A stretch of DNA of 64,000 bases from Thermoanaerobaculia bacterium (GTDB lineage Bacteria > Acidobacteriota > Thermoanaerobaculia > Gp7-AA8), in contig JADGNZ010000003.1 in NCBI GenBank assembly GCA_017883205.1, positions 1 to 64,000 of the forward strand. Reading direction: 5' to 3'. The notes under the pieces are model-generated. The model saw only the letters and a list, made by a program, of their open reading frames with translations. It was not told where the DNA came from and made no database searches. Of this stretch, positions 1 to 64,000 are shown one piece after another; position 1 is the first letter of the stretch; every line of letters starts with the position of its first letter. The position numbers were made by a program, and so were the translations under genes.

Positions 1-281
1 CTCAGCACTTTCATCGATTGAATGGTGGGGGCCGTCCGCTCTTACATCCACTCGCCAGTTACCATTCTCTTACCACTCGATTCCCGGATGCCCCAAAGAA
101 CCAGGAACTGCTCTGCAACTTCTTTCTGGGGCTGATCGGCGAGGTTCGTATCTGGAACGTGAGCCGCACAGCCGGCCAGATGCTCGCGTCGATGGACAAT
201 GTGGAGCCGGCCGCATCGGGACTGGTCGCCCACTACTCCTCCTGGAGCAACCCGGCGGGACGTCACGTCGACCATTCGTAA
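1..281 (+). pseudogene. C-terminal fragment of a LamG-like (concanavalin-type) domain protein
   Basis: The reading frame is open from the left window edge to a TAA at 279-281. Residues ending in GLIGEVRIWNVSRT, followed by a segment ending GLVAHY, match the last strand of LamG/concanavalin-like domains, which commonly read EVRIWN..RT and then GL.AYY. Such domains bind sugars or occur in secreted surface proteins. After GLVAHY the usual end of the domain is replaced by a short unrelated tail, and the residues before it do not look like a complete domain. I therefore read it as a degraded or truncated gene end. It lies just left of the duplicated tmRNA end at 321-349, a place where mobile-DNA debris is expected. 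The 5' part is outside the window, so an intact longer gene with an unusual end cannot be excluded. Confidence 0.5.
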
Positions 282-320
282 GGGGGCAGCAAGCTGAAAC
301 AGCAACTTAGGACCAGGAAC

Positions 321-349
321 TCGTTGGTGGAGGCGGCGGGAGTTGAACC
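321..349. repeat. Distal attachment-site copy: duplicated tmRNA 3' end
   Basis: These 29 bases are identical to 2218-2246. That block covers the last 25 nt of the tmRNA gene (acceptor stem and part of the T arm, including CCA) plus 4 bases beyond it. Identity stops after the shared GTTGAACC, so this is only the gene end and not a second tmRNA. A displaced copy of a tmRNA 3' end is the usual mark left when an integrase inserts DNA there and the element's own copy restores the gene. No integrase gene lies between the two copies. Confidence 0.8.
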
Positions 350-506
350 TGACAGTACTCTTTAAGATTCAGTAAGTTACTGGAATTACTCACCAGCCAC
401 AACCCCTGAAACCCCTCGAAATCCCCCCTGGAAGTACGTATTGAGTACGCAGCGAAAGGTAGGGATTCGCGAGTCCCATTTACTCCCCATGAGAGGAGGA
501 ACTCAG

Positions 507-676
507 ATGGGGGTCACGCGGCGAGAAACTATCAAAGTCTTCGGCTGTCCGGCCTTGGAGGAGTAGCGATGCAATTCTCCGAACAGCAGTACGAGGCCTA
601 TCACGATGGTCTCCATGTCTTGGGAAGCGCGCGGCATTGTGGCCGCGTAGAACCTACGTACGTTATGTCAGGTTAG
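507..676 (+). pseudogene. Frameshifted remnant of a Tat-signal protein
   Basis: An ATG at 507 follows a good ribosome binding site (GGAGG at 495-499). It begins a frame with a twin-arginine start, RRETIKVFG. The frame then meets a TAG within a few codons. Moving back one base at about 545 gives LSGLGGVAMQF, the expected hydrophobic part of a Tat signal, and that frame runs to a TAG at 674-676. This suggests a one-base deletion inside the signal peptide of a secreted, probably cofactor-binding, protein of which only the start survives. It lies inside the proposed island. The evidence is limited to about 45 residues, so the parent family cannot be named. Confidence 0.4.
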
Positions 677-1965
677 AACGGTTTGACAGCGCGACGTCTA
701 GGAACGATTACCACGACGGTCACACCCTTGACTGAGGTTCCTCCGGAACCGTTGGCAGTCAGAGTGTACGTCGTGGTTGCGGTGGGGAACACCTTCACGG
801 AGCCGCTGCTCGAGATCAGTCCGATACCGTGATCGATCACGACGTTGTTTGCGTTCGAGGTCGACCAGACGAGCAGGCTCGAGCCCCCCTGCGAGATCGA
901 TGTCGGCTGCGCGATCAACGTCACATCTGGCGGCAATGCGACAGCGACGACGGCCTGCGCGGTTGAAGTGCCACTGGGGCCGATCGCCGTGAGCGTATAG
1001 AACGTCGTCACAGTCGGCGTGACGACGACCGATCCATTGACAGGCTGACTGCCGATGCCGTTGTCGATGCTTACCGACGTCGCTCCTGTCGTCGACCACG
1101 TAAGTGATGACGACTGTCCCGCGGCAACGGTGTCGGGGATGGCCGTAAAGACAATACTGGGCCCAGCAACCGTAACCGTCGCCTGTTGCATCAGAGTGTC
1201 GCCGAGGCCCGTCGCCGTGAGTGTGTACGTGGTCGTCATCGTCGGATGAACACTCACCGAGCCGTTGGCTGGTTGCACCTCGCCGATTCCGCTGATGGAG
1301 ACTGATACCGCGTTCGTCGTCGTCCAACTCAGCGTCGACGATTGGCCAGCCGTGATCGTCGCCGGGTTGGCGGTGAAGGACGTGATGACGGGCGACGGAG
1401 GCGGGCCGGTGGATGGCAGCGAAAACTGAATCGTAACCGTGTTCTCCTCAGCGGGCTCAGCGCCAACAGACTGGGTCGCTGCATTTGCCTCGACTCGGTA
1501 ACTCGTATTTGTTCGTAGGGTCAGCATCTCCTGCGTGTTGGTACCGCAGATTTCGGTCAGATATGTCAAGACCGGCGTTGTCCACAGCGCGATACTCGTG
1601 CAACCGTCATGGCGCGATCCATATCCGTTCCAATTAAACTGGTGTACCAGTCCGACAGGAATGTCGACTATCCGCGTCGTATCGCCGGTTAGCGGCACGA
1701 TCCGGAACTCGCCTTGAGAGTACTGTGTGACCCCACCACCGTCCCAGCTCTTCGAATACGCGAGAACCTTGTCTGGGCCGAACGCTGAGTTGACGGAATA
1801 AGGTTCCGAGCCGAGGTGAAAATCCTTGAGTGCTGAAATGTCGATGCGGTAGTAAGGCTGGGCGAGCGCGGAGGCCGCGTTAAGGAATACGAGCACGAGG
1901 ACGCCGAGCACTACCAGAAGTTGGAAATCCGGCGAGTGGACCCGGCGCCTTTGAGTCGAGGACAC
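673..1965 (-). CDS. Secreted protein with three Ig-like/bacterial surface repeats
   Basis: I take a GTG at 1965 as the start. A GGAG lies upstream, and this start puts a hydrophobic segment (LLVVLGVLVLVFLNAASALA) at residues about 13-34, a normal signal peptide ending ALA. The frame is open 50 codons further upstream, but that stretch has no such character. The N-terminal part after cleavage (about 150 residues) is not recognised. The rest is three imperfect repeats of about 85 residues. Each has the pattern I.SFTANP..ITAGQSSTLSW.TTNA..VSI..GIG, then NGSVSV.PT.TTTYTLTA.G, typical of Ig-like domains in exported bacterial proteins. The protein is probably exported or surface-exposed. It is the only intact gene between the two tmRNA-end copies, so it is the apparent cargo of the island. 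Its function is unknown; adhesion or polymer binding is a guess. Confidence 0.7.
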   Translation of the reverse strand: MSSTQRRRVHSPDFQLLVVLGVLVLVFLNAASALAQPYYRIDISALKDFHLGSEPYSVNSAFGPDKVLAYSKSWDGGGVTQYSQGEFRIVPLTGDTTRIVDIPVGLVHQFNWNGYGSRHDGCTSIALWTTPVLTYLTEICGTNTQEMLTLRTNTSYRVEANAATQSVGAEPAEENTVTIQFSLPSTGPPPSPVITSFTANPATITAGQSSTLSWTTTNAVSVSISGIGEVQPANGSVSVHPTMTTTYTLTATGLGDTLMQQATVTVAGPSIVFTAIPDTVAAGQSSSLTWSTTGATSVSIDNGIGSQPVNGSVVVTPTVTTFYTLTAIGPSGTSTAQAVVAVALPPDVTLIAQPTSISQGGSSLLVWSTSNANNVVIDHGIGLISSSGSVKVFPTATTTYTLTANGSGGTSVKGVTVVVIVPRRRAVKPF

Positions 1966-2217
1966 GATTGGTGGTACTCCACATGTTTCTGTATGGCAAG
2001 AAGCATACGCCGCTGTCTCATCTGAAACAATGGAGTAGTCAGGCGCAGCGGCGATACGAACGGGAGGTATGGGGACAGGACTTGAGGTGACGGCGGTAAA
2101 TGTGAAGCATCGCACTCTCCGTTCTAAATCGAAGAGTACGTATTAGGTACACCGCCGAAACGCTGGATTCTACCGATTTGCCAAACCACGCTGGAGCAGT
2201 GGTTTAGGTCGTGAAAA

Positions 2218-2246
2218 TCGTTGGTGGAGGCGGCGGGAGTTGAACC
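2218..2246. repeat. Proximal attachment-site copy inside the tmRNA gene
   Basis: This is the second copy of the 29-bp direct repeat, with its partner at 321-349. Bases 2222-2246 belong to the functional tmRNA 3' end and 2218-2221 lie just beyond it. The intervening 350-2217 would be the inserted DNA. Confidence 0.8.
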
Positions 2247-2577
2247 CGCGTCCGAGAGCAGTGAAGCCTGGCTACTACATGCTTATCTCTCCTTTGGATC
2301 TCGTCCACTTTCTGCCCGGAGAGCGGGGAATGAATGTGGACCAGCCCCCTAAGTTTTCGTCGTCTGCGCCGGGACGGTTCGCAGACGCTTAGCTCACCTT
2401 AATGACATCCGACACCGACGGCGTGAGCAACCATCGGGCGGACGCTCGTGGGTTTTTAGGCCGCGAGAGCGAGTTGGCTGTTGTTCGCAGCTACTCAGGT
2501 TGATCAGATTTACGAGGTAATCAGCTCGGCATGCAACCATGACCCCGACATGTCCCCGTCGAAGCCGGTACGCCCCC
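2222..2577 (-). ncRNA. ssrA: tmRNA (transfer-messenger RNA)
   Basis: The 5' end reads GGGGGCGTACCGGCTTCGAC and pairs with the 3' end CGCCTCC-ACCA, forming the alanine-tRNA-like acceptor stem. The T-arm sequence GGTTCAACTCC is present. About 356 nt in one piece is the usual size for a one-part tmRNA. The tag frame follows the conserved TAG..-GCN arrangement: GCG AAC AAC AGC CAA CTC GCT CTC GCG GCC TAA. It encodes ANNSQLALAA, ending in the LAA degradation signal read by ClpXP-type proteases, and has the same length as the E. coli tag. The RNA rescues stalled ribosomes together with SmpB. Its 5' end is only 54 bp from the start of nadC on the other strand. The 3' end serves as an attachment site (see 321-349). 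Confidence 0.95.
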
Positions 2578-2631
2578 AAATTTTCAACGATCTGTGCGAC
2601 AAAACCCCTTGCCTGATGGCAGCATTCCTGT

Positions 2632-3486
2632 ATGGACACACGCGACACACGCGATTTTGAAGGCGACGCCGAGCGCAGCATGCACGAGATCGTGCGCCGC
2701 GCGCTGGAGGAAGATCTTCCCGACATCACCAGCGAAGCGATCTTCGCGCCCGGCGATCGGGGGCAGGCGCGCTTTCTCGTCAAGGCGTCCGGCGTGCTGG
2801 CCGGACTGCAATACGCGGCGGCGGTTTTCAGCGCTCTCGATCCCGAGGCAGTCTTCATCCCCACCAGGAACGACGGCGATTCGGTCGAAGCCGGGGATGT
2901 GGTGGCCGAGGTGGGGGCGTCGGTGATCGGTTTGCTGGGGGGAGAGCGGACTGTGCTCAATCTCATGCAACGCGCCTCGGGCATCGCCACCGCCACCCGT
3001 CGCTATGTCGATGCCATTCGGGGAACGGGGGCGAAGATCTACGACACGCGCAAAACGGCGCCGGGACTGCGCGCCCTCGACAAGTATGCGGTGCGCTGCG
3101 GCGGCGGCGAGAACCACCGCATCGGCCTCTACGACATGTTCCTGATCAAGAACAACCACGTGGACCGGGCCGGCTCCATCACCGCCGCTGTGGAGCGGAT
3201 CCGGTCAACGTCGATGCCGCAGAAGATCATGGTCGAAGTGCGCGACACGCTGGAGCTGGACGAAGCGCTGGCTCTGCGGCCCGACTTCATCCTGCTCGAC
3301 AACATGAGCGTCGCGCAGATGGCCGAGGCGGTGGCGCGGGTCGGGGGGGTGGTGCCGTTGGAAGCGTCCGGCGGGATCAACCTCGACACCGTTCGCGCGA
3401 TCGCGGAGACGGGGGTCGATCGGATCTCGATCGGGGCGTTGACGCATTCGGTGACGGCGTTGGATATCGCGATGAGAATTTTGTAA
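2632..3486 (+). CDS. nadC: Nicotinate-nucleotide pyrophosphorylase (carboxylating)
   Basis: This is quinolinate phosphoribosyltransferase, which makes nicotinate mononucleotide from quinolinate and PRPP in de novo NAD synthesis in the cytoplasm. The 284 residues match the usual family length. Characteristic segments are present in order: MQRASGIATATR, DTRKTAPGLR, the histidine-containing ENHRIGLYDMFLIKNNH (substrate site), VEVRDTLELDEAL, LLDNMS and the C-terminal ASGGINLDTVR...GVDRISIGALTHS. The first ATG at 2632 gives a standard N-terminus. No clear ribosome binding site precedes it, and it is divergent from ssrA with 54 bp between them. nadA and nadB are not in the window. A large palindrome at 3511-3578 follows the gene. 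Confidence 0.95.
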   Translation: MDTRDTRDFEGDAERSMHEIVRRALEEDLPDITSEAIFAPGDRGQARFLVKASGVLAGLQYAAAVFSALDPEAVFIPTRNDGDSVEAGDVVAEVGASVIGLLGGERTVLNLMQRASGIATATRRYVDAIRGTGAKIYDTRKTAPGLRALDKYAVRCGGGENHRIGLYDMFLIKNNHVDRAGSITAAVERIRSTSMPQKIMVEVRDTLELDEALALRPDFILLDNMSVAQMAEAVARVGGVVPLEASGGINLDTVRAIAETGVDRISIGALTHSVTALDIAMRIL

Positions 3487-3510
3487 TTGCGGCGCGAGGG
3501 TTAAGAGAAC

Positions 3511-3578
3511 GGTTTCACGCGGAGACGCGGAGGTCGCGGAGATGCTTTCTCCGCATCTCCGCGTCTCCGCGTGAAACC
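3511..3578. repeat. Palindromic intergenic repeat, CGCGGAG family
   Basis: A 21-base arm beginning GGTTTCACGCGGAG is mirrored at 3558-3578 by its complement, with further GGAG/CTCC pairing between. The same words recur at 38798-38875, 46033-46086 and, as a single arm, at 52865-52898. All are intergenic. It follows nadC and could act as a transcript-end hairpin, but it has no run of T. Confidence 0.85.
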
Positions 3579-3721
3579 AAAGAATCGGAATTACTTGGCA
3601 AAGCTGCGATCCGGGTCAACGCACGGGGCGACTCGCAGGACAACGCGCGAAACGCAACTAACCGACAACCGACAACGCGCGCAGCGCAAAATATGGCATT
3701 GCGTTTGCGGCATAGCCCCCG

Positions 3722-4693
3722 ATGCCCGATCCACAGCCATTCCAGGTCGCGGTCGTCGATGACGATCCGGCCATCCGGCGGCTGGTGCGCCTGCTGCTCA
3801 AGCGCGGGGGCTACCAGAGCGTCGAATTCGGCACTGGCGAAGAGGCGCGGGCGCAACTGACGACGCTGCAGTGGGATCTGGCCATCCTGGACCGGCGGCT
3901 GCCGGACATGGATGGCGTCGTGCTCTGCCAGCAGCTCAAGGCCGATCCGGCGCTGCGCAACCGCTACATCATCATGCTCACCGGCGAGGACGATCAGGAG
4001 GACAAGATCCAGGGCCTCGACCTCGGCGCCGACGACTACATCACCAAACCTTTCCAGTACCCGGAGCTCATGGCGCGCATCCGCGCCGGCAAGCGCATCG
4101 TCGATCTGCAGAAGGAGCTCGTGGAGAGCAACCGCCGTCTGGAGCAGCTCTCCATCACCGACGGCCTGACGAGACTTCACAACCATCGCTACTTTCAGGA
4201 CGAGTTGCTGCGCGCCTTCGAGGAGTCGGCGCGCTACGTTCGGCCGCTCTCCCTCGCCATCGTCGATCTCGACTTCTTCAAGAAGGTCAACGACACCTAC
4301 GGCCACGCCACCGGCGATGAAGTCCTCAAAACCATTTCGAAGATCTTCCAGCAGTCGATCCGCGCCACCGACCTGGCGGCGCGCTATGGCGGCGAGGAGT
4401 TCGCGCTGATGCTGCCGGAGACGACGCTGAACGATGCCATGGCCTTCGCCGAGAAGATCCGGGAGCTCGTCGAAGAGATGCGGATCGAGACGCAGGCGGG
4501 AACGATCTCCGCCACCGTCAGCGTCGGCGTGGCCACCGTGCCTCATCCCCGCATCCACTCACCGAAGGAGCTGATCGTGGCCGCCGACAAGGCGCTTTAC
4601 CGGGCCAAGAAGAATGGCCGGAATCAGGTGCAGGCAGAGCGGCGCACCGACCCGAATCGAGGGCGAACGGCGAAGACTGCAATTGACAATTGA
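3722..4693 (+). CDS. Response regulator with GGDEF output (diguanylate cyclase)
   Basis: An N-terminal receiver domain (about residues 5-125) has the acidic pair VVDDDP, the phosphoacceptor Asp57 in LAILDRRLPDMDG and the lysine in DDYITKPF. A short helical linker (LQKELVESNRRLEQLSITDGL) leads to a GGDEF domain (about 145-305). Its active-site loop is GGEEF near residue 223, within RYGGEEFALMLPE, and the conserved DLDFFKKVNDTYGH is intact, so the cyclase should be active. It makes the second messenger c-di-GMP from two GTP when phosphorylated. The arrangement is receiver-GGDEF with one receiver. An Hpt protein is encoded convergently at 4799-5122 and could pass phosphate to it; that is inference. 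A PilZ protein that could read c-di-GMP lies far away at 40943. Confidence 0.92.
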   Translation: MPDPQPFQVAVVDDDPAIRRLVRLLLKRGGYQSVEFGTGEEARAQLTTLQWDLAILDRRLPDMDGVVLCQQLKADPALRNRYIIMLTGEDDQEDKIQGLDLGADDYITKPFQYPELMARIRAGKRIVDLQKELVESNRRLEQLSITDGLTRLHNHRYFQDELLRAFEESARYVRPLSLAIVDLDFFKKVNDTYGHATGDEVLKTISKIFQQSIRATDLAARYGGEEFALMLPETTLNDAMAFAEKIRELVEEMRIETQAGTISATVSVGVATVPHPRIHSPKELIVAADKALYRAKKNGRNQVQAERRTDPNRGRTAKTAIDN

Positions 4694-4806
4694 CAATTGA
4701 CAACTGCCCGCGCTCAGCGATCAGCGAGGCGTCGAGCAGAAGCAGGAGCGCGCTTCCCCCGATCTGATCTATCCGCCCTCGTTGTCCACTGTCAATTGTC
4801 AATTAC
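4680..4806. repeat. Inverted CAATTGACAATTG-type repeats
   Basis: Tandem copies of the 8-base word ATTGACAA (4680-4704) face complementary copies at 4790-4806, with about 85 bp between. The stop codons of both convergent genes lie in or next to the arms. The same word family recurs at 26749-26865 and, as a single short arm, near 28763-28776. Confidence 0.75.
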
Positions 4807-5122
4807 CCAGCTCCTTCACCCTCCGGTCGACCTCCGCGCGGAGGTTGAATACGTGCTGCTGGATCTTGTCGTCGATCCCGGGCTGCACGCCGTCTTTCGC
4901 GCGAAGCTCGACCGCTTTTTCCAGCTCCGCGGCATCCGTCGAGATCCTCTGGTAGCCGTAGCTGCCGCCGGAGCCCTTCAGTTGGTGGGCGAGATACGTC
5001 AGGCGATCGAGCACGTCTGCGGACTGCTCGGCCTCCAGTTTTTCCTGGATTTCGCGCACCTTTTCGTCCGCCTCGGCGAGAAACTCGCGCTTCAGCTCAT
5101 CCAGTTCCAGATCAACCATCAT
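4799..5122 (-). CDS. Hpt (histidine phosphotransfer) domain protein
   Basis: This 107-residue, all-helical protein consists of a single Hpt domain. The phosphoacceptor is His46 in LAHQLKGSGGSYGY, the standard HxxKG(S/A)(S/A) core. Such proteins relay phosphate between hybrid kinases and response regulators in the cytoplasm. The start could be either of two adjacent ATGs at 5122 and 5119. It ends convergently against the receiver-GGDEF gene. No hybrid kinase is adjacent, although one is encoded at 15244-17643. The partner is therefore unknown, and the neighbouring receiver is only a candidate. Confidence 0.85.
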   Translation of the reverse strand: MMVDLELDELKREFLAEADEKVREIQEKLEAEQSADVLDRLTYLAHQLKGSGGSYGYQRISTDAAELEKAVELRAKDGVQPGIDDKIQQHVFNLRAEVDRRVKELGN

Positions 5123-5191
5123 CGTCGGGCCCCGCCCGGCTCCTGCACGTGATATGCCGCGCGCCGGGCCGGACCGTTATGATTTCCGCGA

Positions 5192-5812
5192 ATGACGGTC
5201 TCAACCCTCGCCGTGCCGCGTGCCGAGTTCTCGATCGAAGAGCCGTGGCTCATTCCAAAAGAGTGCGTACCTGTCACGCTACGGCGAAGCACGGACGGCG
5301 GCCGTTCGCGGCAAGCCACCTCGGTCGCCGCCTTCTACGACGACGACTTCCTGACCGTCGTGTTCGAGGCCGGCGACGACGAGATCGTGGCGACATTACT
5401 GGGACACGACGAGCCGTTGTGGCAGGAAGACGTCTTCGAAGTGTTCCTCGCGCCCGATGGGCTCACTCCCTACTTCGAGATCGAGGTCAATCCGCTCGGG
5501 ACCACGTTCGACGCGCGGATCGACTCGCCGGACGGGGTGCGAGCAACGATGACTACCGACCTCGCCTGGACCTGCGACCCACTATTTACCGGGCTGCGGC
5601 GCGACGACGGCCGGGAGCTCCGGGCAGTCCTTCGAATCCCCTTCCGAGCGATGGGCCGGTCTCCAAAGCGGGGCGAGCAGTGGCGCGGAAACTTCTATCG
5701 GATCGATCGCAGCCGCACGCACGGAGACGAGTTCAGCGCCTGGCAGCCGGCGATGAAGACACCTCCCGATTTTCACGTTCCGGCCGCGTTCGGCACGCTT
5801 TTGTTCACGTGA
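5192..5812 (+). CDS. CBM9-like (carbohydrate-binding family 9) domain protein
   Basis: The 206 residues form one domain with the family's hallmarks: an early PW-type segment, AAFYDDDFLTVVFEAGD, then PLWQEDVFEVFLAP, FEIEVNPLGTTFDARID and the C-terminal GNFYRIDRS..FSAWQPAMKTPPDFHVPAAFGTL. Bacterial proteins of this type are stand-alone relatives of the CBM9 xylanase-binding module. No signal peptide is visible, so location and ligand are uncertain. The start at ATG 5192 (MTVSTLAVPRAEF) leaves no extra N-terminus. It stands alone between the Hpt gene and the PDZ gene. Confidence 0.8.
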   Translation: MTVSTLAVPRAEFSIEEPWLIPKECVPVTLRRSTDGGRSRQATSVAAFYDDDFLTVVFEAGDDEIVATLLGHDEPLWQEDVFEVFLAPDGLTPYFEIEVNPLGTTFDARIDSPDGVRATMTTDLAWTCDPLFTGLRRDDGRELRAVLRIPFRAMGRSPKRGEQWRGNFYRIDRSRTHGDEFSAWQPAMKTPPDFHVPAAFGTLLFT

Positions 5813-5932
5813 TCGAATTGCAGCTAACCTCTTGTATTACAGGGAATTCATTCGACATTTTCTGATTTGTAATCACCTCCCCCGCCGTAACGCATTAGAT
5901 TGATCGTCGGCCAAGGACCCCGTTCACAACTC

Positions 5933-6403
5933 ATGAATGTTCGGCTCTCCCATTTTCTGATTGCGGCTCTTCTTGTCGCTCCGGCAGCACTCGCCGACGA
6001 CAGCAGGATATGCAATGCCTCCGCGCGCGAATGCGAGCAGGCCATCCGGCAGCTTTCGAGCGGACGCCGCTACCTCGGCGCGTCGATTCAGGAGCTCAAT
6101 CCCGGAATCAGGGTCAAGGCCGTCAACGAAGACGGCCCCGCGGAGCGCGCCGACCTTCGCCCCGGCGACCGGCTGATGGCCATCAACGGCCACGGCACAC
6201 GCTCGGCGAGCATCCAGGATTTCAAAAAGATTCTTTACGACGCGAAGGAGACCGGCGTGCTCTGGATCATCGTGCAGCGCGACGGCATCCTGAAAAAGAT
6301 CGAAGTGCGGTTGGAGCCGTACACGAAAGCGCAGATCGACAAGATGGTGGCGCAGCATCTGGCCCAGTTCCATGCCATCGCCACGACGGCGCCGCAGCAA
6401 TAA
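5933..6403 (+). CDS. Secreted small PDZ-domain protein
   Basis: I chose the ATG at 5933, because it begins a clean signal peptide (MNVRLSHFLIAALLVAPAALA) that an upstream in-frame start would bury. After it comes a region with two cysteines (ICNASARECEQA) that may form a disulfide. A PDZ domain follows at about residues 45-130: YLGASIQELN, VNEDGPAERADLRPGDRLMAINGHG. There is no protease domain, so it is not a DegP-type enzyme. It more likely binds the C-terminus of a periplasmic partner. The next gene, a sensor kinase, starts 10 bp downstream, and the regulator follows, so the three may be one transcript. A role in sensing with that kinase is inference. Confidence 0.75.
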   Translation: MNVRLSHFLIAALLVAPAALADDSRICNASARECEQAIRQLSSGRRYLGASIQELNPGIRVKAVNEDGPAERADLRPGDRLMAINGHGTRSASIQDFKKILYDAKETGVLWIIVQRDGILKKIEVRLEPYTKAQIDKMVAQHLAQFHAIATTAPQQ

Positions 6404-6412
6404 TGGAGAGAC

Positions 6413-7978
6413 ATGCTCCGTGCCTTGATGGCGAAGTGGAAGGTCAGCGCCCGCGCGGGTGACGGGCCGAATCACGTCTCGGCCATCCTGATTCCGTTTC
6501 TCATCGTCACCGCCGGCCTGGCCGTCCTGGCGTGGCGCTCGTACGTGCTCTCCGAACGGATGGAGCGCGGCGTCAACACCCTGGCCATGCAGTACGCCGG
6601 TTATGCCGCGGACATCAGTGCCCGCCGCATCGATGGCGCCGTCGGCGCCGAGCTGTTCCGCGCCTCGGAGGAGTGGCAGGGAGTCGAGCGGCGCTCCCCT
6701 TCGGGTGTCGAACTGAAGAAGTGGATTCGCGACAACGACTGGATCATCTCCGCGCTCTACGTTCCGGACGCCGATCCGTCCAGCGCCATCTTCGCCATCA
6801 CCCAATCGGGCGCCACACACTCCACGCGCCTGACACGCGAGTTTTACTCATCCAGCGGCACCGTGCGCTACACCTACGATCCCGATCTCCTTCTCGCCCG
6901 TGTATATCCCACACTCGCCCATCAGACGCTCGTGCAAGCCGCCGGGTTATCTCAGGAAGCACAGGTTGGGTTGATCAAGAATCCCTCGGCCATTGGCGCG
7001 GTCAAGAGCGAGCGCGGCTATGCCTTCATCGCGCCGCTGGCCGCACCTCTCTCGTCGTATGCCATCCGCGGGTTCGTCGAGACCGGCTACGGCACCTCGG
7101 GTTGGGAGAACGCCCGGCTGATCAGCCTCCTGCTCAGCGCCATCGCTCTCCTGCTCACAGCCCTCGGCCTCTTTCTGGCAATGCGCGGTCTCACGCGCGA
7201 AGCAGACACGATGAAACTACGCGGCGCGCTCGTCGCCAACGTCTCGCACGAATTGCGCACGCCGCTGTCGATGATCCGCCTCGGCGCGGAGACCCTCAAG
7301 CGCGGCGCGAACCGTCTTCCGGAGAAGCAGCGTCACGAGATCGAAGACTCGATTCTTCGCGAAGTGCTGCACCTCTCGCATCTCGTCGAGAACGTGCTCG
7401 ACATCGCCCGCATCCAGAACAACAGCGCCCGGGCGCTGGCCTTTACACCGGTCTATCCGCGCGACCTGCTCACGTCGCTCGTTTCGACCTACGAGTCGTG
7501 GATCCGCAGCCGCGGCTTCGAGATCACGCTCCATATCGATGACGCCGTCGAGGAGCAGTCGTGGGATCGCGACGCCGTCTCCCGCGCCGTCCTGAACCTC
7601 ATCGACAACGCCACGAAGTACGCCGGAGACAAGAACAAGCGGATCGACGTCGTGTTGCGTCAGAACACGCAGTCGATCATCATCGAAGTGCGCGACCACG
7701 GCCTCGGGATCGATGCCGAGGACCTGACGCATATCTTTGAGCCGTACTTCCGCGCCCACTTCTCCGATACGCAGACGAGACGCGGCGCAGGGCTGGGACT
7801 GACACTCGTGCAGCAGATCGTGGCATCACACGGCGGCACCATCGAAGTGGAGTCGAAACCCGGCCTCGGCTCGACCTTCCGCCTTCTTTTCCCGCGGCCT
7901 CAATCGTCGCAGACAGCATCCCCTGGCGCAGCTCGCAACACAAACGCTCTGGAAACTCTGGCCGTACAACGCTCGTAA
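6413..7978 (+). CDS. Sensor histidine kinase, membrane-bound
   Basis: The protein has 521 residues. A first membrane segment (about 22-42, ILIPFLIVTAGLAVLAWR) and a second (about 228-250, LISLLLSAIALLLTALGLFL) frame an extracytoplasmic sensor region of about 185 residues that I do not recognise. The HisKA box follows directly, with His279 in ANVSHELRTPLSMIRLG and no clear HAMP linker. The ATPase domain has the N box (NLIDNATKYAG), G1 (DHGLGID) and G2 (GAGLGLTLVQQIV). It should autophosphorylate and pass phosphate to the regulator encoded 20 bp downstream. The 5' neighbour is a secreted PDZ protein, possibly part of the same signalling unit. Confidence 0.92.
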   Translation: MLRALMAKWKVSARAGDGPNHVSAILIPFLIVTAGLAVLAWRSYVLSERMERGVNTLAMQYAGYAADISARRIDGAVGAELFRASEEWQGVERRSPSGVELKKWIRDNDWIISALYVPDADPSSAIFAITQSGATHSTRLTREFYSSSGTVRYTYDPDLLLARVYPTLAHQTLVQAAGLSQEAQVGLIKNPSAIGAVKSERGYAFIAPLAAPLSSYAIRGFVETGYGTSGWENARLISLLLSAIALLLTALGLFLAMRGLTREADTMKLRGALVANVSHELRTPLSMIRLGAETLKRGANRLPEKQRHEIEDSILREVLHLSHLVENVLDIARIQNNSARALAFTPVYPRDLLTSLVSTYESWIRSRGFEITLHIDDAVEEQSWDRDAVSRAVLNLIDNATKYAGDKNKRIDVVLRQNTQSIIIEVRDHGLGIDAEDLTHIFEPYFRAHFSDTQTRRGAGLGLTLVQQIVASHGGTIEVESKPGLGSTFRLLFPRPQSSQTASPGAARNTNALETLAVQRS

Positions 7979-7998
7979 GCACCAGCGGAGACTCGCGA

Positions 7999-8703
7999 AT
8001 GACAAAGATTCTGGTCGTTGAGGATGAAGCCGGACTCCGGCAGGGACTCGAAATCAATCTGCGCATGGAGAACTACGAGACGGCGTTGGCGGCCGATGGC
8101 GAGGAAGCGGTGCGCATGTTTCACGCCGAATCGCCCGACTTGGTGCTGCTCGACCTGATGCTACCGAAAAAGAGCGGCTTCGAAGTCCTCGACCACATCC
8201 GCAAGTTATCTAAGATTCCGGTCATTCTTCTGACAGCCCGCGGGCAGGAGACGGACAAGGTGCGCGGCTTGCGCGGCGGCGCCGACGACTACATCACGAA
8301 GCCGTTCGGTCTTCAGGAGCTTTTCGCGCGCATCGATGCCGTCATGCGCCGCAGCGACGCCACATCCATCACCACCAAGGCCATCTGCGAAGACACGCTC
8401 ATCAAGCTCGATCCGTCCACGCGCGAGGCGTCGGCCAAGGATCAGAAGCTCAAACTCTCCCCGAAAGAGTTCGATCTGCTCATGTATCTCTTCCGCAACA
8501 AGGAGCGCGTCGTGCCGCGCGATGAGCTCCTCTCGCGCGTCTGGAACTATCGCGTCGACCTGAATCTCAACAGCCGCACGGTCGACACGCACGTAACGCG
8601 CCTCCGCCGCAAACTGCAGAAAGCGGTCGGCACCAATGCCGCCGTGATCGTCGCCGTCGCCAAGATCGGGTATCGGTATCTGGGCGAGGCGACGGCAGCG
8701 TGA
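7999..8703 (+). CDS. OmpR/PhoB-family response regulator
   Basis: At 234 residues it is standard for the family. The receiver (1-120) has VVEDEAG, phosphoacceptor Asp52 in LVLLDLMLPKKSG, the threonine in ILLTARG and the lysine in DDYITKPF. A winged-helix DNA-binding domain follows (about 135-230), including KLSPKEFDLLMYL, SRTVDTHVTRLRRKL and the final GYRYLGE. It is the evident partner of the kinase encoded just upstream. Target genes are not deducible from the window. Confidence 0.93.
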   Translation: MTKILVVEDEAGLRQGLEINLRMENYETALAADGEEAVRMFHAESPDLVLLDLMLPKKSGFEVLDHIRKLSKIPVILLTARGQETDKVRGLRGGADDYITKPFGLQELFARIDAVMRRSDATSITTKAICEDTLIKLDPSTREASAKDQKLKLSPKEFDLLMYLFRNKERVVPRDELLSRVWNYRVDLNLNSRTVDTHVTRLRRKLQKAVGTNAAVIVAVAKIGYRYLGEATAA

Positions 8704-8825
8704 TTGACAACCAAAGCCAACCGTCATAGCGTCACTACTCACATGCAGCCGACATTCTGTTGCCGCCGCCTTACACGTCCGTTCGAGCGAATGTAGGCGC
8801 AACCACAGCCACTTTTTAACGAATG

Positions 8826-8854
8826 AGACCCGGGCAGAATGCTCGGGTCTTTTG
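8826..8854 (+). terminator. Hairpin with T run just before cysK
   Basis: A 7-bp stem (AGACCCG at 8826-8832, CGGGTCT at 8844-8850) is followed directly by TTTGTTTT, as in an intrinsic terminator. It lies about 120 bp past the regulator gene and only 15-18 bp before the cysK ribosome binding site. It could end the upstream transcript or act as an attenuator in the cysK leader. A TTGACA at 8704-8709 with a weak -10 near 8725 would place such a leader in front of cysK. Confidence 0.6.
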
Positions 8855-8868
8855 TTTTAGGAGGAATC

Positions 8869-9855
8869 ATGCACGGGAAGATCTACAACAACATCACGGA
8901 ATTGATCGGACGTACGCCGCTGGTGCGGCTCAACCGCATCGTCCCCGCCGGCGCCGCGGAAGTCATCGCCAAACTCGAGGCATTCAATCCGCTTTCGTCG
9001 GTCAAGGATCGGATCGCCATCTCCATGGTCACCGAGGCGGAGAAAGCGGGCGAGATCAAGCCGGGGGTATCGACGATCGTCGAGGCCACGAGTGGCAACA
9101 CCGGCATCGGACTGGCCTTCGTGGCGGCGGCGCGCGGCTACAAGTGCACGCTGATCATGCCGGACACGATGTCGGTCGAGCGGCGGAAACTTCTTCAGGC
9201 ACTCGGCGCGGAGCTGATCCTGACGCCCGGACCGAAAGGCATCAAGGAAGCGCAAAGGGTGGCCGAGGAGTACGCGGCAAAGACGGAGGGCGCGTGGCTG
9301 TCGCGGCAGTTCGACAATCCGGCAAACCTCAAGGTCCATCGTGAGACCACCGCGCAGGAGATTCTCCGCGATACGCAGGGCCGAGTGGACGCGGTCGTTG
9401 CGGGCGTCGGCACGGGCGGCACCGTGACGGGCATCGGACAGATCTTCAAGAAAGAGAGGCCGAAGACCCTCATCGTGGCGGTCGAGCCGGTCGAGTCGCA
9501 AGTACTCAAGGGCGGCACGCACAACCCGCACAAACTGCAGGGAATCGGCGCAGGAATGATCCCGGCGATCTACGACGCCAAAGTTGTCGATCGCATCGTC
9601 GACGTGACCTGGGAGGATGCGCAATCGACGGCGCGGCGGTTGTCGAAGGAAGAAGGGATCTTCGTCGGCATCTCCTCCGGCGCAATCGCCTGGGCCGCGA
9701 TCGAGATCGCCAAGGAGCTCGGCGAAGGAAAACGGGTCGTCGTGGTCCTTCCCGATACCGGCGAGCGGTACCTGTCGACGGCGCTCTTCGAATACACGGA
9801 TCTGGTAAATCAGCCGGCGACCACTCCACAAATGCTCGCGGATGCTGCAAAATAA
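8869..9855 (+). CDS. cysK: Cysteine synthase A (O-acetylserine sulfhydrylase)
   Basis: This PLP enzyme makes cysteine from O-acetylserine and sulfide in the cytoplasm. The PLP lysine is Lys46 in NPLSSVKDRIA. The substrate loop TSGNTG, the phosphate-binding GTGGTVTG and the C-terminal GISSGA and LPDTGERYLST are all present. I use the ATG at 8869, which has an excellent ribosome binding site (AGGAGG) and gives the usual N-terminus MHGKIYNNITELIGRTPLV. An in-frame start 30 bases upstream would extend into the terminator-like hairpin. The 328 residues are slightly longer than typical (about 310). The CAP protein gene starts 6 bp downstream. Confidence 0.95.
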   Translation: MHGKIYNNITELIGRTPLVRLNRIVPAGAAEVIAKLEAFNPLSSVKDRIAISMVTEAEKAGEIKPGVSTIVEATSGNTGIGLAFVAAARGYKCTLIMPDTMSVERRKLLQALGAELILTPGPKGIKEAQRVAEEYAAKTEGAWLSRQFDNPANLKVHRETTAQEILRDTQGRVDAVVAGVGTGGTVTGIGQIFKKERPKTLIVAVEPVESQVLKGGTHNPHKLQGIGAGMIPAIYDAKVVDRIVDVTWEDAQSTARRLSKEEGIFVGISSGAIAWAAIEIAKELGEGKRVVVVLPDTGERYLSTALFEYTDLVNQPATTPQMLADAAK

Positions 9856-9861
9856 CAATCT

Positions 9862-10335
9862 GTGAAACGGTTCCTGTCACTCCTTCTTCTCATCGCGACA
9901 CCGGCGCTCGCCTCGGATATCACACGAGCGTCGGTGATCGCGGCGATGAATGAATACCGCGCGCAGCATCATCTGCCGCCTCTCCGAGAAGACCTGCGCC
10001 TCGACGCCTCGGCCAACGATCGGATGAGCGACATGGAAGATCAGGGCTACTGGGCTCACGAGTCGCCCGACGGCCGTTCACCGTTCCTTTGGCTGCCTGC
10101 ACACGGATACGAGATCCGCTATGCGGGCGAGAACCTCGCCTGCGGTTTCGAGACGACCGAGGTACTGGTCGAAGGTTGGATGGAATCGCCCGGCCATCGC
10201 GACAACATCCTCTCGCCGCACTTCGAGGACTGCGGCATCGCCATCATCGACGGAATGACGATGCGGCGCGGCAATGGAAAATCGATCGTCGTGATGTTCG
10301 GAACGGCGCGGACGCCCGCGATGGCAACGCGGTAA
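9862..10335 (+). CDS. Secreted CAP/SCP-domain protein
   Basis: From a GTG at 9862, a short signal peptide (MKRFLSLLLLIATPALA) precedes a single CAP (cysteine-rich secretory/PR1-like) domain. The expected conserved pieces are present: MNEYRAQHHLPPL, WAHESPDG, GENLACGF, VEGWMESPGHRDNIL and a final strand ending VVMFGT. The two histidines of the CAP cavity (WAH, GHR) are retained. Bacterial CAP proteins are secreted and mostly of unknown function. The gene starts 6 bp after cysK, so it is probably co-transcribed, though no functional link is obvious. Confidence 0.88.
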   Translation: MKRFLSLLLLIATPALASDITRASVIAAMNEYRAQHHLPPLREDLRLDASANDRMSDMEDQGYWAHESPDGRSPFLWLPAHGYEIRYAGENLACGFETTEVLVEGWMESPGHRDNILSPHFEDCGIAIIDGMTMRRGNGKSIVVMFGTARTPAMATR

Positions 10336-10569
10336 CGAAGACGTTTGTATCTCCCGCAGACTCCGTGGCCCGGGTCGAATTGTCTCGCTTCTGCGTCATC
10401 CATCTCCTGAAACCGCGTCGTTTCGTCCCTTCTTGAGCGCCTGCCAGACGCAGCAGTGATGGCACCGCGATTGACTAAGGTCAGTCCACCGAACACTCGT
10501 TCCCAATCAAGCCGGCGTACCAGCCGGAGGTCTGTTTACGGCGTCACGACGAAGAAGGAGAGCTCTCTC

Positions 10570-11787
10570 ATGAAACGAATCACGGTCGCATTCTTGTCCC
10601 TGGTCGCCGCGGTCTCACTCAGCGCGCAGTTGCGTACGAACGCGGTACGTCCTGCGCCGCCGCCTGCGCCGCCGCCTGCGGTCACGCCCGCGGCAGGCGA
10701 CGCGCTCACAGGACTGACGGCAGCGCAACGCACCGCATTCGCCGACGGACTCGCTGATTTCAAATCGGTCGAAGAGGTTGCCGACGGACTCGGACCCGTC
10801 TTCAACGAGCGTTCGTGCGCGGCATGCCACACCACACCAGCCGTCGGCGGCGGAAGCACGCGCACGGTCACACGCTTCTCCCGCCGCGTGAATGGAGTCT
10901 TCGATCCACTCACGGCACTCGGCGGCTCCTTGATGCAGGATCACGCCCTCAGCCTTGCCGACGGGGTATCGCATGCGTTCACCCCGGAGTCGGTGCCTGC
11001 CATCGCCACGATCGTCGTGCAGCGCCGAACGACGCCGCTCTTTGGACTCGGCCTCGTCGACGCGACGCCCGACGCCGACTTCCTCGCGCTTGCGCAGCTC
11101 CAGGCGAGCCGCGGGGACGGAGTCGTTGGGCGGGCCAGCGTCGTCGACAACATTCGAGCGGGGATGAAAACCGTAGGGAAGTTCGGGTGGAAAGCGCAGG
11201 TACCGACGCTGTTTCAGTTCTCCGGCGACGCCTACCTCAACGAGATGGGCATCACCACCCCCGATTTTCCGAACGAAAACTGTCCGCAGGGCAATTGCGC
11301 GGAGCTATCGTTCAACCCGGCGCCCGGAATCAATGACGATGGCTCCGGTCCTGTGCTGCTGACGAACTTCATGACGCTGCTGGCCGCTCCGCCGCGGGCG
11401 GCCCAGACGCCCGATGCGTCCGCCGGCGAGGCGACGTTCGACCGTATCGGCTGCACGGCTTGCCACGTGGCGACGATGCACACTGGCGCGAATGCCAATG
11501 CAGCGCTCGACCACAAGACGTATCACCCCTACTCCGATTTCCTGCTGCACGACATGGGCTCGCTCGGCGACGATCTGGAGATGGGGAGCGCGACCGGACG
11601 CGAGATGCGTACGACGCCGCTGTGGGGGCTCCGCTTCGTGACCCGCTATCTGCACGACGGCCGCGCCACGACTCTCGATCAAGCTATCCTCGCGCACGAG
11701 GGGCAGGGCAGCGGGGCGCGCGATCGATTTGCCGCGCTGCCGGCTGCGGTCAAATCGAAGTTGATGACGTTCTTGCAATCGCTGTAA
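10570..11787 (+). CDS. Di-haem c-type cytochrome, DUF1111 family
   Basis: The ATG at 10570 has a ribosome binding site (AAGGAGAG) and a signal peptide (MKRITVAFLSLVAAVSLSAQ); the longer open frame upstream is not needed. A proline-rich linker follows. The protein has two haem-binding motifs, CAACH near residue 83 in NERSCAACHTTPAVGGGS and CTACH near residue 295, so two covalent haems are expected. DUF1111 proteins (once called thiol oxidoreductases) are distant relatives of di-haem cytochrome c peroxidase and MauG. The local signatures GLGLVDATPD, PLWGLRFV..YLHDGRA and ILAHEGQG are typical. Substrate and electron partner are unknown. It acts in the periplasm and stands as a single gene ahead of the convergent exporter genes. 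Confidence 0.88.
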   Translation: MKRITVAFLSLVAAVSLSAQLRTNAVRPAPPPAPPPAVTPAAGDALTGLTAAQRTAFADGLADFKSVEEVADGLGPVFNERSCAACHTTPAVGGGSTRTVTRFSRRVNGVFDPLTALGGSLMQDHALSLADGVSHAFTPESVPAIATIVVQRRTTPLFGLGLVDATPDADFLALAQLQASRGDGVVGRASVVDNIRAGMKTVGKFGWKAQVPTLFQFSGDAYLNEMGITTPDFPNENCPQGNCAELSFNPAPGINDDGSGPVLLTNFMTLLAAPPRAAQTPDASAGEATFDRIGCTACHVATMHTGANANAALDHKTYHPYSDFLLHDMGSLGDDLEMGSATGREMRTTPLWGLRFVTRYLHDGRATTLDQAILAHEGQGSGARDRFAALPAAVKSKLMTFLQSL

Positions 11788-11828
11788 CGTTTGCGAGCGG
11801 CGGCTTGGCGCGCCGCCGCTCGATTCAT

Positions 11829-11948
11829 CTAGTACCCGTGCATCTTGAGGAGCATGTGCCACATCGCGCCGCCTCCGAGCCAGACGACGAGGATCAGAAC
11901 GGCGACGACTGTGACGATGACCAGCAGCGAGTTTCGTTTTCTATTCAT
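11829..11948 (-). CDS. 39-residue single-pass membrane peptide overlapping the exporter permease
   Basis: A short frame starts at an ATG (11946-11948) that overlaps the permease stop codon (ATGAATAG) and ends at a TAG (11829-11831). The peptide is a basic start MNRKRNS, then a hydrophobic stretch (LLVIVTVVAVLILVVWLGGG, residues 8-27), then a short tail with several Met and His residues (MWHMLLKMHGY). The 8-base overlap is typical of translational coupling, and the composition is clearly that of a membrane anchor. It is probably made with the exporter and may be an accessory subunit. No family is recognised. Confidence 0.65.
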   Translation of the reverse strand: MNRKRNSLLVIVTVVAVLILVVWLGGGAMWHMLLKMHGY

Positions 11949-14370
11949 AGCTGAGTGCCTCACGAACGGGATGACGGGTGGCGTCCCAAGCCGGGACGAA
12001 GCTGGCGATGGCGCCGAGAATTAGGGAGACCGCGAGCCAGACGGCGAGGCCGCGAAGCTCGAAGGTGAAATCGAGACCGCTCTTGAACATCTTCGCCACG
12101 AGAAAGTCGCCAAGGCCTTTCCCGAGCGGCCATGCGACGAGCGCAGCGAGCGCCCAGCTTGCGAATCCGACGATGCTTCCTTCGGCGACGAGCATCAGCA
12201 GAATGGCGCGCGGCGTGGCGCCGATCGCGCGCATCACTCCCATCTCGCGGCGCCGCTCGAGTACGTTGAGGCTCATCGTCGTCATCAGCCCCAGCCCGCC
12301 GACGCCGCCGATCATGCTCGACATGATGATCAGCGCCACGTAGATCATCAGCATGTGCTGATCGAAGCCGAAGCGGTTGTCGCCTTTGCTCGTCATGCTG
12401 ACCGCTTTGATACCGGCTCGCTCGAACCCGTCATCGAGGAGCGCTTTGACCCGATCGATCGAGGCCTGATCCGTTTTGTCGAGGATGAGCCGGACGTTGT
12501 TCGTGATGCCGGCGCGTCCTGCCTTGTTGTCGGAGAATGCACGCGGCATGTATGCCATCGGCGGAGTAAAAGGCTCGGCCACGATGCCGACAACGCGCAA
12601 CGACACCGGCTCGGACGACATCGGAAACGTCACCCGATTGCCGACGCGCATTTGCGCGCTCTTTGCGGCAAGGGCCGAGTTGACGACGAGCGTGTCGTTC
12701 TCGCCCGCCTCCAGCCATCGTCCTGCGGCGAGGTTCGGCTTCAGCATCTGTGTTTCGGAGGGAAGTGCGATGACGATGAAGCGATTGTCGGAGACCGCTC
12801 CGGCGCTGATTCCCCCGTGCGTGACGCCCGCGGCATGCGGCACTTCATGACCGGCGTCAGGAACCACCCCTTCGCTGGCGATCCAACACTCGGCGCTACG
12901 AATGCCGGGCGTGCTGCGGGCGATGCGAAGCACGTCGCCAGCCGGCGCCATCCCGGCCAGACTCACCCCGAGGTCGTACGTCTTTGTCGCGAAGAGCCGG
13001 TCGAGCGTGTTGATCATCGACGCGCGAAGATTGAGCGCCGTCATGAAGAAGAGGCCACCTGCGGCAAGCGTCAGAACGGTCAGCGCCAGCCGCGCGCGGC
13101 GGCGGAAGTTGTTGCGAATCGCCAGGAGGAGCGGGCGCGTCAGCCCGCCGACGCCGCTGAGCATCCGGTCGAGTGCTGACGTGCCGAAGGTGCTTCCGGC
13201 CACACCGAAGTCGGCAAGCGCCTCACGGACAGACACGCCGCTGCCGCGCCAGACGGGGAACGCCGCAGCCAGGAGCGGCACTACCAGACCGATCGCGGCG
13301 ACGAGCAGGTAGACCCAGACCGGAATTGCGAAACTCCTGATGTCGAAGTTTAGGAAGACCGCCATCGCGCGGCATAGCGCGCGGCTTCCTGCGATACCAA
13401 CCGGTATCGCGATGGCGATCGCAGCCACGCCGAGGAGGATGGCCTGGCCGAAATAGATGCGGGCGATCTGCCAGCGCGTGCCGCCGATCGCTTTCATGAT
13501 GCCAATCTGCCGAATCTGGGCGGCCATCAACGCGCTGAGCAGATTCACGACGATGACGCCGCTCAGGATCAGCACGAACAACCCAAAGCTGGACAGCGAC
13601 AGCAGGAGCAATCCCATGATGTCGGCGTGCGGATGTTTCCCCGGCGCCGGAATATCAACACGCGTCACCGCATGTCCTCGGCTCTCGATCGTCCGCCTCA
13701 CATCGGCAGTAACTTTCTCGATGTGCTGCAGGTTGAAGGCGTCGCCCGAAACGACAAGCTTCACCTGATTGAGCACGGGCTCTTCGCCGAGCTGCCCGAG
13801 CGTCGCCTGCGTGATGTAGCCGTAGACGACGTTCTCCATCCGCGCCTGCGCCTGGCCGACGTCGTGAACGCCGCCGCTGACGTAGAGCGTTCGTTCCGGT
13901 CCGTTCGTGGTGCGCACCGTGACCGAGTCGCCGATGTGGATCCGCGCGACCTGAAACGCGTCGCGCTCGATGAGGATCTCGCCCGTCGCCGGCGGCCACG
14001 CACCTTGCTCCGGATTCAACTTGCTGACGCGAATCCGTTCGAAGTCTTTCACGACGAACAGCGTCAGGTTGCGCCATCCGTGCGCCCCCCTGATCCTCCC
14101 GCTCACCGTCCGCCTTGCCTCCGCCTCGGCCACTCCGGGAGTGGCCGCGATCGCGGCCACGAGTCCTTCATCGACCGCGTCGGTGCGCAGCGTCGCCGAC
14201 GCCGGATTTGTCGCCAGGTAGCCACGGTTCAACTCGCGCGTCAGGATCGCGTAGCTCGCCAGTACCGCCGCAAACCCCGAGATGCCGACGGCGATCGCGA
14301 GCACCACGAGAACCATCCGCGTGCTCTCCTGCCAGAAGTCACGCACCGCTTTCTTCCAGCGCGTCGTCAT
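11941..14370 (-). CDS. ABC exporter permease with two FtsX domains
   Basis: The 809 residues are a tandem FtsX/MacB-type permease. A first membrane helix (about 20-40, [20 protein letters not shown]) precedes an extracytoplasmic MacB-like region. The first FtsX domain (about 255-375) is followed by a central helix near 415-440 and a second extracytoplasmic region. The second FtsX domain (about 670-800) contains the signature [18 protein letters not shown]. Such permeases export peptides or lipids, or extract lipoproteins. The gene overlaps the ATPase gene by 4 bp upstream and the 39-residue peptide gene by 8 bp downstream, so three products are translationally coupled. The substrate is unknown. 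The product is longer than LolC/E but usual for the two-domain class. Confidence 0.9.
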
Positions 14371-15074
14371 GCGCCGATCCCTGCGGCGACTGCCAGCGGC
14401 GCAGGCGCGGCTGGGAGGAGGACACCGTCCGCCAGCTCGATCGTGCGGTCGATGACGCGGGCAACGTCGCGGTCGTGCGTCGCGATGAGAACTGTCGTTC
14501 CGGCGCTGGCCATCGCGCGAAAGAGATCGAGCACGGCGCCTGCGTTGGCCGAGTCGAGATTGCCGGTCGGCTCATCAGCGAGCACGATCGGCGGATCGTT
14601 CGCCAGGGCACGTGCGATGGCGACGCGCTGCTGCTCGCCGCCGGAAAGCGACGCTGGCAACTTGTCTGCCTGCGCCGCGACGCCGAAGCGGTCGAGAAGC
14701 ACCATCGCCCGCCGCCGCCGTTCGCGCGGAGGAAACGTGCCGCAAAAATCCATCGGCAGCATGACGTTCTCCGCCGCCGTCAGCGTCGGCAAAAGCTGGA
14801 AGAACTGAAAGACGAATCCGACCGTCCGCCCGCGCCACGCCGCGAGCCTGCTCTCGCCGAGGCGCTGGATCGACGCCCCGGCGATCGTGACTGTGCCGGT
14901 CGACACCGCATCGATTCCGCCGATGACATTCAAGAGCGTCGACTTCCCACTCCCGGATTTACCAACGACTGCAACGAGCTCGCCGCGCCGAACATCGAGA
15001 TCGAGATTCCGCAGCGCTGTGAAGCCGCCCGCAGTCGTTTCGTAGGTCTTGGAAACGCTTCTAAGGTTGATCAT
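14367..15074 (-). CDS. ABC exporter ATP-binding protein, LolD/MacB type
   Basis: I start at the ATG at 15074 ([17 protein letters not shown]); an upstream in-frame codon adds 11 unlikely residues. Walker A is GKSGSGKST, the signature is [15 protein letters not shown] and Walker B is [10 protein letters not shown], followed by the NLDS D-loop and the switch histidine in IATHDRD. The 235 residues are normal for the LolD family. The [22 protein letters not shown]-loop region is typical of transporters with FtsX-type permeases. It energises the permease encoded with a 4-bp overlap downstream. Confidence 0.93.
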
Positions 15075-15158
15075 GCGCGCGACATTACGCGCGCGGCCCT
15101 GAACCAACTCTGAATGGGGCGTTCAGCCAGGGTTCAGGGAAAGAAGATGGGGGACCGA

Positions 15159-15220
15159 ACCACAGAGGCACAGAGATCACAGAAGTGAAGCTGACTCTGT
15201 GACCTCTGTGCCTTTGTGGT
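15159..15220. repeat. Palindromic intergenic repeat, CACAGAG family
   Basis: An arm beginning ACCACAGAGGCACAGAG is mirrored at the other end by CTCTGTGCCTTTGTGGT, with inner TCACAG/CTGTGA pairing. Relatives lie at 40097-40165 and 63149-63217, all between genes. Confidence 0.85.
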
Positions 15221-15243
15221 GAAGGGTCTTGTGAATGCCGCCA

Positions 15244-17643
15244 TCACTGCGCGGCGCGTGCGGCCGCGAGCACGCTGGCAATCGCCGCAGTGAGCGTCTC
15301 CGACTCCATCGGCTTGGCGAGATAGGCGTCGAAACCTTCGGCGAGAACGCGCTGGCGATCGTCGGCGCCGCGGTATGCAGTTGCGGCGATTGCCGGCGTT
15401 CGGCGGCCGGAGAGCGCATTGCGGCGGCGGATCTCCGCGATCAGTCCGTATCCATCCATCTCCGGCATGGCGATGTCGGCGACGAGGATGTCCACCGGTG
15501 TCCGCTCGAACGTTGCAATCGCCTCGGCCGCTGACGAAGCGAGCATCGTCTCCGCGCCGGCGCGCGTAAGAATCACGTTCGCCAATTCGCGCGCCTCGGA
15601 CTGATCGTCGACGAAGAGCACGCGAACCCCGGCCAGTTCCGCGCTTCGCTGTGAGCCGCCGTTCGCATCGGCGGCCGTGTGACGCTGATCATCGCCGGCA
15701 ACTGTTCGCGGCGCCGCCGGCAATTCGACGACGAAGCGCGTGCCGCGGCCGGGGCCATCGCTGAACGCAGCAACCGTCCCGCCGTGCGCCTCCACGACGT
15801 AGCGAACGATGGCCAGCCCGAGCCCGAGTCCGCCGTGTGTGCGCGTCGTCGAAGCGTCTGCCTGCCGAAATGGCTCGAACACGTGCGCGAGAAAATCGGG
15901 CTCGATCCCCCGGCCGGTGTCGGCGACGGTCAGGCGAACCATCGACGGCGTGCTCGCCAGTTGCAGCGCCACGCTTCCACCACCCTCCGTGAATTTGATC
16001 GCGTTCGTCAGCAGGTTCCAGATGACCTGGCGAAGGCGGTTCGCGTCGCCAAGCACGATCGCCGGCGTCTTGTCGGGCGCGACGAGATGAATTCTCTTCG
16101 CTGTCGTTGCGACACGTACAGCAGTCAGTGCGTCATCGACCAGCGTCCCAATCGAGACGAGATCCTGCTGGAAATGCAGCTTGCCCGTGGTCACGCGAGA
16201 AAGATCCAGCACATCATCGATGAGTCTTGCCTGCGCGAGCGCGCTGCCGCGAATGGCCTCGATGCCGCGCTGCAATTCCTCGCCGGTAACGTCGGGCTGG
16301 CTGACGATCCCTGACCACCCGAGGATGATCGTCAGGGGTGTACTCAGCTCGTGTGAAAGGATGGCCAGGAACTCGTCCTTTGCCAGGCTGGCCTTCTGGA
16401 TGTCGTCGTAAAGCCGCACGTGCTCGACCGCCATCGCGATGCGCCGCGCAACATCCTCAACCACCCGGAGGTCGCGCTCCGACAATGCCCGTCCGGAGTG
16501 GCTCATCGCCAGCGTGAGCGCGCCGATCGGCTGGCTGTCGGAAACGGCCAGAGGCACGATCAACGCCGAGCAAAAACCCATTAAGCGCGCCTCAGAACCG
16601 GAGAACAGCCTGGCTTTTCCGGTCGCGATGACGTTGTTGATGGGATCGATGATCGCTGCTGTGAGTTGATCCCCATCAATGGCTGCGAGACGCTCGCTAT
16701 GCAGATCGATGAAGCAATGGTCGCCCAGCAATGGAACCATGAGCTGCGCAACCCGTGCGACCGTGGCGAGATAGTCGAGCGATGACGCGAGTACGGCGCT
16801 CGCTTCGGCCATGAATGCCGCGGTGCGCTCAGCGTACTTGCGCTCGGTGACGTCGAGCATGGCGCCGATCATCCGGATCGGAGTCCCGTCCTCAGAGCGG
16901 GCGATGTGGCCGCGATCCAGCACCTCAGTGAACGTGCCATCGGCACGCTCGAACCGGTACTCGTCGGTCCATGACGAGCCACCTTTTTCGATGATGCTGT
17001 TGATCCCGGACACGACGCGCTCGCGATCGTCAGGATGCAGATGGCTGTCCCACCACTGCAGGCGGTTGTCGATCTGGTCGGGCTCGTAACCAAACATGGC
17101 TCGGAGAGCATCGTTCCAGATGATCGTTCCGTGCTCGGCGTCCCAGTCCCAGATCACGTCGTTCGTGGCGCGGGCAACGAGCGCGTACCGCTCGTGGGCG
17201 CGCCGCACTTCATCGGATGCCTTTTCAATGCTCTTCTTTTCGGTAATGTCTTCGATGACTGCAATGGCGAAGTTCGCGCTGCCTTCATGCAGCAGCGTGA
17301 CCGTCGCATGACCCCAGCGCACGCGCCCACTCTTGTGAAGAAAGCGCTTGTCAATCGAATATCGCGAACGCTTTCCTGCGATCAACTCGCGGAAGAGCGA
17401 TGGCTCGGCATCGAGGTCTTCGGCATGAATGAATGCGCGCCGCGTAAGGCCGAGCACCTCATCCTTCGAATACCCGAGCATTTCGCACAGTGCCGCGTTG
17501 GCAATGACGATCCGCTCATCGGAATCGAGGACTGCGACAGCAACTCCGGCGTTCTCGAAGACGGCAGGCAGAAGACCGGCCATCGTCGGTGGGACTCCGG
17601 AGTCTTTGTCGTCGGCAGGTGCGCTCACGATTTGATTATGCAC
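15244..17643 (-). CDS. Hybrid sensor kinase PAS-PAS-GAF-HisKA-HATPase-receiver
   Basis: The 799 residues carry no membrane segment, so this is a cytoplasmic kinase. Two PAS domains (about 25-135 and 150-270) come first; the second contains WDWDAEHGTIIWNDALRAMFGYEP and a PAC tail. A GAF domain (about 280-410) and then HisKA follow, with the histidine in AILSHELSTPLTIILG. Serine replaces the usual arginine of SHELRTPL. The ATPase domain shows NLLTNAIKFTEGG, VADTGRGIEP and GLGLGLAIVRYVV. A C-terminal receiver (about 675-795) has the aspartate in VDILVADIAMPEMDGYG and the lysine in AYLAKPM. Such kinases usually need a separate Hpt protein; one is encoded at 4799-5122, but a link is only possible. 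Signals are unknown. It lies about 170 bp upstream of the ABC exporter genes on the same strand. Confidence 0.92.
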   Translation of the reverse strand: MHNQIVSAPADDKDSGVPPTMAGLLPAVFENAGVAVAVLDSDERIVIANAALCEMLGYSKDEVLGLTRRAFIHAEDLDAEPSLFRELIAGKRSRYSIDKRFLHKSGRVRWGHATVTLLHEGSANFAIAVIEDITEKKSIEKASDEVRRAHERYALVARATNDVIWDWDAEHGTIIWNDALRAMFGYEPDQIDNRLQWWDSHLHPDDRERVVSGINSIIEKGGSSWTDEYRFERADGTFTEVLDRGHIARSEDGTPIRMIGAMLDVTERKYAERTAAFMAEASAVLASSLDYLATVARVAQLMVPLLGDHCFIDLHSERLAAIDGDQLTAAIIDPINNVIATGKARLFSGSEARLMGFCSALIVPLAVSDSQPIGALTLAMSHSGRALSERDLRVVEDVARRIAMAVEHVRLYDDIQKASLAKDEFLAILSHELSTPLTIILGWSGIVSQPDVTGEELQRGIEAIRGSALAQARLIDDVLDLSRVTTGKLHFQQDLVSIGTLVDDALTAVRVATTAKRIHLVAPDKTPAIVLGDANRLRQVIWNLLTNAIKFTEGGGSVALQLASTPSMVRLTVADTGRGIEPDFLAHVFEPFRQADASTTRTHGGLGLGLAIVRYVVEAHGGTVAAFSDGPGRGTRFVVELPAAPRTVAGDDQRHTAADANGGSQRSAELAGVRVLFVDDQSEARELANVILTRAGAETMLASSAAEAIATFERTPVDILVADIAMPEMDGYGLIAEIRRRNALSGRRTPAIAATAYRGADDRQRVLAEGFDAYLAKPMESETLTAAIASVLAAARAAQ

Positions 17644-17775
17644 CTGCGCCGGAAATGCGGAGTGAGCGCAGGTGCCTCCAACGGCGCCGGCCTACGGTGC
17701 TGATGTGGCGTCGTAGTACCGAACGAACTCGCCGGGATTGATCAGGAACTCGCTCAGCATAGACTCTGCGAGACC

Positions 17776-18930
17776 TTGAAAACACCGTCAAACGAACGGC
17801 AGCGAGCGCTGCAAATCCTCCGCCGCATCGAGCGCGAGTCGGCGTATGCGTCCCTCGTTCTGCAGAACGATTCCGGTTTCGTGCGCACGCTCGTGCTTGG
17901 CGTACTTCGCTGGCGGTCACGGCTCGACTTCGTGATCGACTCATTCGCGAAGGGCGACATCGAGCCGGAGATTCGCGACATCCTCCGCATCGGTGCGTTG
18001 CAACTGCTGTTCATGAATGTTGCCTCGCACGCGGCGGTGAGTGAGACGGTAGAACTCGTCCCGCTGCGCGCGCGCGGCTTCGTCAACGCGATCCTGCGGC
18101 GGATTTCATCGAAGCCGATTCCCGAGCCGCAGGACGTGGCCACACGAACCGCGCATCCGCGATGGCTCATCGAACGCTGGACGAAGAGCTTCGGCGCTGA
18201 GCGTGCGGCGAAGATCGCCGCGGCGAATCAGAAGTTGTCGTTTCCTGACGTGATCACCGGCGCGCCACCGCCGGACGCCGCGGAGTCGGAGCTGGTCCCG
18301 GGAATGTGGAAGCTCACCGGCTCGAGCGCGGACGTCGACGGTATCGTGCTCGACGAGGGAAGCGCGATCATCGCCGGCCTCGCCGCGGCCCTCGGCGACG
18401 ACGTGCTCGATCTCGCGGCAGCGCCGGGCGGCAAGTCGCAGGTGATGCGCGCTCGCGGTGCGCACGTCGTCAGCAACGACATCTCGATCACGCGTCTTCG
18501 GCCGCTCATCGGGAAGTCGCCTTCCATCGTCGTGAGCGACGGCCGGCAGCCGCCGTTCGCGCGGCAATTCCGTGTCGTCCTACTGGATGCGCCGTGCAGC
18601 GCCACCGGCACGATCCGTAAGAACCCGGAGATCAAATGGCGCCTGAAGGAGGCGGACCTCGCATCGTTTGTGTCGCTGCAACGTGAGTTGCTGGCATCGG
18701 CGCTCGATCTCGCGTCGGAGTCGGTGGTCTACGCGACCTGCTCGCTCGAACCCGAGGAGAACGATGACGTCGTTGCCGACGTGCTGCGCATCCGAACAGG
18801 TTTCGTTCGCGGCGATGTGGCTGATCTCGTGAATGAAAACGTTGCCCGTTGGGTGGAAAACGGTGTGCTGCGGCTCACGCCCGAAGCGGGGACCGACGGC
18901 TTCACCGCGCACTGGCTGCGGCGGGCATGA
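17776..18930 (+). CDS. rsmB: 16S rRNA m5C967 methyltransferase
   Basis: This is an RsmB/Sun-type RNA cytosine-C5 methyltransferase. The N-terminal NusB-like helical domain (about 1-125: RQRALQILRRIERESAYASLVL...FVNAILRRI) is diagnostic of RsmB. The SAM site DLAAAPGGKS (about residue 213), the active-site VVLLDAPCSATGTIRKNPEIKW and the second catalytic cysteine in VYATCSLEPEEND are intact. It methylates one cytosine in 16S rRNA. I use the TTG at 17776, which gives MKTPSNERQRALQIL. At 384 residues it is a little shorter than the E. coli protein (429). The hybrid kinase gene is divergent. Confidence 0.92.
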   Translation: MKTPSNERQRALQILRRIERESAYASLVLQNDSGFVRTLVLGVLRWRSRLDFVIDSFAKGDIEPEIRDILRIGALQLLFMNVASHAAVSETVELVPLRARGFVNAILRRISSKPIPEPQDVATRTAHPRWLIERWTKSFGAERAAKIAAANQKLSFPDVITGAPPPDAAESELVPGMWKLTGSSADVDGIVLDEGSAIIAGLAAALGDDVLDLAAAPGGKSQVMRARGAHVVSNDISITRLRPLIGKSPSIVVSDGRQPPFARQFRVVLLDAPCSATGTIRKNPEIKWRLKEADLASFVSLQRELLASALDLASESVVYATCSLEPEENDDVVADVLRIRTGFVRGDVADLVNENVARWVENGVLRLTPEAGTDGFTAHWLRRA

Positions 18931-19052
18931 CGAGCATCGATCACGGGCATCTTCTACGGCGCAACACGCAATGAAATCTTCGGTTCTTACTCAAAAAGGG
19001 ACCCAAAAAAGGAGCGATGCGAGTATGCGAAACGCCTGCGTACGCTACTTCG

Positions 19053-19081
19053 TTGACAAACCAACATCCATCTCATAGATT
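19053..19081 (+). promoter_or_regulatory. Probable sigma-70 promoter of the HU gene
   Basis: TTGACA at 19053-19058 is separated by 17 bp from TAGATT at 19076-19081. The gene starts 55 bp further on, after a clear AAGGAG at about 19122. A perfect -35 with optimal spacing suits a highly expressed nucleoid protein. Confidence 0.6.
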
Positions 19082-19136
19082 GCAAAAAGACCTAGAAAAC
19101 ATCAGGGTTTCAGGCATCTGAAGAAGGAGAACGTCT

Positions 19137-19433
19137 ATGGCAGGCAAGGGTGACGTCATCAATGAAATCGCCGAACAGGCCGGTATTTCGAAGAAAGAGG
19201 CCGCGGCCGCGTTCGACGCGTTCGTGAAGCACATCTCGGACTCATGCCAGCGCGGAGACCGTTGCGCCATTCCGGGACTCGGCAGCTTCGCCGTGTCGCA
19301 GCGGAAGGCGCGCGAGGGCCGCAATCCCCGCACAAACGAAAAGATCATGATTCCTGCGTCGAAGAACGTCCGTTTCAAAGCGGGCAAGGACCTTCGCGAA
19401 GCGGTGAATTCGAAGCGCAAGGGTAAGAAGTAA
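19137..19433 (+). CDS. HU/IHF-family nucleoid DNA-binding protein
   Basis: This 98-residue histone-like protein bends and compacts DNA as a dimer. It shows the family outline: N-terminal helices (VINEIAEQAGISKKEAAAAFDAF), the core GLGSFAVSQRKAREGRNPRTNEKIMIPASKNVRFKAGKDLREAV, including the DNA-arm GRNP, and a basic tail (KRKGKK). The GRNPRTNE and IPASKNVRFKAGK segments are near consensus. It is monocistronic, with its own promoter, a good ribosome binding site and a strong terminator. Two palindromic arrays elsewhere in the window could be bound by nucleoid proteins, but nothing ties HU to them. Confidence 0.95.
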   Translation: MAGKGDVINEIAEQAGISKKEAAAAFDAFVKHISDSCQRGDRCAIPGLGSFAVSQRKAREGRNPRTNEKIMIPASKNVRFKAGKDLREAVNSKRKGKK

Positions 19434-19461
19434 AACCTCTATCCTTCTTTGGTTCACGAAA

Positions 19462-19488
19462 CGCCCCGCCCCGAGGCGGGGCGTTTTC
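19462..19488 (+). terminator. Intrinsic terminator after the HU gene
   Basis: A perfect 9-bp GC stem (CGCCCCGCC at 19462-19470, GGCGGGGCG at 19475-19483) with a 4-base loop is followed by TTTTC. The end abuts the stop codon of the convergent HAD gene. Confidence 0.92.
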
Positions 19489-20131
19489 ATTGGAGCACGT
19501 CGTCGAGCGAGCGACACACGCGGATCACCATCGCCGCGATTTCGGGTGAGGGCTCGACGAGGTCGGGCACCATGATCACGGCCATCGCCGCCGCATGCGC
19601 GGCCCGAACGCCGGCCTCCGAGTCTTCGATCACGAGGCAACCATCCCGCGCGACGCCAAGGCGCGATGCGGCGAGCAGGAAGAGATCGGGGTAAGGCTTC
19701 GAGTGCTCGACTTCATCGCCGAACGCGAAAACGGAGAAGCGTGAGTGCAGACCGCCCAGACAGCGCGCGGCAACGGCACGAGGAGTCGATGTGGCGAGCG
19801 CTTTCGAAATCCCGCGGGCATCGAGTCGATCGAGCAGCGCGACCGCGCCGGGCTTGTGCGGGAGCGGCGCGTGCGCGAGACGTTCGTCGAAATCGCGCTG
19901 CCAACGGATTCGGAACTCACCCAGCGGCAGCGTGTCGCCGAAGCGCTCGATCAACAGGCGCTCCGCTTCGTCATTGCCGCGGCCGACGAACCGCGAATAG
20001 AAGCTGTCGTCGATCGGACAGCCCAGCTCCGCCGCCGCTGTCTGCCAAGTGACGCGGTAGAGCGGTTCGCTGTCGAGCAGCAGGCCGTCCATGTCGAAGA
20101 TGACGGCGCGCGGGGTCAGGTCATCGGTCAA
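19487..20131 (-). CDS. HAD-family hydrolase, phosphoglucomutase-like subgroup
   Basis: The 214 residues show HAD motif I at the start (VIFDMDGLLLDSEPLY, with the nucleophile Asp), a helical cap (residues about 20-85), motif II (LATSTPR), the motif III lysine (HSKPYPDLFLLAA) and motif IV (CLVIEDSEAGVRAA). This pattern is shared by beta-phosphoglucomutases and small phosphatases such as those acting on sugar or nucleotide phosphates. The exact substrate cannot be read. The start codon overlaps the stop of the upstream dGTPase gene by 4 bp. That coupling hints at a house-cleaning role on nucleotides or sugar phosphates, but only as inference. Confidence 0.88.
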   Translation of the reverse strand: MTDDLTPRAVIFDMDGLLLDSEPLYRVTWQTAAAELGCPIDDSFYSRFVGRGNDEAERLLIERFGDTLPLGEFRIRWQRDFDERLAHAPLPHKPGAVALLDRLDARGISKALATSTPRAVAARCLGGLHSRFSVFAFGDEVEHSKPYPDLFLLAASRLGVARDGCLVIEDSEAGVRAAHAAAMAVIMVPDLVEPSPEIAAMVIRVCRSLDDVLQ

Positions 20132-21156
20132 ACGAACGCTCGCGGAACGAAGAGTCGTTCATAGAGATTGATCGCGTATCGGTCGGTCATGCCGGCGATG
20201 AAGTCGATGGCCAGCCGCTCGACCGGCTCCTCGCTCGTTGCGCTCAGGAAGTCGCCCGGGTTGGCGGTGACATGCTCGAAGAGCGCCGTGAGCGTTCGTT
20301 GTGCCTTCACAAACTCGGTGCGCACCGCGGGAGTGAGGTACATGTTCTGAAACATGAACGTCCGCAGTTCCTCGAGCGCGCCCAACGCCTCGGCAGACAT
20401 CGAGATCGCTTCGTAGCCACACGCAAGCGTCGAATCGATCACGTCACGCACCATGCGATCGATCCGCTGCGCGGCTCCGTTGCCAAGCGTTTTACGGATT
20501 TCTTTCGGAATCTCGTGCTCGGTCAGAACGCCGGCGCGGATCCCGTCATCGATGTCGTGATTGACGTAAGCGATGATGTCGGAGATGCGGACGATATCGC
20601 CCTCGAGCGTGAGCGCGCGCGACTTCGCCCGCTTGCGCAACAGCTCCCCCTTTTCGCCTTTCGAATGTTTGAGGATGCCGTCGCGCACTTCGACGGTGAG
20701 GTTCAGTCCGCGCCCATCATTCTCGAGCACTTCGACGACGCGCACCGACTGACGGTAGTGATCGAACCCGCCTTTGACGAGCTTGTTCAACGCTGCCTCA
20801 CCAGCATGGCCGAACGCGGAGTGCCCGAGGTCGTGGCCGAGTCCGATCGCCTCAGTCAGCACTTCGTTGAGGCGCAGCGACTTCGCGATCGTCCGTGCGA
20901 TCTGGGTCACTTCCAGCACGTGCGTGAGCCGGGTTCGGTAGTGATCGCCCTCCGGCGCCAGAAAGACCTGCGTCTTGTGCTTGAGGCGTCGGAAGGCTTT
21001 GCAATGAATGATGCGGTCGCGGTCGCGCTGATAGCTGGGACGGAGATCATCCTCCGGCTCGTCGCGGTCGCGCCCGCGCGTCTCAGAACTGCGAGCCGCC
21101 TGCGCGACCATCGTGTCGCGCTCGATGTTCTCGAGCATCTCGCGGATGGTGGTCAT
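20128..21156 (-). CDS. dgt: dGTP triphosphohydrolase-like HD-domain protein
   Basis: The protein removes triphosphate from dGTP (or other dNTPs) to control nucleotide pools. The metal-binding HD core is complete: RLTHVLEVTQIART (His), GLGHDLGHSAFGHAGE (His-Asp) and DIIAYVNHDIDDG (Asp). The preceding DRDRIIHCKAFRRLKHKTQVF is the typical nucleotide-binding region. I use the ATG at 21156 (MTTIREMLENIERD), which discards nine implausible residues upstream. At 342 residues it belongs to the short type-2/dGTPase-like branch rather than the 505-residue E. coli Dgt. The HAD gene downstream overlaps by 4 bp. Confidence 0.9.
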   Translation of the reverse strand: MTTIREMLENIERDTMVAQAARSSETRGRDRDEPEDDLRPSYQRDRDRIIHCKAFRRLKHKTQVFLAPEGDHYRTRLTHVLEVTQIARTIAKSLRLNEVLTEAIGLGHDLGHSAFGHAGEAALNKLVKGGFDHYRQSVRVVEVLENDGRGLNLTVEVRDGILKHSKGEKGELLRKRAKSRALTLEGDIVRISDIIAYVNHDIDDGIRAGVLTEHEIPKEIRKTLGNGAAQRIDRMVRDVIDSTLACGYEAISMSAEALGALEELRTFMFQNMYLTPAVRTEFVKAQRTLTALFEHVTANPGDFLSATSEEPVERLAIDFIAGMTDRYAINLYERLFVPRAFV

Positions 21157-21198
21157 CGTGCGCACTTTACCGCGAGCGGCCACAGGTTACGGATTCAC

Positions 21199-21239
21199 TG
21201 CCGGACGAGACGTCCGGCAGCCGCAGGCGAGACGCCTGC
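21199..21239. repeat. Two adjacent small hairpins
   Basis: TGCCGGAC-N5-GTCCGGCA (21199-21219) and GCAGGCG-AGA-CGCCTGC (21223-21239) sit between two minus-strand genes. Their shape is that of REP-type elements. They may form a weak transcript end for the GNAT gene. Confidence 0.65.
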
Positions 21240-21255
21240 ACTCCTCTTGGCAGGT

Positions 21256-21705
21256 TCAAGATGACAGACGTAGCTCCATGAACTTTGTTCCTGCGATCGG
21301 ATTGAATCGATATGGCTCGATCTCGACGAAGCCGAGGGACTCGTAGAGCGGGATGGCGGCGGTCATCGTGGGCAGCGTGTCGAGGCGCATGCTCTGGTAG
21401 CCGCGGTGCCGGGCTTTGTCGATGATGAGCTCCGCGAGCGTGCGGCCGAGGTTGCGTCCGCAAAATTCAGAGCGAATGTAGAGACGCTTCATCTCGCACG
21501 TAGTGTCGTCGAGGCGGCGCAGCGCGACGCAACCGGCGGCGCGAGCGCCTTCGTGTGCGATCAGAACGAGCTCGTAGAAGTCGCCCAGGGTATTCAGCTC
21601 GTGGTCGAGATCCTGAAACGAAAGATCGACGCCGAGGGAGGATGCGTATTCGAGAATGAGCTCGTGGACGACTTGAAGATCGTTAGCACCTTCGATCGCA
21701 ATCAC
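21256..21705 (-). CDS. GNAT-family N-acetyltransferase
   Basis: The 149 residues are one GNAT domain. The central strands read FYELVLIAHEGARAAGCVALRRL and EMKRLYIRSEFCGRNLGRTLAELIIDKARHRGYQSMRLDT, with the acetyl-CoA loop R..G-RN-LG (Q/RxxGxG/A-like). The late YESLGFVEIEPY is the typical end. It transfers an acetyl group to an unknown amine. The start codon overlaps the stop of the PhzF gene by 4 bp, so the two are made together. Confidence 0.88.
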   Translation of the reverse strand: MIAIEGANDLQVVHELILEYASSLGVDLSFQDLDHELNTLGDFYELVLIAHEGARAAGCVALRRLDDTTCEMKRLYIRSEFCGRNLGRTLAELIIDKARHRGYQSMRLDTLPTMTAAIPLYESLGFVEIEPYRFNPIAGTKFMELRLSS

Positions 21706-22487
21706 ACTACGAGCTCGCCCCGCAGTACGGTAACTGCGTGGCCGGCCAGCTTCACGCGATCACCTACGAGCCGCACGCGCACGGCGCCGCCGCGCGGAGA
21801 CGCCTGCCACGCATTCATCTCGTTCTTGCCGAGACGTTGCGCCCAGTAGGGAGTGAGGCAGGAGTGCGCCGAACCGGTCACGGGATCTTCGTCGATGCCT
21901 GACCCAGGCGCGAAAAAGCGCGAAACGAAGTCGTAGTCGCCCGCGTCCGCGCGGCTGGTGACGATGACACCGCGTACCGGCAACTGACGCAGCACGCCGT
22001 GGTCGGGCCGAAGATTGTGCACGTCTTTCTCGGATGGCAGCTCGACGATGTAGTCGAACTGATTGCGGCCGACGTACGTGGCCTGCGTGGTGCCGAGGGC
22101 ATCAAGAAGTCCGGCCGGCGCAGCGATCTGTTCGTCGCGCTTGGCGGGGAAGTCGAGCTCGATGAAGTCGCCGTCCCGCGCCGCGGTCAGCACGCCGCTC
22201 TTCGTGTGAAACCGCAGCACCTCGTCGCTGCTGATGCCTTCGCTCCAAATTGCGTGCGCAGATGCCAGTGTCGCGTGGCCGCAGAGATCGACCTCGACGG
22301 TAGGCGTAAACCACCGCAGCGACCAGCCATCATCGCGAGGCCGAAGAAACGCCGTCTCGGCGAGGTTCATCTCCGCCGCGACATTCGCCATCCACCGGTC
22401 ATCCCGCTCACCGTCCAGGAAACAGACGGCGGCGGGATTGCCCTTGAACGGCTCGCTGGTAAAGGCGTCAATCTGGAGGAGGCGCAT
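21702..22487 (-). CDS. PhzF-family isomerase-like protein
   Basis: The 261 residues match the PhzF/diaminopimelate-epimerase fold family. The start MRLLQIDAFTSEPFKGNPAAVCFLDG is near consensus. The catalytic glutamate lies in AAEMNLAETAFLRP (about residue 45) and the second-domain signature is in DLCGHATLASAHAIW. The C-terminal half repeats the fold, with GSGIDEDPVTGSAHSCLTPYWAQRLGK. Family members isomerise small metabolites; most are not in phenazine pathways, and no other phenazine genes are here. It is followed by the overlapping GNAT gene. Confidence 0.9.
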   Translation of the reverse strand: MRLLQIDAFTSEPFKGNPAAVCFLDGERDDRWMANVAAEMNLAETAFLRPRDDGWSLRWFTPTVEVDLCGHATLASAHAIWSEGISSDEVLRFHTKSGVLTAARDGDFIELDFPAKRDEQIAAPAGLLDALGTTQATYVGRNQFDYIVELPSEKDVHNLRPDHGVLRQLPVRGVIVTSRADAGDYDFVSRFFAPGSGIDEDPVTGSAHSCLTPYWAQRLGKNEMNAWQASPRGGAVRVRLVGDRVKLAGHAVTVLRGELVV

Positions 22488-22506
22488 TTCGTGGTCGCGC
22501 TACGAA

Positions 22507-23292
22507 TCAGAATCCCTGAACCGCCGCCGCCTTTGCGTACATCCAGCGGACGAAGAGGAAGCCGACGATGATCACACCGGCGAGAATGCCGTCGCGAACC
22601 CACATCGACGCTCCGTAAATGGTCGGGTAGTGATTGCTGATCATCAGGAAGATCAGCGGAACCGACATGTACGTGTTCTGGCGCGAGCGCAGGCCGGCCT
22701 GACGCACGGTCTCGGCGTCGGCCGGGTTCCCATCTTTCACGCCGCGGATGATTTTCTGCTGATACGGCCAGATCACCATCCAGACGTTGAGGGCCATCAT
22801 CGTGCCGAAGATTCCGCCGGAGTGGATGTAGAGCGCGCGGCCGCTGAAATGCCCGGCGGTGGCAAGGAGGCAATAGACGCCGGCGAAGAGGACCATGTTG
22901 ATGATGCTGGCTACGGTGACGTTCTTGACCTTTTTCAAGATCAGGTTGTAGATCACGAACCCGACCGCCAGCGTAATCAGAACGACGGCCAGCCAGAGCC
23001 ACGGATTGCCGACGTGGTCCTGATCGAACAGCACGAGCTTGGTCTGGTAGTAGACGAGGCCGAGCAGCAGGAAGCCGGTGATCCAGGTCCACGCGGCGCC
23101 CCAGCGGAACCAGAAGAGTGCGCGGGGCATCAGCTCCGGCACAACCAGTTTCTTGGTCGGCCCGTCCATCTTGCCCGCGAACGGTCCGTTGACGAAGTTG
23201 AAGAACCAAAGGTGACCGATCCACATCACGCCGGCGACGACGTGACCCCACCGGAAGATAAGTTGTAGCCAGTTGTTGATTTCGGGGTTCAT
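22507..23292 (-). CDS. PuuD-like urate hydroxylase membrane domain
   Basis: The 261-residue integral membrane protein has about seven hydrophobic segments. Its sequence matches the membrane domain of PuuD (DUF989) urate hydroxylases: LIFRWGHVVAGVMWIGHLWFFNFVN at the start, RWGAAWTWITGFLLL, a central NVTVASIINMVLFAGVYCLLATAGHFSGRALY and a late RSRQNTYMSVPLIFLMISNHYP. Several histidines suggest haem or metal ligation. Full PuuD proteins carry a C-terminal cytochrome c; this one ends at the last helix and has no CxxCH. It may use a separate cytochrome, or be a related oxidoreductase with another substrate. No other purine-breakdown genes are near. A good AGGAG precedes the ATG. Confidence 0.8.
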   Translation of the reverse strand: MNPEINNWLQLIFRWGHVVAGVMWIGHLWFFNFVNGPFAGKMDGPTKKLVVPELMPRALFWFRWGAAWTWITGFLLLGLVYYQTKLVLFDQDHVGNPWLWLAVVLITLAVGFVIYNLILKKVKNVTVASIINMVLFAGVYCLLATAGHFSGRALYIHSGGIFGTMMALNVWMVIWPYQQKIIRGVKDGNPADAETVRQAGLRSRQNTYMSVPLIFLMISNHYPTIYGASMWVRDGILAGVIIVGFLFVRWMYAKAAAVQGF

Positions 23293-23339
23293 ATGCTCTC
23301 CTCAATCGCTGCGGTTTGGGGTAGCCTGCCGGCGATTAT

Positions 23340-24050
23340 ATGTCGCCCCATGAATTCGAGAATCGTGTTGCCATCGTCACCGGCGGTTCAACCGGGATCG
23401 GCCGCGCGACGGCGGAAATGCTTGCACTGCGCGGCGCACGCGTCGCGATCTTCGCCCGCTCGCTGAAAACGCTTCAGCAAGTGGCGACACCGCATGACGG
23501 GCGGATGTTGGCGGTCGGCGGCGACGTCAGCGATGAGTCTTCAATCGAGCGGCTGTTCGCGGAGACGGAATCACGCTTCGGCGATTGCGACGTCCTCATC
23601 AACTGCGCAGGGATGATCGATCCGAAGGCCTTGATCGTTACAGCTCCCGACGCCTGGGACAGGATGTTCGCGGTCAACGTACGAGGAACGTACCTAGCCA
23701 CGCGACGGGCGTTGCCCTCGATGATCGCAAGGCGCGCCGGCGCCATCGTCAACGTCGCTTCGATCTCGGGAGTGATCGGACCGGAGAAGTTTCCAGGATT
23801 TGTGTCGTACTGCGCCAGCAAGGCGGCGGTGATCTCGATGACGGAGGCGCTTGCGGTTGAAGTCAAAGAGGTCGGTGTCCGCGTCAACAGCGTCAGCCCG
23901 GGATCGGTCGACACGAAAATGTGGGCCGCGGCCAGCGGCGGCGCGCCGGCGGCGACGACGGCGGAGGAGGTTGCCGAGGTCATCTGCTTCCTGGCCTCGG
24001 ACCGGGCGCGCGCTGTGAACGGGCAGGACGTGCATGTCTACTCTTCGTGA
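23340..24050 (+). CDS. Short-chain dehydrogenase/reductase
   Basis: A classical SDR of 236 residues. The nucleotide-binding motif is TGGSTGIGRATAE, then NCAG, the serine of the active site in NVASISG and the catalytic YxxxK in SYCASKAAVISM. The late PGSVDTKMW is typical. The arginine-rich region after the second strand (FARSLKTL) favours NADP(H). The substrate is unknown. Its end overlaps the alanine racemase start by 17 bp, and the run continues into the Mla genes, so all four are probably one operon. Confidence 0.9.
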   Translation: MSPHEFENRVAIVTGGSTGIGRATAEMLALRGARVAIFARSLKTLQQVATPHDGRMLAVGGDVSDESSIERLFAETESRFGDCDVLINCAGMIDPKALIVTAPDAWDRMFAVNVRGTYLATRRALPSMIARRAGAIVNVASISGVIGPEKFPGFVSYCASKAAVISMTEALAVEVKEVGVRVNSVSPGSVDTKMWAAASGGAPAATTAEEVAEVICFLASDRARAVNGQDVHVYSS

Positions 24051-25188
24051 GTTGCGGCCGACGTACGCCACGATCGATCTCGACCGCTTTGCGCACAATG
24101 TCGATGTGATCGCGCGTTTGCTGCCCGACGGTGCGCGGCTCGTGGCGGTGCTAAAGGCGGATGGTTACGGCCACGGCGCAGTCGAGCTGGCGAAGCGGCT
24201 GACGCCCGACCGCGTGGCGATGATCGCAGTATCGCTACTCGAGGAAGCGATCGAACAGCGGCGCGCTTCGATCACGTTGCCGATCCTTATGCTGGGGCCG
24301 ATATCGCGCGAGCAGATTCCCATCGCGCTCGATCATGACGTGACGATCGGCGTGATCGGACCGGAGGAGCTCGAATCAGTCTGCGCTGTTGCCCGCGAGC
24401 GGGACGTCTCGATTCATCTCAAGCTCGATTCCGGCATGGGCCGGATGGGTGTAATCGAGAGCGAGTTGCCGCGAGTCATCGAGATGATCCGTGCGGCTCC
24501 GCGGCTGCGCATCGAAGGGATCTACACGCATTTTGCAAATGCAGACGATGCGAGTGATCCGTTCACCGGACAGCAGATCGCGAAGTACGATCGAATGCTG
24601 GCCGTGCTTCGAGAGAATGGAATCGATGCGCCGTGCCATCATCTCGCCAACTCCTCGGCGACCTTGCGCGGGATCGTCCGGCCTGGCGACTTCGCGCGCG
24701 TTGGAATCGCGCTTTACGGCCCACAGCGCATTGAGACCGCGGCGGGCGCGATCGAGCCGGTGCTTCGGTGGCGCACCGAGGTCATGCGGCTGAAGGAGCT
24801 GCCGCCCGGGCATGCGATCGGCTACGGCACGACATTCCGCACCTCGCGGCTGAGCCGCATTGCGACGCTTCCGGTCGGTTACGCGGACGGCTACGGCCGC
24901 CTGCTGTCGAACACTGCCGATGTTCTGGTGAGAGGAAAACGAGCTCCGGTCGTCGGGCGCGTGTCGATGGACCTCGTGACGATCGACGTGACCGACATCG
25001 ATGGTGCGGCCGCAGGCGACGAGGTGATTCTGATCGGGGAGCAAGGAAACGACAGCATCACAGCCGAGGAGCTGGCGCTGAAGTCCCAGACGATCCCGTA
25101 CGAAGTGTTTTGCCGCATCAGCACCCGCGTTCCCCGGCTTTATCCAGATCAGGGCGCATTTCGGGTACGCTCCCGCTTCGCCGAATGA
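24034..25188 (+). CDS. alr: Alanine racemase
   Basis: This PLP enzyme converts L-alanine to D-alanine for peptidoglycan. The PLP lysine is Lys41 in VAVLKADGYGHGA. Other family markers are HLKLDSGMGRMGV, EGIYTHFANAD, NSSATLRG, RVGIALYG and VGYADGYGRLLSN. The second catalytic tyrosine is in AIGYGTTFRT, and VGRVSMDLVTIDVTD follows. The 384 residues are standard. It overlaps the SDR gene at its start and the MlaE gene (ATGA) at its end, linking cell-wall and envelope-lipid functions in one transcript. Confidence 0.95.
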   Translation: MSTLRELRPTYATIDLDRFAHNVDVIARLLPDGARLVAVLKADGYGHGAVELAKRLTPDRVAMIAVSLLEEAIEQRRASITLPILMLGPISREQIPIALDHDVTIGVIGPEELESVCAVARERDVSIHLKLDSGMGRMGVIESELPRVIEMIRAAPRLRIEGIYTHFANADDASDPFTGQQIAKYDRMLAVLRENGIDAPCHHLANSSATLRGIVRPGDFARVGIALYGPQRIETAAGAIEPVLRWRTEVMRLKELPPGHAIGYGTTFRTSRLSRIATLPVGYADGYGRLLSNTADVLVRGKRAPVVGRVSMDLVTIDVTDIDGAAAGDEVILIGEQGNDSITAEELALKSQTIPYEVFCRISTRVPRLYPDQGAFRVRSRFAE

Positions 25189-25952
25189 ACATCCTGGAAC
25201 GGATCGGCCGCGTTTTCATCCGTCTCTTCGAAGAGACCGGCCTCTGGTTCCGAATGCTGGTCCGGACATTTGTCTGGACGTTCCGGCCGCCATTCGAGGG
25301 CGGGGAGTGGCTGCGCCAGATGGTGCGCGTCGGCGTCGACTCCATCCCCGTCGTCTTTCTGACGACGATGTTCACTGGCATGGTCATGGCGCTGCAGACA
25401 TACAACGGTTTTCATCGCGTCCATGCCGAGAATTTCGTCGGGAGTGTCGTTGCGCTGGCAATGTTGCGCGAGCTATCGCCGGTGCTGGTTGCGCTGATGG
25501 TTACGGGACGCGTCGGCTCGTCGATGGCAGCCGAGATCGGGACCATGCGCGTCACCGAGCAACTCGATGCACTCGAGGCGCTGGCTACGGATCCCGTGCA
25601 CTACCTCTTCGTTCCTCGCGTCATAGCCGGCATTGTCATGCTTCCGCTCCTCACGATCCTCGGCGACGCACTTGGCGTCGGCGGCGGCTACCTCGTCGGC
25701 GTGAAACTGATGGGCGCGAATCCGGTGATTTATGAGCAGAACACGTATCAGTTTCTGCAGATGAACGACGTCTGGAGCGGATTGATCAAGTCGGCCTTTT
25801 TCGGACTGATTCTCACGCTCACAGGCTGTGTGCGTGGCTATTACACGAGCGGCGGTGCGGAAGGAGTGGGGCGGGCCACGACTGCGGCGGTCGTGAGCGC
25901 ATCGTTGATCATTCTGTTCACTGATTTCTTTTTGACGAAGCTGTTGTTTTGA
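25185..25952 (+). CDS. mlaE: MlaE-family lipid ABC transporter permease
   Basis: I start at the ATG at 25185 (MNILERIGRVFIRLFEETGLWF), which overlaps the alr stop by 4 bp. The 255 residues have about five hydrophobic segments and the family signature: VVFLTTMFTGMVMALQ, REL.PVL.ALMVTGRVGSSMAAEIGTMRVTEQLDALE and the closing GAEGVGRATTAAVVSA. It forms the membrane core of a retrograde phospholipid transporter with the ATPase encoded next. The MCE substrate-binding protein (MlaD) and outer-membrane parts are not in the window. Confidence 0.93.
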   Translation: MNILERIGRVFIRLFEETGLWFRMLVRTFVWTFRPPFEGGEWLRQMVRVGVDSIPVVFLTTMFTGMVMALQTYNGFHRVHAENFVGSVVALAMLRELSPVLVALMVTGRVGSSMAAEIGTMRVTEQLDALEALATDPVHYLFVPRVIAGIVMLPLLTILGDALGVGGGYLVGVKLMGANPVIYEQNTYQFLQMNDVWSGLIKSAFFGLILTLTGCVRGYYTSGGAEGVGRATTAAVVSASLIILFTDFFLTKLLF

Positions 25953-25984
25953 GTTGCCGGGTTTCTCGGCAGTAACCCTCGAAT

Positions 25985-26746
25985 ATGAACGACAACACCC
26001 CCATGATCTCCCTTCAACACGTCGACAAAACGCTCGGCGGGAGGAAGGTGCTCGACGACATGTCGTTCGACGTTGGGCGTGGGGACTCGTTCGTGATCGT
26101 TGGTGGCTCGGGCGTGGGTAAGAGCGTGACAATCAAGCACATCATCGGTTTGATCAAGCCGGATCGCGGCCATGTCGTCGTCGATGGTCAGGACATCACC
26201 ACGATGCGGCCGATCGACCTCAATCGATTCCGCCGGAGATTCGGCATGTCGTTTCAGGAAGGAGCGCTTTTCGACTCGATGTCGGTGTTCGAGAATATCG
26301 CCTTCCCGTTGCGGCGCCACACGAAGTTCACCGACTCGCAGATCCGCGAGCGCGTCGACGAATGCCTCGATATGGTCCACCTCGAGGGTGTGTCTTCGAA
26401 ACGGCCATCCGAACTGTCCGGCGGCATGCGCCGGCGGGTCGGTTTCGCGCGCGCCATCTCGCTCAAACCGGCGATTCTGCTGTTCGACGAGCCTACAACC
26501 GGACTCGACCCTGTGATCAGCGACGTCATCGCCGACCTGATTGTAGAGATGGACCGCACGCTCAATACGACCACCGTGACGATCACGCACGACATGAAAG
26601 TGGCGTTCAAAATCGCCGACCGCGTAGCCATGCTTTACAAAGGACGGATCGTGGAGGAAGGCACGCCCGAGACCTTCCAGCAGTCGCAAAACCCAATCGT
26701 GCAGCAGTTCATTCAAGGAAGAGCGGAAGGACCACTGACCGAGTGA
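25985..26746 (+). CDS. mlaF: MlaF-type lipid ABC transporter ATPase
   Basis: Walker A is VGGSGVGKS, the Q-loop region contains FRRRFGMSFQEGALFDSMSVFENIAFPL (the GALFD segment is typical of MlaF), the signature is LSGGMRRRVGFARAI, and Walker B is AILLFDEPTTGLDP with the switch His in ITHDMK. The 253 residues are normal. It pairs with the permease 32 bp upstream. A repeat-rich intergenic region follows. Confidence 0.93.
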   Translation: MNDNTPMISLQHVDKTLGGRKVLDDMSFDVGRGDSFVIVGGSGVGKSVTIKHIIGLIKPDRGHVVVDGQDITTMRPIDLNRFRRRFGMSFQEGALFDSMSVFENIAFPLRRHTKFTDSQIRERVDECLDMVHLEGVSSKRPSELSGGMRRRVGFARAISLKPAILLFDEPTTGLDPVISDVIADLIVEMDRTLNTTTVTITHDMKVAFKIADRVAMLYKGRIVEEGTPETFQQSQNPIVQQFIQGRAEGPLTE

Positions 26747-26748
26747 GT

Positions 26749-26865
26749 TAATTGATAATTGATAATCGACAATTGACGGTGATTCGAGACACACGAGTCG
26801 TGCCACAACTGTCACTGTTTGTTGTCAATTGTCAATTATCAATTATCAATTATCAATTATCAGAA
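26749..26865. repeat. Inverted and tandem CAATTGAC/ATTGATAA repeats
   Basis: Tandem TTGATAATTGATAATCGACAATTGAC-like words at 26754-26778 face a longer run of TCAATTATCAATTATCA words at 26825-26863. They can fold into a long AT-rich hairpin, in strong contrast to the GC-rich surroundings. The element is related to 4680-4806. It separates mlaF from the M61 peptidase gene. The ribosome binding site AAGGAG starts just after it. Confidence 0.8.
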
Positions 26866-26874
26866 GGAGCTTGT

Positions 26875-28755
26875 ATGAGGCGATCTGTTCTCATTTTCGC
26901 AGCACTGTTCGTCGCGGTCGCGCTTCGTGCGGCCCCGATCACGCTGCGCGTCGATGCTACGGGCGTTCCGTCGAACGTCTATCACGCGCATCTTACGATT
27001 CCGGTGACGGCCGGGCCGCTCACACTCTATTACCCGAAATGGATTCCCGGCGAGCATGGGCCGACGGGCCCAATCAACGGGCTGACCGGGTTGCAATTCA
27101 CAGCGAATGGCAAGAGCGTCACATGGCAACGTGACCTTGTCGACATGTTTGCATTGAATCTCGAAGTGCCCGCCGGCACGACGTCGCTGAACGCGGACCT
27201 CGACTACATCGCCCCCGCTCCGGGCGCAAATTTCACCGCAGGAGCATCGACCTCGCCACGGCTGGCGGTTCTGAGTTGGAACACGGTCCTGCTCTATCCG
27301 AAGGGCGCCGCCAGCGACACTCTCTCCTATTCGGCCTCGTTGCGAATCCCGTCAGGCTGGCAATACGCGACAGCTCTGGAGACGCGTGGCCATGCCGGCG
27401 ACGACATCGAGTTCGAGCCTGCATCGCTCACGACGCTGGTCGATTCGCCGGTGCAGCTCGGAACGACTCTGCGCAAGATCGACATCCCGAACAAAACCGG
27501 GCTGCGCCATACGCTGAATTTGCTGTCTGAGAGTGCGGATGCGGTCCAAACGCCTGACGATTTTGCGGCTCAGTACGGCAGACTCGTCGATGAGACGTCG
27601 ACGCTGTTCGGCGCGAATCACTATCGACACTACGATTGGCTCTTCACGTTGAGCGATGCCGTGGCGCACTTCGGTCTCGAGCACCACGAATCGAGCGACG
27701 ACCGCGTGGCAGAGAATCGCCTGCGCGAAGACCCCAGCCGGAAATGGGTCTCCACGCTCCTGGCGCACGAGTTTGTGCACTCCTGGAACGGCAAATATCG
27801 CCGTCCAGCCGGACTGGCCACCGGTAATTATGACAAGCCGATGACTGGCGAGCTCCTCTGGGTTTACGAAGGGCTCACCGAATATCTCGGTGATCTCCTT
27901 CCGGTCCGGGCAGGAATCCTCTCGGCCGAAGATTACCGCGAGAACCTGGCGGAAACCTATGCACAGATGGCGCAACACACCGGACGCACGTGGAGACCGT
28001 TGCTCGACACGGCCGTTGCCGCACAGTTGTTGTACGAAGCGCCCGGCACGTCGAGGAACTGGCGTCGAAGCGTCGATTATTACCCCGAGGGGGAGCTGCT
28101 CTGGCTGGACGCGGACATGACGATTCGGTCGCTGACGTTCGGCAAACACTCCCTCGACGATTTCTGCCGGGCCTTCTACGGAGGAACGAGCGGACACGCC
28201 GAGCTGAAGCCCTACACGTTTGACGACCTCGTTGCCGCGCTCAACAATGTGGCGCCGAATGATTGGAGGACATTTCTGAACGAACGCCTGAGCTCGACTG
28301 CTCCGATGCCGCCGGTTGGCGGCATTGAGCAAGCCGGATGGAAGCTCGTTTACAACGACAAACCCAACACGGCGCTGCAGTTCTATGAAGGAGAGCAGAA
28401 AGGTGCCGACCTCAACGCGTCACTCGGATTCAACGTTCAGGAGAATGGATCCGTTGGCGATGTCGTGCCCGGATCGATTGCTGCTCAAAGCGGTCTCACG
28501 CCTGGAGCGCATATCGTCGCTGTCAATGGCCGAGCATTCAACATCGCGCGACTGCGAGCCATCGTGAAAGCCTCGGCGAGCTCTACAGGTCCAATCGACC
28601 TCATCGTCAGGAATGGTGATTTCTTTGTGACGGAATCGGTCGACTACCACGGCGGAGAGCGCTATCCGCATTTGGAGCGGGTGACCGGCAAGCCTGATCG
28701 GATGGAGGCGCTGACCAGGCCGTTGGTGCCAGTGGGGGCAGCGGCGAAGAAGTGA
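26875..28755 (+). CDS. M61-family peptidase with C-terminal PDZ domain
   Basis: I choose the ATG at 26875, which follows AGAAGGAG and starts a signal peptide (MRRSVLIFAALFVAVALRAA). The upstream extension in the same frame is translation of the repeat. The zinc site is HEFVH at about 298-302, in LLAHEFVHSWNGKYRRP, with the third ligand glutamate in WVYEGLTEYLGDLL. This is the M61 (glycyl aminopeptidase-like) arrangement. A PDZ-like domain lies at about 520-600 (DLNASLGFNVQENGSVGDVVPGSIAAQSGLTPGAHIVAVNG). The N-terminal 190 residues form the family's beta domain. The 626-residue protein is exported. It probably degrades peptides in the periplasm. Confidence 0.92.
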   Translation: MRRSVLIFAALFVAVALRAAPITLRVDATGVPSNVYHAHLTIPVTAGPLTLYYPKWIPGEHGPTGPINGLTGLQFTANGKSVTWQRDLVDMFALNLEVPAGTTSLNADLDYIAPAPGANFTAGASTSPRLAVLSWNTVLLYPKGAASDTLSYSASLRIPSGWQYATALETRGHAGDDIEFEPASLTTLVDSPVQLGTTLRKIDIPNKTGLRHTLNLLSESADAVQTPDDFAAQYGRLVDETSTLFGANHYRHYDWLFTLSDAVAHFGLEHHESSDDRVAENRLREDPSRKWVSTLLAHEFVHSWNGKYRRPAGLATGNYDKPMTGELLWVYEGLTEYLGDLLPVRAGILSAEDYRENLAETYAQMAQHTGRTWRPLLDTAVAAQLLYEAPGTSRNWRRSVDYYPEGELLWLDADMTIRSLTFGKHSLDDFCRAFYGGTSGHAELKPYTFDDLVAALNNVAPNDWRTFLNERLSSTAPMPPVGGIEQAGWKLVYNDKPNTALQFYEGEQKGADLNASLGFNVQENGSVGDVVPGSIAAQSGLTPGAHIVAVNGRAFNIARLRAIVKASASSTGPIDLIVRNGDFFVTESVDYHGGERYPHLERVTGKPDRMEALTRPLVPVGAAAKK

Positions 28756-28789
28756 GCCGGGCAATGGACAATTGACACTGCTCCACAGA

Positions 28790-28818
28790 AACAGAAAGGG
28801 CGCGGTCGCCCGCGCCCT
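28790..28818 (-). terminator. Intrinsic terminator of the lipoprotein gene
   Basis: An 8-bp stem (AGGGCGCG at 28797-28804, CGCGCCCT at 28811-28818) is followed, on the minus strand, by the T-rich TTCTGTTTCTG. It lies about 25 bp past the lipoprotein stop. Confidence 0.8.
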
Positions 28819-28841
28819 GCCGTTACTGCGTTCACCTGGGA

Positions 28842-29420
28842 TTAGTCCTTGTGCATCTTGCGGTGATGATGTTTCTTTGGGGTTTCGGTGGGGGTCGTTG
28901 TCGTGGTTTCCGTCGGCGTCTGCTCGACGGTGCTCGATGCCATCGGCGCTGGCGTCTCGACGATGACGGGAGCCGGAGCCGGCGTCTCGACTGCAACCGG
29001 CTCGTTGCTCACGACGGTCGTGGTCGTCGACTCGACGGGCGTCTGGGTGACGACGACTTCGGATGAGGTCTTCCTGGGGATCAGGTTGACATTCGTATTG
29101 TTGCCGAGGTTGGACGCGTTGCCGTTGCCGCCAGCGGAACTGCTGGTGTATGCGCGGCCGTCGCTATCAACGGCTGCCGGGCCGGAAATCACGGCAGGAG
29201 TCGTCGATCCGCTCATCCCTTCCGCGTTACTCGGCGCAGGAGCGGTTCCGACTACCGGAGCATTGGTGTTCGCCGTTGTTGCCGCCGCCTCGGTTCGAAT
29301 CTGACCATATCCCTGTGCCTGCGATGCAGCGTCGTGATGTGCACACGCGCTGAGTGCGATTGCGAGCGCGGCTGAGCCGATGCCCGCCACTACTTTCTTG
29401 AAAATCATTTCTTTTTTCAT
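28842..29420 (-). CDS. Low-complexity Thr/Pro-rich lipoprotein
   Basis: The 192 residues start with a lipoprotein signal (about 7-26) ending in the lipobox LSAC, so the protein should be lipid-anchored at Cys26. The rest has no recognisable fold. It is rich in Ala, Thr, Pro, Val and Asn, with TPA.V and TPTETTTTT runs, and closes with a basic KKHHHRKMHKD tail. Such tails can bind metals or nucleic acid or the cell wall, but none is shown. A duplicated ATG pair (MKKEMIFKK) leaves the start slightly uncertain. It is divergent from xseA, with its own terminator downstream. The function is unknown. Confidence 0.8.
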   Translation of the reverse strand: MKKEMIFKKVVAGIGSAALAIALSACAHHDAASQAQGYGQIRTEAAATTANTNAPVVGTAPAPSNAEGMSGSTTPAVISGPAAVDSDGRAYTSSSAGGNGNASNLGNNTNVNLIPRKTSSEVVVTQTPVESTTTTVVSNEPVAVETPAPAPVIVETPAPMASSTVEQTPTETTTTTPTETPKKHHHRKMHKD

Positions 29421-29528
29421 TTTTCCTGACTCCTTGCTGCCTTCAGATTGACAGCTCGTCTATTGCCTTGTCGGCAACGATCACAAGAGCAACTAGCTTG
29501 CCTACATTTGATTGACTACCATGCGCGG

Positions 29529-30845
29529 ATGGCAGAACGCGTCTGGCAGGTCAGCGAGCTGATCCGGCAAATCAACCTGGATCTCTTTCGTTACAACGAC
29601 ATCAGCGTCGAGGGCGAGGCCACAAACGTCGTCCGATCGGCCGCCGGTCATCTTTATTTTTCGATCAAAGACGCCCGGGCGCAGATGCGCGTGGTCCTTT
29701 TTGCCATGAATGCGCGCTTCCTTCGTTTCCGAATCGAGAACGGATTGCAACTCGTCGTTCGCGGGCGGCTCACGCTTTACGAGCAAAAAGGTGAGTTTCA
29801 GCTCAATGCCGTGTCTGTTGAGCCCGCTGGCCTCGGCGCGCTGCAATTGGCGTTCGAGCAGCTCAAGAAGCAGCTCGCGGAAGAAGGATTGTTCGATCCA
29901 GCGCGCAAAAAGCCGATTCCGATGCTGCCACAGCGTATCGCCGTCGTCACCAGTCCCACCGGCGCGGCCATCCGCGATGTCCTGAACGTCCTCGGGCGCC
30001 GCTTCGCCGGGCTCCACGTGCAGGTTTATCCCGTGCGTGTTCAGGGGCGTGAGGCGGGACGCGAGATCGCCGCGGCAATCCGAAACCTCTCGCGTTGGCA
30101 TCTGCACGACGTCGTTCTCATCTGCCGAGGAGGCGGATCGCTCGAGGATCTGTGGGCGTTCAATGAGGAGATTGTCGCCAGGGCCGTTGCCACGTGCGCG
30201 GTCCCGACCATCTCCGCAATCGGTCACGAAACCGATTTCACGATCTGCGATTTCGTTGCCGACCTTCGCGCACCCACTCCCTCCGCGGCGGCGGAGATCG
30301 TCATTCGCGCGAAAAGCGAGATCTGCTCGCAGCTCGACCACATGGCGCGGCGCGTGCGGCAGGTAGTCGAGACGCGCGTACGCAACTACCGTCACGAGCT
30401 GCGCCATCTCGCATCCTCGGATCGCCTCGGCTTGCTGCCGCGCCGGATCGCGATGCGCCGGGAGCGCCTCAACCGCAGCCGCGTCACACTGTTTCGCATG
30501 CTCGAAGCCCGCGCCCGCTCGATGCGCGCACGCCTGCTCGCCGTCAACGAGCCTCTGCTGCGCTTTCCCGCGCACATCGCACGCGAGCGCCACCGTCTGC
30601 GCGCAACCGCGGCAACGTTGGATGCCGTCTCGCCGCTGTCCGTACTCTCACGCGGGTACGCCATCGCGTTCTCGCGCACCAAACGGGGACGGCGAAAGCC
30701 GATCCTCGACTCGAACGCAGTGGCTGTCGGCGAGCCGATCGAGGTACAACTGAAAAAGGGCCGTCTCGAATGTACGGTTGACGCGAAGACGATGGGGCTT
30801 GAGACTGTATGGCCCACACCGGTCAAGGAATTGAGTAACGAGTGA
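29529..30845 (+). CDS. xseA: Exodeoxyribonuclease VII large subunit
   Basis: The nuclease degrades single-stranded DNA in both directions. I use the ATG at 29529 (MAERVWQVSELIRQINLDLF), the usual start with an N-terminal OB-fold (about 1-100: VEGEATNVVRSAAGHLYFSIKD). The catalytic region (about 120-320) shows IAVVTSPTGAAIRDVLNVL, VYPVRVQG, VLICRGGGSLEDLWAFNEE, TISAIGHETDFTICDFVAD and RAPTPSAAAE. A coiled-coil region and a C-terminal SPLSVLSRGYAI segment close the protein. The 438 residues are normal. It is the first gene of the run xseA-xseB-ispA-dxs-PIN-tlyA, with 1- or 4-bp overlaps at most junctions. Confidence 0.95.
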   Translation: MAERVWQVSELIRQINLDLFRYNDISVEGEATNVVRSAAGHLYFSIKDARAQMRVVLFAMNARFLRFRIENGLQLVVRGRLTLYEQKGEFQLNAVSVEPAGLGALQLAFEQLKKQLAEEGLFDPARKKPIPMLPQRIAVVTSPTGAAIRDVLNVLGRRFAGLHVQVYPVRVQGREAGREIAAAIRNLSRWHLHDVVLICRGGGSLEDLWAFNEEIVARAVATCAVPTISAIGHETDFTICDFVADLRAPTPSAAAEIVIRAKSEICSQLDHMARRVRQVVETRVRNYRHELRHLASSDRLGLLPRRIAMRRERLNRSRVTLFRMLEARARSMRARLLAVNEPLLRFPAHIARERHRLRATAATLDAVSPLSVLSRGYAIAFSRTKRGRRKPILDSNAVAVGEPIEVQLKKGRLECTVDAKTMGLETVWPTPVKELSNE

Positions 30846-31108
30846 TGGCCCGCAAGTCCAACGAATTCGAGAAAGCCTTTCAGCAGCTCGAGACGATCGT
30901 GAAGCGTCTGGAGTCGGAGGAGATGCCGCTCGATGAGTCGCTGCAGCTCTTCGAGGAGGGGATTCGTCTCTCTCGCTTCTGTAATCAGAAGCTCGAAGAG
31001 GTCGAGAAGAAGATCGAGCTGATCCTCTCCGATGCGAAAGGACAGCCGCGCGTCGAACCGTTCGAGAGCGAGGAAGACGACGATCTGGGCGAGGCCGGGG
31101 AGGAGTGA
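30845..31108 (+). CDS. xseB: Exodeoxyribonuclease VII small subunit
   Basis: The 87 residues match the family: EFEKAFQQLETIVKRLESEEMPLDESLQLFEEGIRLSRFCNQKLEEVEKKIE. The short helical protein assembles around the large subunit. The ATG at 30845 shares one base with the xseA stop; a GTG three bases earlier is an equal alternative. The acidic C-terminal tail (ESEEDDDLGEAGEE) is longer than usual. It overlaps the next gene by 4 bp. Confidence 0.95.
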   Translation: MARKSNEFEKAFQQLETIVKRLESEEMPLDESLQLFEEGIRLSRFCNQKLEEVEKKIELILSDAKGQPRVEPFESEEDDDLGEAGEE

Positions 31109-31995
31109 GCGCAATCAACGAATGGCTCTCCGCAACGCGCCTGATCGTCGACCGGGTGCTGGACGCTAACCTTCCCGCGGCCGAAACCCCGCCCGCGGTC
31201 ATCCACGAGGCGATGCGTTACGCCGTTCTCGGCGGCGGAAAGCGCATCCGGCCCATCCTCGGAATTGCGGCAGCGGAAGCGTGCGGAGCGCACGTCGATG
31301 ATCTGCTCGTTCCCATTGCCTCGCTCGAGCTGATTCACACCTACTCGCTCGTCCACGACGATCTTCCCGCGCTCGACAACGACGATCTGCGCCGCGGCCG
31401 CAAGACCACCCACGTGGTTTTCGGTGAGGCAATGGCAATCCTGACCGGCGACGCGCTTCTGACCGAGGCGTTCGCGTGGCTGGCGCGTCCCGTGGCGGGA
31501 GTTGATGCCGGGCATCAGCTTCGCGCTGTGCGGGAAATTGCACTGGCGGTCGATTCCAAAGGCATGATCGGGGGTCAGGTCGCTGACCTCATCGCGACCG
31601 GGACGAACGAGGCCACGGCTGATCAGCTCGACTTCATCCACCGCAACAAGACCGGCAAACTGCTGACGGCTTCCGTAATCCTCGGCGGGCTGCTTGCGAA
31701 CGCCGATGACGAGAAGATCGAGGCACTTCGCATCTACGGCAGAGCCATCGGCCTGGCGTTTCAAATCGTCGACGACCTCCTGGACCAGGAAGAAGATGCA
31801 ACCACGCTCGGAAAGACGGCTGGCAAGGATCTGGCGCAGGGAAAGCTGACCTACCCGGCCCTCTTCGGCACGGATGCCGCACGCGCCGCCGTCGACACGC
31901 TCCTGAGCGAGGCAATCCGCAACGCTGCTATCATCGGCGGCCCGGTGAACTATCTCGCCGGGATCGCGCGTTTCATCTGCGAACGGCGATCGTGA
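31105..31995 (+). CDS. ispA: Geranyl/farnesyl diphosphate synthase
   Basis: This all-helical prenyltransferase adds isopentenyl diphosphate to allylic diphosphates in the cytoplasm. The first aspartate-rich motif is in LVHDDLPALDNDDLRRG (DDxxxxD form, typical of bacterial type II FPP synthases) and the second is DDLLDQEED. GGKRIRPIL at the start and KTGKLLTASV are also standard. The GTG at 31105 overlaps the xseB stop. The 296 residues are normal. The next gene, dxs, supplies its precursors, so the pair is a compact isoprenoid unit. Confidence 0.94.
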   Translation: MSAINEWLSATRLIVDRVLDANLPAAETPPAVIHEAMRYAVLGGGKRIRPILGIAAAEACGAHVDDLLVPIASLELIHTYSLVHDDLPALDNDDLRRGRKTTHVVFGEAMAILTGDALLTEAFAWLARPVAGVDAGHQLRAVREIALAVDSKGMIGGQVADLIATGTNEATADQLDFIHRNKTGKLLTASVILGGLLANADDEKIEALRIYGRAIGLAFQIVDDLLDQEEDATTLGKTAGKDLAQGKLTYPALFGTDAARAAVDTLLSEAIRNAAIIGGPVNYLAGIARFICERRS

Positions 31996-32008
31996 GGCGC
32001 CGCAGCCA

Positions 32009-34063
32009 ATGACGCTCCTCGAGACCATTAACTCGCCGCAGGACCTGCGGTCGCTCAACCGCCGGCAGCTCCACGAGCTCGCAGGCGAGATCCGCCATCG
32101 CATCATCGAGGTCGTCTCGAAGATCGGCGGTCACTTTGGCGGCAACCTCGGCATCGTCGAGTTGACGCTGGCTCTGCACTACACATTCGATACGCCGCGC
32201 GATCAGATCGTCTTCGACACCGGCCATCAAACCTACCCGCACAAGCTGATCACTGGCCGCCGCGACACATTCGAGACGATCCGCATGCACGGTGGCATCT
32301 CCGGATTCTGCAAGCGGGAGGAATCGGAGTACGACGTCTTCAACGCCGGACATGCTTCAACGTCGATCTCGGCCGCCCTCGGCATCGCGGTCGCGCGCGA
32401 TATCAAGGCCGACAACTATCGCGTCGTGGCGGTCATCGGTGATGGCGCGCTCTCCGGCGGGCTGGCGCTCGAAGGACTCAATCAGGCCGGTCACCTCAAG
32501 CGCAAACTGATGATCATCCTCAACGACAACGACATGTCGATCTCCACCAACGTCGGAGCGATGTCGGGTTACCTCAACGGAATCCTCAAGGGCCAGGCGT
32601 ACAACCAGGCGAAGGATCTGGCCAAGGGGATCATGGACCGCATTCCGCTCGTCGGCGGCAAGCTCCACGGCATGGCCAGCGACATGGAGCAGCTCTTCAA
32701 GCACATGATCGTGCCGGGGACGCTCTTCGAGGAGCTCGGCTTCAAGTACCTCGGTCCCTACGACGGGCACGATCTCGATTTCCTGATCGATCTCTTCGAG
32801 AAAAACAAGGACTACAACGGACCGTTGCTCGTTCACGTGATCACGAAGAAGGGCAAGGGCTACGTGCCGGCGGAGAACAAACCGATCTGGTCGCACGGCG
32901 TGACCCCTTTCGACATCGACTCAGGCGAGGTGGTGAAGTCGACCAAGGCCGGCGCGCCGAGCTACACGGCCGTTTTCGCCGACACGTTGATCGAGCTCGC
33001 CAAGCGCGATCCGAAGATCGTCGCCATCACCGCGGCTATGCCGGACGGCACAGGCCTCGACAAGTTCGCCAAGGCTCATCCGGACCGCACGTTCGACGTC
33101 GGCATCGCCGAGGAGCACGCGGTCACGTTCTGCGGCGGGATGGCCACGCAAGGCATGAAGCCGATCGCCGCAATCTACTCCACCTTCCTCCAGCGCGCCT
33201 TCGATCAGGTGTTCCACGATGTAGCCATCATGGATCTGCCGGTCGTCTTCGCGCTCGATCGGGGCGGGATCGCGGGCGCCGACGGGCCGACGCATCACGG
33301 CATCTACGACATGGCCTACCTGCGGATCTTCCCGAACATGATCTGCATGGCTCCGAAAGACGAGAACGAGCTCCGGCACATGCTGAAGACGTCGTTCGAG
33401 ACTGGGCATCCGACATCACTCCGTTATCCGCGCGGCAACGGATTCGGCGTGACGATGGACGCCGAGCTTCAGTCTCTGCCGATCGGCAAAGGCGAAGTCA
33501 TGCGCGAGGGAAATGCCGGAGCAATCTTTGCCATCGGCAACGAGGTGTGGCCGTCCATGCAGGCCGCGGAGATCCTGGCGAAGGAAGGAATCGAAGTCGC
33601 GGTCATCAATGCACGCTTCATCAAACCGCTCGACGACGAGCTGATCACGAAGTACTGCCAGCCGTTCTCGCGGATCATTACAGTTGAAGAAGGCTCACTC
33701 GCCGGTGGCTTCGGTTCCGCGGTGATGGAGCGCGTGCAGCAGCTCGGTATCCGTAACGTCGCCTTCCACCGCATCGGCATCCCGGACGAGTATGTCCACC
33801 ACGGCGCTCAGGATGTGCTCCGCGCGCAGTACGACCTTGATGCGAATGGGATCGCCAAACGGGTGAGGGAGTTTGTGAAGAATCGGGTCAGCGAGGAGCT
33901 TGACGAAGAAGTCCGTGCCATGATCAAGAGCGGTGCGACGGATGGAGAGATCGCCGAGTTCATTTTCAAGGACGTCCCGGAAGAGGAGCTTCGGCGTCTA
34001 CCGGGCTCCGATCACGTCGATGAGGTCGTATACGGTCTCAAGCCACGCGCCATGGCGAAGTGA
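32009..34063 (+). CDS. dxs: 1-deoxy-D-xylulose-5-phosphate synthase with extended C-terminus
   Basis: The thiamine-dependent enzyme condenses pyruvate and glyceraldehyde-3-phosphate, the first step of the MEP isoprenoid pathway. Thiamine site GDGALSGGLALEGLNQAG, the histidine in HGGISGFCKREES, the glutamate in DVGIAEEHAVTFCGGMA and the C-terminal GIPDEYVHHGAQDVL are all present. The usual protein ends near VREFV, about residue 630. Here about 50 more residues follow (from KNRVSEELDEEV to the end KPRAMAK). They are charged and probably helical, and I do not recognise them. The next gene, a PIN-domain protein, starts on the last base of the dxs stop codon. Confidence 0.95.
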   Translation: MTLLETINSPQDLRSLNRRQLHELAGEIRHRIIEVVSKIGGHFGGNLGIVELTLALHYTFDTPRDQIVFDTGHQTYPHKLITGRRDTFETIRMHGGISGFCKREESEYDVFNAGHASTSISAALGIAVARDIKADNYRVVAVIGDGALSGGLALEGLNQAGHLKRKLMIILNDNDMSISTNVGAMSGYLNGILKGQAYNQAKDLAKGIMDRIPLVGGKLHGMASDMEQLFKHMIVPGTLFEELGFKYLGPYDGHDLDFLIDLFEKNKDYNGPLLVHVITKKGKGYVPAENKPIWSHGVTPFDIDSGEVVKSTKAGAPSYTAVFADTLIELAKRDPKIVAITAAMPDGTGLDKFAKAHPDRTFDVGIAEEHAVTFCGGMATQGMKPIAAIYSTFLQRAFDQVFHDVAIMDLPVVFALDRGGIAGADGPTHHGIYDMAYLRIFPNMICMAPKDENELRHMLKTSFETGHPTSLRYPRGNGFGVTMDAELQSLPIGKGEVMREGNAGAIFAIGNEVWPSMQAAEILAKEGIEVAVINARFIKPLDDELITKYCQPFSRIITVEEGSLAGGFGSAVMERVQQLGIRNVAFHRIGIPDEYVHHGAQDVLRAQYDLDANGIAKRVREFVKNRVSEELDEEVRAMIKSGATDGEIAEFIFKDVPEEELRRLPGSDHVDEVVYGLKPRAMAK

Positions 34064-34470
34064 TGCGGCGGTATTTCGTCGATACGTGGTACCTGATCGC
34101 GCTGACAGATCGTTTTGACGCGAACCACCCAGTTGCGCGACGCATCGAACCGATTACTCGCGGCCGAGCGCTCGTAACGCATGAGGCGGTGTTGACTGAG
34201 TTCCTTACGTTCCTCGCCGACGCAGGCTCGATGACGCGCCAGATGGCGGTGCGTCGTGTTCGCGCGATCCTTGAACAACCGCAGTGGACTGTTGAACGTT
34301 CGAGCGATCTGTTTTCGGCCGCACTGGACTTCTACTCTCGGCGGCTCGACAAGGCGTATTCGCTTGTCGATTGCATGTCGATGGTGCTGATGAACCAGCA
34401 GAAGATCACCCACGCACTTACGAACGATCACCACTTCCGCCAGGAAGGGTTCACCGTCGTCAACGAATGA
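34063..34470 (+). CDS. PIN-domain protein (VapC-like ribonuclease)
   Basis: The 135 residues form one PIN domain. The acidic residues of the nuclease centre are seen in order: the first Asp in YFVDTWYLIALTDR, a Glu in LVTHEAVLTEFLTFLA, then LVDCMSM and the final ALTNDHHFRQEGF. Such proteins are usually VapC toxins cutting RNA, paired with a small antitoxin upstream. No separate antitoxin is found here. Instead the gene starts on the last base of the dxs stop codon and overlaps tlyA by 4 bp. It is thus embedded in a housekeeping operon, suggesting either a domesticated nuclease or an antitoxin fused or lost. A GTG three bases upstream is an alternative start. Confidence 0.85.
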   Translation: MRRYFVDTWYLIALTDRFDANHPVARRIEPITRGRALVTHEAVLTEFLTFLADAGSMTRQMAVRRVRAILEQPQWTVERSSDLFSAALDFYSRRLDKAYSLVDCMSMVLMNQQKITHALTNDHHFRQEGFTVVNE

Positions 34471-35210
34471 AGAAGTCGCGGCTCGACCTTGCCCTCGTCG
34501 AGCGCGGGCTCTGCGACACGCGGTCGAAGGCGCAGTCGCTGATCATGGCGCGCAGGATTCTCGTCAATGGGGAGCATGTCGACAAAGCGGGAGCGAACGT
34601 CGCGGACGACGACGAGCTGCGGATCGAAGAGCTCGAGCATCCGTGGGTCGGCCGCGGCGGGATGAAGCTGGCCCATGCTCTGCGCGAATTCGGTGTCAGC
34701 GTCGAAGGGAAGATCTGCGCAGATATCGGCGCATCGACCGGCGGGTTTACCGATGTGATGCTCAAGAGCGGCGCGGCGAAGGTTTACGCGATCGACGTCG
34801 GTTACGGGCAGCTCGATGCGTCGCTCCGCAACCATCCGCGGGTCATCAATCGGGAGAAGGTCAACGCGCGCTATCTCACCGCGGCGGACTTTGACGACGT
34901 CATCGAGTTTGTCTCGATCGACGTCTCGTTCATTCCCCTCGAGCTGATTCTTCCCGCGGTGGCGACATTTCTTCGCGGAGAGCTGATCGCGCTGATCAAG
35001 CCGCAGTTCGAGGTTGGAAAGGGCGAGGTGGGAAAAGGCGGAATCGTCCGCGACGATACGAAGCGGGCTGCCGCGGTTGAAGCGGTTGTGGCATTTGCGC
35101 GCTCGGCCGGCTTCGAGGTGAAAGGCGTGATCGAGAGTCCGATCAAAGGGGCGGAAGGAAACGTCGAGTTTCTGATGTATGCGCGGCTCGAGCCTCACGC
35201 GCGGAGCTGA
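34467..35210 (+). CDS. tlyA: TlyA-family rRNA 2'-O-methyltransferase
   Basis: I use the ATG at 34467 (MKKSRLDLALVERGLCDTRSKAQ), overlapping the PIN stop by 4 bp. An N-terminal S4 RNA-binding domain (about 1-60: SRLDLALVERGL, ARRILVNGEHVDKAG) precedes an FtsJ-type methyltransferase domain with the SAM motif CADIGASTGGFTDVML. Later markers are VDVGYGQLD, IDVSFIPLELILPA, LIALIKPQFEVGKGEVGKGGIVRD and PIKGAEGNVEFL. TlyA proteins methylate riboses in 16S and 23S rRNA; the haemolysin name is historical. The 247 residues are slightly shorter than usual (about 268). It converges with rfbD and overlaps its end by 16 bp. Confidence 0.93.
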   Translation: MKKSRLDLALVERGLCDTRSKAQSLIMARRILVNGEHVDKAGANVADDDELRIEELEHPWVGRGGMKLAHALREFGVSVEGKICADIGASTGGFTDVMLKSGAAKVYAIDVGYGQLDASLRNHPRVINREKVNARYLTAADFDDVIEFVSIDVSFIPLELILPAVATFLRGELIALIKPQFEVGKGEVGKGGIVRDDTKRAAAVEAVVAFARSAGFEVKGVIESPIKGAEGNVEFLMYARLEPHARS

Positions 35211-36049
35211 AGGTACTCCTGCAGCCCCTCTTCCCACGACTCCGGCTTCACGCCGGTGAGACGTTCGTAGCGCTCGGTGGAGAGCACAGAGTACGGGGGG
35301 CGGATCGCCGGCCGCGGGAACAAGGTGCTGTCCACAGGATTCACCGCGGCGGCCGTTCCGACGATGGCTCGCGCGAAGTCGAACCAGGTGCACTCGGGCT
35401 CATCGGCGTAGTGGACGATGCCGCGGGCGTCGGGCGAGTCGTACGCCAATCTTGCCAGTCGCACGATGGCGTCAGCAAGGTGCGGCGTGTAGGTCGGACG
35501 TCCGCGCTGATCATCGACGACGCGAAGCGGGTTCGCTCCTTTGCGAACCTGTTTGCGAATCGCTTCGACGAAGTTCGGCCCGTGGACTCCGAAAAGCCAG
35601 GACGTCCGCAGAACCACGTGCTTCCGAGCGCCCATGGCAGCGTGTTCGCCGATGAGCTTCGAACGTCCGTACGCGGAAAGCGGCGCGGTCGGATCGTTAA
35701 TCTCGTATGGGGTCCGCTTCGAACCATCGAATACAAAATCGGTCGAGAGTTGGACGAGCAGCGCTCCGGCGCGGTCTGCGGCGTGGGCAAGGAGCTCGAC
35801 CGCCGAACCGTTAATCGCCGTTGCCAGATGCTCGTTCTGTTCCGCATCGTCGACCTTCGTGTACGCAGCGCAATTGACGATGACGTCAGGCCGCGTGTCG
35901 CGGACTGCGTCACTGACGGCGGTGCCGTCGGTGATGTCGAGCTCGCTCCGCGATAAGGCCACGACCTGCTCGCCGCGCGTTTCCAGCGCCGAACGAACGT
36001 CGTGGCCGACCATCCCGCCCGCTCCGGTGACGAGCCATCGAAGCGTCAC
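35195..36049 (-). CDS. rfbD: dTDP-4-dehydrorhamnose reductase
   Basis: The last step of dTDP-L-rhamnose synthesis for cell-surface glycans. It is an extended SDR: WLVTGAGGMVGHDV (nucleotide site), NCAAYTKVDDAE, LVQLSTDFVFDG, the catalytic YGRSKLIGE (YxxxK) and RTSWLFGVHGPNFVEAI. I use the GTG at 36049 (MTLRWLVTG); a TTG six codons upstream is possible. The 284 residues are normal. rfbA, B and C are not in the window, so pathway membership rests on homology. The tatA gene is 22 bp upstream on the same strand. Confidence 0.9.
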   Translation of the reverse strand: MTLRWLVTGAGGMVGHDVRSALETRGEQVVALSRSELDITDGTAVSDAVRDTRPDVIVNCAAYTKVDDAEQNEHLATAINGSAVELLAHAADRAGALLVQLSTDFVFDGSKRTPYEINDPTAPLSAYGRSKLIGEHAAMGARKHVVLRTSWLFGVHGPNFVEAIRKQVRKGANPLRVVDDQRGRPTYTPHLADAIVRLARLAYDSPDARGIVHYADEPECTWFDFARAIVGTAAAVNPVDSTLFPRPAIRPPYSVLSTERYERLTGVKPESWEEGLQEYLQLRA

Positions 36050-36071
36050 GGGTACCTCAGCGCGCAAAGTT

Positions 36072-36263
36072 TCAGGCGTTCTTCTTTTCTTCGAGCGACG
36101 GTGAGGCGGCCTTCTTGTCGTCCCGCCCCTTCAGCCCGTCGCGGAAGTTGGAGATGCCTTCGCCGAGGCCCTTGCCAAGCTGCGGCAGCTTGCCGGCGCC
36201 AAAGACGACGAGGATGATGGCGAAGATGACGAGAAGCTCAGGTAATCCTAGTGTGCCGAACAT
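36072..36263 (-). CDS. tatA: Twin-arginine translocase subunit TatA/E
   Basis: The 63 residues show the family shape: a short N-terminal membrane helix ([20 protein letters not shown]), the FG hinge, then an amphipathic helix ([22 protein letters not shown]) and a charged tail. It forms the pore of the Tat system in the inner membrane. tatB and tatC are not nearby. At least one Tat substrate is encoded in the window (the sulfite dehydrogenase at 44531). Confidence 0.94.
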
Positions 36264-36353
36264 GTTAGATAGCCTCCGAAGTGGTTGCCGCGGCGGCCCC
36301 TGACTCCCCGCGTTGGATACCGCAAAGTGTAGTACGAATTCTCTTTCCGATCA

Positions 36354-36405
36354 GGTAACAGCGCTCACGTGGTCTTGGATTTCGCGTCACAGCGCCGCTG
36401 TTACC
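36354..36405. promoter_or_regulatory. Perfect 10-bp inverted repeat before pcrA
   Basis: GGTAACAGCG (36354-36363) is mirrored by CGCTGTTACC (36396-36405) with 32 bp between, ending 10 bp before the GTG start. It can fold as a leader hairpin that would cover the start region, or be a spaced operator. It does not match known LexA boxes. Confidence 0.5.
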
Positions 36406-36415
36406 ATGCGACCCA

Positions 36416-38797
<2,382 letters not shown>

Positions 38798-38875
38798 TCA
38801 CGCGGAGACGCGGAGACCGCGGAGGTTCAAGGTTGCGAATCGATCTCAGGGTCTTCATTGCCTCCGCGTGTGAAA
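38798..38875. repeat. Palindromic intergenic repeat, CGCGGAG family
   Basis: The left arm TCACGCGGAGACGCGGAGAC and the right arm CCTCCGCGTGTGA flank about 45 bp. The same word set is seen at 3511-3578. It starts directly after the pcrA stop. Confidence 0.8.
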
Positions 38876-38895
38876 ACTGACATAGCATCGAAGCC

Positions 38896-40083
38896 ATGCG
38901 CCGCAAATCGACGCTTCCGCTCGAAGGCATTCTCGTCGCCGATTTTTCGCGCGTCCTTGCCGGTCCGCTTGCCACGCAACTTCTCGCTGACTCGGGAGCA
39001 CGCGTCATCAAGATCGAAGAGCCGGGAGGCGGCGACGAGACCAGGCGCTGGGGGCCTCCGTTCGTTGGCGGCGTCAGCGCGTACTTTCTGTCCGTGAATC
39101 GAGGCAAGGAATCGGTCACGCTGAATCTGAAGTCCGAGGATGGGTGGGAGGCGGCACGGCGGCTCATCGAACGCGCCGATGTCGTCATCGACAATTTCCT
39201 GCCCGTGCAGAAGCAATCTCTCCGATTTGCTCCTCGGCACATCAACCCGCGCGCGATCCATTGCACGATCGCCGGATTCGACAGCGACAGTGCCGAGGCG
39301 AATACGCCGGGCTATGACCTGCTTGCCCAGGCAGGCTCCGGGTTGATGTCGATCACCGGCGAGGAAGACGGCCCGCCGATGAAGATTGGTGTCGCGCTAG
39401 CCGACGTTCTGACCGCGCACTACGCGTTCGGAGCGATCTGTGCTGCGCTGCGCGGGCGCGAACGCACGGGCGAAGGATCGTCGCTGGAGGTATCGCTATT
39501 CGGCGCGACGATCGCCTCGCTCGTGAATGTCGCGCAGAACGTGCTCGTCACGGACCGCGAAGCGGGGCGCTACGGAAACGCGCACCCATCGATCGTGCCG
39601 TATCAGGTCTTTCACGGCAGCGACCGCTCGTTCGCGATCGGCGCAGGCACCGATCGACATTTCACGCAACTCTGCGAACGCGTGCTCCGCCGGCCGGAGC
39701 TCGCTCGCGAGGCGCGCTTCGCGACCAACGCGCACCGAGTGCAACATCGCGAGACGCTCTTGCCGTTGCTCGAGGAAGCTTTTCGCAAACGCACGGCGGC
39801 TCAGTGGGTTGCACGATGCCGGCGAGCAGGCATACCTGCCTCGCTCGTTCGCGGCGTGCGAGAGGCGCTCCGAACGCCGATAGCAAGGCCGCTCGTGGAG
39901 ACGATCGAGCATCCGCAAATCGGATCGTACGATGCGGTCCGCAACCCCGTGCGCATCGATGGGCGGCGGCGCGCCATCGGCTCCGCGCCGCCATCACTCG
40001 GGCAGCACACGAATGCCGTCCTTCGCGAGCTCGGCTTCGACCGGCGCTCGATCACCGCGATGCAGAAGAGCGGCTCGATCTGA
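38896..40083 (+). CDS. CaiB/BaiF-type (class III) CoA-transferase
   Basis: The 395 residues are a class III CoA-transferase, which moves CoA between carboxylic acids through a covalent acyl intermediate. Markers: VADFSRVLAGPLATQLLADSGARVIKIEEP at the start, YFLSVNRGKESVTLNLKSEDG, DVVIDNFLP, ANTPGYDLLAQAGSGLMSITGEEDGPP (the Asp of PGYD is probably the catalytic residue), VALADVLTAHYAFGAI, PYQVFHGSDRSFAIGAGTD and the final PSLGQHTNAVL. The substrates cannot be told from sequence. It stands alone, followed by a repeat element and the 41-bp array. Confidence 0.92.
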   Translation: MRRKSTLPLEGILVADFSRVLAGPLATQLLADSGARVIKIEEPGGGDETRRWGPPFVGGVSAYFLSVNRGKESVTLNLKSEDGWEAARRLIERADVVIDNFLPVQKQSLRFAPRHINPRAIHCTIAGFDSDSAEANTPGYDLLAQAGSGLMSITGEEDGPPMKIGVALADVLTAHYAFGAICAALRGRERTGEGSSLEVSLFGATIASLVNVAQNVLVTDREAGRYGNAHPSIVPYQVFHGSDRSFAIGAGTDRHFTQLCERVLRRPELAREARFATNAHRVQHRETLLPLLEEAFRKRTAAQWVARCRRAGIPASLVRGVREALRTPIARPLVETIEHPQIGSYDAVRNPVRIDGRRRAIGSAPPSLGQHTNAVLRELGFDRRSITAMQKSGSI

Positions 40084-40096
40084 GTCAGAAAAGCAT

Positions 40097-40165
40097 GCAC
40101 AACAGAGGCGCAGAGGTCACAGAGTCAGCCGCTTCGGTCTGTGACCTCTGAGTCTCTGTGGTTCA
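40097..40165. repeat. Palindromic intergenic repeat, CACAGAG family
   Basis: A left arm with ACAGAGGCGCAGAGGTCACAG is mirrored by CTGTGACCTCTGAGTCTCTGTGG. It matches 15159-15220 in layout. Confidence 0.8.
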
Positions 40166-40222
40166 GAATTACCATGACCGGCGGCGAAGGTCACGAGCAC
40201 CGACGCGTGTCGCAACGAAGAT

Positions 40223-40516
40223 CGATGTCGACATCGAGCCATCAAGGAATGAGGATTCGACATCCAGGATGACGATTTCGAATAAAACGATGTCATCGAT
40301 GACATCCGGGATGCCGATTTCGCTTAAGAAATGTCATCGATGACTTCCAGGATGCGGATTTTAGGCAAAAAATGTCATCGATGACTTCCAGGAAGCAAAA
40401 TTTGTCCAAAAAATGTCATCGATGACTAAAAATATGTCATCGATGACTTCCGCGATGCAAATTTTGCTTCGAAAATGTCATCGATGACATCCGGGATGCC
40501 GATTTCGCATCCAAAA
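40223..40516. repeat. Tandem array of 41-bp units with a 14-bp palindrome
   Basis: Five 41-bp units and one 21-bp half unit begin with TGTCATCGATGAC(A) at 40291, 40332, 40373, 40414 (half unit), 40435 and 40476. A degenerate unit precedes them at 40250. The 14-base word is a perfect palindrome. The next word, CATCC-N-GGATG, is also dyad-symmetric, and its centre lies about 10.5 bp from the first, one DNA turn away. Between these words the units are AT-rich and variable. The array is preceded by another perfect palindrome, CGATGTCGACATCG (40223-40236). No credible gene overlaps it. The repeats are too short and too regular to be CRISPR spacers. Binding sites for a dimeric protein, or tandem RNA hairpins, are the likely readings. 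Confidence 0.85.
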
Positions 40517-40718
40517 TCACGACGTTGACATCGAAAGTGCCAACGTCGAGACATCCCCATCCACATTGGCAAGCGCTGGACTTGTTGCAGTCAGTGACCT
40601 TTGCCGAGCTGATTCGTCTAAGTGATAAAGGCAACAACTCGTGGCAAGTGCAGATCCGACCGACGGATTCACCAGGACCCGACTCTGCCCATTCACCCGG
40701 ACGAAGTGAACGCGAGAT
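40517..40718. other. Intergenic tail of the 41-bp array
   Basis: The first 45 bases (GACGTTGACATCGA..CAACGTCGAGACATCC) look like one or two decayed array units. Beyond about 40560 I see no gene, promoter or repeat that I can support. Frames here are short and overlap the array. Confidence 0.5.
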
Positions 40719-40946
40719 CTAACGTTTTGCGTACGAGAAGATCAGCAGGATGAAGCAGCCGATCATCACCACAGCCAGCACCGCGATGATGGCGACGACG
40801 GCTCGAAAATCACTTCCCTTTTTCGCCGACGGCGCGAACGCGCGAAAGGCGAAGAAGAGGCCCGTCGCACCGACGATCATGATCGTGCCGCCGACCAGCA
40901 CGACGCGCAGGAGGATCTGGCGGAACTCAGGATCGATCCCGTTCAC
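40719..40946 (-). CDS. Small two-helix membrane protein coupled to the PilZ gene
   Basis: From a GTG at 40944-40946, which overlaps the PilZ stop (GTGA), 75 residues are encoded. Two hydrophobic segments (about 11-33, ILLRVVLVGGTIMIVGATGLFFAF; about 47-70, AVVAIIAVLAVVMIGCFILLIF) are joined by a basic loop containing PSAKKGSD. No family is recognised. The 4-bp overlap implies it is made with the PilZ protein, so it may be a membrane partner of that c-di-GMP receptor. A longer frame upstream exists but would run back through the PilZ gene. Confidence 0.7.
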   Translation of the reverse strand: MNGIDPEFRQILLRVVLVGGTIMIVGATGLFFAFRAFAPSAKKGSDFRAVVAIIAVLAVVMIGCFILLIFSYAKR

Positions 40947-41587
40947 GAGGACACGACCGTTCGCACGCTCAACTCCGCGACCAGGCGGATCAGACGCCGT
41001 CCTTCCTCGTCGGCAAGCTCGTACGCCCGGCACAGCATCTCGAGATCTTCTTCATACTCATAGGCGGCAACCGTGAAACCATCAGCGAGTTGGTTCGGAT
41101 CGCTCGTCGTTCCATGATTCCACGTTCCGTCCGGCTCCATCCGGTAGCGTTTCAGCCCTCGCACGCGTGTGCGGCGCGCGCCACCGACATCCATCAGCGT
41201 CAGGTGATCTTCGTCGAGGCGAACGCCATCCTTGTTCGCTTTCTGCGCAGCCAGGATCGATCCCACGAAAACCGCCATGAGATCGTGCAAACGCGATTCG
41301 GATTCTCCGACCGCCTCGGTAAACCGGATACCGGTTTGCGACAGGACATCATTACCGGAGACACGGACGATGAACGTTCGCGCCACTGCTCCGGCAAACT
41401 CGATCGGCGCGCCCTTCCACAAAAACTGTAACCGGCAGTTCAACCCACTGGTCGCAACACCGTAGTGCTCGATGAAGGCTCCGCTGATACCCAGGTCGAG
41501 AATGAGGGCATTCTGTTGATTGAACGTGCCGAGGATGGGTCGGGCCAATCGAAGGCGCTGGAAGGCTCTGCGGTCGTTTATGTGCAT
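40943..41587 (-). CDS. PilZ-domain protein
   Basis: A PilZ domain (about residues 5-105) binds c-di-GMP. The RxxxR motif lies in RRAFQRLRLARP and the second motif in LILDLGISGAFIEHYG (DxSxxG-like, with G replacing the first S region). I prefer the ATG at 41587 (MHINDRRAFQRLRL), which starts just before the domain; an ATG at 41638 would add 17 residues. The C-terminal 110 residues are not recognised but are acidic and helical. It is divergent from a GAF-domain kinase (start 41647) and overlaps a small membrane protein gene downstream. A c-di-GMP synthase is encoded at 3722. Confidence 0.8.
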   Translation of the reverse strand: MHINDRRAFQRLRLARPILGTFNQQNALILDLGISGAFIEHYGVATSGLNCRLQFLWKGAPIEFAGAVARTFIVRVSGNDVLSQTGIRFTEAVGESESRLHDLMAVFVGSILAAQKANKDGVRLDEDHLTLMDVGGARRTRVRGLKRYRMEPDGTWNHGTTSDPNQLADGFTVAAYEYEEDLEMLCRAYELADEEGRRLIRLVAELSVRTVVSS

Positions 41588-41646
41588 GGGGCCGTGGCGG
41601 AGGCAAGCATATTGCTGCATTTTGGCGAAAGCGTCCAAGGAGGATC

Positions 41647-43635
41647 GTGGCAGAGCGGCAAACGGAACGGCGAAGCATCTGGCGAGTAGGCCCGGACAGC
41701 ACGTGGACGACTGTGATCCCCGTCGTCTTCATCATCGCGTCGCTGCTGACCCTCGTCTTCCTCCCGGTCCTCATCGGAAACCGGACGTCGCAGATGCGCG
41801 CGGAGATCACTGACGTCGCTGAGCCCTCGCGCCGTGCGGCGAACAAAATCGAGACGGATCTGTCAGCGGAGCTCGACGAGATCATCGCCTATCAGGTCAC
41901 CAGCCAGCCTCAGTACGTGCGCAGATACCGAGCTCTCCTCGCAAATCAGCAGAGCAGCGACCAGCTTCTGCACCGGTTGGGACCACGCCTCGGTCCCGAC
42001 GTGCGGCGCTATCTTGCCTCGCTCGAGAAGGAGAGCCGCGAGTGGCATAGCGACGTCGCGTCGAGCGAGTTCCTGGCGCGGCAGATGGTCGCAGAAGTCT
42101 TCATGTACCGCCTGTTCGAGAAGTACACATCGTACGAGGAGGCGCTTCAGGCCGCGGCCGCGCTGGAAATCTCGATCCAGGACTCGATCGATGACCGTCG
42201 ATCGAAAATACGGGAGGCCGAGAAACTGAGCTCCTCGCTGACGATCATCCTCACGCTCCTCGCGCTGACATCGGCCATGCTGGTTGCGGGGCTGGGGCGG
42301 CAGATGCGGCTTCTCGCGCGCGAGGCGATGGGGCGCAGGCACGAGGCGGAGCGCGAGGCAGCGGAAGCACAGCTTGCCCGCGCCGCCTCCGAGCGCGAGG
42401 AGCGCCGCGCCGCGTTCCTGGCTGCTGCGGGGCGCGAACTGGCGACAACTCTCGATTACGAGCACGCCATCGCCACGCTGGCGAAACTCATCGTGCCGAA
42501 TATCGCTGAGGTCTGCGTGATCGATCTGGCGGAGCCGGATGGTGCGCTTCGCCGCGCCGCCGTTGCTCATCGCGATCCGGAACAGGAGCGTGCTCTGATG
42601 ACGCACGCCGGCCAGATTGTTCGCGAGATTCCCGGACCGCTCGCCCATGTGATTCAGGAGCGCGAGGTACGTGTCATCGGCTATCACTCCTCGCTGCTCG
42701 ACTACGTGGGCGTCTCGTCAGAAGAGCAGCGGTCGCTGCTCGCAGTGCCTCTCGTGAGCCGCGGACAATTGCTCGGAATCATCCTGGCGGCGTCAGCGGA
42801 AGCAAAGCTCTTCACACCAGGAGACGCGGCACTCGCCGGCGAACTGTCCAGCCACGGCTCTCTGGCCATCGACAACGCCCGGCTCTACCTCGAGTCGCAG
42901 CAAGCGGTACGCGCGCGCGAGGAGATGCTGGCCATCGTGTCGCACGACCTGCGCAATCCACTGCACGCGGTAATGCTGTCGATTTCGATGTTGCAGACCG
43001 CCGGAAAGATCGCCGACGACGACCGCGAGCAACTTGAGATCATCGACATCTCGGCGAAACGGATGCAGCGCCTGATCGAGGATCTCCTCGACGTCACGCG
43101 CCTCGAAGGCGGCAAACAGTTGCCGATCGAGCCGGCGCCGCTTGACGTGGAGTCGCTCTTCGCTGAGACCCATGAGTTGTTCAAATCGCAGGCGGCGACG
43201 AACGCGATCACGCTGCAGTACTACATCGCTTCCGGCGTAAAGACCAGCCTCGCAGACCGGCATCGTGTGCTACAGGTGCTTTCGAATCTGATCGGCAATG
43301 CGATGAAGTTCACGCCTCCCGGCGGAATGATCACGTATCACGCCGAGCTTCACCAAGCGAACGCGGTCAAGATCACGGTCGCTGACTCCGGGCCCGGTAT
43401 CCCCAAAGAAAACCTCGGCGATATCTTCAATCCATACTGGCAGGCCAAGCGCACTGCCCGCCTCGGCGCGGGACTCGGGCTGCCGATTGCCAAAGGGATC
43501 GTCGAGTCGCACGGCGGACGGATCTGGGTCGAAAGTGAGCCGGGCGCAGGTACGAAGTTTTTCTTCACACTGCCGGTAGCGCAATCGGTCGAGCCGGTCA
43601 ACGCCGCGCGGTCCGAAGCCCCAGCAATCCGGTAG
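41647..43635 (+). CDS. Membrane sensor kinase with CHASE3-like and GAF domains
   Basis: The GTG at 41647 has a strong ribosome binding site (AAGGAGGATC). The 662 residues comprise a first membrane segment (about 24-45, VIPVVFIIASLLTLVFLPVLI), a helical extracytoplasmic region of about 150 residues resembling four-helix sensors (CHASE3-like), a second membrane segment (about 200-220) and a coiled coil rich in Arg/Glu/Ala. Then come a GAF domain (about 265-415), HisKA with the histidine in AIVSHDLRNPLHAVMLSI, and an ATPase domain (NLIGNAMKFTPPGG, VADSGPGIPKEN, GAGLGLPIAKGIV). No regulator gene is adjacent. The divergent PilZ gene may share its control region. Confidence 0.9.
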   Translation: MAERQTERRSIWRVGPDSTWTTVIPVVFIIASLLTLVFLPVLIGNRTSQMRAEITDVAEPSRRAANKIETDLSAELDEIIAYQVTSQPQYVRRYRALLANQQSSDQLLHRLGPRLGPDVRRYLASLEKESREWHSDVASSEFLARQMVAEVFMYRLFEKYTSYEEALQAAAALEISIQDSIDDRRSKIREAEKLSSSLTIILTLLALTSAMLVAGLGRQMRLLAREAMGRRHEAEREAAEAQLARAASEREERRAAFLAAAGRELATTLDYEHAIATLAKLIVPNIAEVCVIDLAEPDGALRRAAVAHRDPEQERALMTHAGQIVREIPGPLAHVIQEREVRVIGYHSSLLDYVGVSSEEQRSLLAVPLVSRGQLLGIILAASAEAKLFTPGDAALAGELSSHGSLAIDNARLYLESQQAVRAREEMLAIVSHDLRNPLHAVMLSISMLQTAGKIADDDREQLEIIDISAKRMQRLIEDLLDVTRLEGGKQLPIEPAPLDVESLFAETHELFKSQAATNAITLQYYIASGVKTSLADRHRVLQVLSNLIGNAMKFTPPGGMITYHAELHQANAVKITVADSGPGIPKENLGDIFNPYWQAKRTARLGAGLGLPIAKGIVESHGGRIWVESEPGAGTKFFFTLPVAQSVEPVNAARSEAPAIR

Positions 43636-43658
43636 TTCCGCTCCGGGCTCCAGGCGCT

Positions 43659-44447
43659 TTAGTGCGCGAGAGCGCTCGCCTGCAACTGCGCGGAGGCCTC
43701 GTATCGATGCTGGAAGCGATTGCGGTAGGAGACCGTTCGGGCAGCGACGCGGTGAAGGTAGTCGATCGTTTCCGGGTACTCCGGAACGCCGCCGAGCCGC
43801 TCGACCGTCCCCTCGCCCGCGTTGTAAGCAGCCAGCGCGAGCCGTTCATCGCCGAATCGATCGAGCAGGTAGCGGAAGTACTTCGTCCCGGCAGCCACGT
43901 TGTTGTGCGGATCGAATGGATCGGTGCAGCCCATCAGCCGGCTCGTCTCCGGCACGATCTGCATCAAGCCCTGCGCGTTCTTGTTCGAAACGAGATGCGG
44001 ACGAAAGTCGGATTCTGATTCGACGATGGCGGCGATCAGCTCGGGAGCCAGATCATTCTTCAGCGCTTCGCGATAGATGATCGAGCCGAACGGCACCTGC
44101 GTTCGGAAAAACTCTTCTTTTGCGATGCCAAGGGTCAGCGTGGTTGCGGCTTGCTCCGGCTTCAGAAATGCGTCACGCACTCTGCGCGTCGTGAAAACGG
44201 GGAAGTGGCGCTGGCTGATTGCCGCCTTGGCAAGAGCAGGCAACGAAAGGTTCATTGCCTCGGTACCGATGGCACCGAATGCGAGCGGCACAGTTACGAG
44301 CAACGCAACGCCACGCCGTTTCGCGCCACGTAGCGCGCGTCGCCAGAGCGTACGCTCGCGGCGCGCGTGACTCTGGCACGCGCAGATCTCGCGGAAGTCG
44401 CGTGCCGGTGTCCACATGTAGTCCCAGCCGATTCGCTTCTGCTCCAT
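43659..44447 (-). CDS. Lytic transglycosylase (SLT family)
   Basis: A C-terminal SLT domain (about 150-250) has the catalytic glutamate in AAIVESESDFRPH, then NKNAQGLMQIVPETSRLMG, DPFDPHNNVAAGTKYFRYLLDRFGDERLALAAYNAGEGTVERLGGVP and a late Y.ETIDYLHRV. It cleaves peptidoglycan. A hydrophobic segment (GVALLVTVPLAFGAIG) may be an uncleaved anchor or late signal. The start is uncertain: I use the ATG at 44447 so as not to overlap the divergent gene at 44531, but the frame is open to 44597. The C-terminal RTVSYRNRFQHRY is typical of small SLT proteins. Confidence 0.88.
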   Translation of the reverse strand: MEQKRIGWDYMWTPARDFREICACQSHARRERTLWRRALRGAKRRGVALLVTVPLAFGAIGTEAMNLSLPALAKAAISQRHFPVFTTRRVRDAFLKPEQAATTLTLGIAKEEFFRTQVPFGSIIYREALKNDLAPELIAAIVESESDFRPHLVSNKNAQGLMQIVPETSRLMGCTDPFDPHNNVAAGTKYFRYLLDRFGDERLALAAYNAGEGTVERLGGVPEYPETIDYLHRVAARTVSYRNRFQHRYEASAQLQASALAH

Positions 44448-44530
44448 GAGGCATCGCGATGGCAAGAGTCGGACCACGTTCGAGGCTGCTGAAATCAAGT
44501 CGTTCATTCGTAGTGGGTTACACTTCTGGC

Positions 44531-45664
44531 ATGTCGTTCGACCGCATCGACCGCCGGCGTTTCTTTCTACTCGCCGCGGCGCCATTGCTCGCGGCACAGA
44601 AAGCCGCGGTTCCTCACGCTCGGGAAGCGTTGCTGCAGTTGAATGGCTATGCCGTGAATGCGGAAACGCCGATCGAGCTGCTCACTGAGTACCTGACTCC
44701 GAACGAGCTTTTCTTCGTCCGCAGCCACTGGATCCCGCGCACGCCCGACCCGAAGAGGTGGAGGTTGACGATCGACGGTGAGGTCGACCGCTCGCTGCAT
44801 TTTACACTTTCCGAACTGAAAAAACTCCCGCGCACGGAAGTAACCTGCGTTCTACAGTGCGCCGGCAACGGCCGCGGGCTCTACTCACCGCCCCTTCCCG
44901 GCGTGCAGTGGCGCTTCGGCGCGGCGGGCAACGCGCGATGGACTGGCGTACGCGTGCGCGATGTGCTCGACCGAGCCGGCCTCAAGGGCAGCGCGAAGCA
45001 TCTGCACGCATTCGGTAGCGATGTTCCGCCGGACAAGGTGCCTCCATTTCATCGCAGCATCGAAATCGAGAAGATCCTTGCCGACGGAATCCTCGCATTC
45101 TCAATGAATGGCGAGCCGCTGCCGGTGGCGCACGGCGCGCCGCTCCGCCTCATCGTCCCCGGCTGGGCAGGCGATCATTGGATGAAATGGCTGGTCCGGC
45201 TTTCTCCTCAAGTGGAGCCGCAGAAAGGCTTCTACATGGAGACGGCGTATCGCTATCCGCTGGCTCCTGGCGCCGCGGGCGTGACGTTCAAACCCGAGGA
45301 GATGAGTCCCGTCACGGAACTGTTCGTGAAATCGAACATCACAACCGCGCCGCAACGAGCACAGGCCGGTCATGCGCAGGAAATCCGCGGGTTTGCTTTT
45401 TCGGGAGCTCCCGACATCGCCAAAGTCGAGATCAGCGACGACGACGGCGCAACGTGGCAGGACACGATCCTTGATCATCGCCATGATCCCTACGCTTGGC
45501 GGTTGTGGTCGTATCGATGGACTCCCGCGCGCCCGGGCGTGGCACGCCTTTGCGCACGCGCGACCGACAGCCGTGGAAACATCCAGCCGCGGGAGGCTGT
45601 CTGGAATCAGAGCGGATACCTTCACAATGGCTGGCACTTCGTCGACGTCGAGGTCACATCGTGA
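44531..45664 (+). CDS. Periplasmic sulfite dehydrogenase-like molybdoprotein (SorA/SoxC type)
   Basis: I use the ATG at 44531, giving a Tat-type start (MSFDRIDRRRFFLLAAAPLLAA), suitable for a protein folded with its molybdenum cofactor before export. The oxidoreductase domain has the molybdenum-ligating cysteine at about 110 (TCVLQCAGNGRG), then GAAGNARWTGVRVRDVLDRAG, ILAFSMNGEPLPVAHGAPLRLIVPGWAGDHWMKWL, and the dimerisation domain (IRGFAFSGAPDIAKVEISDDDGATWQDT). The enzyme lacks a haem domain. A cytochrome c gene overlaps it by 4 bp, as in SorAB. The probable reaction is sulfite to sulfate with electrons passed to that cytochrome. YedY/MsrP-like functions are less likely given the cytochrome partner. 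Confidence 0.88.
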   Translation: MSFDRIDRRRFFLLAAAPLLAAQKAAVPHAREALLQLNGYAVNAETPIELLTEYLTPNELFFVRSHWIPRTPDPKRWRLTIDGEVDRSLHFTLSELKKLPRTEVTCVLQCAGNGRGLYSPPLPGVQWRFGAAGNARWTGVRVRDVLDRAGLKGSAKHLHAFGSDVPPDKVPPFHRSIEIEKILADGILAFSMNGEPLPVAHGAPLRLIVPGWAGDHWMKWLVRLSPQVEPQKGFYMETAYRYPLAPGAAGVTFKPEEMSPVTELFVKSNITTAPQRAQAGHAQEIRGFAFSGAPDIAKVEISDDDGATWQDTILDHRHDPYAWRLWSYRWTPARPGVARLCARATDSRGNIQPREAVWNQSGYLHNGWHFVDVEVTS

Positions 45665-46023
45665 AGCGATCGATCGCGACCGTGTTCTTCGTGGCACTGG
45701 CCGGAACTTTTGCGCTCGCGGGTACCAAGCCGCGTCCGCGTTTTGACGCGAGACTCCCGGTGCTGGGGACGACGTTTCACTCGTTGCCGGCCGGTAGCGG
45801 AAAGGGTCTGGTTGAGGGAAGCTGCTTTCGATGTCACTCCGCGGACATGCTCGTGCAGCAGCGTCTGACGGAAAAGCAGTGGACGGCCGAAGTCGACAAG
45901 ATGATCCGCTGGGGTGCCGTCGTGAAGGATCCGGACAAGCCGGCGATGTTGGCCTATCTGGCGAAGCACTTCGGGCCCGAGAACAAGTTCGCTCCGATCA
46001 GGACGCGGCCCTCGGGTTATTGA
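45661..46023 (+). CDS. Small mono-haem cytochrome c, sulfite dehydrogenase subunit (SorB-like)
   Basis: From a GTG at 45661 (4-bp overlap with the molybdoprotein gene), a signal peptide (MKRSIATVFFVALAGTFALA) is followed by a small domain with one haem motif, CFRCH, in EGSCFRCHSADMLVQQRLT. The likely axial methionine lies in DKMIRWGAVV or KPAMLAYLAKHFG. The 120 residues fit SorB-type cytochromes. It should take electrons from the molybdoenzyme in the periplasm. The gene order and overlap make the pairing very likely. Confidence 0.88.
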   Translation: MKRSIATVFFVALAGTFALAGTKPRPRFDARLPVLGTTFHSLPAGSGKGLVEGSCFRCHSADMLVQQRLTEKQWTAEVDKMIRWGAVVKDPDKPAMLAYLAKHFGPENKFAPIRTRPSGY

Positions 46024-46032
46024 CTTCCCCAG

Positions 46033-46086
46033 GTTTGACGCGGAGAGCACGGCGCAGCTCCGCGGCCTCCGCGTCTCCGCGTGAAA
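46033..46086. repeat. Palindromic intergenic repeat, CGCGGAG family
   Basis: TTGACGCGGAGAGCACGGCG is mirrored by CCTCCGCGTCTCCGCGTGAA. It lies between two convergent genes and could serve as a shared transcript end. Confidence 0.75.
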
Positions 46087-46090
46087 AGCC

Positions 46091-46468
46091 TCATGCCGCC
46101 AGCGCGACCTGCTGCCCCCGAAACAATGCCTCAGTCTCGGCATTGAGAAGGACCCACAGCGTGTAAACGCCGAGTGCCGTTCCGAACGGGAAACTGAGGA
46201 TGTGCAGCACACCGACGATGATCGCCACAATCCGCGCCCACGGCTGCATCTTTAGCAGGCCTATTCCGGCGAACATCCCAGGCAACGAGACGACAAGGAG
46301 GAGGCACGCGATCCCGGCGCCGACCGCGCCGGTGATGAGCATCGCATCACGGTCACCCGAGATCGCTCCGCCGAACAGGACGACGCTGCCGATTCCCAGG
46401 CCGACCAGCACGATGATGGAGCTGTAGACGATGAAGCACCAGGCAAGAATGCGAACGTGATCTCTCAT
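46091..46468 (-). CDS. Four-helix membrane protein of unknown function
   Basis: The 125 residues from the ATG at 46468 contain about four hydrophobic segments: ILAWCFIVYSSIIVLVGLGI, LITGAVGAGIACLLLVVSLP, a central GLLKMQPWARIVAIIVGVLHIL and a last GTALGVYTLWVLL. The WARIVAIIVGVL...P.GTALGVYTLWVL pattern is common in small DUF-type bacterial membrane proteins whose role is unknown. A TTG two codons upstream is possible. It converges with the cytochrome gene and is divergent from the rhodanese gene. Confidence 0.75.
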   Translation of the reverse strand: MRDHVRILAWCFIVYSSIIVLVGLGIGSVVLFGGAISGDRDAMLITGAVGAGIACLLLVVSLPGMFAGIGLLKMQPWARIVAIIVGVLHILSFPFGTALGVYTLWVLLNAETEALFRGQQVALAA

Positions 46469-46602
46469 GATCAATCTTACGAAGTATGGCCCTCAGGGTT
46501 GCGATGGGAACATGCTACCCTTCGCTGAGGTTTCCGAAGTCTGCGTCAACGAACGCAAAAGTAGAATTCTCAACAATCCTTAACAGGGAGGCTCGGCAAG
46601 AG

Positions 46603-47091
46603 ATGCGTCATTTTGTTACCGCAACAGCCGTGGTCGCCTTTCTCGCGACAGGTCTGGCTCACGCTCAGATGAAGTCGGCTGTCCCGCCAGGAACGAAGCC
46701 ATCGACGCAGGTTACAACCGCGGTGGCCACTCCTGTGGCGGAGGCACCGCTGGAGTCCGCGCGCCGGATCACTCGCGAAGAAGCGATCAAACTCGTCAAA
46801 GAAAAGAAAGCGGTCTTTGTCGACGTCCGGTCGAAAGAGTCGTATGACCAGGCGCACATCTTAGGCGCGATCAGCATTCCGCTCGGTGACGTGATCACCC
46901 GAGTTCGCGAACTACCTCAAGGAAAGTTCATCATCACGTATTGTGCTTGACAGAACGAGCATACAAGCGCCCGTGCGGTGCTGGACCTCAATGCTCATGG
47001 AATCAAGAACACGGCTGCGCTCCTCGGCGGATGGAGCGGCTGGCAGGCAGCACAGCTCCCCGTCGAAAGCACGACCGTAACGAAAAGGTAG
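46603..47091 (+). CDS. Secreted rhodanese with in-frame UGA: candidate selenoprotein
   Basis: The ATG at 46603 begins a signal peptide (MRHFVTATAVVAFLATGLAHA). A rhodanese domain follows: ITREEAIKLVKEKKAVFVDVRSKESYDQAHILGAISIPLGD, then the active-site loop ITYCA-UGA-QNEHTSARAV. The UGA at 46948-46950 is codon 116, two after active-site Cys114. Past it the frame stays open and conserved (LDLNAHGIKNTAALLGGWSGW) to a TAG at 47089-47091, for 162 residues in all. Rhodaneses of this subgroup often read YC(A/S)CPNE..SAR, so UGA falls exactly where they have a second cysteine. A hairpin at 46966-46982 fits a bacterial SECIS. If UGA is read as selenocysteine, this is a periplasmic selenocysteine sulfurtransferase; otherwise it is a truncated pseudogene. 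The sulfite dehydrogenase genes are close by. Confidence 0.7.
46966..46982 (+). promoter_or_regulatory. SECIS-like hairpin after the in-frame UGA
   Basis: AGCGCC and GGTGCT pair as six base pairs (with one G-U) around a CGTGC loop. The loop begins 22 nt after the UGA, inside the 16-37 nt range usual for bacterial SECIS elements, and contains the GU often needed for SelB binding. It lies within the coding frame, as bacterial SECIS elements do. This was folded by eye only. Confidence 0.5.
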
Positions 47092-47104
47092 CGGCCACTT
47101 CGCA

Positions 47105-47126
47105 GGGCCCGGCGCTGGCCGGGCCC
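47105..47126. terminator. GC-rich hairpin between convergent genes
   Basis: A perfect 9-bp stem (GGGCCCGGC at 47105-47113, GCCGGGCCC at 47118-47126) sits between the rhodanese end and the lepB end. No T run follows on either strand, so its strength as a terminator is uncertain. Confidence 0.6.
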
Positions 47127-47135
47127 GCAACGCGG

Positions 47136-47798
47136 CTACTGGATTCCTTTGAAGAAGCGGTGAAACCGCGGACGGTACCAATGGTTCCGGTCGAGCGAGA
47201 ACGCCACGGCCATTGCTTTTCCGACGATGCGCTGGCGCTCGATCATTCCGATGAAACGGCTGTCGTTGCTGTTGTCGCGATTGTCGCCCATCACGAAATA
47301 GCGGCCGGCCGGAACGACCAGCGGCCCGAACGAGCGCGTGGCCGGAATCTGCGGCGTGAACATCACGTCGTGCGATTTACCACCCATGGTCTCCTCGACG
47401 ATGAATGAGGCGCCCTGCTCGTCATCGTCGCGCTGCGCCACCTGCTTCCAGGCCGCGGCCTGACCGTTCACCAGAAGCTGGTTCTCACGCATCTCGATTT
47501 TGTCCCCAGGCAGTGCAACGACTCGCTTCACCAGCCGGACGCCGTCAGCCGGTGAGAAGAGGACGACGATGTCGCCGCGCTTCGGATCGCTCCATTTCAG
47601 CAGCTCGATCATCGTGAACGGCACCTTTAGATCGTAGGCAAGCTTGTTCACCACGACGCGGTCGCCCTCCTCGATCGTCGGTTTCATCGATCCGGTCGGC
47701 ACATCGTTCCAGTCAGCCAGGGCCGAGCGGAGAGAGCTGATGACCAGCAACATCAGGAGGAAGACGCGTGCTTCGTAGAAGACTTTTTTCTTATCCAT
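47136..47798 (-). CDS. lepB: Signal peptidase I
   Basis: A membrane-anchored serine protease that removes Sec signal peptides. I use the ATG at 47798 (MDKKKVFYEARVFLLMLLVISSLRS), which places one membrane segment at the N-terminus; the long open extension upstream is not credible. The catalytic serine is in DVPTGSMKPTIEEGDRV and the lysine in RLVKRVVALPGDKIEM. The signatures GDIVVLFSPADG and YFVMGDNRDNSNDSRFIG are complete. The 220 residues are typical. It is a single gene, converging with the rhodanese gene. Confidence 0.94.
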   Translation of the reverse strand: MDKKKVFYEARVFLLMLLVISSLRSALADWNDVPTGSMKPTIEEGDRVVVNKLAYDLKVPFTMIELLKWSDPKRGDIVVLFSPADGVRLVKRVVALPGDKIEMRENQLLVNGQAAAWKQVAQRDDDEQGASFIVEETMGGKSHDVMFTPQIPATRSFGPLVVPAGRYFVMGDNRDNSNDSRFIGMIERQRIVGKAMAVAFSLDRNHWYRPRFHRFFKGIQ

Positions 47799-47954
47799 CG
47801 GTTTTGTACGCACTTTCCTGTCGAGGCCGTCTGATCTGCGGGTTCCTGCAGGTTTGGAGATTATCGTCAGAGAGTAAAGCAACGGGCGTTTCAACGCCTC
47901 GCAGGCTTCATCGTAGTAGTGGACAGCATCACATTCCCGGAGGACATGAACGTC

Positions 47955-48695
47955 ATGAAAAAGCTTCTCATTGCATTGGCGGTTGCGGCCATGTCGGCGA
48001 TCGGCTTCGCACAGGCGCCCGCAGACGGCGTGCCCCATCGCCACGGACACCACGGCGCCTTCCGTCAGCTCGGCGCGAACCTCAATCTCACCGATGCCCA
48101 GAAACAGCAGATGAAGGACATTCGCTCCGCCGACCGCGAGAGCAACAAGCAGCTCTACACCGATTTACGCACGAAGTCGCGGGAGCTCCGCGCCCTTCGC
48201 CAGGCAAACGATCCGGGTGCGGCAGCTCTGAAAGCCGAGATCGAGTCGATGAAGCCGCAGGTCGAGGCCGCGCGCAAAGCCAGCCATCAGGCCATGCTCG
48301 CAGTGCTCACCGCTGACCAGCGCGCCCAGCTCAAGAAGGCCCGGCAGTCGCAAGGCCTTGGCGGCCGCCACGGCAACGCGATGCGCCATGCGGTAGCCTC
48401 GAAACTGAATCTGACCGACGAACAGAAGAGCCAGCTCCAACAGCTTCGTCAGGCTACGCAAGACAAGAACCAGCAACTCTTTGCCGATGCGAAGGCCAAG
48501 CGACAGGAGTTTCATTCGCTGAAGAAGGCGAACGACCCGCGCGCCGCCGAAGTGAAGGCGGAGCTCGAAGCGCTTCGCCCGCAACTCCAGGCCGCGAAAC
48601 AGGAGCAGCACACAGCATTCCTCAGCATTCTCACGCCCGAGCAGCGTATGCAGCTCGAGCAGTGGAAGAGCCGGCGCGAACAGCAGCTCCGCTGA
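47955..48695 (+). CDS. Periplasmic protein with two Spy/CpxP-like domains
   Basis: I use the ATG at 47955, placed 11 bases after GGAGG, giving MKKLLIALAVAAMSAIGFA as signal peptide; the ATG at 47946 is too close to the ribosome binding site. The mature protein is highly helical with two repeats of about 100 residues, each opening with an LTxxQ motif (NLTDAQKQQMKDI and NLTDEQKSQLQQL), each with a second LT..QR (VLTADQRAQLKKA, ILTPEQRMQLEQW). Spy and CpxP have one such unit and form a cradle-shaped dimer that acts as a chaperone or signalling inhibitor. Here two units in one chain may mimic that dimer. His-rich GHHGA near the start could bind metal. A strong terminator follows. Confidence 0.85.
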   Translation: MKKLLIALAVAAMSAIGFAQAPADGVPHRHGHHGAFRQLGANLNLTDAQKQQMKDIRSADRESNKQLYTDLRTKSRELRALRQANDPGAAALKAEIESMKPQVEAARKASHQAMLAVLTADQRAQLKKARQSQGLGGRHGNAMRHAVASKLNLTDEQKSQLQQLRQATQDKNQQLFADAKAKRQEFHSLKKANDPRAAEVKAELEALRPQLQAAKQEQHTAFLSILTPEQRMQLEQWKSRREQQLR

Positions 48696-48722
48696 CTCGG
48701 TAGTACCTCCCCCCCTCCCTCG

Positions 48723-48754
48723 GCGCCGCCGGAGCAATCCGGCGGCGCTTTTTT
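48723..48754 (+). terminator. Intrinsic terminator after the Spy-like gene
   Basis: A perfect 11-bp stem (GCGCCGCCGGA at 48723-48733, TCCGGCGGCGC at 48738-48748) with a GCAA loop is followed by TTTTTT. Confidence 0.95.
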
Positions 48755-48762
48755 ATCGCGAG

Positions 48763-49092
48763 TTAGTTGGGGCGTCGCTCTCGCCGGAGGCGTTTCCACC
48801 AGGACCGAAAATCACGTGCGCCGTGCACGAACGCGACGATAGCAACATGTTCGTCCTCGACGAGGTAGATGAGCCGGTAGGCGCCAATGAGCAACTCTCG
48901 GTACCGGGGCTCGCTTCGCTTTAGCTCTGGCACGATCCGCCCCCGCTCTGCGAGGTCTGAAAGGCTTTCAGCTGCGGCAACTACATCCGTCGCGAGTTGG
49001 TGCGCAGCCACGTGCGAGTCAAGTGCGATGTACTCGGACGCAGCCTCAAGCATCGCGATGGCACGTGGAGCCCACCTTATTTGTCGAGCCAT
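48763..49092 (-). CDS. RelE/ParE-family toxin
   Basis: The 109 residues have the RelE/ParE fold pattern: IRWAPRAIAMLEAASEYIALDS..AA at the start, a central GRIVPELKRSEPRYRELLIGAYRLIYLVEDEHVAIVAFVHGARDF. The RELLIG.YRLIY.V...V.I..F.HG.RDF block is highly characteristic. RelE relatives cut mRNA at the ribosome and ParE relatives poison gyrase; sequence alone does not decide. A basic tail (RSWWKRLRRERRPN) ends the protein. Its start overlaps the antitoxin gene by 16 bp, so the pair is co-translated. Confidence 0.9.
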   Translation of the reverse strand: MARQIRWAPRAIAMLEAASEYIALDSHVAAHQLATDVVAAAESLSDLAERGRIVPELKRSEPRYRELLIGAYRLIYLVEDEHVAIVAFVHGARDFRSWWKRLRRERRPN

Positions 49093-49265
49093 TTCGCCAG
49101 GCGGCGCTTGACCTCTTCGTGCTCGACGGCGTCACCGCGATCGATCTCTTCGGTGCCTCTCCTGATGTCATCCAGAACATAGACCTCGTACTGAATGTCT
49201 TCAAGACTCGCTTCGTCCGGGAGCCGGTCGAGCAACTTTCGAACCTCGTCCTTTGCCGTGTTCAT
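49077..49265 (-). CDS. Antitoxin of the RelE/ParE-type pair
   Basis: The 62 residues (MNTAKDEVRKLLDRLPDEASLEDIQYEVYVLDDIRRG...) are small, acidic and helical, located directly upstream of and overlapping the toxin gene. The segment KLLDRLPDEASLEDIQYEVYVLD resembles addiction-module antitoxins paired with ParE-like toxins. No DNA-binding motif is obvious in so short a protein. It should bind and neutralise the toxin and may repress the pair. Confidence 0.8.
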   Translation of the reverse strand: MNTAKDEVRKLLDRLPDEASLEDIQYEVYVLDDIRRGTEEIDRGDAVEHEEVKRRLAKWLDK

Positions 49266-49313
49266 TTGCGGGCCAATGGTACCTCGGCATGCGCGGAAAA
49301 CCCACCGACTACC

Positions 49314-50006
49314 CTAGCCCTTTTGCCCTCTCCTGCTCACGATCGACATGAATTCCTGCCTTGTTCGCTCGTCGCTTCGGAACTCGCCGCGCAGGACGTT
49401 GGTCTCCATGAACGACGACTCCTGCTCCACGCCGCGCATGACCATGCACAGATGCACGCCGCCCATCCAGACGGCGATGCCGCGCGGCTCGAGGATCCGC
49501 TCGATCGTGTCGGCCACGTCATGTGCGAGATGCTCCTGCGACTGCAGGCGGCGCATGTGAACTTCCACGATGCGCGGGATCTTCGACGCGCCGATGATCA
49601 TCGCCTCCGGAATGTAGCCGACGATGAAATGTCCGAAGAACGGCAGGATATGGTGCGCGCAGAGCGTCTTGTACGTCCCGCCGATCACCACCAGGTTCTG
49701 ACAACGCTCGTCCGCCGTCGAGCAGGCCTTACGAAAGAGCGTCGTCAGCTTCTTCAGGTCGGTGTAGTCGTAGCCGCTCGTCATCGTTACCAGCGACTCG
49801 GCCCAACGGCGCGGGGTGTCGCGGATGTTCTCATCCTCCATATCGACATGGAGCAGCTTGAGCGCCTCCCGGAGGTGATGCTGGAGCTGCTCGCGATCGA
49901 CGGAGGCTCGCGGACGCGCCAGCAGGCGATCCTCGATGATGGCCTCAACCTCGACGGCATCAACCCTGGGTGCGACAACAAGATCGGCAGGGGTACGGTT
50001 CTTCAT
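49314..50006 (-). CDS. folE: GTP cyclohydrolase I
   Basis: It converts GTP to dihydroneopterin triphosphate, the first step of folate (and tetrahydrobiopterin/queuosine) synthesis. Markers: DTPRRWAESLVTMTSGYDYTDL, the zinc-binding Cys/His in KTLCAHHILPFFGHFIVGYIP, RIVEVHMRRLQSQEHLAHDVADTIERILEPRGIAVWMGGVHLCMVMRGV (second zinc Cys). I use the ATG at 50006 (MKNRTPADLV); the frame is open upstream from a TTG, but the extra residues would overlap the promoter of the divergent dehydrogenase. The N-terminal 45 residues are longer than in E. coli. Ends with VSRRGQKG. Confidence 0.93.
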   Translation of the reverse strand: MKNRTPADLVVAPRVDAVEVEAIIEDRLLARPRASVDREQLQHHLREALKLLHVDMEDENIRDTPRRWAESLVTMTSGYDYTDLKKLTTLFRKACSTADERCQNLVVIGGTYKTLCAHHILPFFGHFIVGYIPEAMIIGASKIPRIVEVHMRRLQSQEHLAHDVADTIERILEPRGIAVWMGGVHLCMVMRGVEQESSFMETNVLRGEFRSDERTRQEFMSIVSRRGQKG

Positions 50007-50062
50007 GGCGGCGGAAAGTGTACGTGACAAAATCCGCAACTGCGCAATTGTAGAACCGTCGG

Positions 50063-50092
50063 TTGACAACTGAATGAGCGTTCATTCATACT
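50063..50092 (+). promoter_or_regulatory. Promoter with TetR/FadR-like operator before the acyl-CoA dehydrogenase gene
   Basis: TTGACA (50063-50068) is followed 17-18 bp later by TCATAC/CATACT. Between the two lies a perfect 7-bp inverted repeat, TGAATGA-GCGT-TCATTCA (50071-50088). This closely resembles operators of TetR-family fatty-acid regulators such as Bacillus FadR (TGAATGAxxxxTCATTCA). A repressor bound there would block the polymerase and be released by acyl-CoA. No regulator gene is in the window. Confidence 0.7.
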
Positions 50093-50156
50093 TAATCACT
50101 CTCTGCCCATCGCGGCGGAATGATTCGTGTAACAGCCCCATCCGAAGGAGTCTCAA

Positions 50157-52061
50157 ATGGCCGAAATCAAATCACAAGGTGCCGTCGATGCGATGGATGT
50201 CGCCGAAGGTGCGCGCGAGACCGAATGGGAAAAGCCGTCCTTCGTCGGCGATCTTTTCCTCGGAAAACTCAACCTCGATCTGATTCATCCGTTCCCTGAA
50301 CAACCGGACGCGGATCGCGCGGAAGCGGACGAATTCCTCGGCCGGCTGGAGCGCTTCCTCACCGAGAGCGTCGATGCCGACAAGATCGACCAGCAGGGCG
50401 AGTACGACTACTCGCTCTTCGATGGTCTCAATCAGCTCGGCGCCTGGGGCATGAAGATCCCTAAAGAATACGGCGGCCTCGGGTTCAGCGCCACGAACTA
50501 CAACCGCGCCATCGGCCTCGTGGCCACGTGGTGCGGATCGACCGTGGCCTGGCTTTCGGCACACCAGTCCATAGGCGTTCCGCAGCCGCTCAAGCTTTTC
50601 GGAACCCCGGAGCAGAAGAAGAAGTACCTGCCTCGCCTCGCCAAGGGTGCGATCTCCGCATTCGCTCTGACCGAGCCGGGCGTCGGCTCCGATCCGGCCA
50701 AGATGGAGACGACCGCGGTCAAGTCGCCCGACGGCAAGGGCTGGATCATCAACGGCGAGAAACTCTGGTGCACCAACGCCACGAAGGCCGAGCTCCTCGT
50801 GGTGATGACGCGGACAGCGCCGAAGATCGTCAAAGGCAAAGAGAAGAAGCAGATCACGGCGTTCATCGTCGAGACGAACAGCCCGGGCTTCTCGATCGAG
50901 CATCGCTGCCAGTTCATGGGCTTGCGCGGGATCGGCAACGCCCTCATCAAATTCGACAACGTCTTCGTCCCGAATGAGAACCTCCTCTGGGGCGAAGGTC
51001 TCGGACTCAAGCTCGCCCTGATCACTTTGAACACCGGCCGTCTTACGATTCCCGCCGGATGCGCCGCTGCTGGACGGAAGATGGTCGACATCGCGAAGGA
51101 CTGGGCGAACGAGCGCGTGCAATGGGGCGCGCCGATCGGCAAACACGAAGCGGTGGCAGCGAAGATCGCCTGGATGGCCTCGCACACATTCGCGATGGAA
51201 GCGATCGTCTGGCTGACGTCCGGTCTGGCCGATCGCGGCAACGTCGACCTTCGCCTGGAAGCGGCGATGGCGAAACTCTTCAACACCGAAGTGGCGTGGC
51301 AGATCAGCGATCACCTCGTGCAGATCCGAGGAGGGCGCGGCTACGAGACCGCACAGTCGCTCCGCGCTCGCGGCGAGAAGGCCTACCCGGTCGAGCGGAT
51401 CATGCGCGACATGCGTATCAACCGCATCTTCGAAGGAACAAGCGAGATCCAGCATCTCTTCATCGCCCGTGAAGCCGTCGATCCGCACATGAAGCGCGGC
51501 TTCAAGATTCTCCAGCCCGAGACGCCGATGGGCGAGAAGCTCGGAGCGGCCGCGAAGGCTGGCCTCCATTACGCGGGATGGTACCCATCGCGCTACTTAG
51601 GCTGGTCACGTTTCCCGAAGTTTGGCGAGTTCGGCAAGCTGACGGGTCACATGGGCTACATCGAGCGAACCTCACGGCATCTTTCTCGCTCGATCTTCCA
51701 CGCCATGATGCGCTTCCAGGCCAAGCTGGAGCGCAAGCAGATGGTTCTGTTCCGCATCGTCGACATTGGTACCGATCTCTTCGCCATGGCCGCAGCGGTC
51801 AGCTACGCGACGATGCTGGCCAAGAAGGGTGGCGCGGAGAAGAAGAACGCCGTCGATCTCGCTGACGTCTTCTGCCGCGAAGCCCGCATGCGCATCGACG
51901 CGAACTTCGACAACCTCTTCACCGATCACGACGATGCAGCTTACAAGCTCGTCATGCACCTGCTCAAAGGCGAGTTCGAATGGTTCAAAGGCCAGGTCGT
52001 CGACGACCCCGTCATGCCGACGCCGGAGCAGGTAGAAGAGGCGATGGCGAAGCTGGCGTAG
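50157..52061 (+). CDS. Acyl-CoA dehydrogenase, long form
   Basis: This flavin enzyme catalyses the first oxidation of fatty-acid beta-oxidation. Residues about 60-450 form the catalytic core: LGAWGMKIPKEYGGLGFSATNYNRAIG, AHQSIGVPQPLKLFGTPEQKKKYLPRLAKGAISAFALTEPGVGSDPAKM (substrate and flavin contact), GRLTIPAGCAAAGRKM, RVQWGAPIGKHEAV, QIRGGRGYE and RIFEGTSEIQHLFIAREAVD. A C-terminal extension of about 170 residues is helical, as in VLCAD/ACAD9-like enzymes that often act at the membrane. The 634 residues fit that class. The ATG at 50157 follows GAAGGAG. It is preceded by a FadR-like operator, so induction by fatty acids is likely. The electron-transfer flavoprotein genes are not in the window. 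Confidence 0.92.
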   Translation: MAEIKSQGAVDAMDVAEGARETEWEKPSFVGDLFLGKLNLDLIHPFPEQPDADRAEADEFLGRLERFLTESVDADKIDQQGEYDYSLFDGLNQLGAWGMKIPKEYGGLGFSATNYNRAIGLVATWCGSTVAWLSAHQSIGVPQPLKLFGTPEQKKKYLPRLAKGAISAFALTEPGVGSDPAKMETTAVKSPDGKGWIINGEKLWCTNATKAELLVVMTRTAPKIVKGKEKKQITAFIVETNSPGFSIEHRCQFMGLRGIGNALIKFDNVFVPNENLLWGEGLGLKLALITLNTGRLTIPAGCAAAGRKMVDIAKDWANERVQWGAPIGKHEAVAAKIAWMASHTFAMEAIVWLTSGLADRGNVDLRLEAAMAKLFNTEVAWQISDHLVQIRGGRGYETAQSLRARGEKAYPVERIMRDMRINRIFEGTSEIQHLFIAREAVDPHMKRGFKILQPETPMGEKLGAAAKAGLHYAGWYPSRYLGWSRFPKFGEFGKLTGHMGYIERTSRHLSRSIFHAMMRFQAKLERKQMVLFRIVDIGTDLFAMAAAVSYATMLAKKGGAEKKNAVDLADVFCREARMRIDANFDNLFTDHDDAAYKLVMHLLKGEFEWFKGQVVDDPVMPTPEQVEEAMAKLA

Positions 52062-52082
52062 AGATTTCCGATGTTCAATTGA

Positions 52083-52107
52083 TCGGGGCGGCTACCGGCC
52101 GCCCCGA
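52083..52107 (+). terminator. Terminator-like hairpin after the acyl-CoA dehydrogenase gene
   Basis: A perfect 10-bp stem (TCGGGGCGGC at 52083-52092, GCCGCCCCGA at 52098-52107), with loop TACCG, is followed by ATCTTCCTCTCC. The T run is weak. Confidence 0.75.
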
Positions 52108-52244
52108 ATCTTCCTCTCCATCGTCTGACGCTCCCTCGCTACTTTTCTCCAGCTGCGGGAAAGACCGGTGTGATGTCGACTCGCAGGATTGTACGTGAGC
52201 CGAGCGCTCTGCTATCGTCGCGCCACGTCTTTGCGAGGTTCTCT

Positions 52245-52841
52245 TTGATCATCGAGTGCACGAGCTGTCAGTCGCGGTACCAATACGACGAGGACCGCTT
52301 CGAGCGGAAACCGGCGAAGAAGATCAAGTGCGCGAAGTGCGGGACCATCTTCGAGATCCACAATCCCGCGTTTGCGCCGAAGCCGGCGTCGCCCGTCGGC
52401 GAATCTGCCGGTGAATCCACCGCCCTCCGGCGCTCTGAGACGCGCACCCGCGCCGTGGAAATGCAGGAGGCGACGGCGGAAGCACCGCTGCCAGAGCGCG
52501 ACACCGGCCCGAAGCCGATCGTCACCCAACTTCCGCCCGGCCGGCGCATCTCTATCGCGATCCTGGCCGGCCCGGACGCAGGATCGATGTTTCGTGTCGA
52601 AAAGCCGCGCATCACCATCGGCCGCTCCGGTGCCGACCTCACCATCAACGACACCGAAGCCTCGCGTCAACACGCCGCGATCGAAGTGCGGGAAGACAGC
52701 ATCACCGTCGAAGATCTCAAATCGACAAACGGCACGACGGTTAACGGCGAGAAACTCACCCAGCCCGCCGAGCTTCAGGACAAGTCGGAGTTCCAGATCG
52801 GGAGCACGACACTGATGCTGATCGTCACGGAGGAGGGGTAA
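52245..52841 (+). CDS. Zinc-ribbon and FHA-domain protein
   Basis: I choose the TTG at 52245, which gives MIIECTSCQSRYQYDEDRF, the standard start of an MJ0042-type zinc ribbon (CTSC...CAKC). Upstream codons in frame add a non-conserved stretch. A disordered Ala/Pro/Glu-rich linker (about 50-105) leads to an FHA domain (about 110-195) with the phosphothreonine-binding residues in ITIGRSGADLTINDTEASRQHAAIEV and DLKSTNGTTVNGEKL. FHA domains read phosphothreonine marks, so a Ser/Thr kinase elsewhere is implied. The combination is common in myxobacteria and acidobacteria, with unknown targets. It converges with the haem cluster. Confidence 0.82.
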   Translation: MIIECTSCQSRYQYDEDRFERKPAKKIKCAKCGTIFEIHNPAFAPKPASPVGESAGESTALRRSETRTRAVEMQEATAEAPLPERDTGPKPIVTQLPPGRRISIAILAGPDAGSMFRVEKPRITIGRSGADLTINDTEASRQHAAIEVREDSITVEDLKSTNGTTVNGEKLTQPAELQDKSEFQIGSTTLMLIVTEEG

Positions 52842-52864
52842 TTTTCGACACGTCAGGGCAAGTC

Positions 52865-52898
52865 TCTCCGCGACCTCCGCGTCTCCGCGTGAAACGGT
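52865..52898. repeat. Single arm of the CGCGGAG-family repeat
   Basis: The sequence CTCCGCGACCTCCGCGTCTC and the following CGCGTGAAACGGTTTT correspond to one half of the palindrome at 3511-3578. The mirror arm is missing. It lies between convergent genes. Confidence 0.7.
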
Positions 52899-52899
52899 T

Positions 52900-54372
52900 T
52901 TAGCGCTCGAGCGTGTTCAGCACAGCTTCACACAGCGCCTGAACACTCGCGTTCGCAGCCTCAACGCCAACTTCGCGCCCATGCTTGCGAACTGCCTCAC
53001 TCGTCATCGGCCCGATCGACGCCAGTAGCGCACCGTCGAGTGACCGATCGCCAATCGCGGCGAAGAAATTGTCGACTGTCGAAGCGCTGGTGAACGTGAC
53101 GATGTCGATGTCGTGCAGCTCATCCGAATTCGCGGCGACCGGCATCGTTCGATACGCAACTGCCAGATGCACATCCGCTCCGCGACGCCTCATCTCCTCA
53201 ACAAACTCCTCCCGCCCCTCGGCAGCGCGAACAACGGCGATGCGCACACCTTTCTGATCGTCGTCAAAAAGCGGGATCAGTGCGGAGGACATGAACTTTT
53301 CCGGCACGAGGTCGGGGGCGAGGCCGCGCGTGCGGAGAGCAGCCGCGGTGCTCTCGCCGACGCAGGCCACGCGCGTGCCCGCGAGCGCGCGAACGTCGCG
53401 GCCTTTCGCGAAGAGGCGCTCGAAGAAGGCGGCCACTCCGTTCGACGACGTGAAGACGAGCCAGTCGAAACGCTCGTCGATGCTGCGATCGAGTGATTCG
53501 AACGACTCCGGCGGCGCGATGGTGATCGTCGGAAACTCGATGACGGTCGCGCCCGCCTCCTGAAAGAGCCGCTTGAGGTCCGAGGCTTGCTCGCGGGCGC
53601 GCGTGACGACAATCCGCTTGCCGAACAACGGCTTCGTTTCGAACCAGTTGATCGCGTCATGCATCTTTACGACGTCGCCGACGACGATCAGCGCGGGCGT
53701 GGGCAGCTTCGCGGCAGCAATCTTCGCTTCGATCGTCAAAAGCGTTCCGGCGACAGTGCGCTGTTCGGGTGTAGTCGCTTTCGAGATCACGGCGATGGGC
53801 CGATCGGGCGTCACGCCGTGCTCGATCAGTTTCGAAACGATCGTGCCGAGGTTGCCGAAGCCCATCATGAAAACGATGGTGCCGTCGAGTTGGGCGAGCG
53901 CATCCCACTTGATGCCGGTCGAGCTGTCGGATTCGTGACCGGTGACGAGCGTGAGCGACGTCGCGAACGAACGGTGCGTGACCGGGATACCGGCGTAGGC
54001 GGGTCCTGCGACGGACGACGAAATGCCCGGCACGATCTCGAATGCCACACCCGCCGCCACCAACTCCTCGGCCTCCTCGCCGCCGCGCCCGAAGACGAAC
54101 GGATCGCCGCCTTTGAGCCGCACGACCTTCTTCCCCTTTTTCGCTTCATCGATGAGGAGCTGATTGATCTGATCCTGCGGCAGCGTATGCGCCGCGGCGC
54201 GCTTGCCGACGTAAACAACCTCGGCGGTCTGCGAGACGCGTGACGCAATTTCCCGCGAGACGAGCGCGTCGATGGCGATGAAATCGGCGGAGCCGATGAG
54301 CTCCGCGGCTCTAAGCGTCAAGAGCGCGGGATCGCCGGGACCAGCGCCGACAAGGAAGACTTTACCGGTCAT
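52900..54372 (-). CDS. cobA-hemD: Fused uroporphyrinogen-III methyltransferase and uroporphyrinogen-III synthase
   Basis: Residues about 1-240 are the SAM-dependent methyltransferase CobA/SUMT: VFLVGAGPGDPALLTLRAAELI, YVGKRAAAHTLPQDQINQLL, RLKGGDPFVFGRGGEEAEEL, GISSSVAGPAYAGIPVTHR and MGFGNL. Residues about 250-490 are HemD: IVVTRAREQASDLKRLFQEAGATVIEFPTI, DWLVFTSSNGVAAFFERL, VACVGESTAAALR and VTFTSASTVDNFF. One chain thus closes uroporphyrinogen III and directs it to sirohaem or cobalamin. It is the last gene of the run GNAT-ccsA-hemA-hemC-cobA/hemD, though a 307-bp repeat-containing gap separates it from hemC. MetH at the right edge needs cobalamin. Confidence 0.93.
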   Translation of the reverse strand: MTGKVFLVGAGPGDPALLTLRAAELIGSADFIAIDALVSREIASRVSQTAEVVYVGKRAAAHTLPQDQINQLLIDEAKKGKKVVRLKGGDPFVFGRGGEEAEELVAAGVAFEIVPGISSSVAGPAYAGIPVTHRSFATSLTLVTGHESDSSTGIKWDALAQLDGTIVFMMGFGNLGTIVSKLIEHGVTPDRPIAVISKATTPEQRTVAGTLLTIEAKIAAAKLPTPALIVVGDVVKMHDAINWFETKPLFGKRIVVTRAREQASDLKRLFQEAGATVIEFPTITIAPPESFESLDRSIDERFDWLVFTSSNGVAAFFERLFAKGRDVRALAGTRVACVGESTAAALRTRGLAPDLVPEKFMSSALIPLFDDDQKGVRIAVVRAAEGREEFVEEMRRRGADVHLAVAYRTMPVAANSDELHDIDIVTFTSASTVDNFFAAIGDRSLDGALLASIGPMTSEAVRKHGREVGVEAANASVQALCEAVLNTLER

Positions 54373-54429
54373 GAGCGAAACTCCGTAACGCGATCGCGCT
54401 CTATCTTGAGACTTTGGCCAGAACCTCTA

Positions 54430-54639
54430 ATCGAGCGCCTTCTCCCCCCGCGCCTTTTGCGGGGGGAGAAGGTGCCGAAGGCGGATGAGGGGGGATTTGA
54501 ATAGGATGAGCACGGGCAATCGAGCGCGGCACTGAGGTTGTTCAAGACTTGAAGTGACGATGTCCCGTCGAGTGCCCCCTCATCCGGCCTTCGGCCACCT
54601 TCTCCCCCGCTGAAAAGCGCGGGGGAGAAGGCGCTCGAT
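54430..54639. repeat. 210-bp MITE-like element with long inverted arms
   Basis: Terminal words ATCGAGCGCCTTCTCC and GGAGAAGGCGCTCGAT are perfect inverted repeats. Each arm of about 62 bp carries its own small hairpin (CCCCCCGCGCC-TTTT-GCGGGGGG on the left; CCCCCGC-TGAAAA-GCGCGGGGG on the right). The arms continue to match through GCCGAAGGCGGATGAGGGGG and its complement. The centre (about 80 bp) is not symmetric. No transposase is encoded. It splits hemC from cobA-hemD. Confidence 0.8.
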
Positions 54640-54679
54640 TGAAGTGTGATGCGGAGGGAGATTATACGTTTGGTCGCGT

Positions 54680-55591
54680 TCATCCCAACGCTCCCACCAA
54701 TTCCATTGCGCCCTCGGCCACCAGCGCACGATAGACGTCATCGACGACCGAATCGGGATCGTTGCCGTTTCGCGATACCCGGATGGCGCGGTCACCTTCG
54801 AGCTCGCCGAAGAAGGCGCGGATCGTGATTGAGTGATTATCCTGCGTTGCATGCACGGCACAGGCGGAGTAGCAGTCGAGCAGTGTGCCGAACTTCTGCA
54901 GTACGCCGCGCTCGCATCGCGCCGCAACGGCGGTTGCCGGGTGATCGATCGAGGCGGCGATGTCCCGAGTTGAGCCCTCGCGCAGCGTCTCGATGGCGAC
55001 GATTCCCTGGCCGCAGGCGGGGAGCATCTCCTCGGTCGAAAAGTAGGACGTGATCTCGCTTGAGCGCCCGAGGCGTGTCAGGCCGGCGCTGGCGAGGATG
55101 GCGCCGTCGTAGAGACCCGCGCGCAGCTTGTTGATGCGCGTGTCGACGTTGCCGCGGATGTCTTCGATGTGCAGGCGGGGATAGAGCGTTCGAATCTGCG
55201 AGCGCCGGCGCGGAGCACTCGTTCCGATCACCGCACCATCCGGCAACGCAGCGATTGGCTTGCCTTCGATGTTCACCCAGGCGTCGCGCGGATCGGCACG
55301 TTCGAGAAAGCCGGCCAGGAGGAACTCGTCAGGAATGATCGAGGGAACATCTTTCAGGCTGTGGACGGCCACTTCGATCGCGCCGCGCAGAAGCGCTTCT
55401 TCAAGCTCCTTCACCCACAGTCCCTTGCCGCCGATTGCTGCGAGCGGCACGTCCTGCCGTTTGTCGGCGGTCGTTTTGAAGATAACGATTTCCGTTCGGT
55501 AGCCCTGCTCCGACAGTTTGTTCGCGACCTCATTTGACTGCCAGAGCGCAAGCTGGCTGCCGCGGGTGCCGATGCGTACGAGGCGGGTCAT
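54680..55591 (-). CDS. hemC: Hydroxymethylbilane synthase (porphobilinogen deaminase)
   Basis: It joins four porphobilinogen units into hydroxymethylbilane for haem, sirohaem and cobalamin. Markers: RIGTRGSQLALWQSNEVANKL, GLWVKELEEALLRGAIEVAVHSLKDVPS, GTSAPRRRSQI, DIRGNVDTRINKLRAGLYDGAILASAGLTRLG and PACGQGIVAIE. The cofactor cysteine would be in the LLDCYSACAVH region, where the usual GGC(Q/S)xP loop is altered: an aspartate precedes the Cys and a Tyr-Ser follows. The 303 residues are normal. Only 7 bp separate it from the upstream hemA gene, so they share a transcript. Confidence 0.94.
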   Translation of the reverse strand: MTRLVRIGTRGSQLALWQSNEVANKLSEQGYRTEIVIFKTTADKRQDVPLAAIGGKGLWVKELEEALLRGAIEVAVHSLKDVPSIIPDEFLLAGFLERADPRDAWVNIEGKPIAALPDGAVIGTSAPRRRSQIRTLYPRLHIEDIRGNVDTRINKLRAGLYDGAILASAGLTRLGRSSEITSYFSTEEMLPACGQGIVAIETLREGSTRDIAASIDHPATAVAARCERGVLQKFGTLLDCYSACAVHATQDNHSITIRAFFGELEGDRAIRVSRNGNDPDSVVDDVYRALVAEGAMELVGALG

Positions 55592-55598
55592 TGATGAT

Positions 55599-56858
55599 TC
55601 ATCGCAATCCGAAAATCTTCCGGATCGTCTTCCGCAGCGTCTCGCGCTCGGCGGGCTCCTCAGCTTCTTTGAGTTGCAGGATCGGGTAGTGAAGGATCTT
55701 GTTCACCATCTGTGTGGAGAGCTGCTCGATAGCGGCGCGCTGCTCCGGGCTCATCGGGCCAATCTTCCGAAGACACTTCTCGAGCTCCGCCGTGCGGATG
55801 TCCTCGAGTCGATGCTGTAGCTCGACGATCGTCGGCACGGCATCCTGCGCCACGAGGCGGCGGCGGAACACGTCTACTTCACGATCGACGATCTGCTCGG
55901 CCTCACCTGCCTTCTGCATGCGGATCTCGCGATTGGCGTCGGCGACGTTCTGCAGGTCGTCGATGTTGTAGAGATACGCACCGTCGATCGATGAGATGGC
56001 CGGCTCGATGTTGCGAGGCACGCAGAGGTCGACGAGGAAGAGGTTGCGCTTTCGGCGCGCCGCCAGGGCACGCTCGACATGGCTGCTCTCGATCACGAAA
56101 TGCGGCGCCGCCGTCGACGCGATGACGATGTCGCACGTCGCCAGATACGGCTCGATGCCATCGAACTTCACCGCCTGGCCGTGAAAGCGCTCGGCCAGCT
56201 CGACGGCGCGGTCGTGCGAGCGGTTGGCGACGAAGATCTGTTCCAGACCGAACGACGAGAGATGCTCCGCCGTCAGCTCGCCGATTTCACCAGCGCCAAC
56301 GAGCAGGACCTGCAGACCCTGCAGATTGCCGAAGATCTTCTTCGCCAGCTCGACCGCGGCGTACGGCACGGAGACAGCAAGCTCGCCAATGCCGGTGTCG
56401 GTACGAACCCTCTTCGCGACGCGCATCGTCTGATCGAAGACCTGGGAAAGGATCGAATCGAGCGAGCCACACTCGCGGCTGGCCATGAACGCGGCGCGCA
56501 CCTGCCCGCCGATCTGCGGTTCGCCGACGATCATCGAGTCGAGGCCGGAGGCGACGCGGAAGAGATGCTTGAGCACGTCTCCGTGCCGGAGGATGTAGAT
56601 GTGCTTTTCGAGCTCCGCGCGGTCGGTTCCTGCGCGTTGCGTCAGCCAATTCACGATCGGCTCGATGACGTCTTCGCCGGTTGCTGAGACGATGGCCTCC
56701 ACGCGATTGCAAGTGGAGAGAACGGCCACGCCGTCGATGCCGTCAACTGCGCGCAACGCTTCGAGCGCCGGCACCATCTGCGACGTCGCCACGCTGAGCC
56801 GCTCCCGCACGTCGACCGCTGCAGTGCGATGGTTCACGCCGACGGCGATCAGGGGCAT
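55599..56858 (-). CDS. hemA: Glutamyl-tRNA reductase
   Basis: First step of the C5 pathway to 5-aminolaevulinate: reduction of Glu-tRNA to glutamate-1-semialdehyde with NADPH. I use the ATG at 56858 (MPLIAVGVNHRTAAVDVRERL), which discards a repeat-derived extension. The catalytic Cys50 lies in VLSTCNRVEA. Other markers are HLFRVASGLDSMIVGEPQIGGQVRAA, VLLVGAGEIGELTAEHL, VANRSHDRAVELA and VDLCVPRNIEP. The 419 residues are normal. The palindromic 56883-56945 element lies just upstream, between it and ccsA. Confidence 0.95.
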   Translation of the reverse strand: MPLIAVGVNHRTAAVDVRERLSVATSQMVPALEALRAVDGIDGVAVLSTCNRVEAIVSATGEDVIEPIVNWLTQRAGTDRAELEKHIYILRHGDVLKHLFRVASGLDSMIVGEPQIGGQVRAAFMASRECGSLDSILSQVFDQTMRVAKRVRTDTGIGELAVSVPYAAVELAKKIFGNLQGLQVLLVGAGEIGELTAEHLSSFGLEQIFVANRSHDRAVELAERFHGQAVKFDGIEPYLATCDIVIASTAAPHFVIESSHVERALAARRKRNLFLVDLCVPRNIEPAISSIDGAYLYNIDDLQNVADANREIRMQKAGEAEQIVDREVDVFRRRLVAQDAVPTIVELQHRLEDIRTAELEKCLRKIGPMSPEQRAAIEQLSTQMVNKILHYPILQLKEAEEPAERETLRKTIRKIFGLR

Positions 56859-56882
56859 GGGACCTCCGCGGAGTACGTGCGT

Positions 56883-56945
56883 AGGAGGTCGGGAGTCGGG
56901 AGCCGGAGCGCGGTTTGTCTCCGACCCCCGACTCCCGACTCCCGA
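56883..56945. repeat. Inverted GGGAGTCGGG repeats
   Basis: GGAGGTCGGGAGTCGGGAG (56884-56902) faces ACCCCCGACTCCCGACTCCCG (56924-56944). It forms a strong hairpin between ccsA and hemA. Confidence 0.75.
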
Positions 56946-56951
56946 CACCCC

Positions 56952-57743
56952 TTACACATGATGTATCCCCAGAATCGCTACGACGATGGCTACGAACGCG
57001 CAGGCGCCGATCACCGCGGTGCGGCGCGTGCGGTAGGTGTCGTTCACATACGCCTGCAGCACGATTGCGAAAAGCACCCAGGCCGCCGCGGCAGCAACCT
57101 GTTTGACGCGGACGTCCATCAGCTCGGCCGATGTTTTATACGACCAGAGGATCCCCGCCAGGATGCCGAGGGTGTAGACGCTGAAACCGATGGCGAGCGC
57201 GCGGTAGCTGAGGGTCTTGCAAACGCTGAGGCTGGGAATCCAATCCCACAGTGCGCCGCGCTGCTTCGACTTCAAGGCCCGGTCCTGCGCCCAGGCCAGG
57301 GCGCCAAAGGCCAGTCCGATCAGCAGACCGGCCACGCCAATCGTGGTCAGGAGAATGTGCGCGATGAAGAGACGCGACACGGCAGCCGCGCTCCGCACGA
57401 ACGGCTCATGCACGACCGCGGAGACGGTCAGCAGCATGAGCACGAGCGGATAGACGAAGAATGCCGCGGCATGAACGCGGTAGCGGATGAAGAGCGCCAG
57501 CTCGATGGCGAAGAGGACCCAAGCCATGAATCCGGCGGCCTCGGGCAGGTTCGTCAGCGGCGGATGATGCGTCCGAATGCAAATCGTGCTGATCCACACC
57601 GTATGCGCCACAAAGCCCGCGATCATGATGCCGAGGGCGACGTGTTGCGGACGCTTCTCGCGGGTGAACAGGGTCACGAGCGCCATCACGGTTCCGGCGG
57701 CGTAAAGCGCAAGTGCGGCGTAGAGAGTGAAGTTGGGGCTCAT
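56952..57743 (-). CDS. CcsA/HemX-type cytochrome c assembly membrane protein
   Basis: The 263 residues contain eight hydrophobic segments and the pattern of HemX/CcsA-like proteins: histidines in HVALGIMIAGFVAHTVWISTICIRTHHPPLTNLPEAAGFMAWVLF, then VHEPFVR, LFIAHILLTTIGVAGLLIGLAFGALA and a late SYKTSAELMDVRVKQVAAAAAWVLFAIVLQAYVN. In many bacteria hemX lies directly before hemA, as here, and influences GluTR levels; CcsA relatives handle haem for cytochrome c. Which role applies is undecided. It begins 1 bp after the GNAT stop, so the two are coupled. Several c-type cytochromes are encoded elsewhere in the window. Confidence 0.85.
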   Translation of the reverse strand: MSPNFTLYAALALYAAGTVMALVTLFTREKRPQHVALGIMIAGFVAHTVWISTICIRTHHPPLTNLPEAAGFMAWVLFAIELALFIRYRVHAAAFFVYPLVLMLLTVSAVVHEPFVRSAAAVSRLFIAHILLTTIGVAGLLIGLAFGALAWAQDRALKSKQRGALWDWIPSLSVCKTLSYRALAIGFSVYTLGILAGILWSYKTSAELMDVRVKQVAAAAAWVLFAIVLQAYVNDTYRTRRTAVIGACAFVAIVVAILGIHHV

Positions 57744-57744
57744 G

Positions 57745-58239
57745 TCAGCTCGGCGTCAGCTTCTTGCAATAGACGACTTTATCGTCAGCGAGACGGTAGA
57801 AATCCTTGATCCGGGAGATCTCGTCATAACCACTGCGTTCATAGAACCGGACCGTTGGTGCGTAGCTTTCCTTCGAAGACGTTTCGATCAGGAGCATGCG
57901 CCCGCGCTGCCGCCGGACCTCATTCTCGACGAAACGCAGGAGGAGTTGCCCGATTCCCTGGCCCTGCCGCTTCGGATCGACGGCGATCCAGTAGAGGTCG
58001 AAAACACCGTCGGTGTGCGGCGTCGGACCGTAGCAGACATAGCCCTGCACCATTCGCTTCGGGCCCGTGGCAGGCTCCTCGAGGACGTGAACGATGTATT
58101 CGGCCTGAGCCGGATCGTCGTTGGCTTTGTCGACCAGCTCCATGGCGTCGCGCACTTCGACGTCGGTGAAGCGCGCAGTCGCGATCAGGATCTCCAGGAT
58201 GCGGCCGCGGTCGCGCAACTCGGCAGGGCGGATTTTCAT
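57745..58239 (-). CDS. GNAT-family N-acetyltransferase
   Basis: The ATG at 58239 gives MKIRPAELRDRGRILEILIATARF, the normal GNAT start, and 164 residues. The central strand and acetyl-CoA loop are VQGYVCYGPTPHTDGVFDLYWIAVDPKRQGQGIGQLLLRFVENEVRRQRG (QGQGIG), followed by the late VRFYERSGYDEISRIKDFY. The tyrosine-rich C-terminus is typical. It is the first gene of the minus-strand haem run. Substrate unknown. Confidence 0.88.
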   Translation of the reverse strand: MKIRPAELRDRGRILEILIATARFTDVEVRDAMELVDKANDDPAQAEYIVHVLEEPATGPKRMVQGYVCYGPTPHTDGVFDLYWIAVDPKRQGQGIGQLLLRFVENEVRRQRGRMLLIETSSKESYAPTVRFYERSGYDEISRIKDFYRLADDKVVYCKKLTPS

Positions 58240-58409
58240 GAGCGCTATCGTGCGGCGGTCATGGCCATCATAAGCGCGTTCCATTTGGTCTCGGCGATTC
58301 ACGGCAGGTCTCGTTCCTGACTGGAGACATTACGAAACCGCAGAGAAACGAAACGTCGGCGCGATCACGACGCAATGTAACGCCGGTCACAAAGCGGCGG
58401 TGTTCAGCG

Positions 58410-59657
58410 TCAGCTCACCTTGGCCGGCTTCAATCCAATGGCCGCGTACGCTTCGAAAAGATGCAGAAGGTCGCGCGGTACCCACGCCGTGATCATCATG
58501 GCCCGGTCGGTGACGCGCTGCTCATACACCTCGGCGACATCGTGCAGCTTAGCGATCACCCGCGCATCGTTGTGAGGGATCTCGAGCTGGATGACTTCGC
58601 CGTTTTCGAGCTCACGCTCCCGGATGATGTCGATGAGCCGTTCGATGTTGCGGCCGGTGAGGGCGGAGACGCTGGCGGCATTCTTTCGGCGGAGCTCGAA
58701 CATGTCGGTGCGATCGGCCTTGTTGTAGACCTCGATCACGCGATCCATGACCACGCCAAGCTCGCGCAGAACCGCCTCGCCGACCGCGCGCTGGTCCTCG
58801 AACTGCGGATGGCTCGAGTCGATGACGTGCAGCACGAGATCGGCAGCAACCGCTTCTTCCATCGTCGAGCGGAATGACGCGACAAGATGATGCGGCAGCT
58901 TGCGAATGAAACCGACTGTGTCGATGACGACTGTCTCGCGCGGCATGTCGAACGCGGCCCGCGCCGATTTGGCGTCGAGCGTCGCGAACAGCTTGTCAGC
59001 CGCATCTGCGGAGCCGCTGGTGAGCCGGTTGAAGAGCGTCGACTTCCCCGCATTCGTGTAGCCGACGAGGGCAACGGAGAAGACGGCGTTGCGCGATTTG
59101 CGCTGCGTCTCGCGCGTCCGCTCAATTTTCTCGAGCTCTTCCTTCAGCCGGGCGATGCGGTTGCGAATGATTCGCCGGTCGAGCTCGAGCTGCGTTTCGC
59201 CGACGCCTCGGGTTCCGATGCCGCCGGCCTGCCGTTCGAGGTGCGTCCATGCACGCGTCAGTCGCGGCAGCATGTACTCGAGCTGCGCTAGCTCCACCTG
59301 GGTGCGCGCCTCGCGGCTGCGGGCGCGGCCGGCGAAGATGTCGAGAATCAGTCCGCTGCGATCGATGACCTTGACCTCGGTGATCTTCTCCAGGTTGCGC
59401 ACCTGCGCGGGCGAGAGATCGTCGTCGAAAACGATGAGCGTGGCACCGCTGCGCTGGACGAGTGCCTTGATCTGCTCGGCTTTACCGCTGCCGACGTACG
59501 TGGCCGGATCAGGCCGCGGCCGCTTGGCGAAAACGCGGTCGACAACGGTGCCACCGGCTGTCTCGATCAGTTTTTCCAGCTCGGCGAGATGCTCTTCTGC
59601 GACGCTGCGGGTCAGGTCAGGAAGGATCAGAGCGACTGCGATTACGTTTTCGGGCAC
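58410..59657 (-). CDS. hflX: GTPase HflX
   Basis: The 415 residues comprise the HflX N-terminal domain (about 1-190), with the glycine-rich ATP/nucleotide site and family block [66 protein letters not shown]. A Ras-like G domain follows: G1 [12 protein letters not shown], G3 [14 protein letters not shown], G4 NKAD, G5 SALTG. It binds ribosomes and rescues or splits stalled or hibernating ones under stress. The C-terminal region (about 360-415) is the usual small domain. The start at ATG 59657 is standard. Confidence 0.95.
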   Translation of the reverse strand: [415 protein letters not shown]

Positions 59658-60007
59658 GTTGCGTTGAGAGGGGAATGATACAGGAGTTCTGCGAAGCCAT
59701 AGTCACGGACGCTGCTCTTCATCGCCGATTACCTGGTTCGTCAAGCCTCAGGAACGTCGAAAGACATCGATGTCGGGTGTCGTCTCCGCCGAGGCGTCGA
59801 TCTCCATAGCGACGTGAAGAACCTCGACATCAATATGGATAAGGAAACTGCGATGTTTCAAGAACTGGACAGCGGTGCTTAGAATCCGGACGATCGATGT
59901 GCGTAATCACAATTTGGACATCGCTATTCAAAATCAAGACATCAGCGACAACTGCTGGACGGTGATGTTAGGAATCTGGACATCTTTGTTGGAAATCTGA
60001 TCACAAC
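59658..60007. other. AT-richer intergenic flank of the 21-bp array
   Basis: No gene is supported. The region contains a perfect palindrome, GACATCGATGTC (59763-59774), and several GACATC/GATGT words (near 59826, 59852, 59927, 59940 and 59979). They resemble worn units of a related repeat and echo the words of the array at 40223-40516. Confidence 0.45.
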
Positions 60008-60406
60008 TTTTGATGGCCGAGTCAAATCTTTTGATGGCGGCATCAAATGTTTTGATGACCGAGTCAAATCTTCTGATGACGGGATCAAATGTTTTGATGG
60101 CGGAGTCAAATCTTTTGATGGCGGAGTCAAATCTTTTGATGACGGGATCAAATGTTTTGATGACCGAGTCAAATCTTTTGATGACGGGATCAAGTGTTTT
60201 GATGACCGAGTCAAATCTTTTGATGGCGGCATCAAATGTTTTGATGGCCGAGTCAAGTCTTTTGATGGCGGCATCAAATGTTTTGATGACCGAGTCAAAT
60301 CTTTTGATGACCGGATCAAATGTTTTGATGACGGAGTCAAATCCTTTGATGCCTGGATCAAATGTTTTGATGGCCGAGTCAAATGTTTTGATGGCCGAAT
60401 CAAAAC
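60008..60406. repeat. Nineteen tandem 21-bp units with alternating subtypes
   Basis: Exactly 19 units of 21 bp fill 399 bp. Subtype A is TTTTGATG-n-AGTCAAATC and subtype B is TTTTGATG-n-ATCAAATG. They alternate almost strictly, giving a 42-bp super-unit, with one A-A break at units 5-6. Each B unit is a hairpin: in unit 2 TTTGATG and CATCAAA pair around GCGG. Each B/A junction is another dyad (ATCAAA-n3-TTTGAT). The two dyad centres lie 10.5 bp apart, one helical turn. The units are about 43 % GC in a GC-rich genome. Frames are open on both strands (7-residue repeats), which follows from the length 21 = 3 x 7 and does not prove coding. Neither frame has a clear ribosome binding site. Confidence 0.92.
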
Positions 60407-60525
60407 TTGTGAGTCGAGGGCGCTGATTCTGGGAAGTATCGTGGCAAAATTTGCCGAATGCATCGATCTGCTACATCTGGGTCCATCTGCGGATCAATCA
60501 GGTGTGCAGGTATCTCGTCGCAAAT

Positions 60526-60557
60526 GAAAAAGGCGCCGTTCTCGCGGCGCCTTTTTC
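60526..60557. terminator. Bidirectional intrinsic terminator
   Basis: GAAAAAGGCGCCG (60526-60538) and CGGCGCCTTTTTC (60545-60557) form a 13-bp stem with a short loop. T runs are present on both strands. On the minus strand it ends the TM2-like gene. On the plus strand it would end any transcript running out of the 21-bp array. Confidence 0.92.
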
Positions 60558-60572
60558 GATGCTGGAAGCTGG

Positions 60573-60941
60573 TTACTGGTGCTTGTCGAAGAACGTCCAC
60601 TGCGCGACCGGGAACCCGGCTTTGAGCTGCTGCGCCTGCATGTAGCCGTCGATCGCGGCGACGATGGAGACGAGCCCGGATACCGTGCCGCAGGTGAAGA
60701 AGAGGCCGACGACCCAGGCGATGACCGCCACGATCCCCTTCATCTTCTGTCCGATCATGAAGTAGCCGAGGCAGCCGGCCACGACGAGATTCAGCACGGC
60801 GATGAGCACCGGGTCCTTTGGTGGATTCTGCGGATAGACGATGTCGCCTCCGCCAGGAGCCGCAGGTGGTGTGCTGCCGCTCGAAGGCGGCGGTGGAGGT
60901 GGTGGTGGAGTGTAGGAACCGGAACCGCCTGGTGTATCCAT
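60573..60941 (-). CDS. Proline-rich protein with TM2-like membrane pair
   Basis: The 122 residues start with a proline/serine/glycine-rich tail (SYTPPPPPPPPSSGS to PQNPPKDP, about 1-42). Two hydrophobic segments follow (about 44-65, VLIAVLNLVVAGCLGYFMIG; about 70-95, IVAVIAWVVGLFFTCGTVSGL) and then AAIDGYMQAQQLKAG. The ..GYF.IGQK.KGI...I spacing resembles TM2 or related small membrane domains. The function is unknown. The next gene upstream encodes a protein with the same kind of proline-rich start. Confidence 0.75.
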   Translation of the reverse strand: MDTPGGSGSYTPPPPPPPPSSGSTPPAAPGGGDIVYPQNPPKDPVLIAVLNLVVAGCLGYFMIGQKMKGIVAVIAWVVGLFFTCGTVSGLVSIVAAIDGYMQAQQLKAGFPVAQWTFFDKHQ

Positions 60942-60956
60942 CGGAATCTCCTTTGA

Positions 60957-61385
60957 CTACATCTTCTCGGCCATGTCAGTAACGACCGGAATGCGGAAAC
61001 GCTGCCCGCCTGTACCTTTGACGATGCACATCACGCGGACCACGAGGAAGCCGATCCACACGACGCAATTCACAACACTCATCCCGCATCCTAGCGCAGC
61101 AAACATGCGTGCCAAGACGAAGCCGGCGATCGTGAGGACGATCCAGCAGACGATTTCGGCGCCGAGGAGTGCCAGGCCATTCTTGGCGTGCCACTGAACC
61201 TCGGGGTCATCTTTCTTCGTCAGCAGAGGAATCAGCGCAAGGATCCAGAGGTACGACAGGACGATCATGATGGTCCTGTCTCCGCCGGGCGCGGCAGCAC
61301 CTGGGGGCGGAGGCGGAGGCGGAGGTGTGTAGCTTCCACCCGGCGGTGGCGGTGGCGGCGTATACGAAGACGGTGTCTCGCTCAT
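60957..61385 (-). CDS. Proline-rich protein with DUF4870-like membrane domain
   Basis: The 142 residues open with SYTPPPPPPGGSYTPPPPPPPP (about 7-28). Then comes a four-helix-type hydrophobic domain: IMIVLSYLWILALIPLLT, KKDDPEVQWHAKNGLALLGAEIVCWIVLTI, and a last block GMSVVNCVVWIGFLVVRVMCIVKGTGGQRFRIPVV. The pattern EVQWHAKNGL...F.. is the DUF4870/Tic20-like signature. The function is unknown. It is 15 bp from the TM2-like gene and shares its SYTPPPPPP tail, so the two were probably built together. Confidence 0.8.
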   Translation of the reverse strand: MSETPSSYTPPPPPPGGSYTPPPPPPPPGAAAPGGDRTIMIVLSYLWILALIPLLTKKDDPEVQWHAKNGLALLGAEIVCWIVLTIAGFVLARMFAALGCGMSVVNCVVWIGFLVVRVMCIVKGTGGQRFRIPVVTDMAEKM

Positions 61386-61425
61386 TGCTTCTCCTTCAGT
61401 GCAAGTTGATCGGTTCGGGGCGATT

Positions 61426-63093
61426 CTAACGGCTTTCGGCGAGCGCGGTTAAACGTTTTTCCGCTGCCAGCAGAGGAAACACGCATAGTGCGATCGAGAG
61501 TGTGACCGCAGTCACGACCGGAAGCAGATCGACCGCCATGGATTCGCTCTCGATGCCAAAAAGGCGCCAGAAGAAGTAGCGCATGACCGGCTTGGCCATC
61601 AACGTCATGATGCTGCCGACGTAGGCCAGCGCCGCCGCCATGTAGGCGAAGCCGCCCAGCGAGAGGCCCACCTGCAGCGGATTCTCCGCCCCGAAGTCGG
61701 GCGAGAGCGACCCGAGACCGACTCCCATGCTGACCAGCGTCACGCCGAGCATCGACGCTCCGAACAGCGTGAACGTCCAGACTATGCGGTTGGCATCGAG
61801 CAGGATGTCGGCGAAGATGGTGAGGAGCAGCGATAGGATCGTGAGCGGTGCGGCGTAGACGATCACCTTCACGATGAGCAGCCGCCGGTACGACACCGGC
61901 GCGCTCTGCAGCATCCAGAATGCCTTTCCTTCCGACGAAATCGACGGATAGGCAAAGCGGAGGCAGATCGCCGCGACAACGAAACCGGCCATGCCGAGGT
62001 TGGCGTAGGCGACGATGGTGGCGCGGGCGTCGCCGCTGAGCGGCAGCATGCGGATGTTGTAGAGGTAGAGAAACATCAGCGCCAGCATCAGAAAGAGTTG
62101 CGACCATTGCGCGACGTCGCGCGTCAGCGTGCGCACTTCCTTGCCGATCATGGCGCGCGTCGGTGCCGAGAACGGCGCGAGAAGGATGTCGGCCGCCCGC
62201 GTCATGCCACCCGCGCCGAGCGCTGCAGGTGCCATACTCTCGCGGGCGCGCACGAACGCCGTGAAGTAGATCCGCCTTGCCACGAGAACGAAGATCGCGA
62301 AGAGTGCGAGCGCGGTTACGCCGATCTTTGGCGGCAGGATCGATGCAGGCCGCCCTTCCGCCATCGCCACCATGACGTCGGCGAGGGCCGTTCCCGGATA
62401 GCGGTCGAGCGATGGCAACTCGACGGAGCGGAGCACGCGCGTAACGTCGTCCGTGTTGATGCTGGCGAACAGCCGCTCAGGACGGCTCATACGGAAGGCC
62501 ACGACGGCAACAGTGAGAACGATGATGGCGATCGTGGCGACGATCTGGCTGACGCGCTGCACCGGAAAGAAGCGCACCAGGACGATGATCATCAGCGCGC
62601 CGAGCGTCACAGGAATCGCCAGCAAGAGCCCCAGATTCACGAGCACGATCGGGTAGAGCCGAGCCGGCGTGTTGTAGCGGAGCGCAAAGGCGACGAACAT
62701 CGGCGCGATGAAGACGTAGACGATCGTTGCGCTCTGCGCGAAGGTCTTTCCCCATCGCTGCACGACGATGCGCGTCTTCGACAGCGGCGCGGCGTGGAAG
62801 GTGTCGAGATCGAGATCGCTGAAGAACGCGCCGATCGCCGCCGTCATCGAGGACGAAAACAGCATGACCACGGCCGTGAGAAACACGAGCGACAGGAGAT
62901 TGCGCAGCAGGCCAAGCGCAAGAAAAGGCGACTCCTGCTCAACCTTCGCCATCGTGGCAAAGAGCCGCCGGAAAAGCGCAAAGTCGCCGTACAAAAACGC
63001 TGCAAAGAGCACCGACACGATCGAGGTACGGGTGATCGTCGCCGCGTTGAACGGACGGAGTTTGGCGAGCGTGATGCGTAGCGGCCAAAGCAT
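61426..63093 (-). CDS. Large ABC-exporter-type membrane protein
   Basis: The 555 residues carry about twelve hydrophobic segments. The outline fits putative ABC exporter permeases (PF16949-like): a first block with LPF..IT, an early SLVFLTAVVMLFSSSMTAAIGAFFSDLDLDTFHAAPLSKTRIVVQRW, a central KEVRTLTRDVAQWSQLFLMLALMFLYLYNI and SEGKAFWMLQSAPVSYRRLLIVKVIVYAAPLTILSLLLT. No ATPase is encoded in the window next to it, so its partner gene is probably elsewhere. The VOC gene lies upstream on the same strand across a repeat. Confidence 0.8.
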   Translation of the reverse strand: MLWPLRITLAKLRPFNAATITRTSIVSVLFAAFLYGDFALFRRLFATMAKVEQESPFLALGLLRNLLSLVFLTAVVMLFSSSMTAAIGAFFSDLDLDTFHAAPLSKTRIVVQRWGKTFAQSATIVYVFIAPMFVAFALRYNTPARLYPIVLVNLGLLLAIPVTLGALMIIVLVRFFPVQRVSQIVATIAIIVLTVAVVAFRMSRPERLFASINTDDVTRVLRSVELPSLDRYPGTALADVMVAMAEGRPASILPPKIGVTALALFAIFVLVARRIYFTAFVRARESMAPAALGAGGMTRAADILLAPFSAPTRAMIGKEVRTLTRDVAQWSQLFLMLALMFLYLYNIRMLPLSGDARATIVAYANLGMAGFVVAAICLRFAYPSISSEGKAFWMLQSAPVSYRRLLIVKVIVYAAPLTILSLLLTIFADILLDANRIVWTFTLFGASMLGVTLVSMGVGLGSLSPDFGAENPLQVGLSLGGFAYMAAALAYVGSIMTLMAKPVMRYFFWRLFGIESESMAVDLLPVVTAVTLSIALCVFPLLAAEKRLTALAESR

Positions 63094-63148
63094 GCGCTGG
63101 GGAGGTTACGCGGTTTGGGGGCGGCGGGGTTGCTCGGTCGAAAAAGAA

Positions 63149-63217
63149 TGCACCACAGAGACACTGAGGACACAGAGTTGAAGCCCTTCTCTGCGACCTC
63201 CGCGTCTCTGTGGTGCA
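63149..63217. repeat. Palindromic intergenic repeat, CACAGAG family
   Basis: TGCACCACAGAGAC (63149-63162) and GTCTCTGTGGTGCA (63204-63217) are perfect 14-bp inverted arms. The inner part also carries CGACCTCCGCG words of the other family. Relatives: 15159-15220 and 40097-40165. Confidence 0.85.
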
Positions 63218-63288
63218 AAGGGTTCGGTGGCGTCACGATTCGCGGTCGCAAGCGGGGGAACTTTTTTCGGAGCGAAAGTTGTGCCCGG

Positions 63289-63726
63289 CTAATCGCCTGA
63301 CAACACTGTCTCCTCAGGCACGTCCGTAAGGCTCTCGAACTCGATGCGGTAGCCGTCCGGATCGGAGAGAGACGTACACCACATTCCGTTTCCGACGAAG
63401 GGACGCGACGCCTGAAGGCCGCGCGAGATGACGTCGCGGTAGATTGCCAGAGCATCGCGACACTGGAAGCAGATCGAGACGCCGACGCCCACCTTCGTCT
63501 CAGGCACCCAGGAATCGTGCCCTTCCTTGCGAAACTCTTGAAGCATCAGCGCAGCGCCGCCAAGCTCGAGCCAGCACCACCGCAGCTTCCCCTCGTCAAT
63601 CCACTTCTTCGTCATCACGAAGCCGACGCCGTCGACGTAGAACCGCAGAGACGCCTCCATGTCCGATACGCGGAAGAAGGGAACAACTTGGGTGACGTTG
63701 GGCTCGGATGGCTTGGTCGAGCTCAT
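63289..63726 (-). CDS. VOC-superfamily (glyoxalase-like) protein
   Basis: The 145 residues form two beta-alpha-beta-beta-beta units: QVVPFFRVSDMEASLRFYVDGVGFVMTKKW..WCWLELGGAALMLQE, then VSICFQCRDALAIYRDVISRGLQASRPFVGNGMWCTSLSDPDGYRIEFESL. The SDPDGYRIEF end with its metal-binding glutamate is classic. Members include glyoxalases, dioxygenases and resistance proteins; nothing here selects one. The ATG at 63726 has GGAG upstream. Confidence 0.88.
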   Translation of the reverse strand: MSSTKPSEPNVTQVVPFFRVSDMEASLRFYVDGVGFVMTKKWIDEGKLRWCWLELGGAALMLQEFRKEGHDSWVPETKVGVGVSICFQCRDALAIYRDVISRGLQASRPFVGNGMWCTSLSDPDGYRIEFESLTDVPEETVLSGD

Positions 63727-63771
63727 CTCAATTCTCCCGCGAACTTCTGTCAGAGCCTTACCCCGTCGTCG

Positions 63772-64000
63772 TCACCCGACCGTCTCCGGCTCGTACGCCA
63801 GCGACGGTGCGAGCCAGCGTTCGACCAGCGGCAGCGGCATGTCTTTGCGAGCGTGGTAGTCGGCGACCTGATCGCGGCCTATGCGGCCGACTGAGAAGTA
63901 CTTCGAGTCCGGGTGCGCGAAGTAGAGACCGCTCACGGAGGCAGCCGGCGTCATGGCGAAGTTCTCGGTCAGCTCGATGCCGGCGCGTCCGGCGTCGAGC
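63772..64000 (-). CDS. metH: Cobalamin-dependent methionine synthase, C-terminal end (partial)
   Basis: The frame is open from the right window edge to a TGA at 63772-63774. The residues [71 protein letters not shown] match the end of the MetH activation domain, which binds SAM for reductive reactivation. The SGLYF.HPDS.YF.VG.I..DQV.DY..RK block is highly specific. About 75 of some 1,200 residues are in the window. It would make methionine from homocysteine and methyl-tetrahydrofolate. Confidence 0.92.

Follow-up and report, generated by a model that had tools for sequence, protein, structure and literature searches.

The 64,000-nucleotide stretch of Thermoanaerobaculia DNA analyzed here (the window) contains, at 46603..47091 on the + strand, a rhodanese gene for 162 residues that terminates in TAG and is interrupted in translation by a single internal stop, a TGA at codon 116 (46948-46950). 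When this codon is read through, the product consists of one rhodanese domain that follows a putative signal peptide (MRHFVTATAVVAFLATGLAHAQ, 46603..46668, + strand), and by-eye reading of this N-terminal sequence suggests that the protein is probably exported. The read-through domain matches PF00581 over profile positions 2-102 of 102, with a score of 62.3 bits that exceeds the gathering cut-off of 22.2 across the entire domain, and its predicted fold is concordant with this assignment (see below). The original prediction, made from the sequence of the window, that a rhodanese frame is interrupted here by UGA alone is therefore borne out.

Upstream of this gene, and on the same strand, lie genes for a SorA-like molybdopterin sulfite dehydrogenase (44459..45664; PF00174/PF03404) and a SorB-like cytochrome c (45685..46023; no Pfam match). 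Among NCBIfam models, those for SorA and SorB come closest to these neighbors, and both proteins score under the respective equivalog cut-offs (288.9 bits against 600 for NF052245, and 43.6 bits against 93 for NF052246, the latter scored on a longer frame that begins at 45496). A frame on the opposite strand (46091-46474) separates the SorAB-like genes from the rhodanese gene, which is followed on the - strand by a gene for signal peptidase I (lepB, 47136..48053; TIGR02227, 160.6 bits against a cut-off of 47).

Comparative analysis of related genomes indicates that UGA codon 116 is very probably decoded as selenocysteine (Sec). A match to the rhodanese domain (107-residue query, E<=0.001) is present in all 18 genomes of the family, and 11 of these 18 contain a close ortholog (at least 65% identity) with a TGA at the same place. 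A search of 148 genomes from the class gave matches at E<=1e-20 in 19 genomes, 25 in all; 16 of the 25 matches carry the TGA and the nine that do not all have Cys at this column. More distant rhodaneses can differ there (for example, Gly in L065 and L002). The window protein and 10 UGA orthologs share an identity of 0.58-0.78 upstream of the UGA and 0.63-0.85 downstream. Thus, two properties used to recognize bacterial selenoproteins are found in this family, namely coding sequence that is conserved on both sides of the UGA and homologs that have either UGA or Cys at the corresponding column.

The alternative named in the original prediction was that a Cys codon had recently mutated to a nonsense codon; either a pseudogene of this type or a sequencing error could produce a frame that is intact apart from one stop and whose close relatives without the UGA have Cys. 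These explanations are now extremely improbable, since the identical UGA recurs in the 11 family genomes and also elsewhere in the phylum, in further families, the sequence after the UGA is approximately as conserved as that before it, and the codons of a downstream hairpin are frozen in UGA genes and unfrozen in Cys homologs.

This hairpin is a candidate bacterial SECIS element (46966..46982, + strand), and it is predicted to form a 6-bp stem (46966-46971 paired with 46977-46982) closed by a 5-nt loop, CGUGC (46972-46976), which begins at nucleotide 22 after the UGA, as had been proposed; the hairpin is conserved. A possible lower stem (46957..46996, + strand; 46957-46962 paired with 46991-46996) is predicted beneath it in the window, and the predictions for this lower stem differ among orthologs. 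According to the available portion of a review, bacterial SECIS elements have a loop of 3-9 nt, a stem of 4-16 bp, a G in the first two loop positions, a loop located 16-37 nt after the UGA, and a minimum free energy of -7.5 kcal/mol or lower (PMC13188914). Judged against these printed rules rather than by a SECIS program, the window hairpin falls within the published limits (nucleotide 22, 6 bp, -8.7 kcal/mol for 21 nt and -14.7 kcal/mol for 48 nt), and the usual N1-N2 loop pair is not present in it.

The evidence that this hairpin stands above chance comes from comparative freezing of its codons and not from its folding energy, which is unexceptional for both the 48-nt segment (z -1.42; 18 of 200 shuffles fold as well) and the 21-nt segment (z -1.78; 7 of 200). 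Codons +6..+10 relative to the UGA show 96% synonymous identity among 11 orthologs, a level that is reached by 32 of 100000 random five-codon column sets; the number of random sets reaching the observed value is 18 of 100000 for a second UGA subfamily and 99974 of 100000 for the Cys homologs. When codons +5..+10 are considered, synonymous identity is found in 285 of 330 comparisons for the 11 UGA orthologs (0.585 elsewhere in the genes) and in 193 of 196 for the nine genes of the second UGA subfamily (0.539 elsewhere), but in only 23 of 78 for seven Cys homologs (0.576 elsewhere). Synonymous freezing of these codons is therefore a property of the UGA genes that the Cys homologs lack. Codon +5, which lies directly before the stem, is unfrozen in the UGA orthologs (0.36), and a second highly conserved stretch in these orthologs covers codons +15..+20.

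Covariation was also considered as proof of a SECIS element and was set aside, because the helix is too conserved to provide it: a compensatory double change was seen in 0 of 7 pairs, and the pairing found in 91.6% of alignment cells was reached by 73 of 500 shuffles (shuffle mean 90.4). Control hairpins that were slid along the alignment paired in only 29-53% of cells.

The genome from which the window derives (6.37 Mb, 99.73% complete) encodes selA (476.6 bits), selB (346.2 bits, on the contig that carries the window), selD (367.3 bits) and tRNA-Sec (selC; 71.4 bits, ARAGORN anticodon tca), so the four components by which the capacity to make bacterial selenoproteins is recognized are all present. 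The Sec machinery, a SECIS element and the distribution of UGA and Cys among relatives had been named at the outset as checks on a selenocysteine reading, and the results of all three support it. The selD gene has an in-frame UGA of its own (in the context GGUACKLG; L030:1501-2496, contig C35 of the window's genome), suggesting that selD is probably a selenoprotein too. Across the class, selB was detected at E<=1e-60 in 128 of the 145 genomes sampled; G012, G088 and G090 contain a UGA ortholog and no selB at this threshold, which may reflect the draft state of these assemblies (87, 82 and 93% complete, respectively). In genome G007, selB is located ~2 kb beyond the Sec rhodanese gene in the same direction (L067:5296-9439, G007:C6), and what appear by eye to be tmk- and holB-type genes lie between the two.

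A frame that is conserved past a UGA shows that the codon is decoded, and this would also be the case if UGA were reassigned, or if Trp or another residue were inserted there with no Sec system involved. This explanation is very improbable for the window's genome, since UGA also serves as an ordinary terminator (TGA is the stop codon of 5 of the 13 genes checked, a set that includes the rhodanese gene), close relatives have Cys and not Trp at the aligned position, and a full Sec system is present together with a positioned hairpin that is conserved. The frame, the UGA/Cys column, the frozen hairpin and the Sec machinery are all established by comparison, and they support decoding of codon 116 as Sec, for which we propose that SelB and Sec-tRNA(Sec) would be recruited by the downstream hairpin.

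Rhodanese selenoproteins with a C-x-U motif are already known, so this kind of protein is not new. In the portions of the sources that were available, a CxU rhodanese is listed as rhodanese-like form 3 (TKB26178.1; PMC13188914) and as COG0607 form 2 (PMC9312934), and the window gene contains the form 3 motif as YCAU. The best NCBIfam match of the window gene, and of the other two Sec rhodaneses in its genome, is NF041203 (rhodanese_LYCAU, 'rhodanese-related (seleno)protein'), with which they share a C-x-U rhodanese domain. However, their scores of 83.7 (window gene), 62.5 and 82.1 bits lie under the equivalog cut-off of 115; the window rhodanese also differs in its apparent export (judged by eye), and in one paralog the rhodanese is joined to a VTT (DedA-type) membrane domain. 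By its motif the gene thus belongs to a known kind, yet it falls outside the curated equivalog. The cut-off is likewise missed by nine other UGA rhodaneses from the phylum. When 396 genomes of the phylum were searched, 133 had a match to NF041203 at E<=1e-15 and one genome had a match that passed the cut-off, suggesting that the cut-off is too high for Acidobacteriota; 13 of the 20 best rows in this search carry one TGA somewhere in the match, and several other phylum matches with a TGA have read-through frames of at least 300 amino acids.

Other selenium-containing rhodaneses differ from the window protein in the arrangement of their active sites or domains. For example, forms 1, 2 and 4 likewise have a rhodanese domain with Sec, but the motifs given in the available part of the review are UxxS or UxxG (PMC13188914), whereas the window gene retains the Cys and has Sec as an extra chalcogen at position +2. 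TsoB, the rhodanese/DsbD fusion-like selenoprotein described by NF045694, contains a rhodanese-like part with Sec, but its motif is UxxxxU in the portion of the source that was available, and the single-domain window protein scores 23.4 bits against the cut-off of 805. Among the literature listings and paper passages covered, which take in few subscription papers, none described a functional test of a CxU rhodanese. Together with the related genomes, these comparisons indicate that what appears to be a gene broken by a stop codon is very probably an intact gene for a selenium enzyme of a known, little-studied kind.

Three of the 15 rhodanese domain matches in the window's genome carry one TGA, all in a YC[AT]U context, and these encode the window protein (YCAUQNEH), a protein on contig C100 (YCTUPDEE) that has a hydrophobic N-terminus by eye, and a protein on contig C57 (YCTUPNEA). 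The C57 gene (L025:983-1915, minus strand) is the one in which a VTT (DedA-type) membrane domain is fused to a CxU rhodanese containing the in-frame UGA.

A DNA-only query that combines the UGA with hairpin sequence, TGA-N15-AGCGCCSGKGCGGYGC, identified 19 sites in 18 of 396 genomes of the phylum, and a reversed control pattern had 0 matches in the same 396 genomes. All 19 sites fall in rhodanese frames with C-x-U-x-x-E, a result that is partly circular since the pattern was derived from rhodaneses and spans coding sequence. Six of the sites came from the alignment used to build the pattern (G000, the window's genome; G007, twice; G011; G013; and G016) and the site in G018 was already known before the search, so the remaining 12 are newly found, and all 12 are C-x-U rhodaneses. 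The exact pattern recovers one of the three UGA rhodaneses of the window's genome and misses the other two, indicating that the hairpins vary more widely than the pattern does, and many rhodaneses of the phylum with one TGA somewhere in the match escape it as well. A covariance model of the rhodanese hairpin, applied to the window's genome (150 of 6844 first-look candidates scored), recovered only its own training members, namely the three UGA rhodaneses, and a single further match at E 0.70; selD was not among the matches, so this model is uninformative on the rest of the selenoproteome. The UGA alignment used in this work (A1) comprises 22 UGA sequences and omits L079-L081.

The position of the UGA, two residues past Cys114, also agrees with the original prediction, in that Cys114 (TGT, 46942..46944, + strand) occupies the column of the catalytic-position Cys in rhodaneses of solved structure. 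Tyr113, Cys114, the Sec or Cys at 116, and Glu119 (GAG, 46957..46959, + strand) show no variation among the 29 rows aligned (29 of the 36 rows used for a phylogenetic tree; L052, L053, L057, L059, L064, L065 and L082 were omitted). An AlphaFold model of residues 51-157 in the Cys form has a rhodanese fold (pLDDT 91.9), and the 50 PDB matches listed for this predicted model have Z values of 13.6-17.6. The shared fold extends to GlpE (1gmx, Z 16.0) and to the rhodanese domain of CoADR-RHD (3ict, Z 16.8), the latter representing CoA-disulfide/persulfide reductase domains. In the model a helix begins at residue 120, so the six-residue active-site loop is predicted to be C114-A-U116-Q-N-E119. Unlike GlpE-like single-domain rhodaneses, the window protein would therefore have a loop that holds Sec and ends in Glu, and it scores 33.5 bits against a cut-off of 102 with the NCBIfam GlpE model.

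The Glu at the predicted loop end is present in all 29 aligned rows and in all 19 matches to the DNA pattern. In the available part of a survey, the active-site loops of 13 structured rhodaneses end in Arg, Thr or Ser; RDL2 and DUF442 variants with the loop-end Arg replaced lost ~90 and 95% of their thiosulfate activity, respectively (PMC8533005). With the loop boundary taken from the predicted model, the residue at this position in the window protein is Glu119 instead of the Arg, Thr or Ser associated with thiosulfate sulfurtransferases, which argues against thiosulfate sulfurtransfer.

This residue bears on a proposal about function that arises from the SorA-like and SorB-like genes located upstream on the same strand. 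Because sulfite is a product when rhodaneses act on thiosulfate, the selenoprotein could act as a classical thiosulfate sulfurtransferase whose sulfite product is oxidized by the neighboring SorAB. We consider this proposal improbable: in addition to the Glu at the loop end, the opposite-strand frame intervenes between the two sets of genes, and of 14 loci, only 3 have both SorA and SorB next to the rhodanese gene, and one more has a partial SorA match (some of the 14 loci end at contig edges). The lepB gene adjoins the rhodanese gene in 7 of the 14 loci, Sec and Cys loci alike, and is thus kept more often than SorAB. So, of the neighborhood originally described, the SorA- and SorB-like genes are indeed present, at scores below the model cut-offs, but their sulfite link to the rhodanese is weak, and SorAB coupling as the main function was downgraded because the adjacency is not maintained across loci.

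The combination of a loop-end Glu and a selenol positioned two residues from a thiol would favor redox chemistry or persulfide resolution over thiosulfate cleavage. For the export, chemistry, substrate and redox partner of the enzyme, we infer a scheme in which Cys114 may accept sulfane sulfur or become oxidized, and Sec116 could then resolve Cys114 via a transient Cys-Sec bond. In this scheme, the protein would work in the periplasm on thiol/selenol redox reactions or on persulfides, and would not be a thiosulfate sulfurtransferase of the classical type. It is possible, at somewhat less than an even chance, that the Cys114/Sec116 pair carries out periplasmic sulfur redox chemistry of this type.

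The history of the Sec/Cys column was read from a tree of 36 rows, which left out loci before L025 and matches of <70 residues; the comparison rows also exclude duplicate loci for one gene, together with L003, L005 and L035. The last of these, from an Acidobacteriota MAG, looks identical to the gene of G008, with which it shares its protein stretch. This tree requires at least three Sec/Cys changes, two of them forced by well-supported branches. A seven-row Cys clade nests within the Sec rows of the window's subfamily with support of 89/86 (below the starred level of the tool), and the rows nearest the root, outgroup aside, are two, both Cys.

A broader and more tentative reading, which as a whole we regard as rather unlikely, joins three proposals. 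The C-x-U-x-x-E rhodaneses may be a distinct group that is widespread in Acidobacteriota, mostly scores below the model cut-off, and has abandoned thiosulfate sulfurtransfer; the loop-end Glu and the Cys/Sec pair of this group may constitute a periplasmic selenol-dependent persulfide/disulfide reductase; and the window's subfamily may have been duplicated, partly in tandem, with one copy changing from Sec to Cys and losing the hairpin.

Apart from this broader reading, the analysis adds well-supported selenoprotein candidates to Acidobacteriota. The UGA genes among the matches in the 133 phylum genomes would be expected to be truncated or split by standard annotation. In addition, the acidic residue at the loop end renders the label 'sulfurtransferase' testable for these proteins. 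Genomes G006 and G011 each contain a Sec copy and a Cys copy of the rhodanese gene in tandem, and these adjacent copies would allow the benefit of selenium in a rhodanese to be studied by direct comparison. The pairs are located at L041/L055 (G006:C285) and L045/L054 (G011:C2), and their Cys copies are without the hairpin codons.
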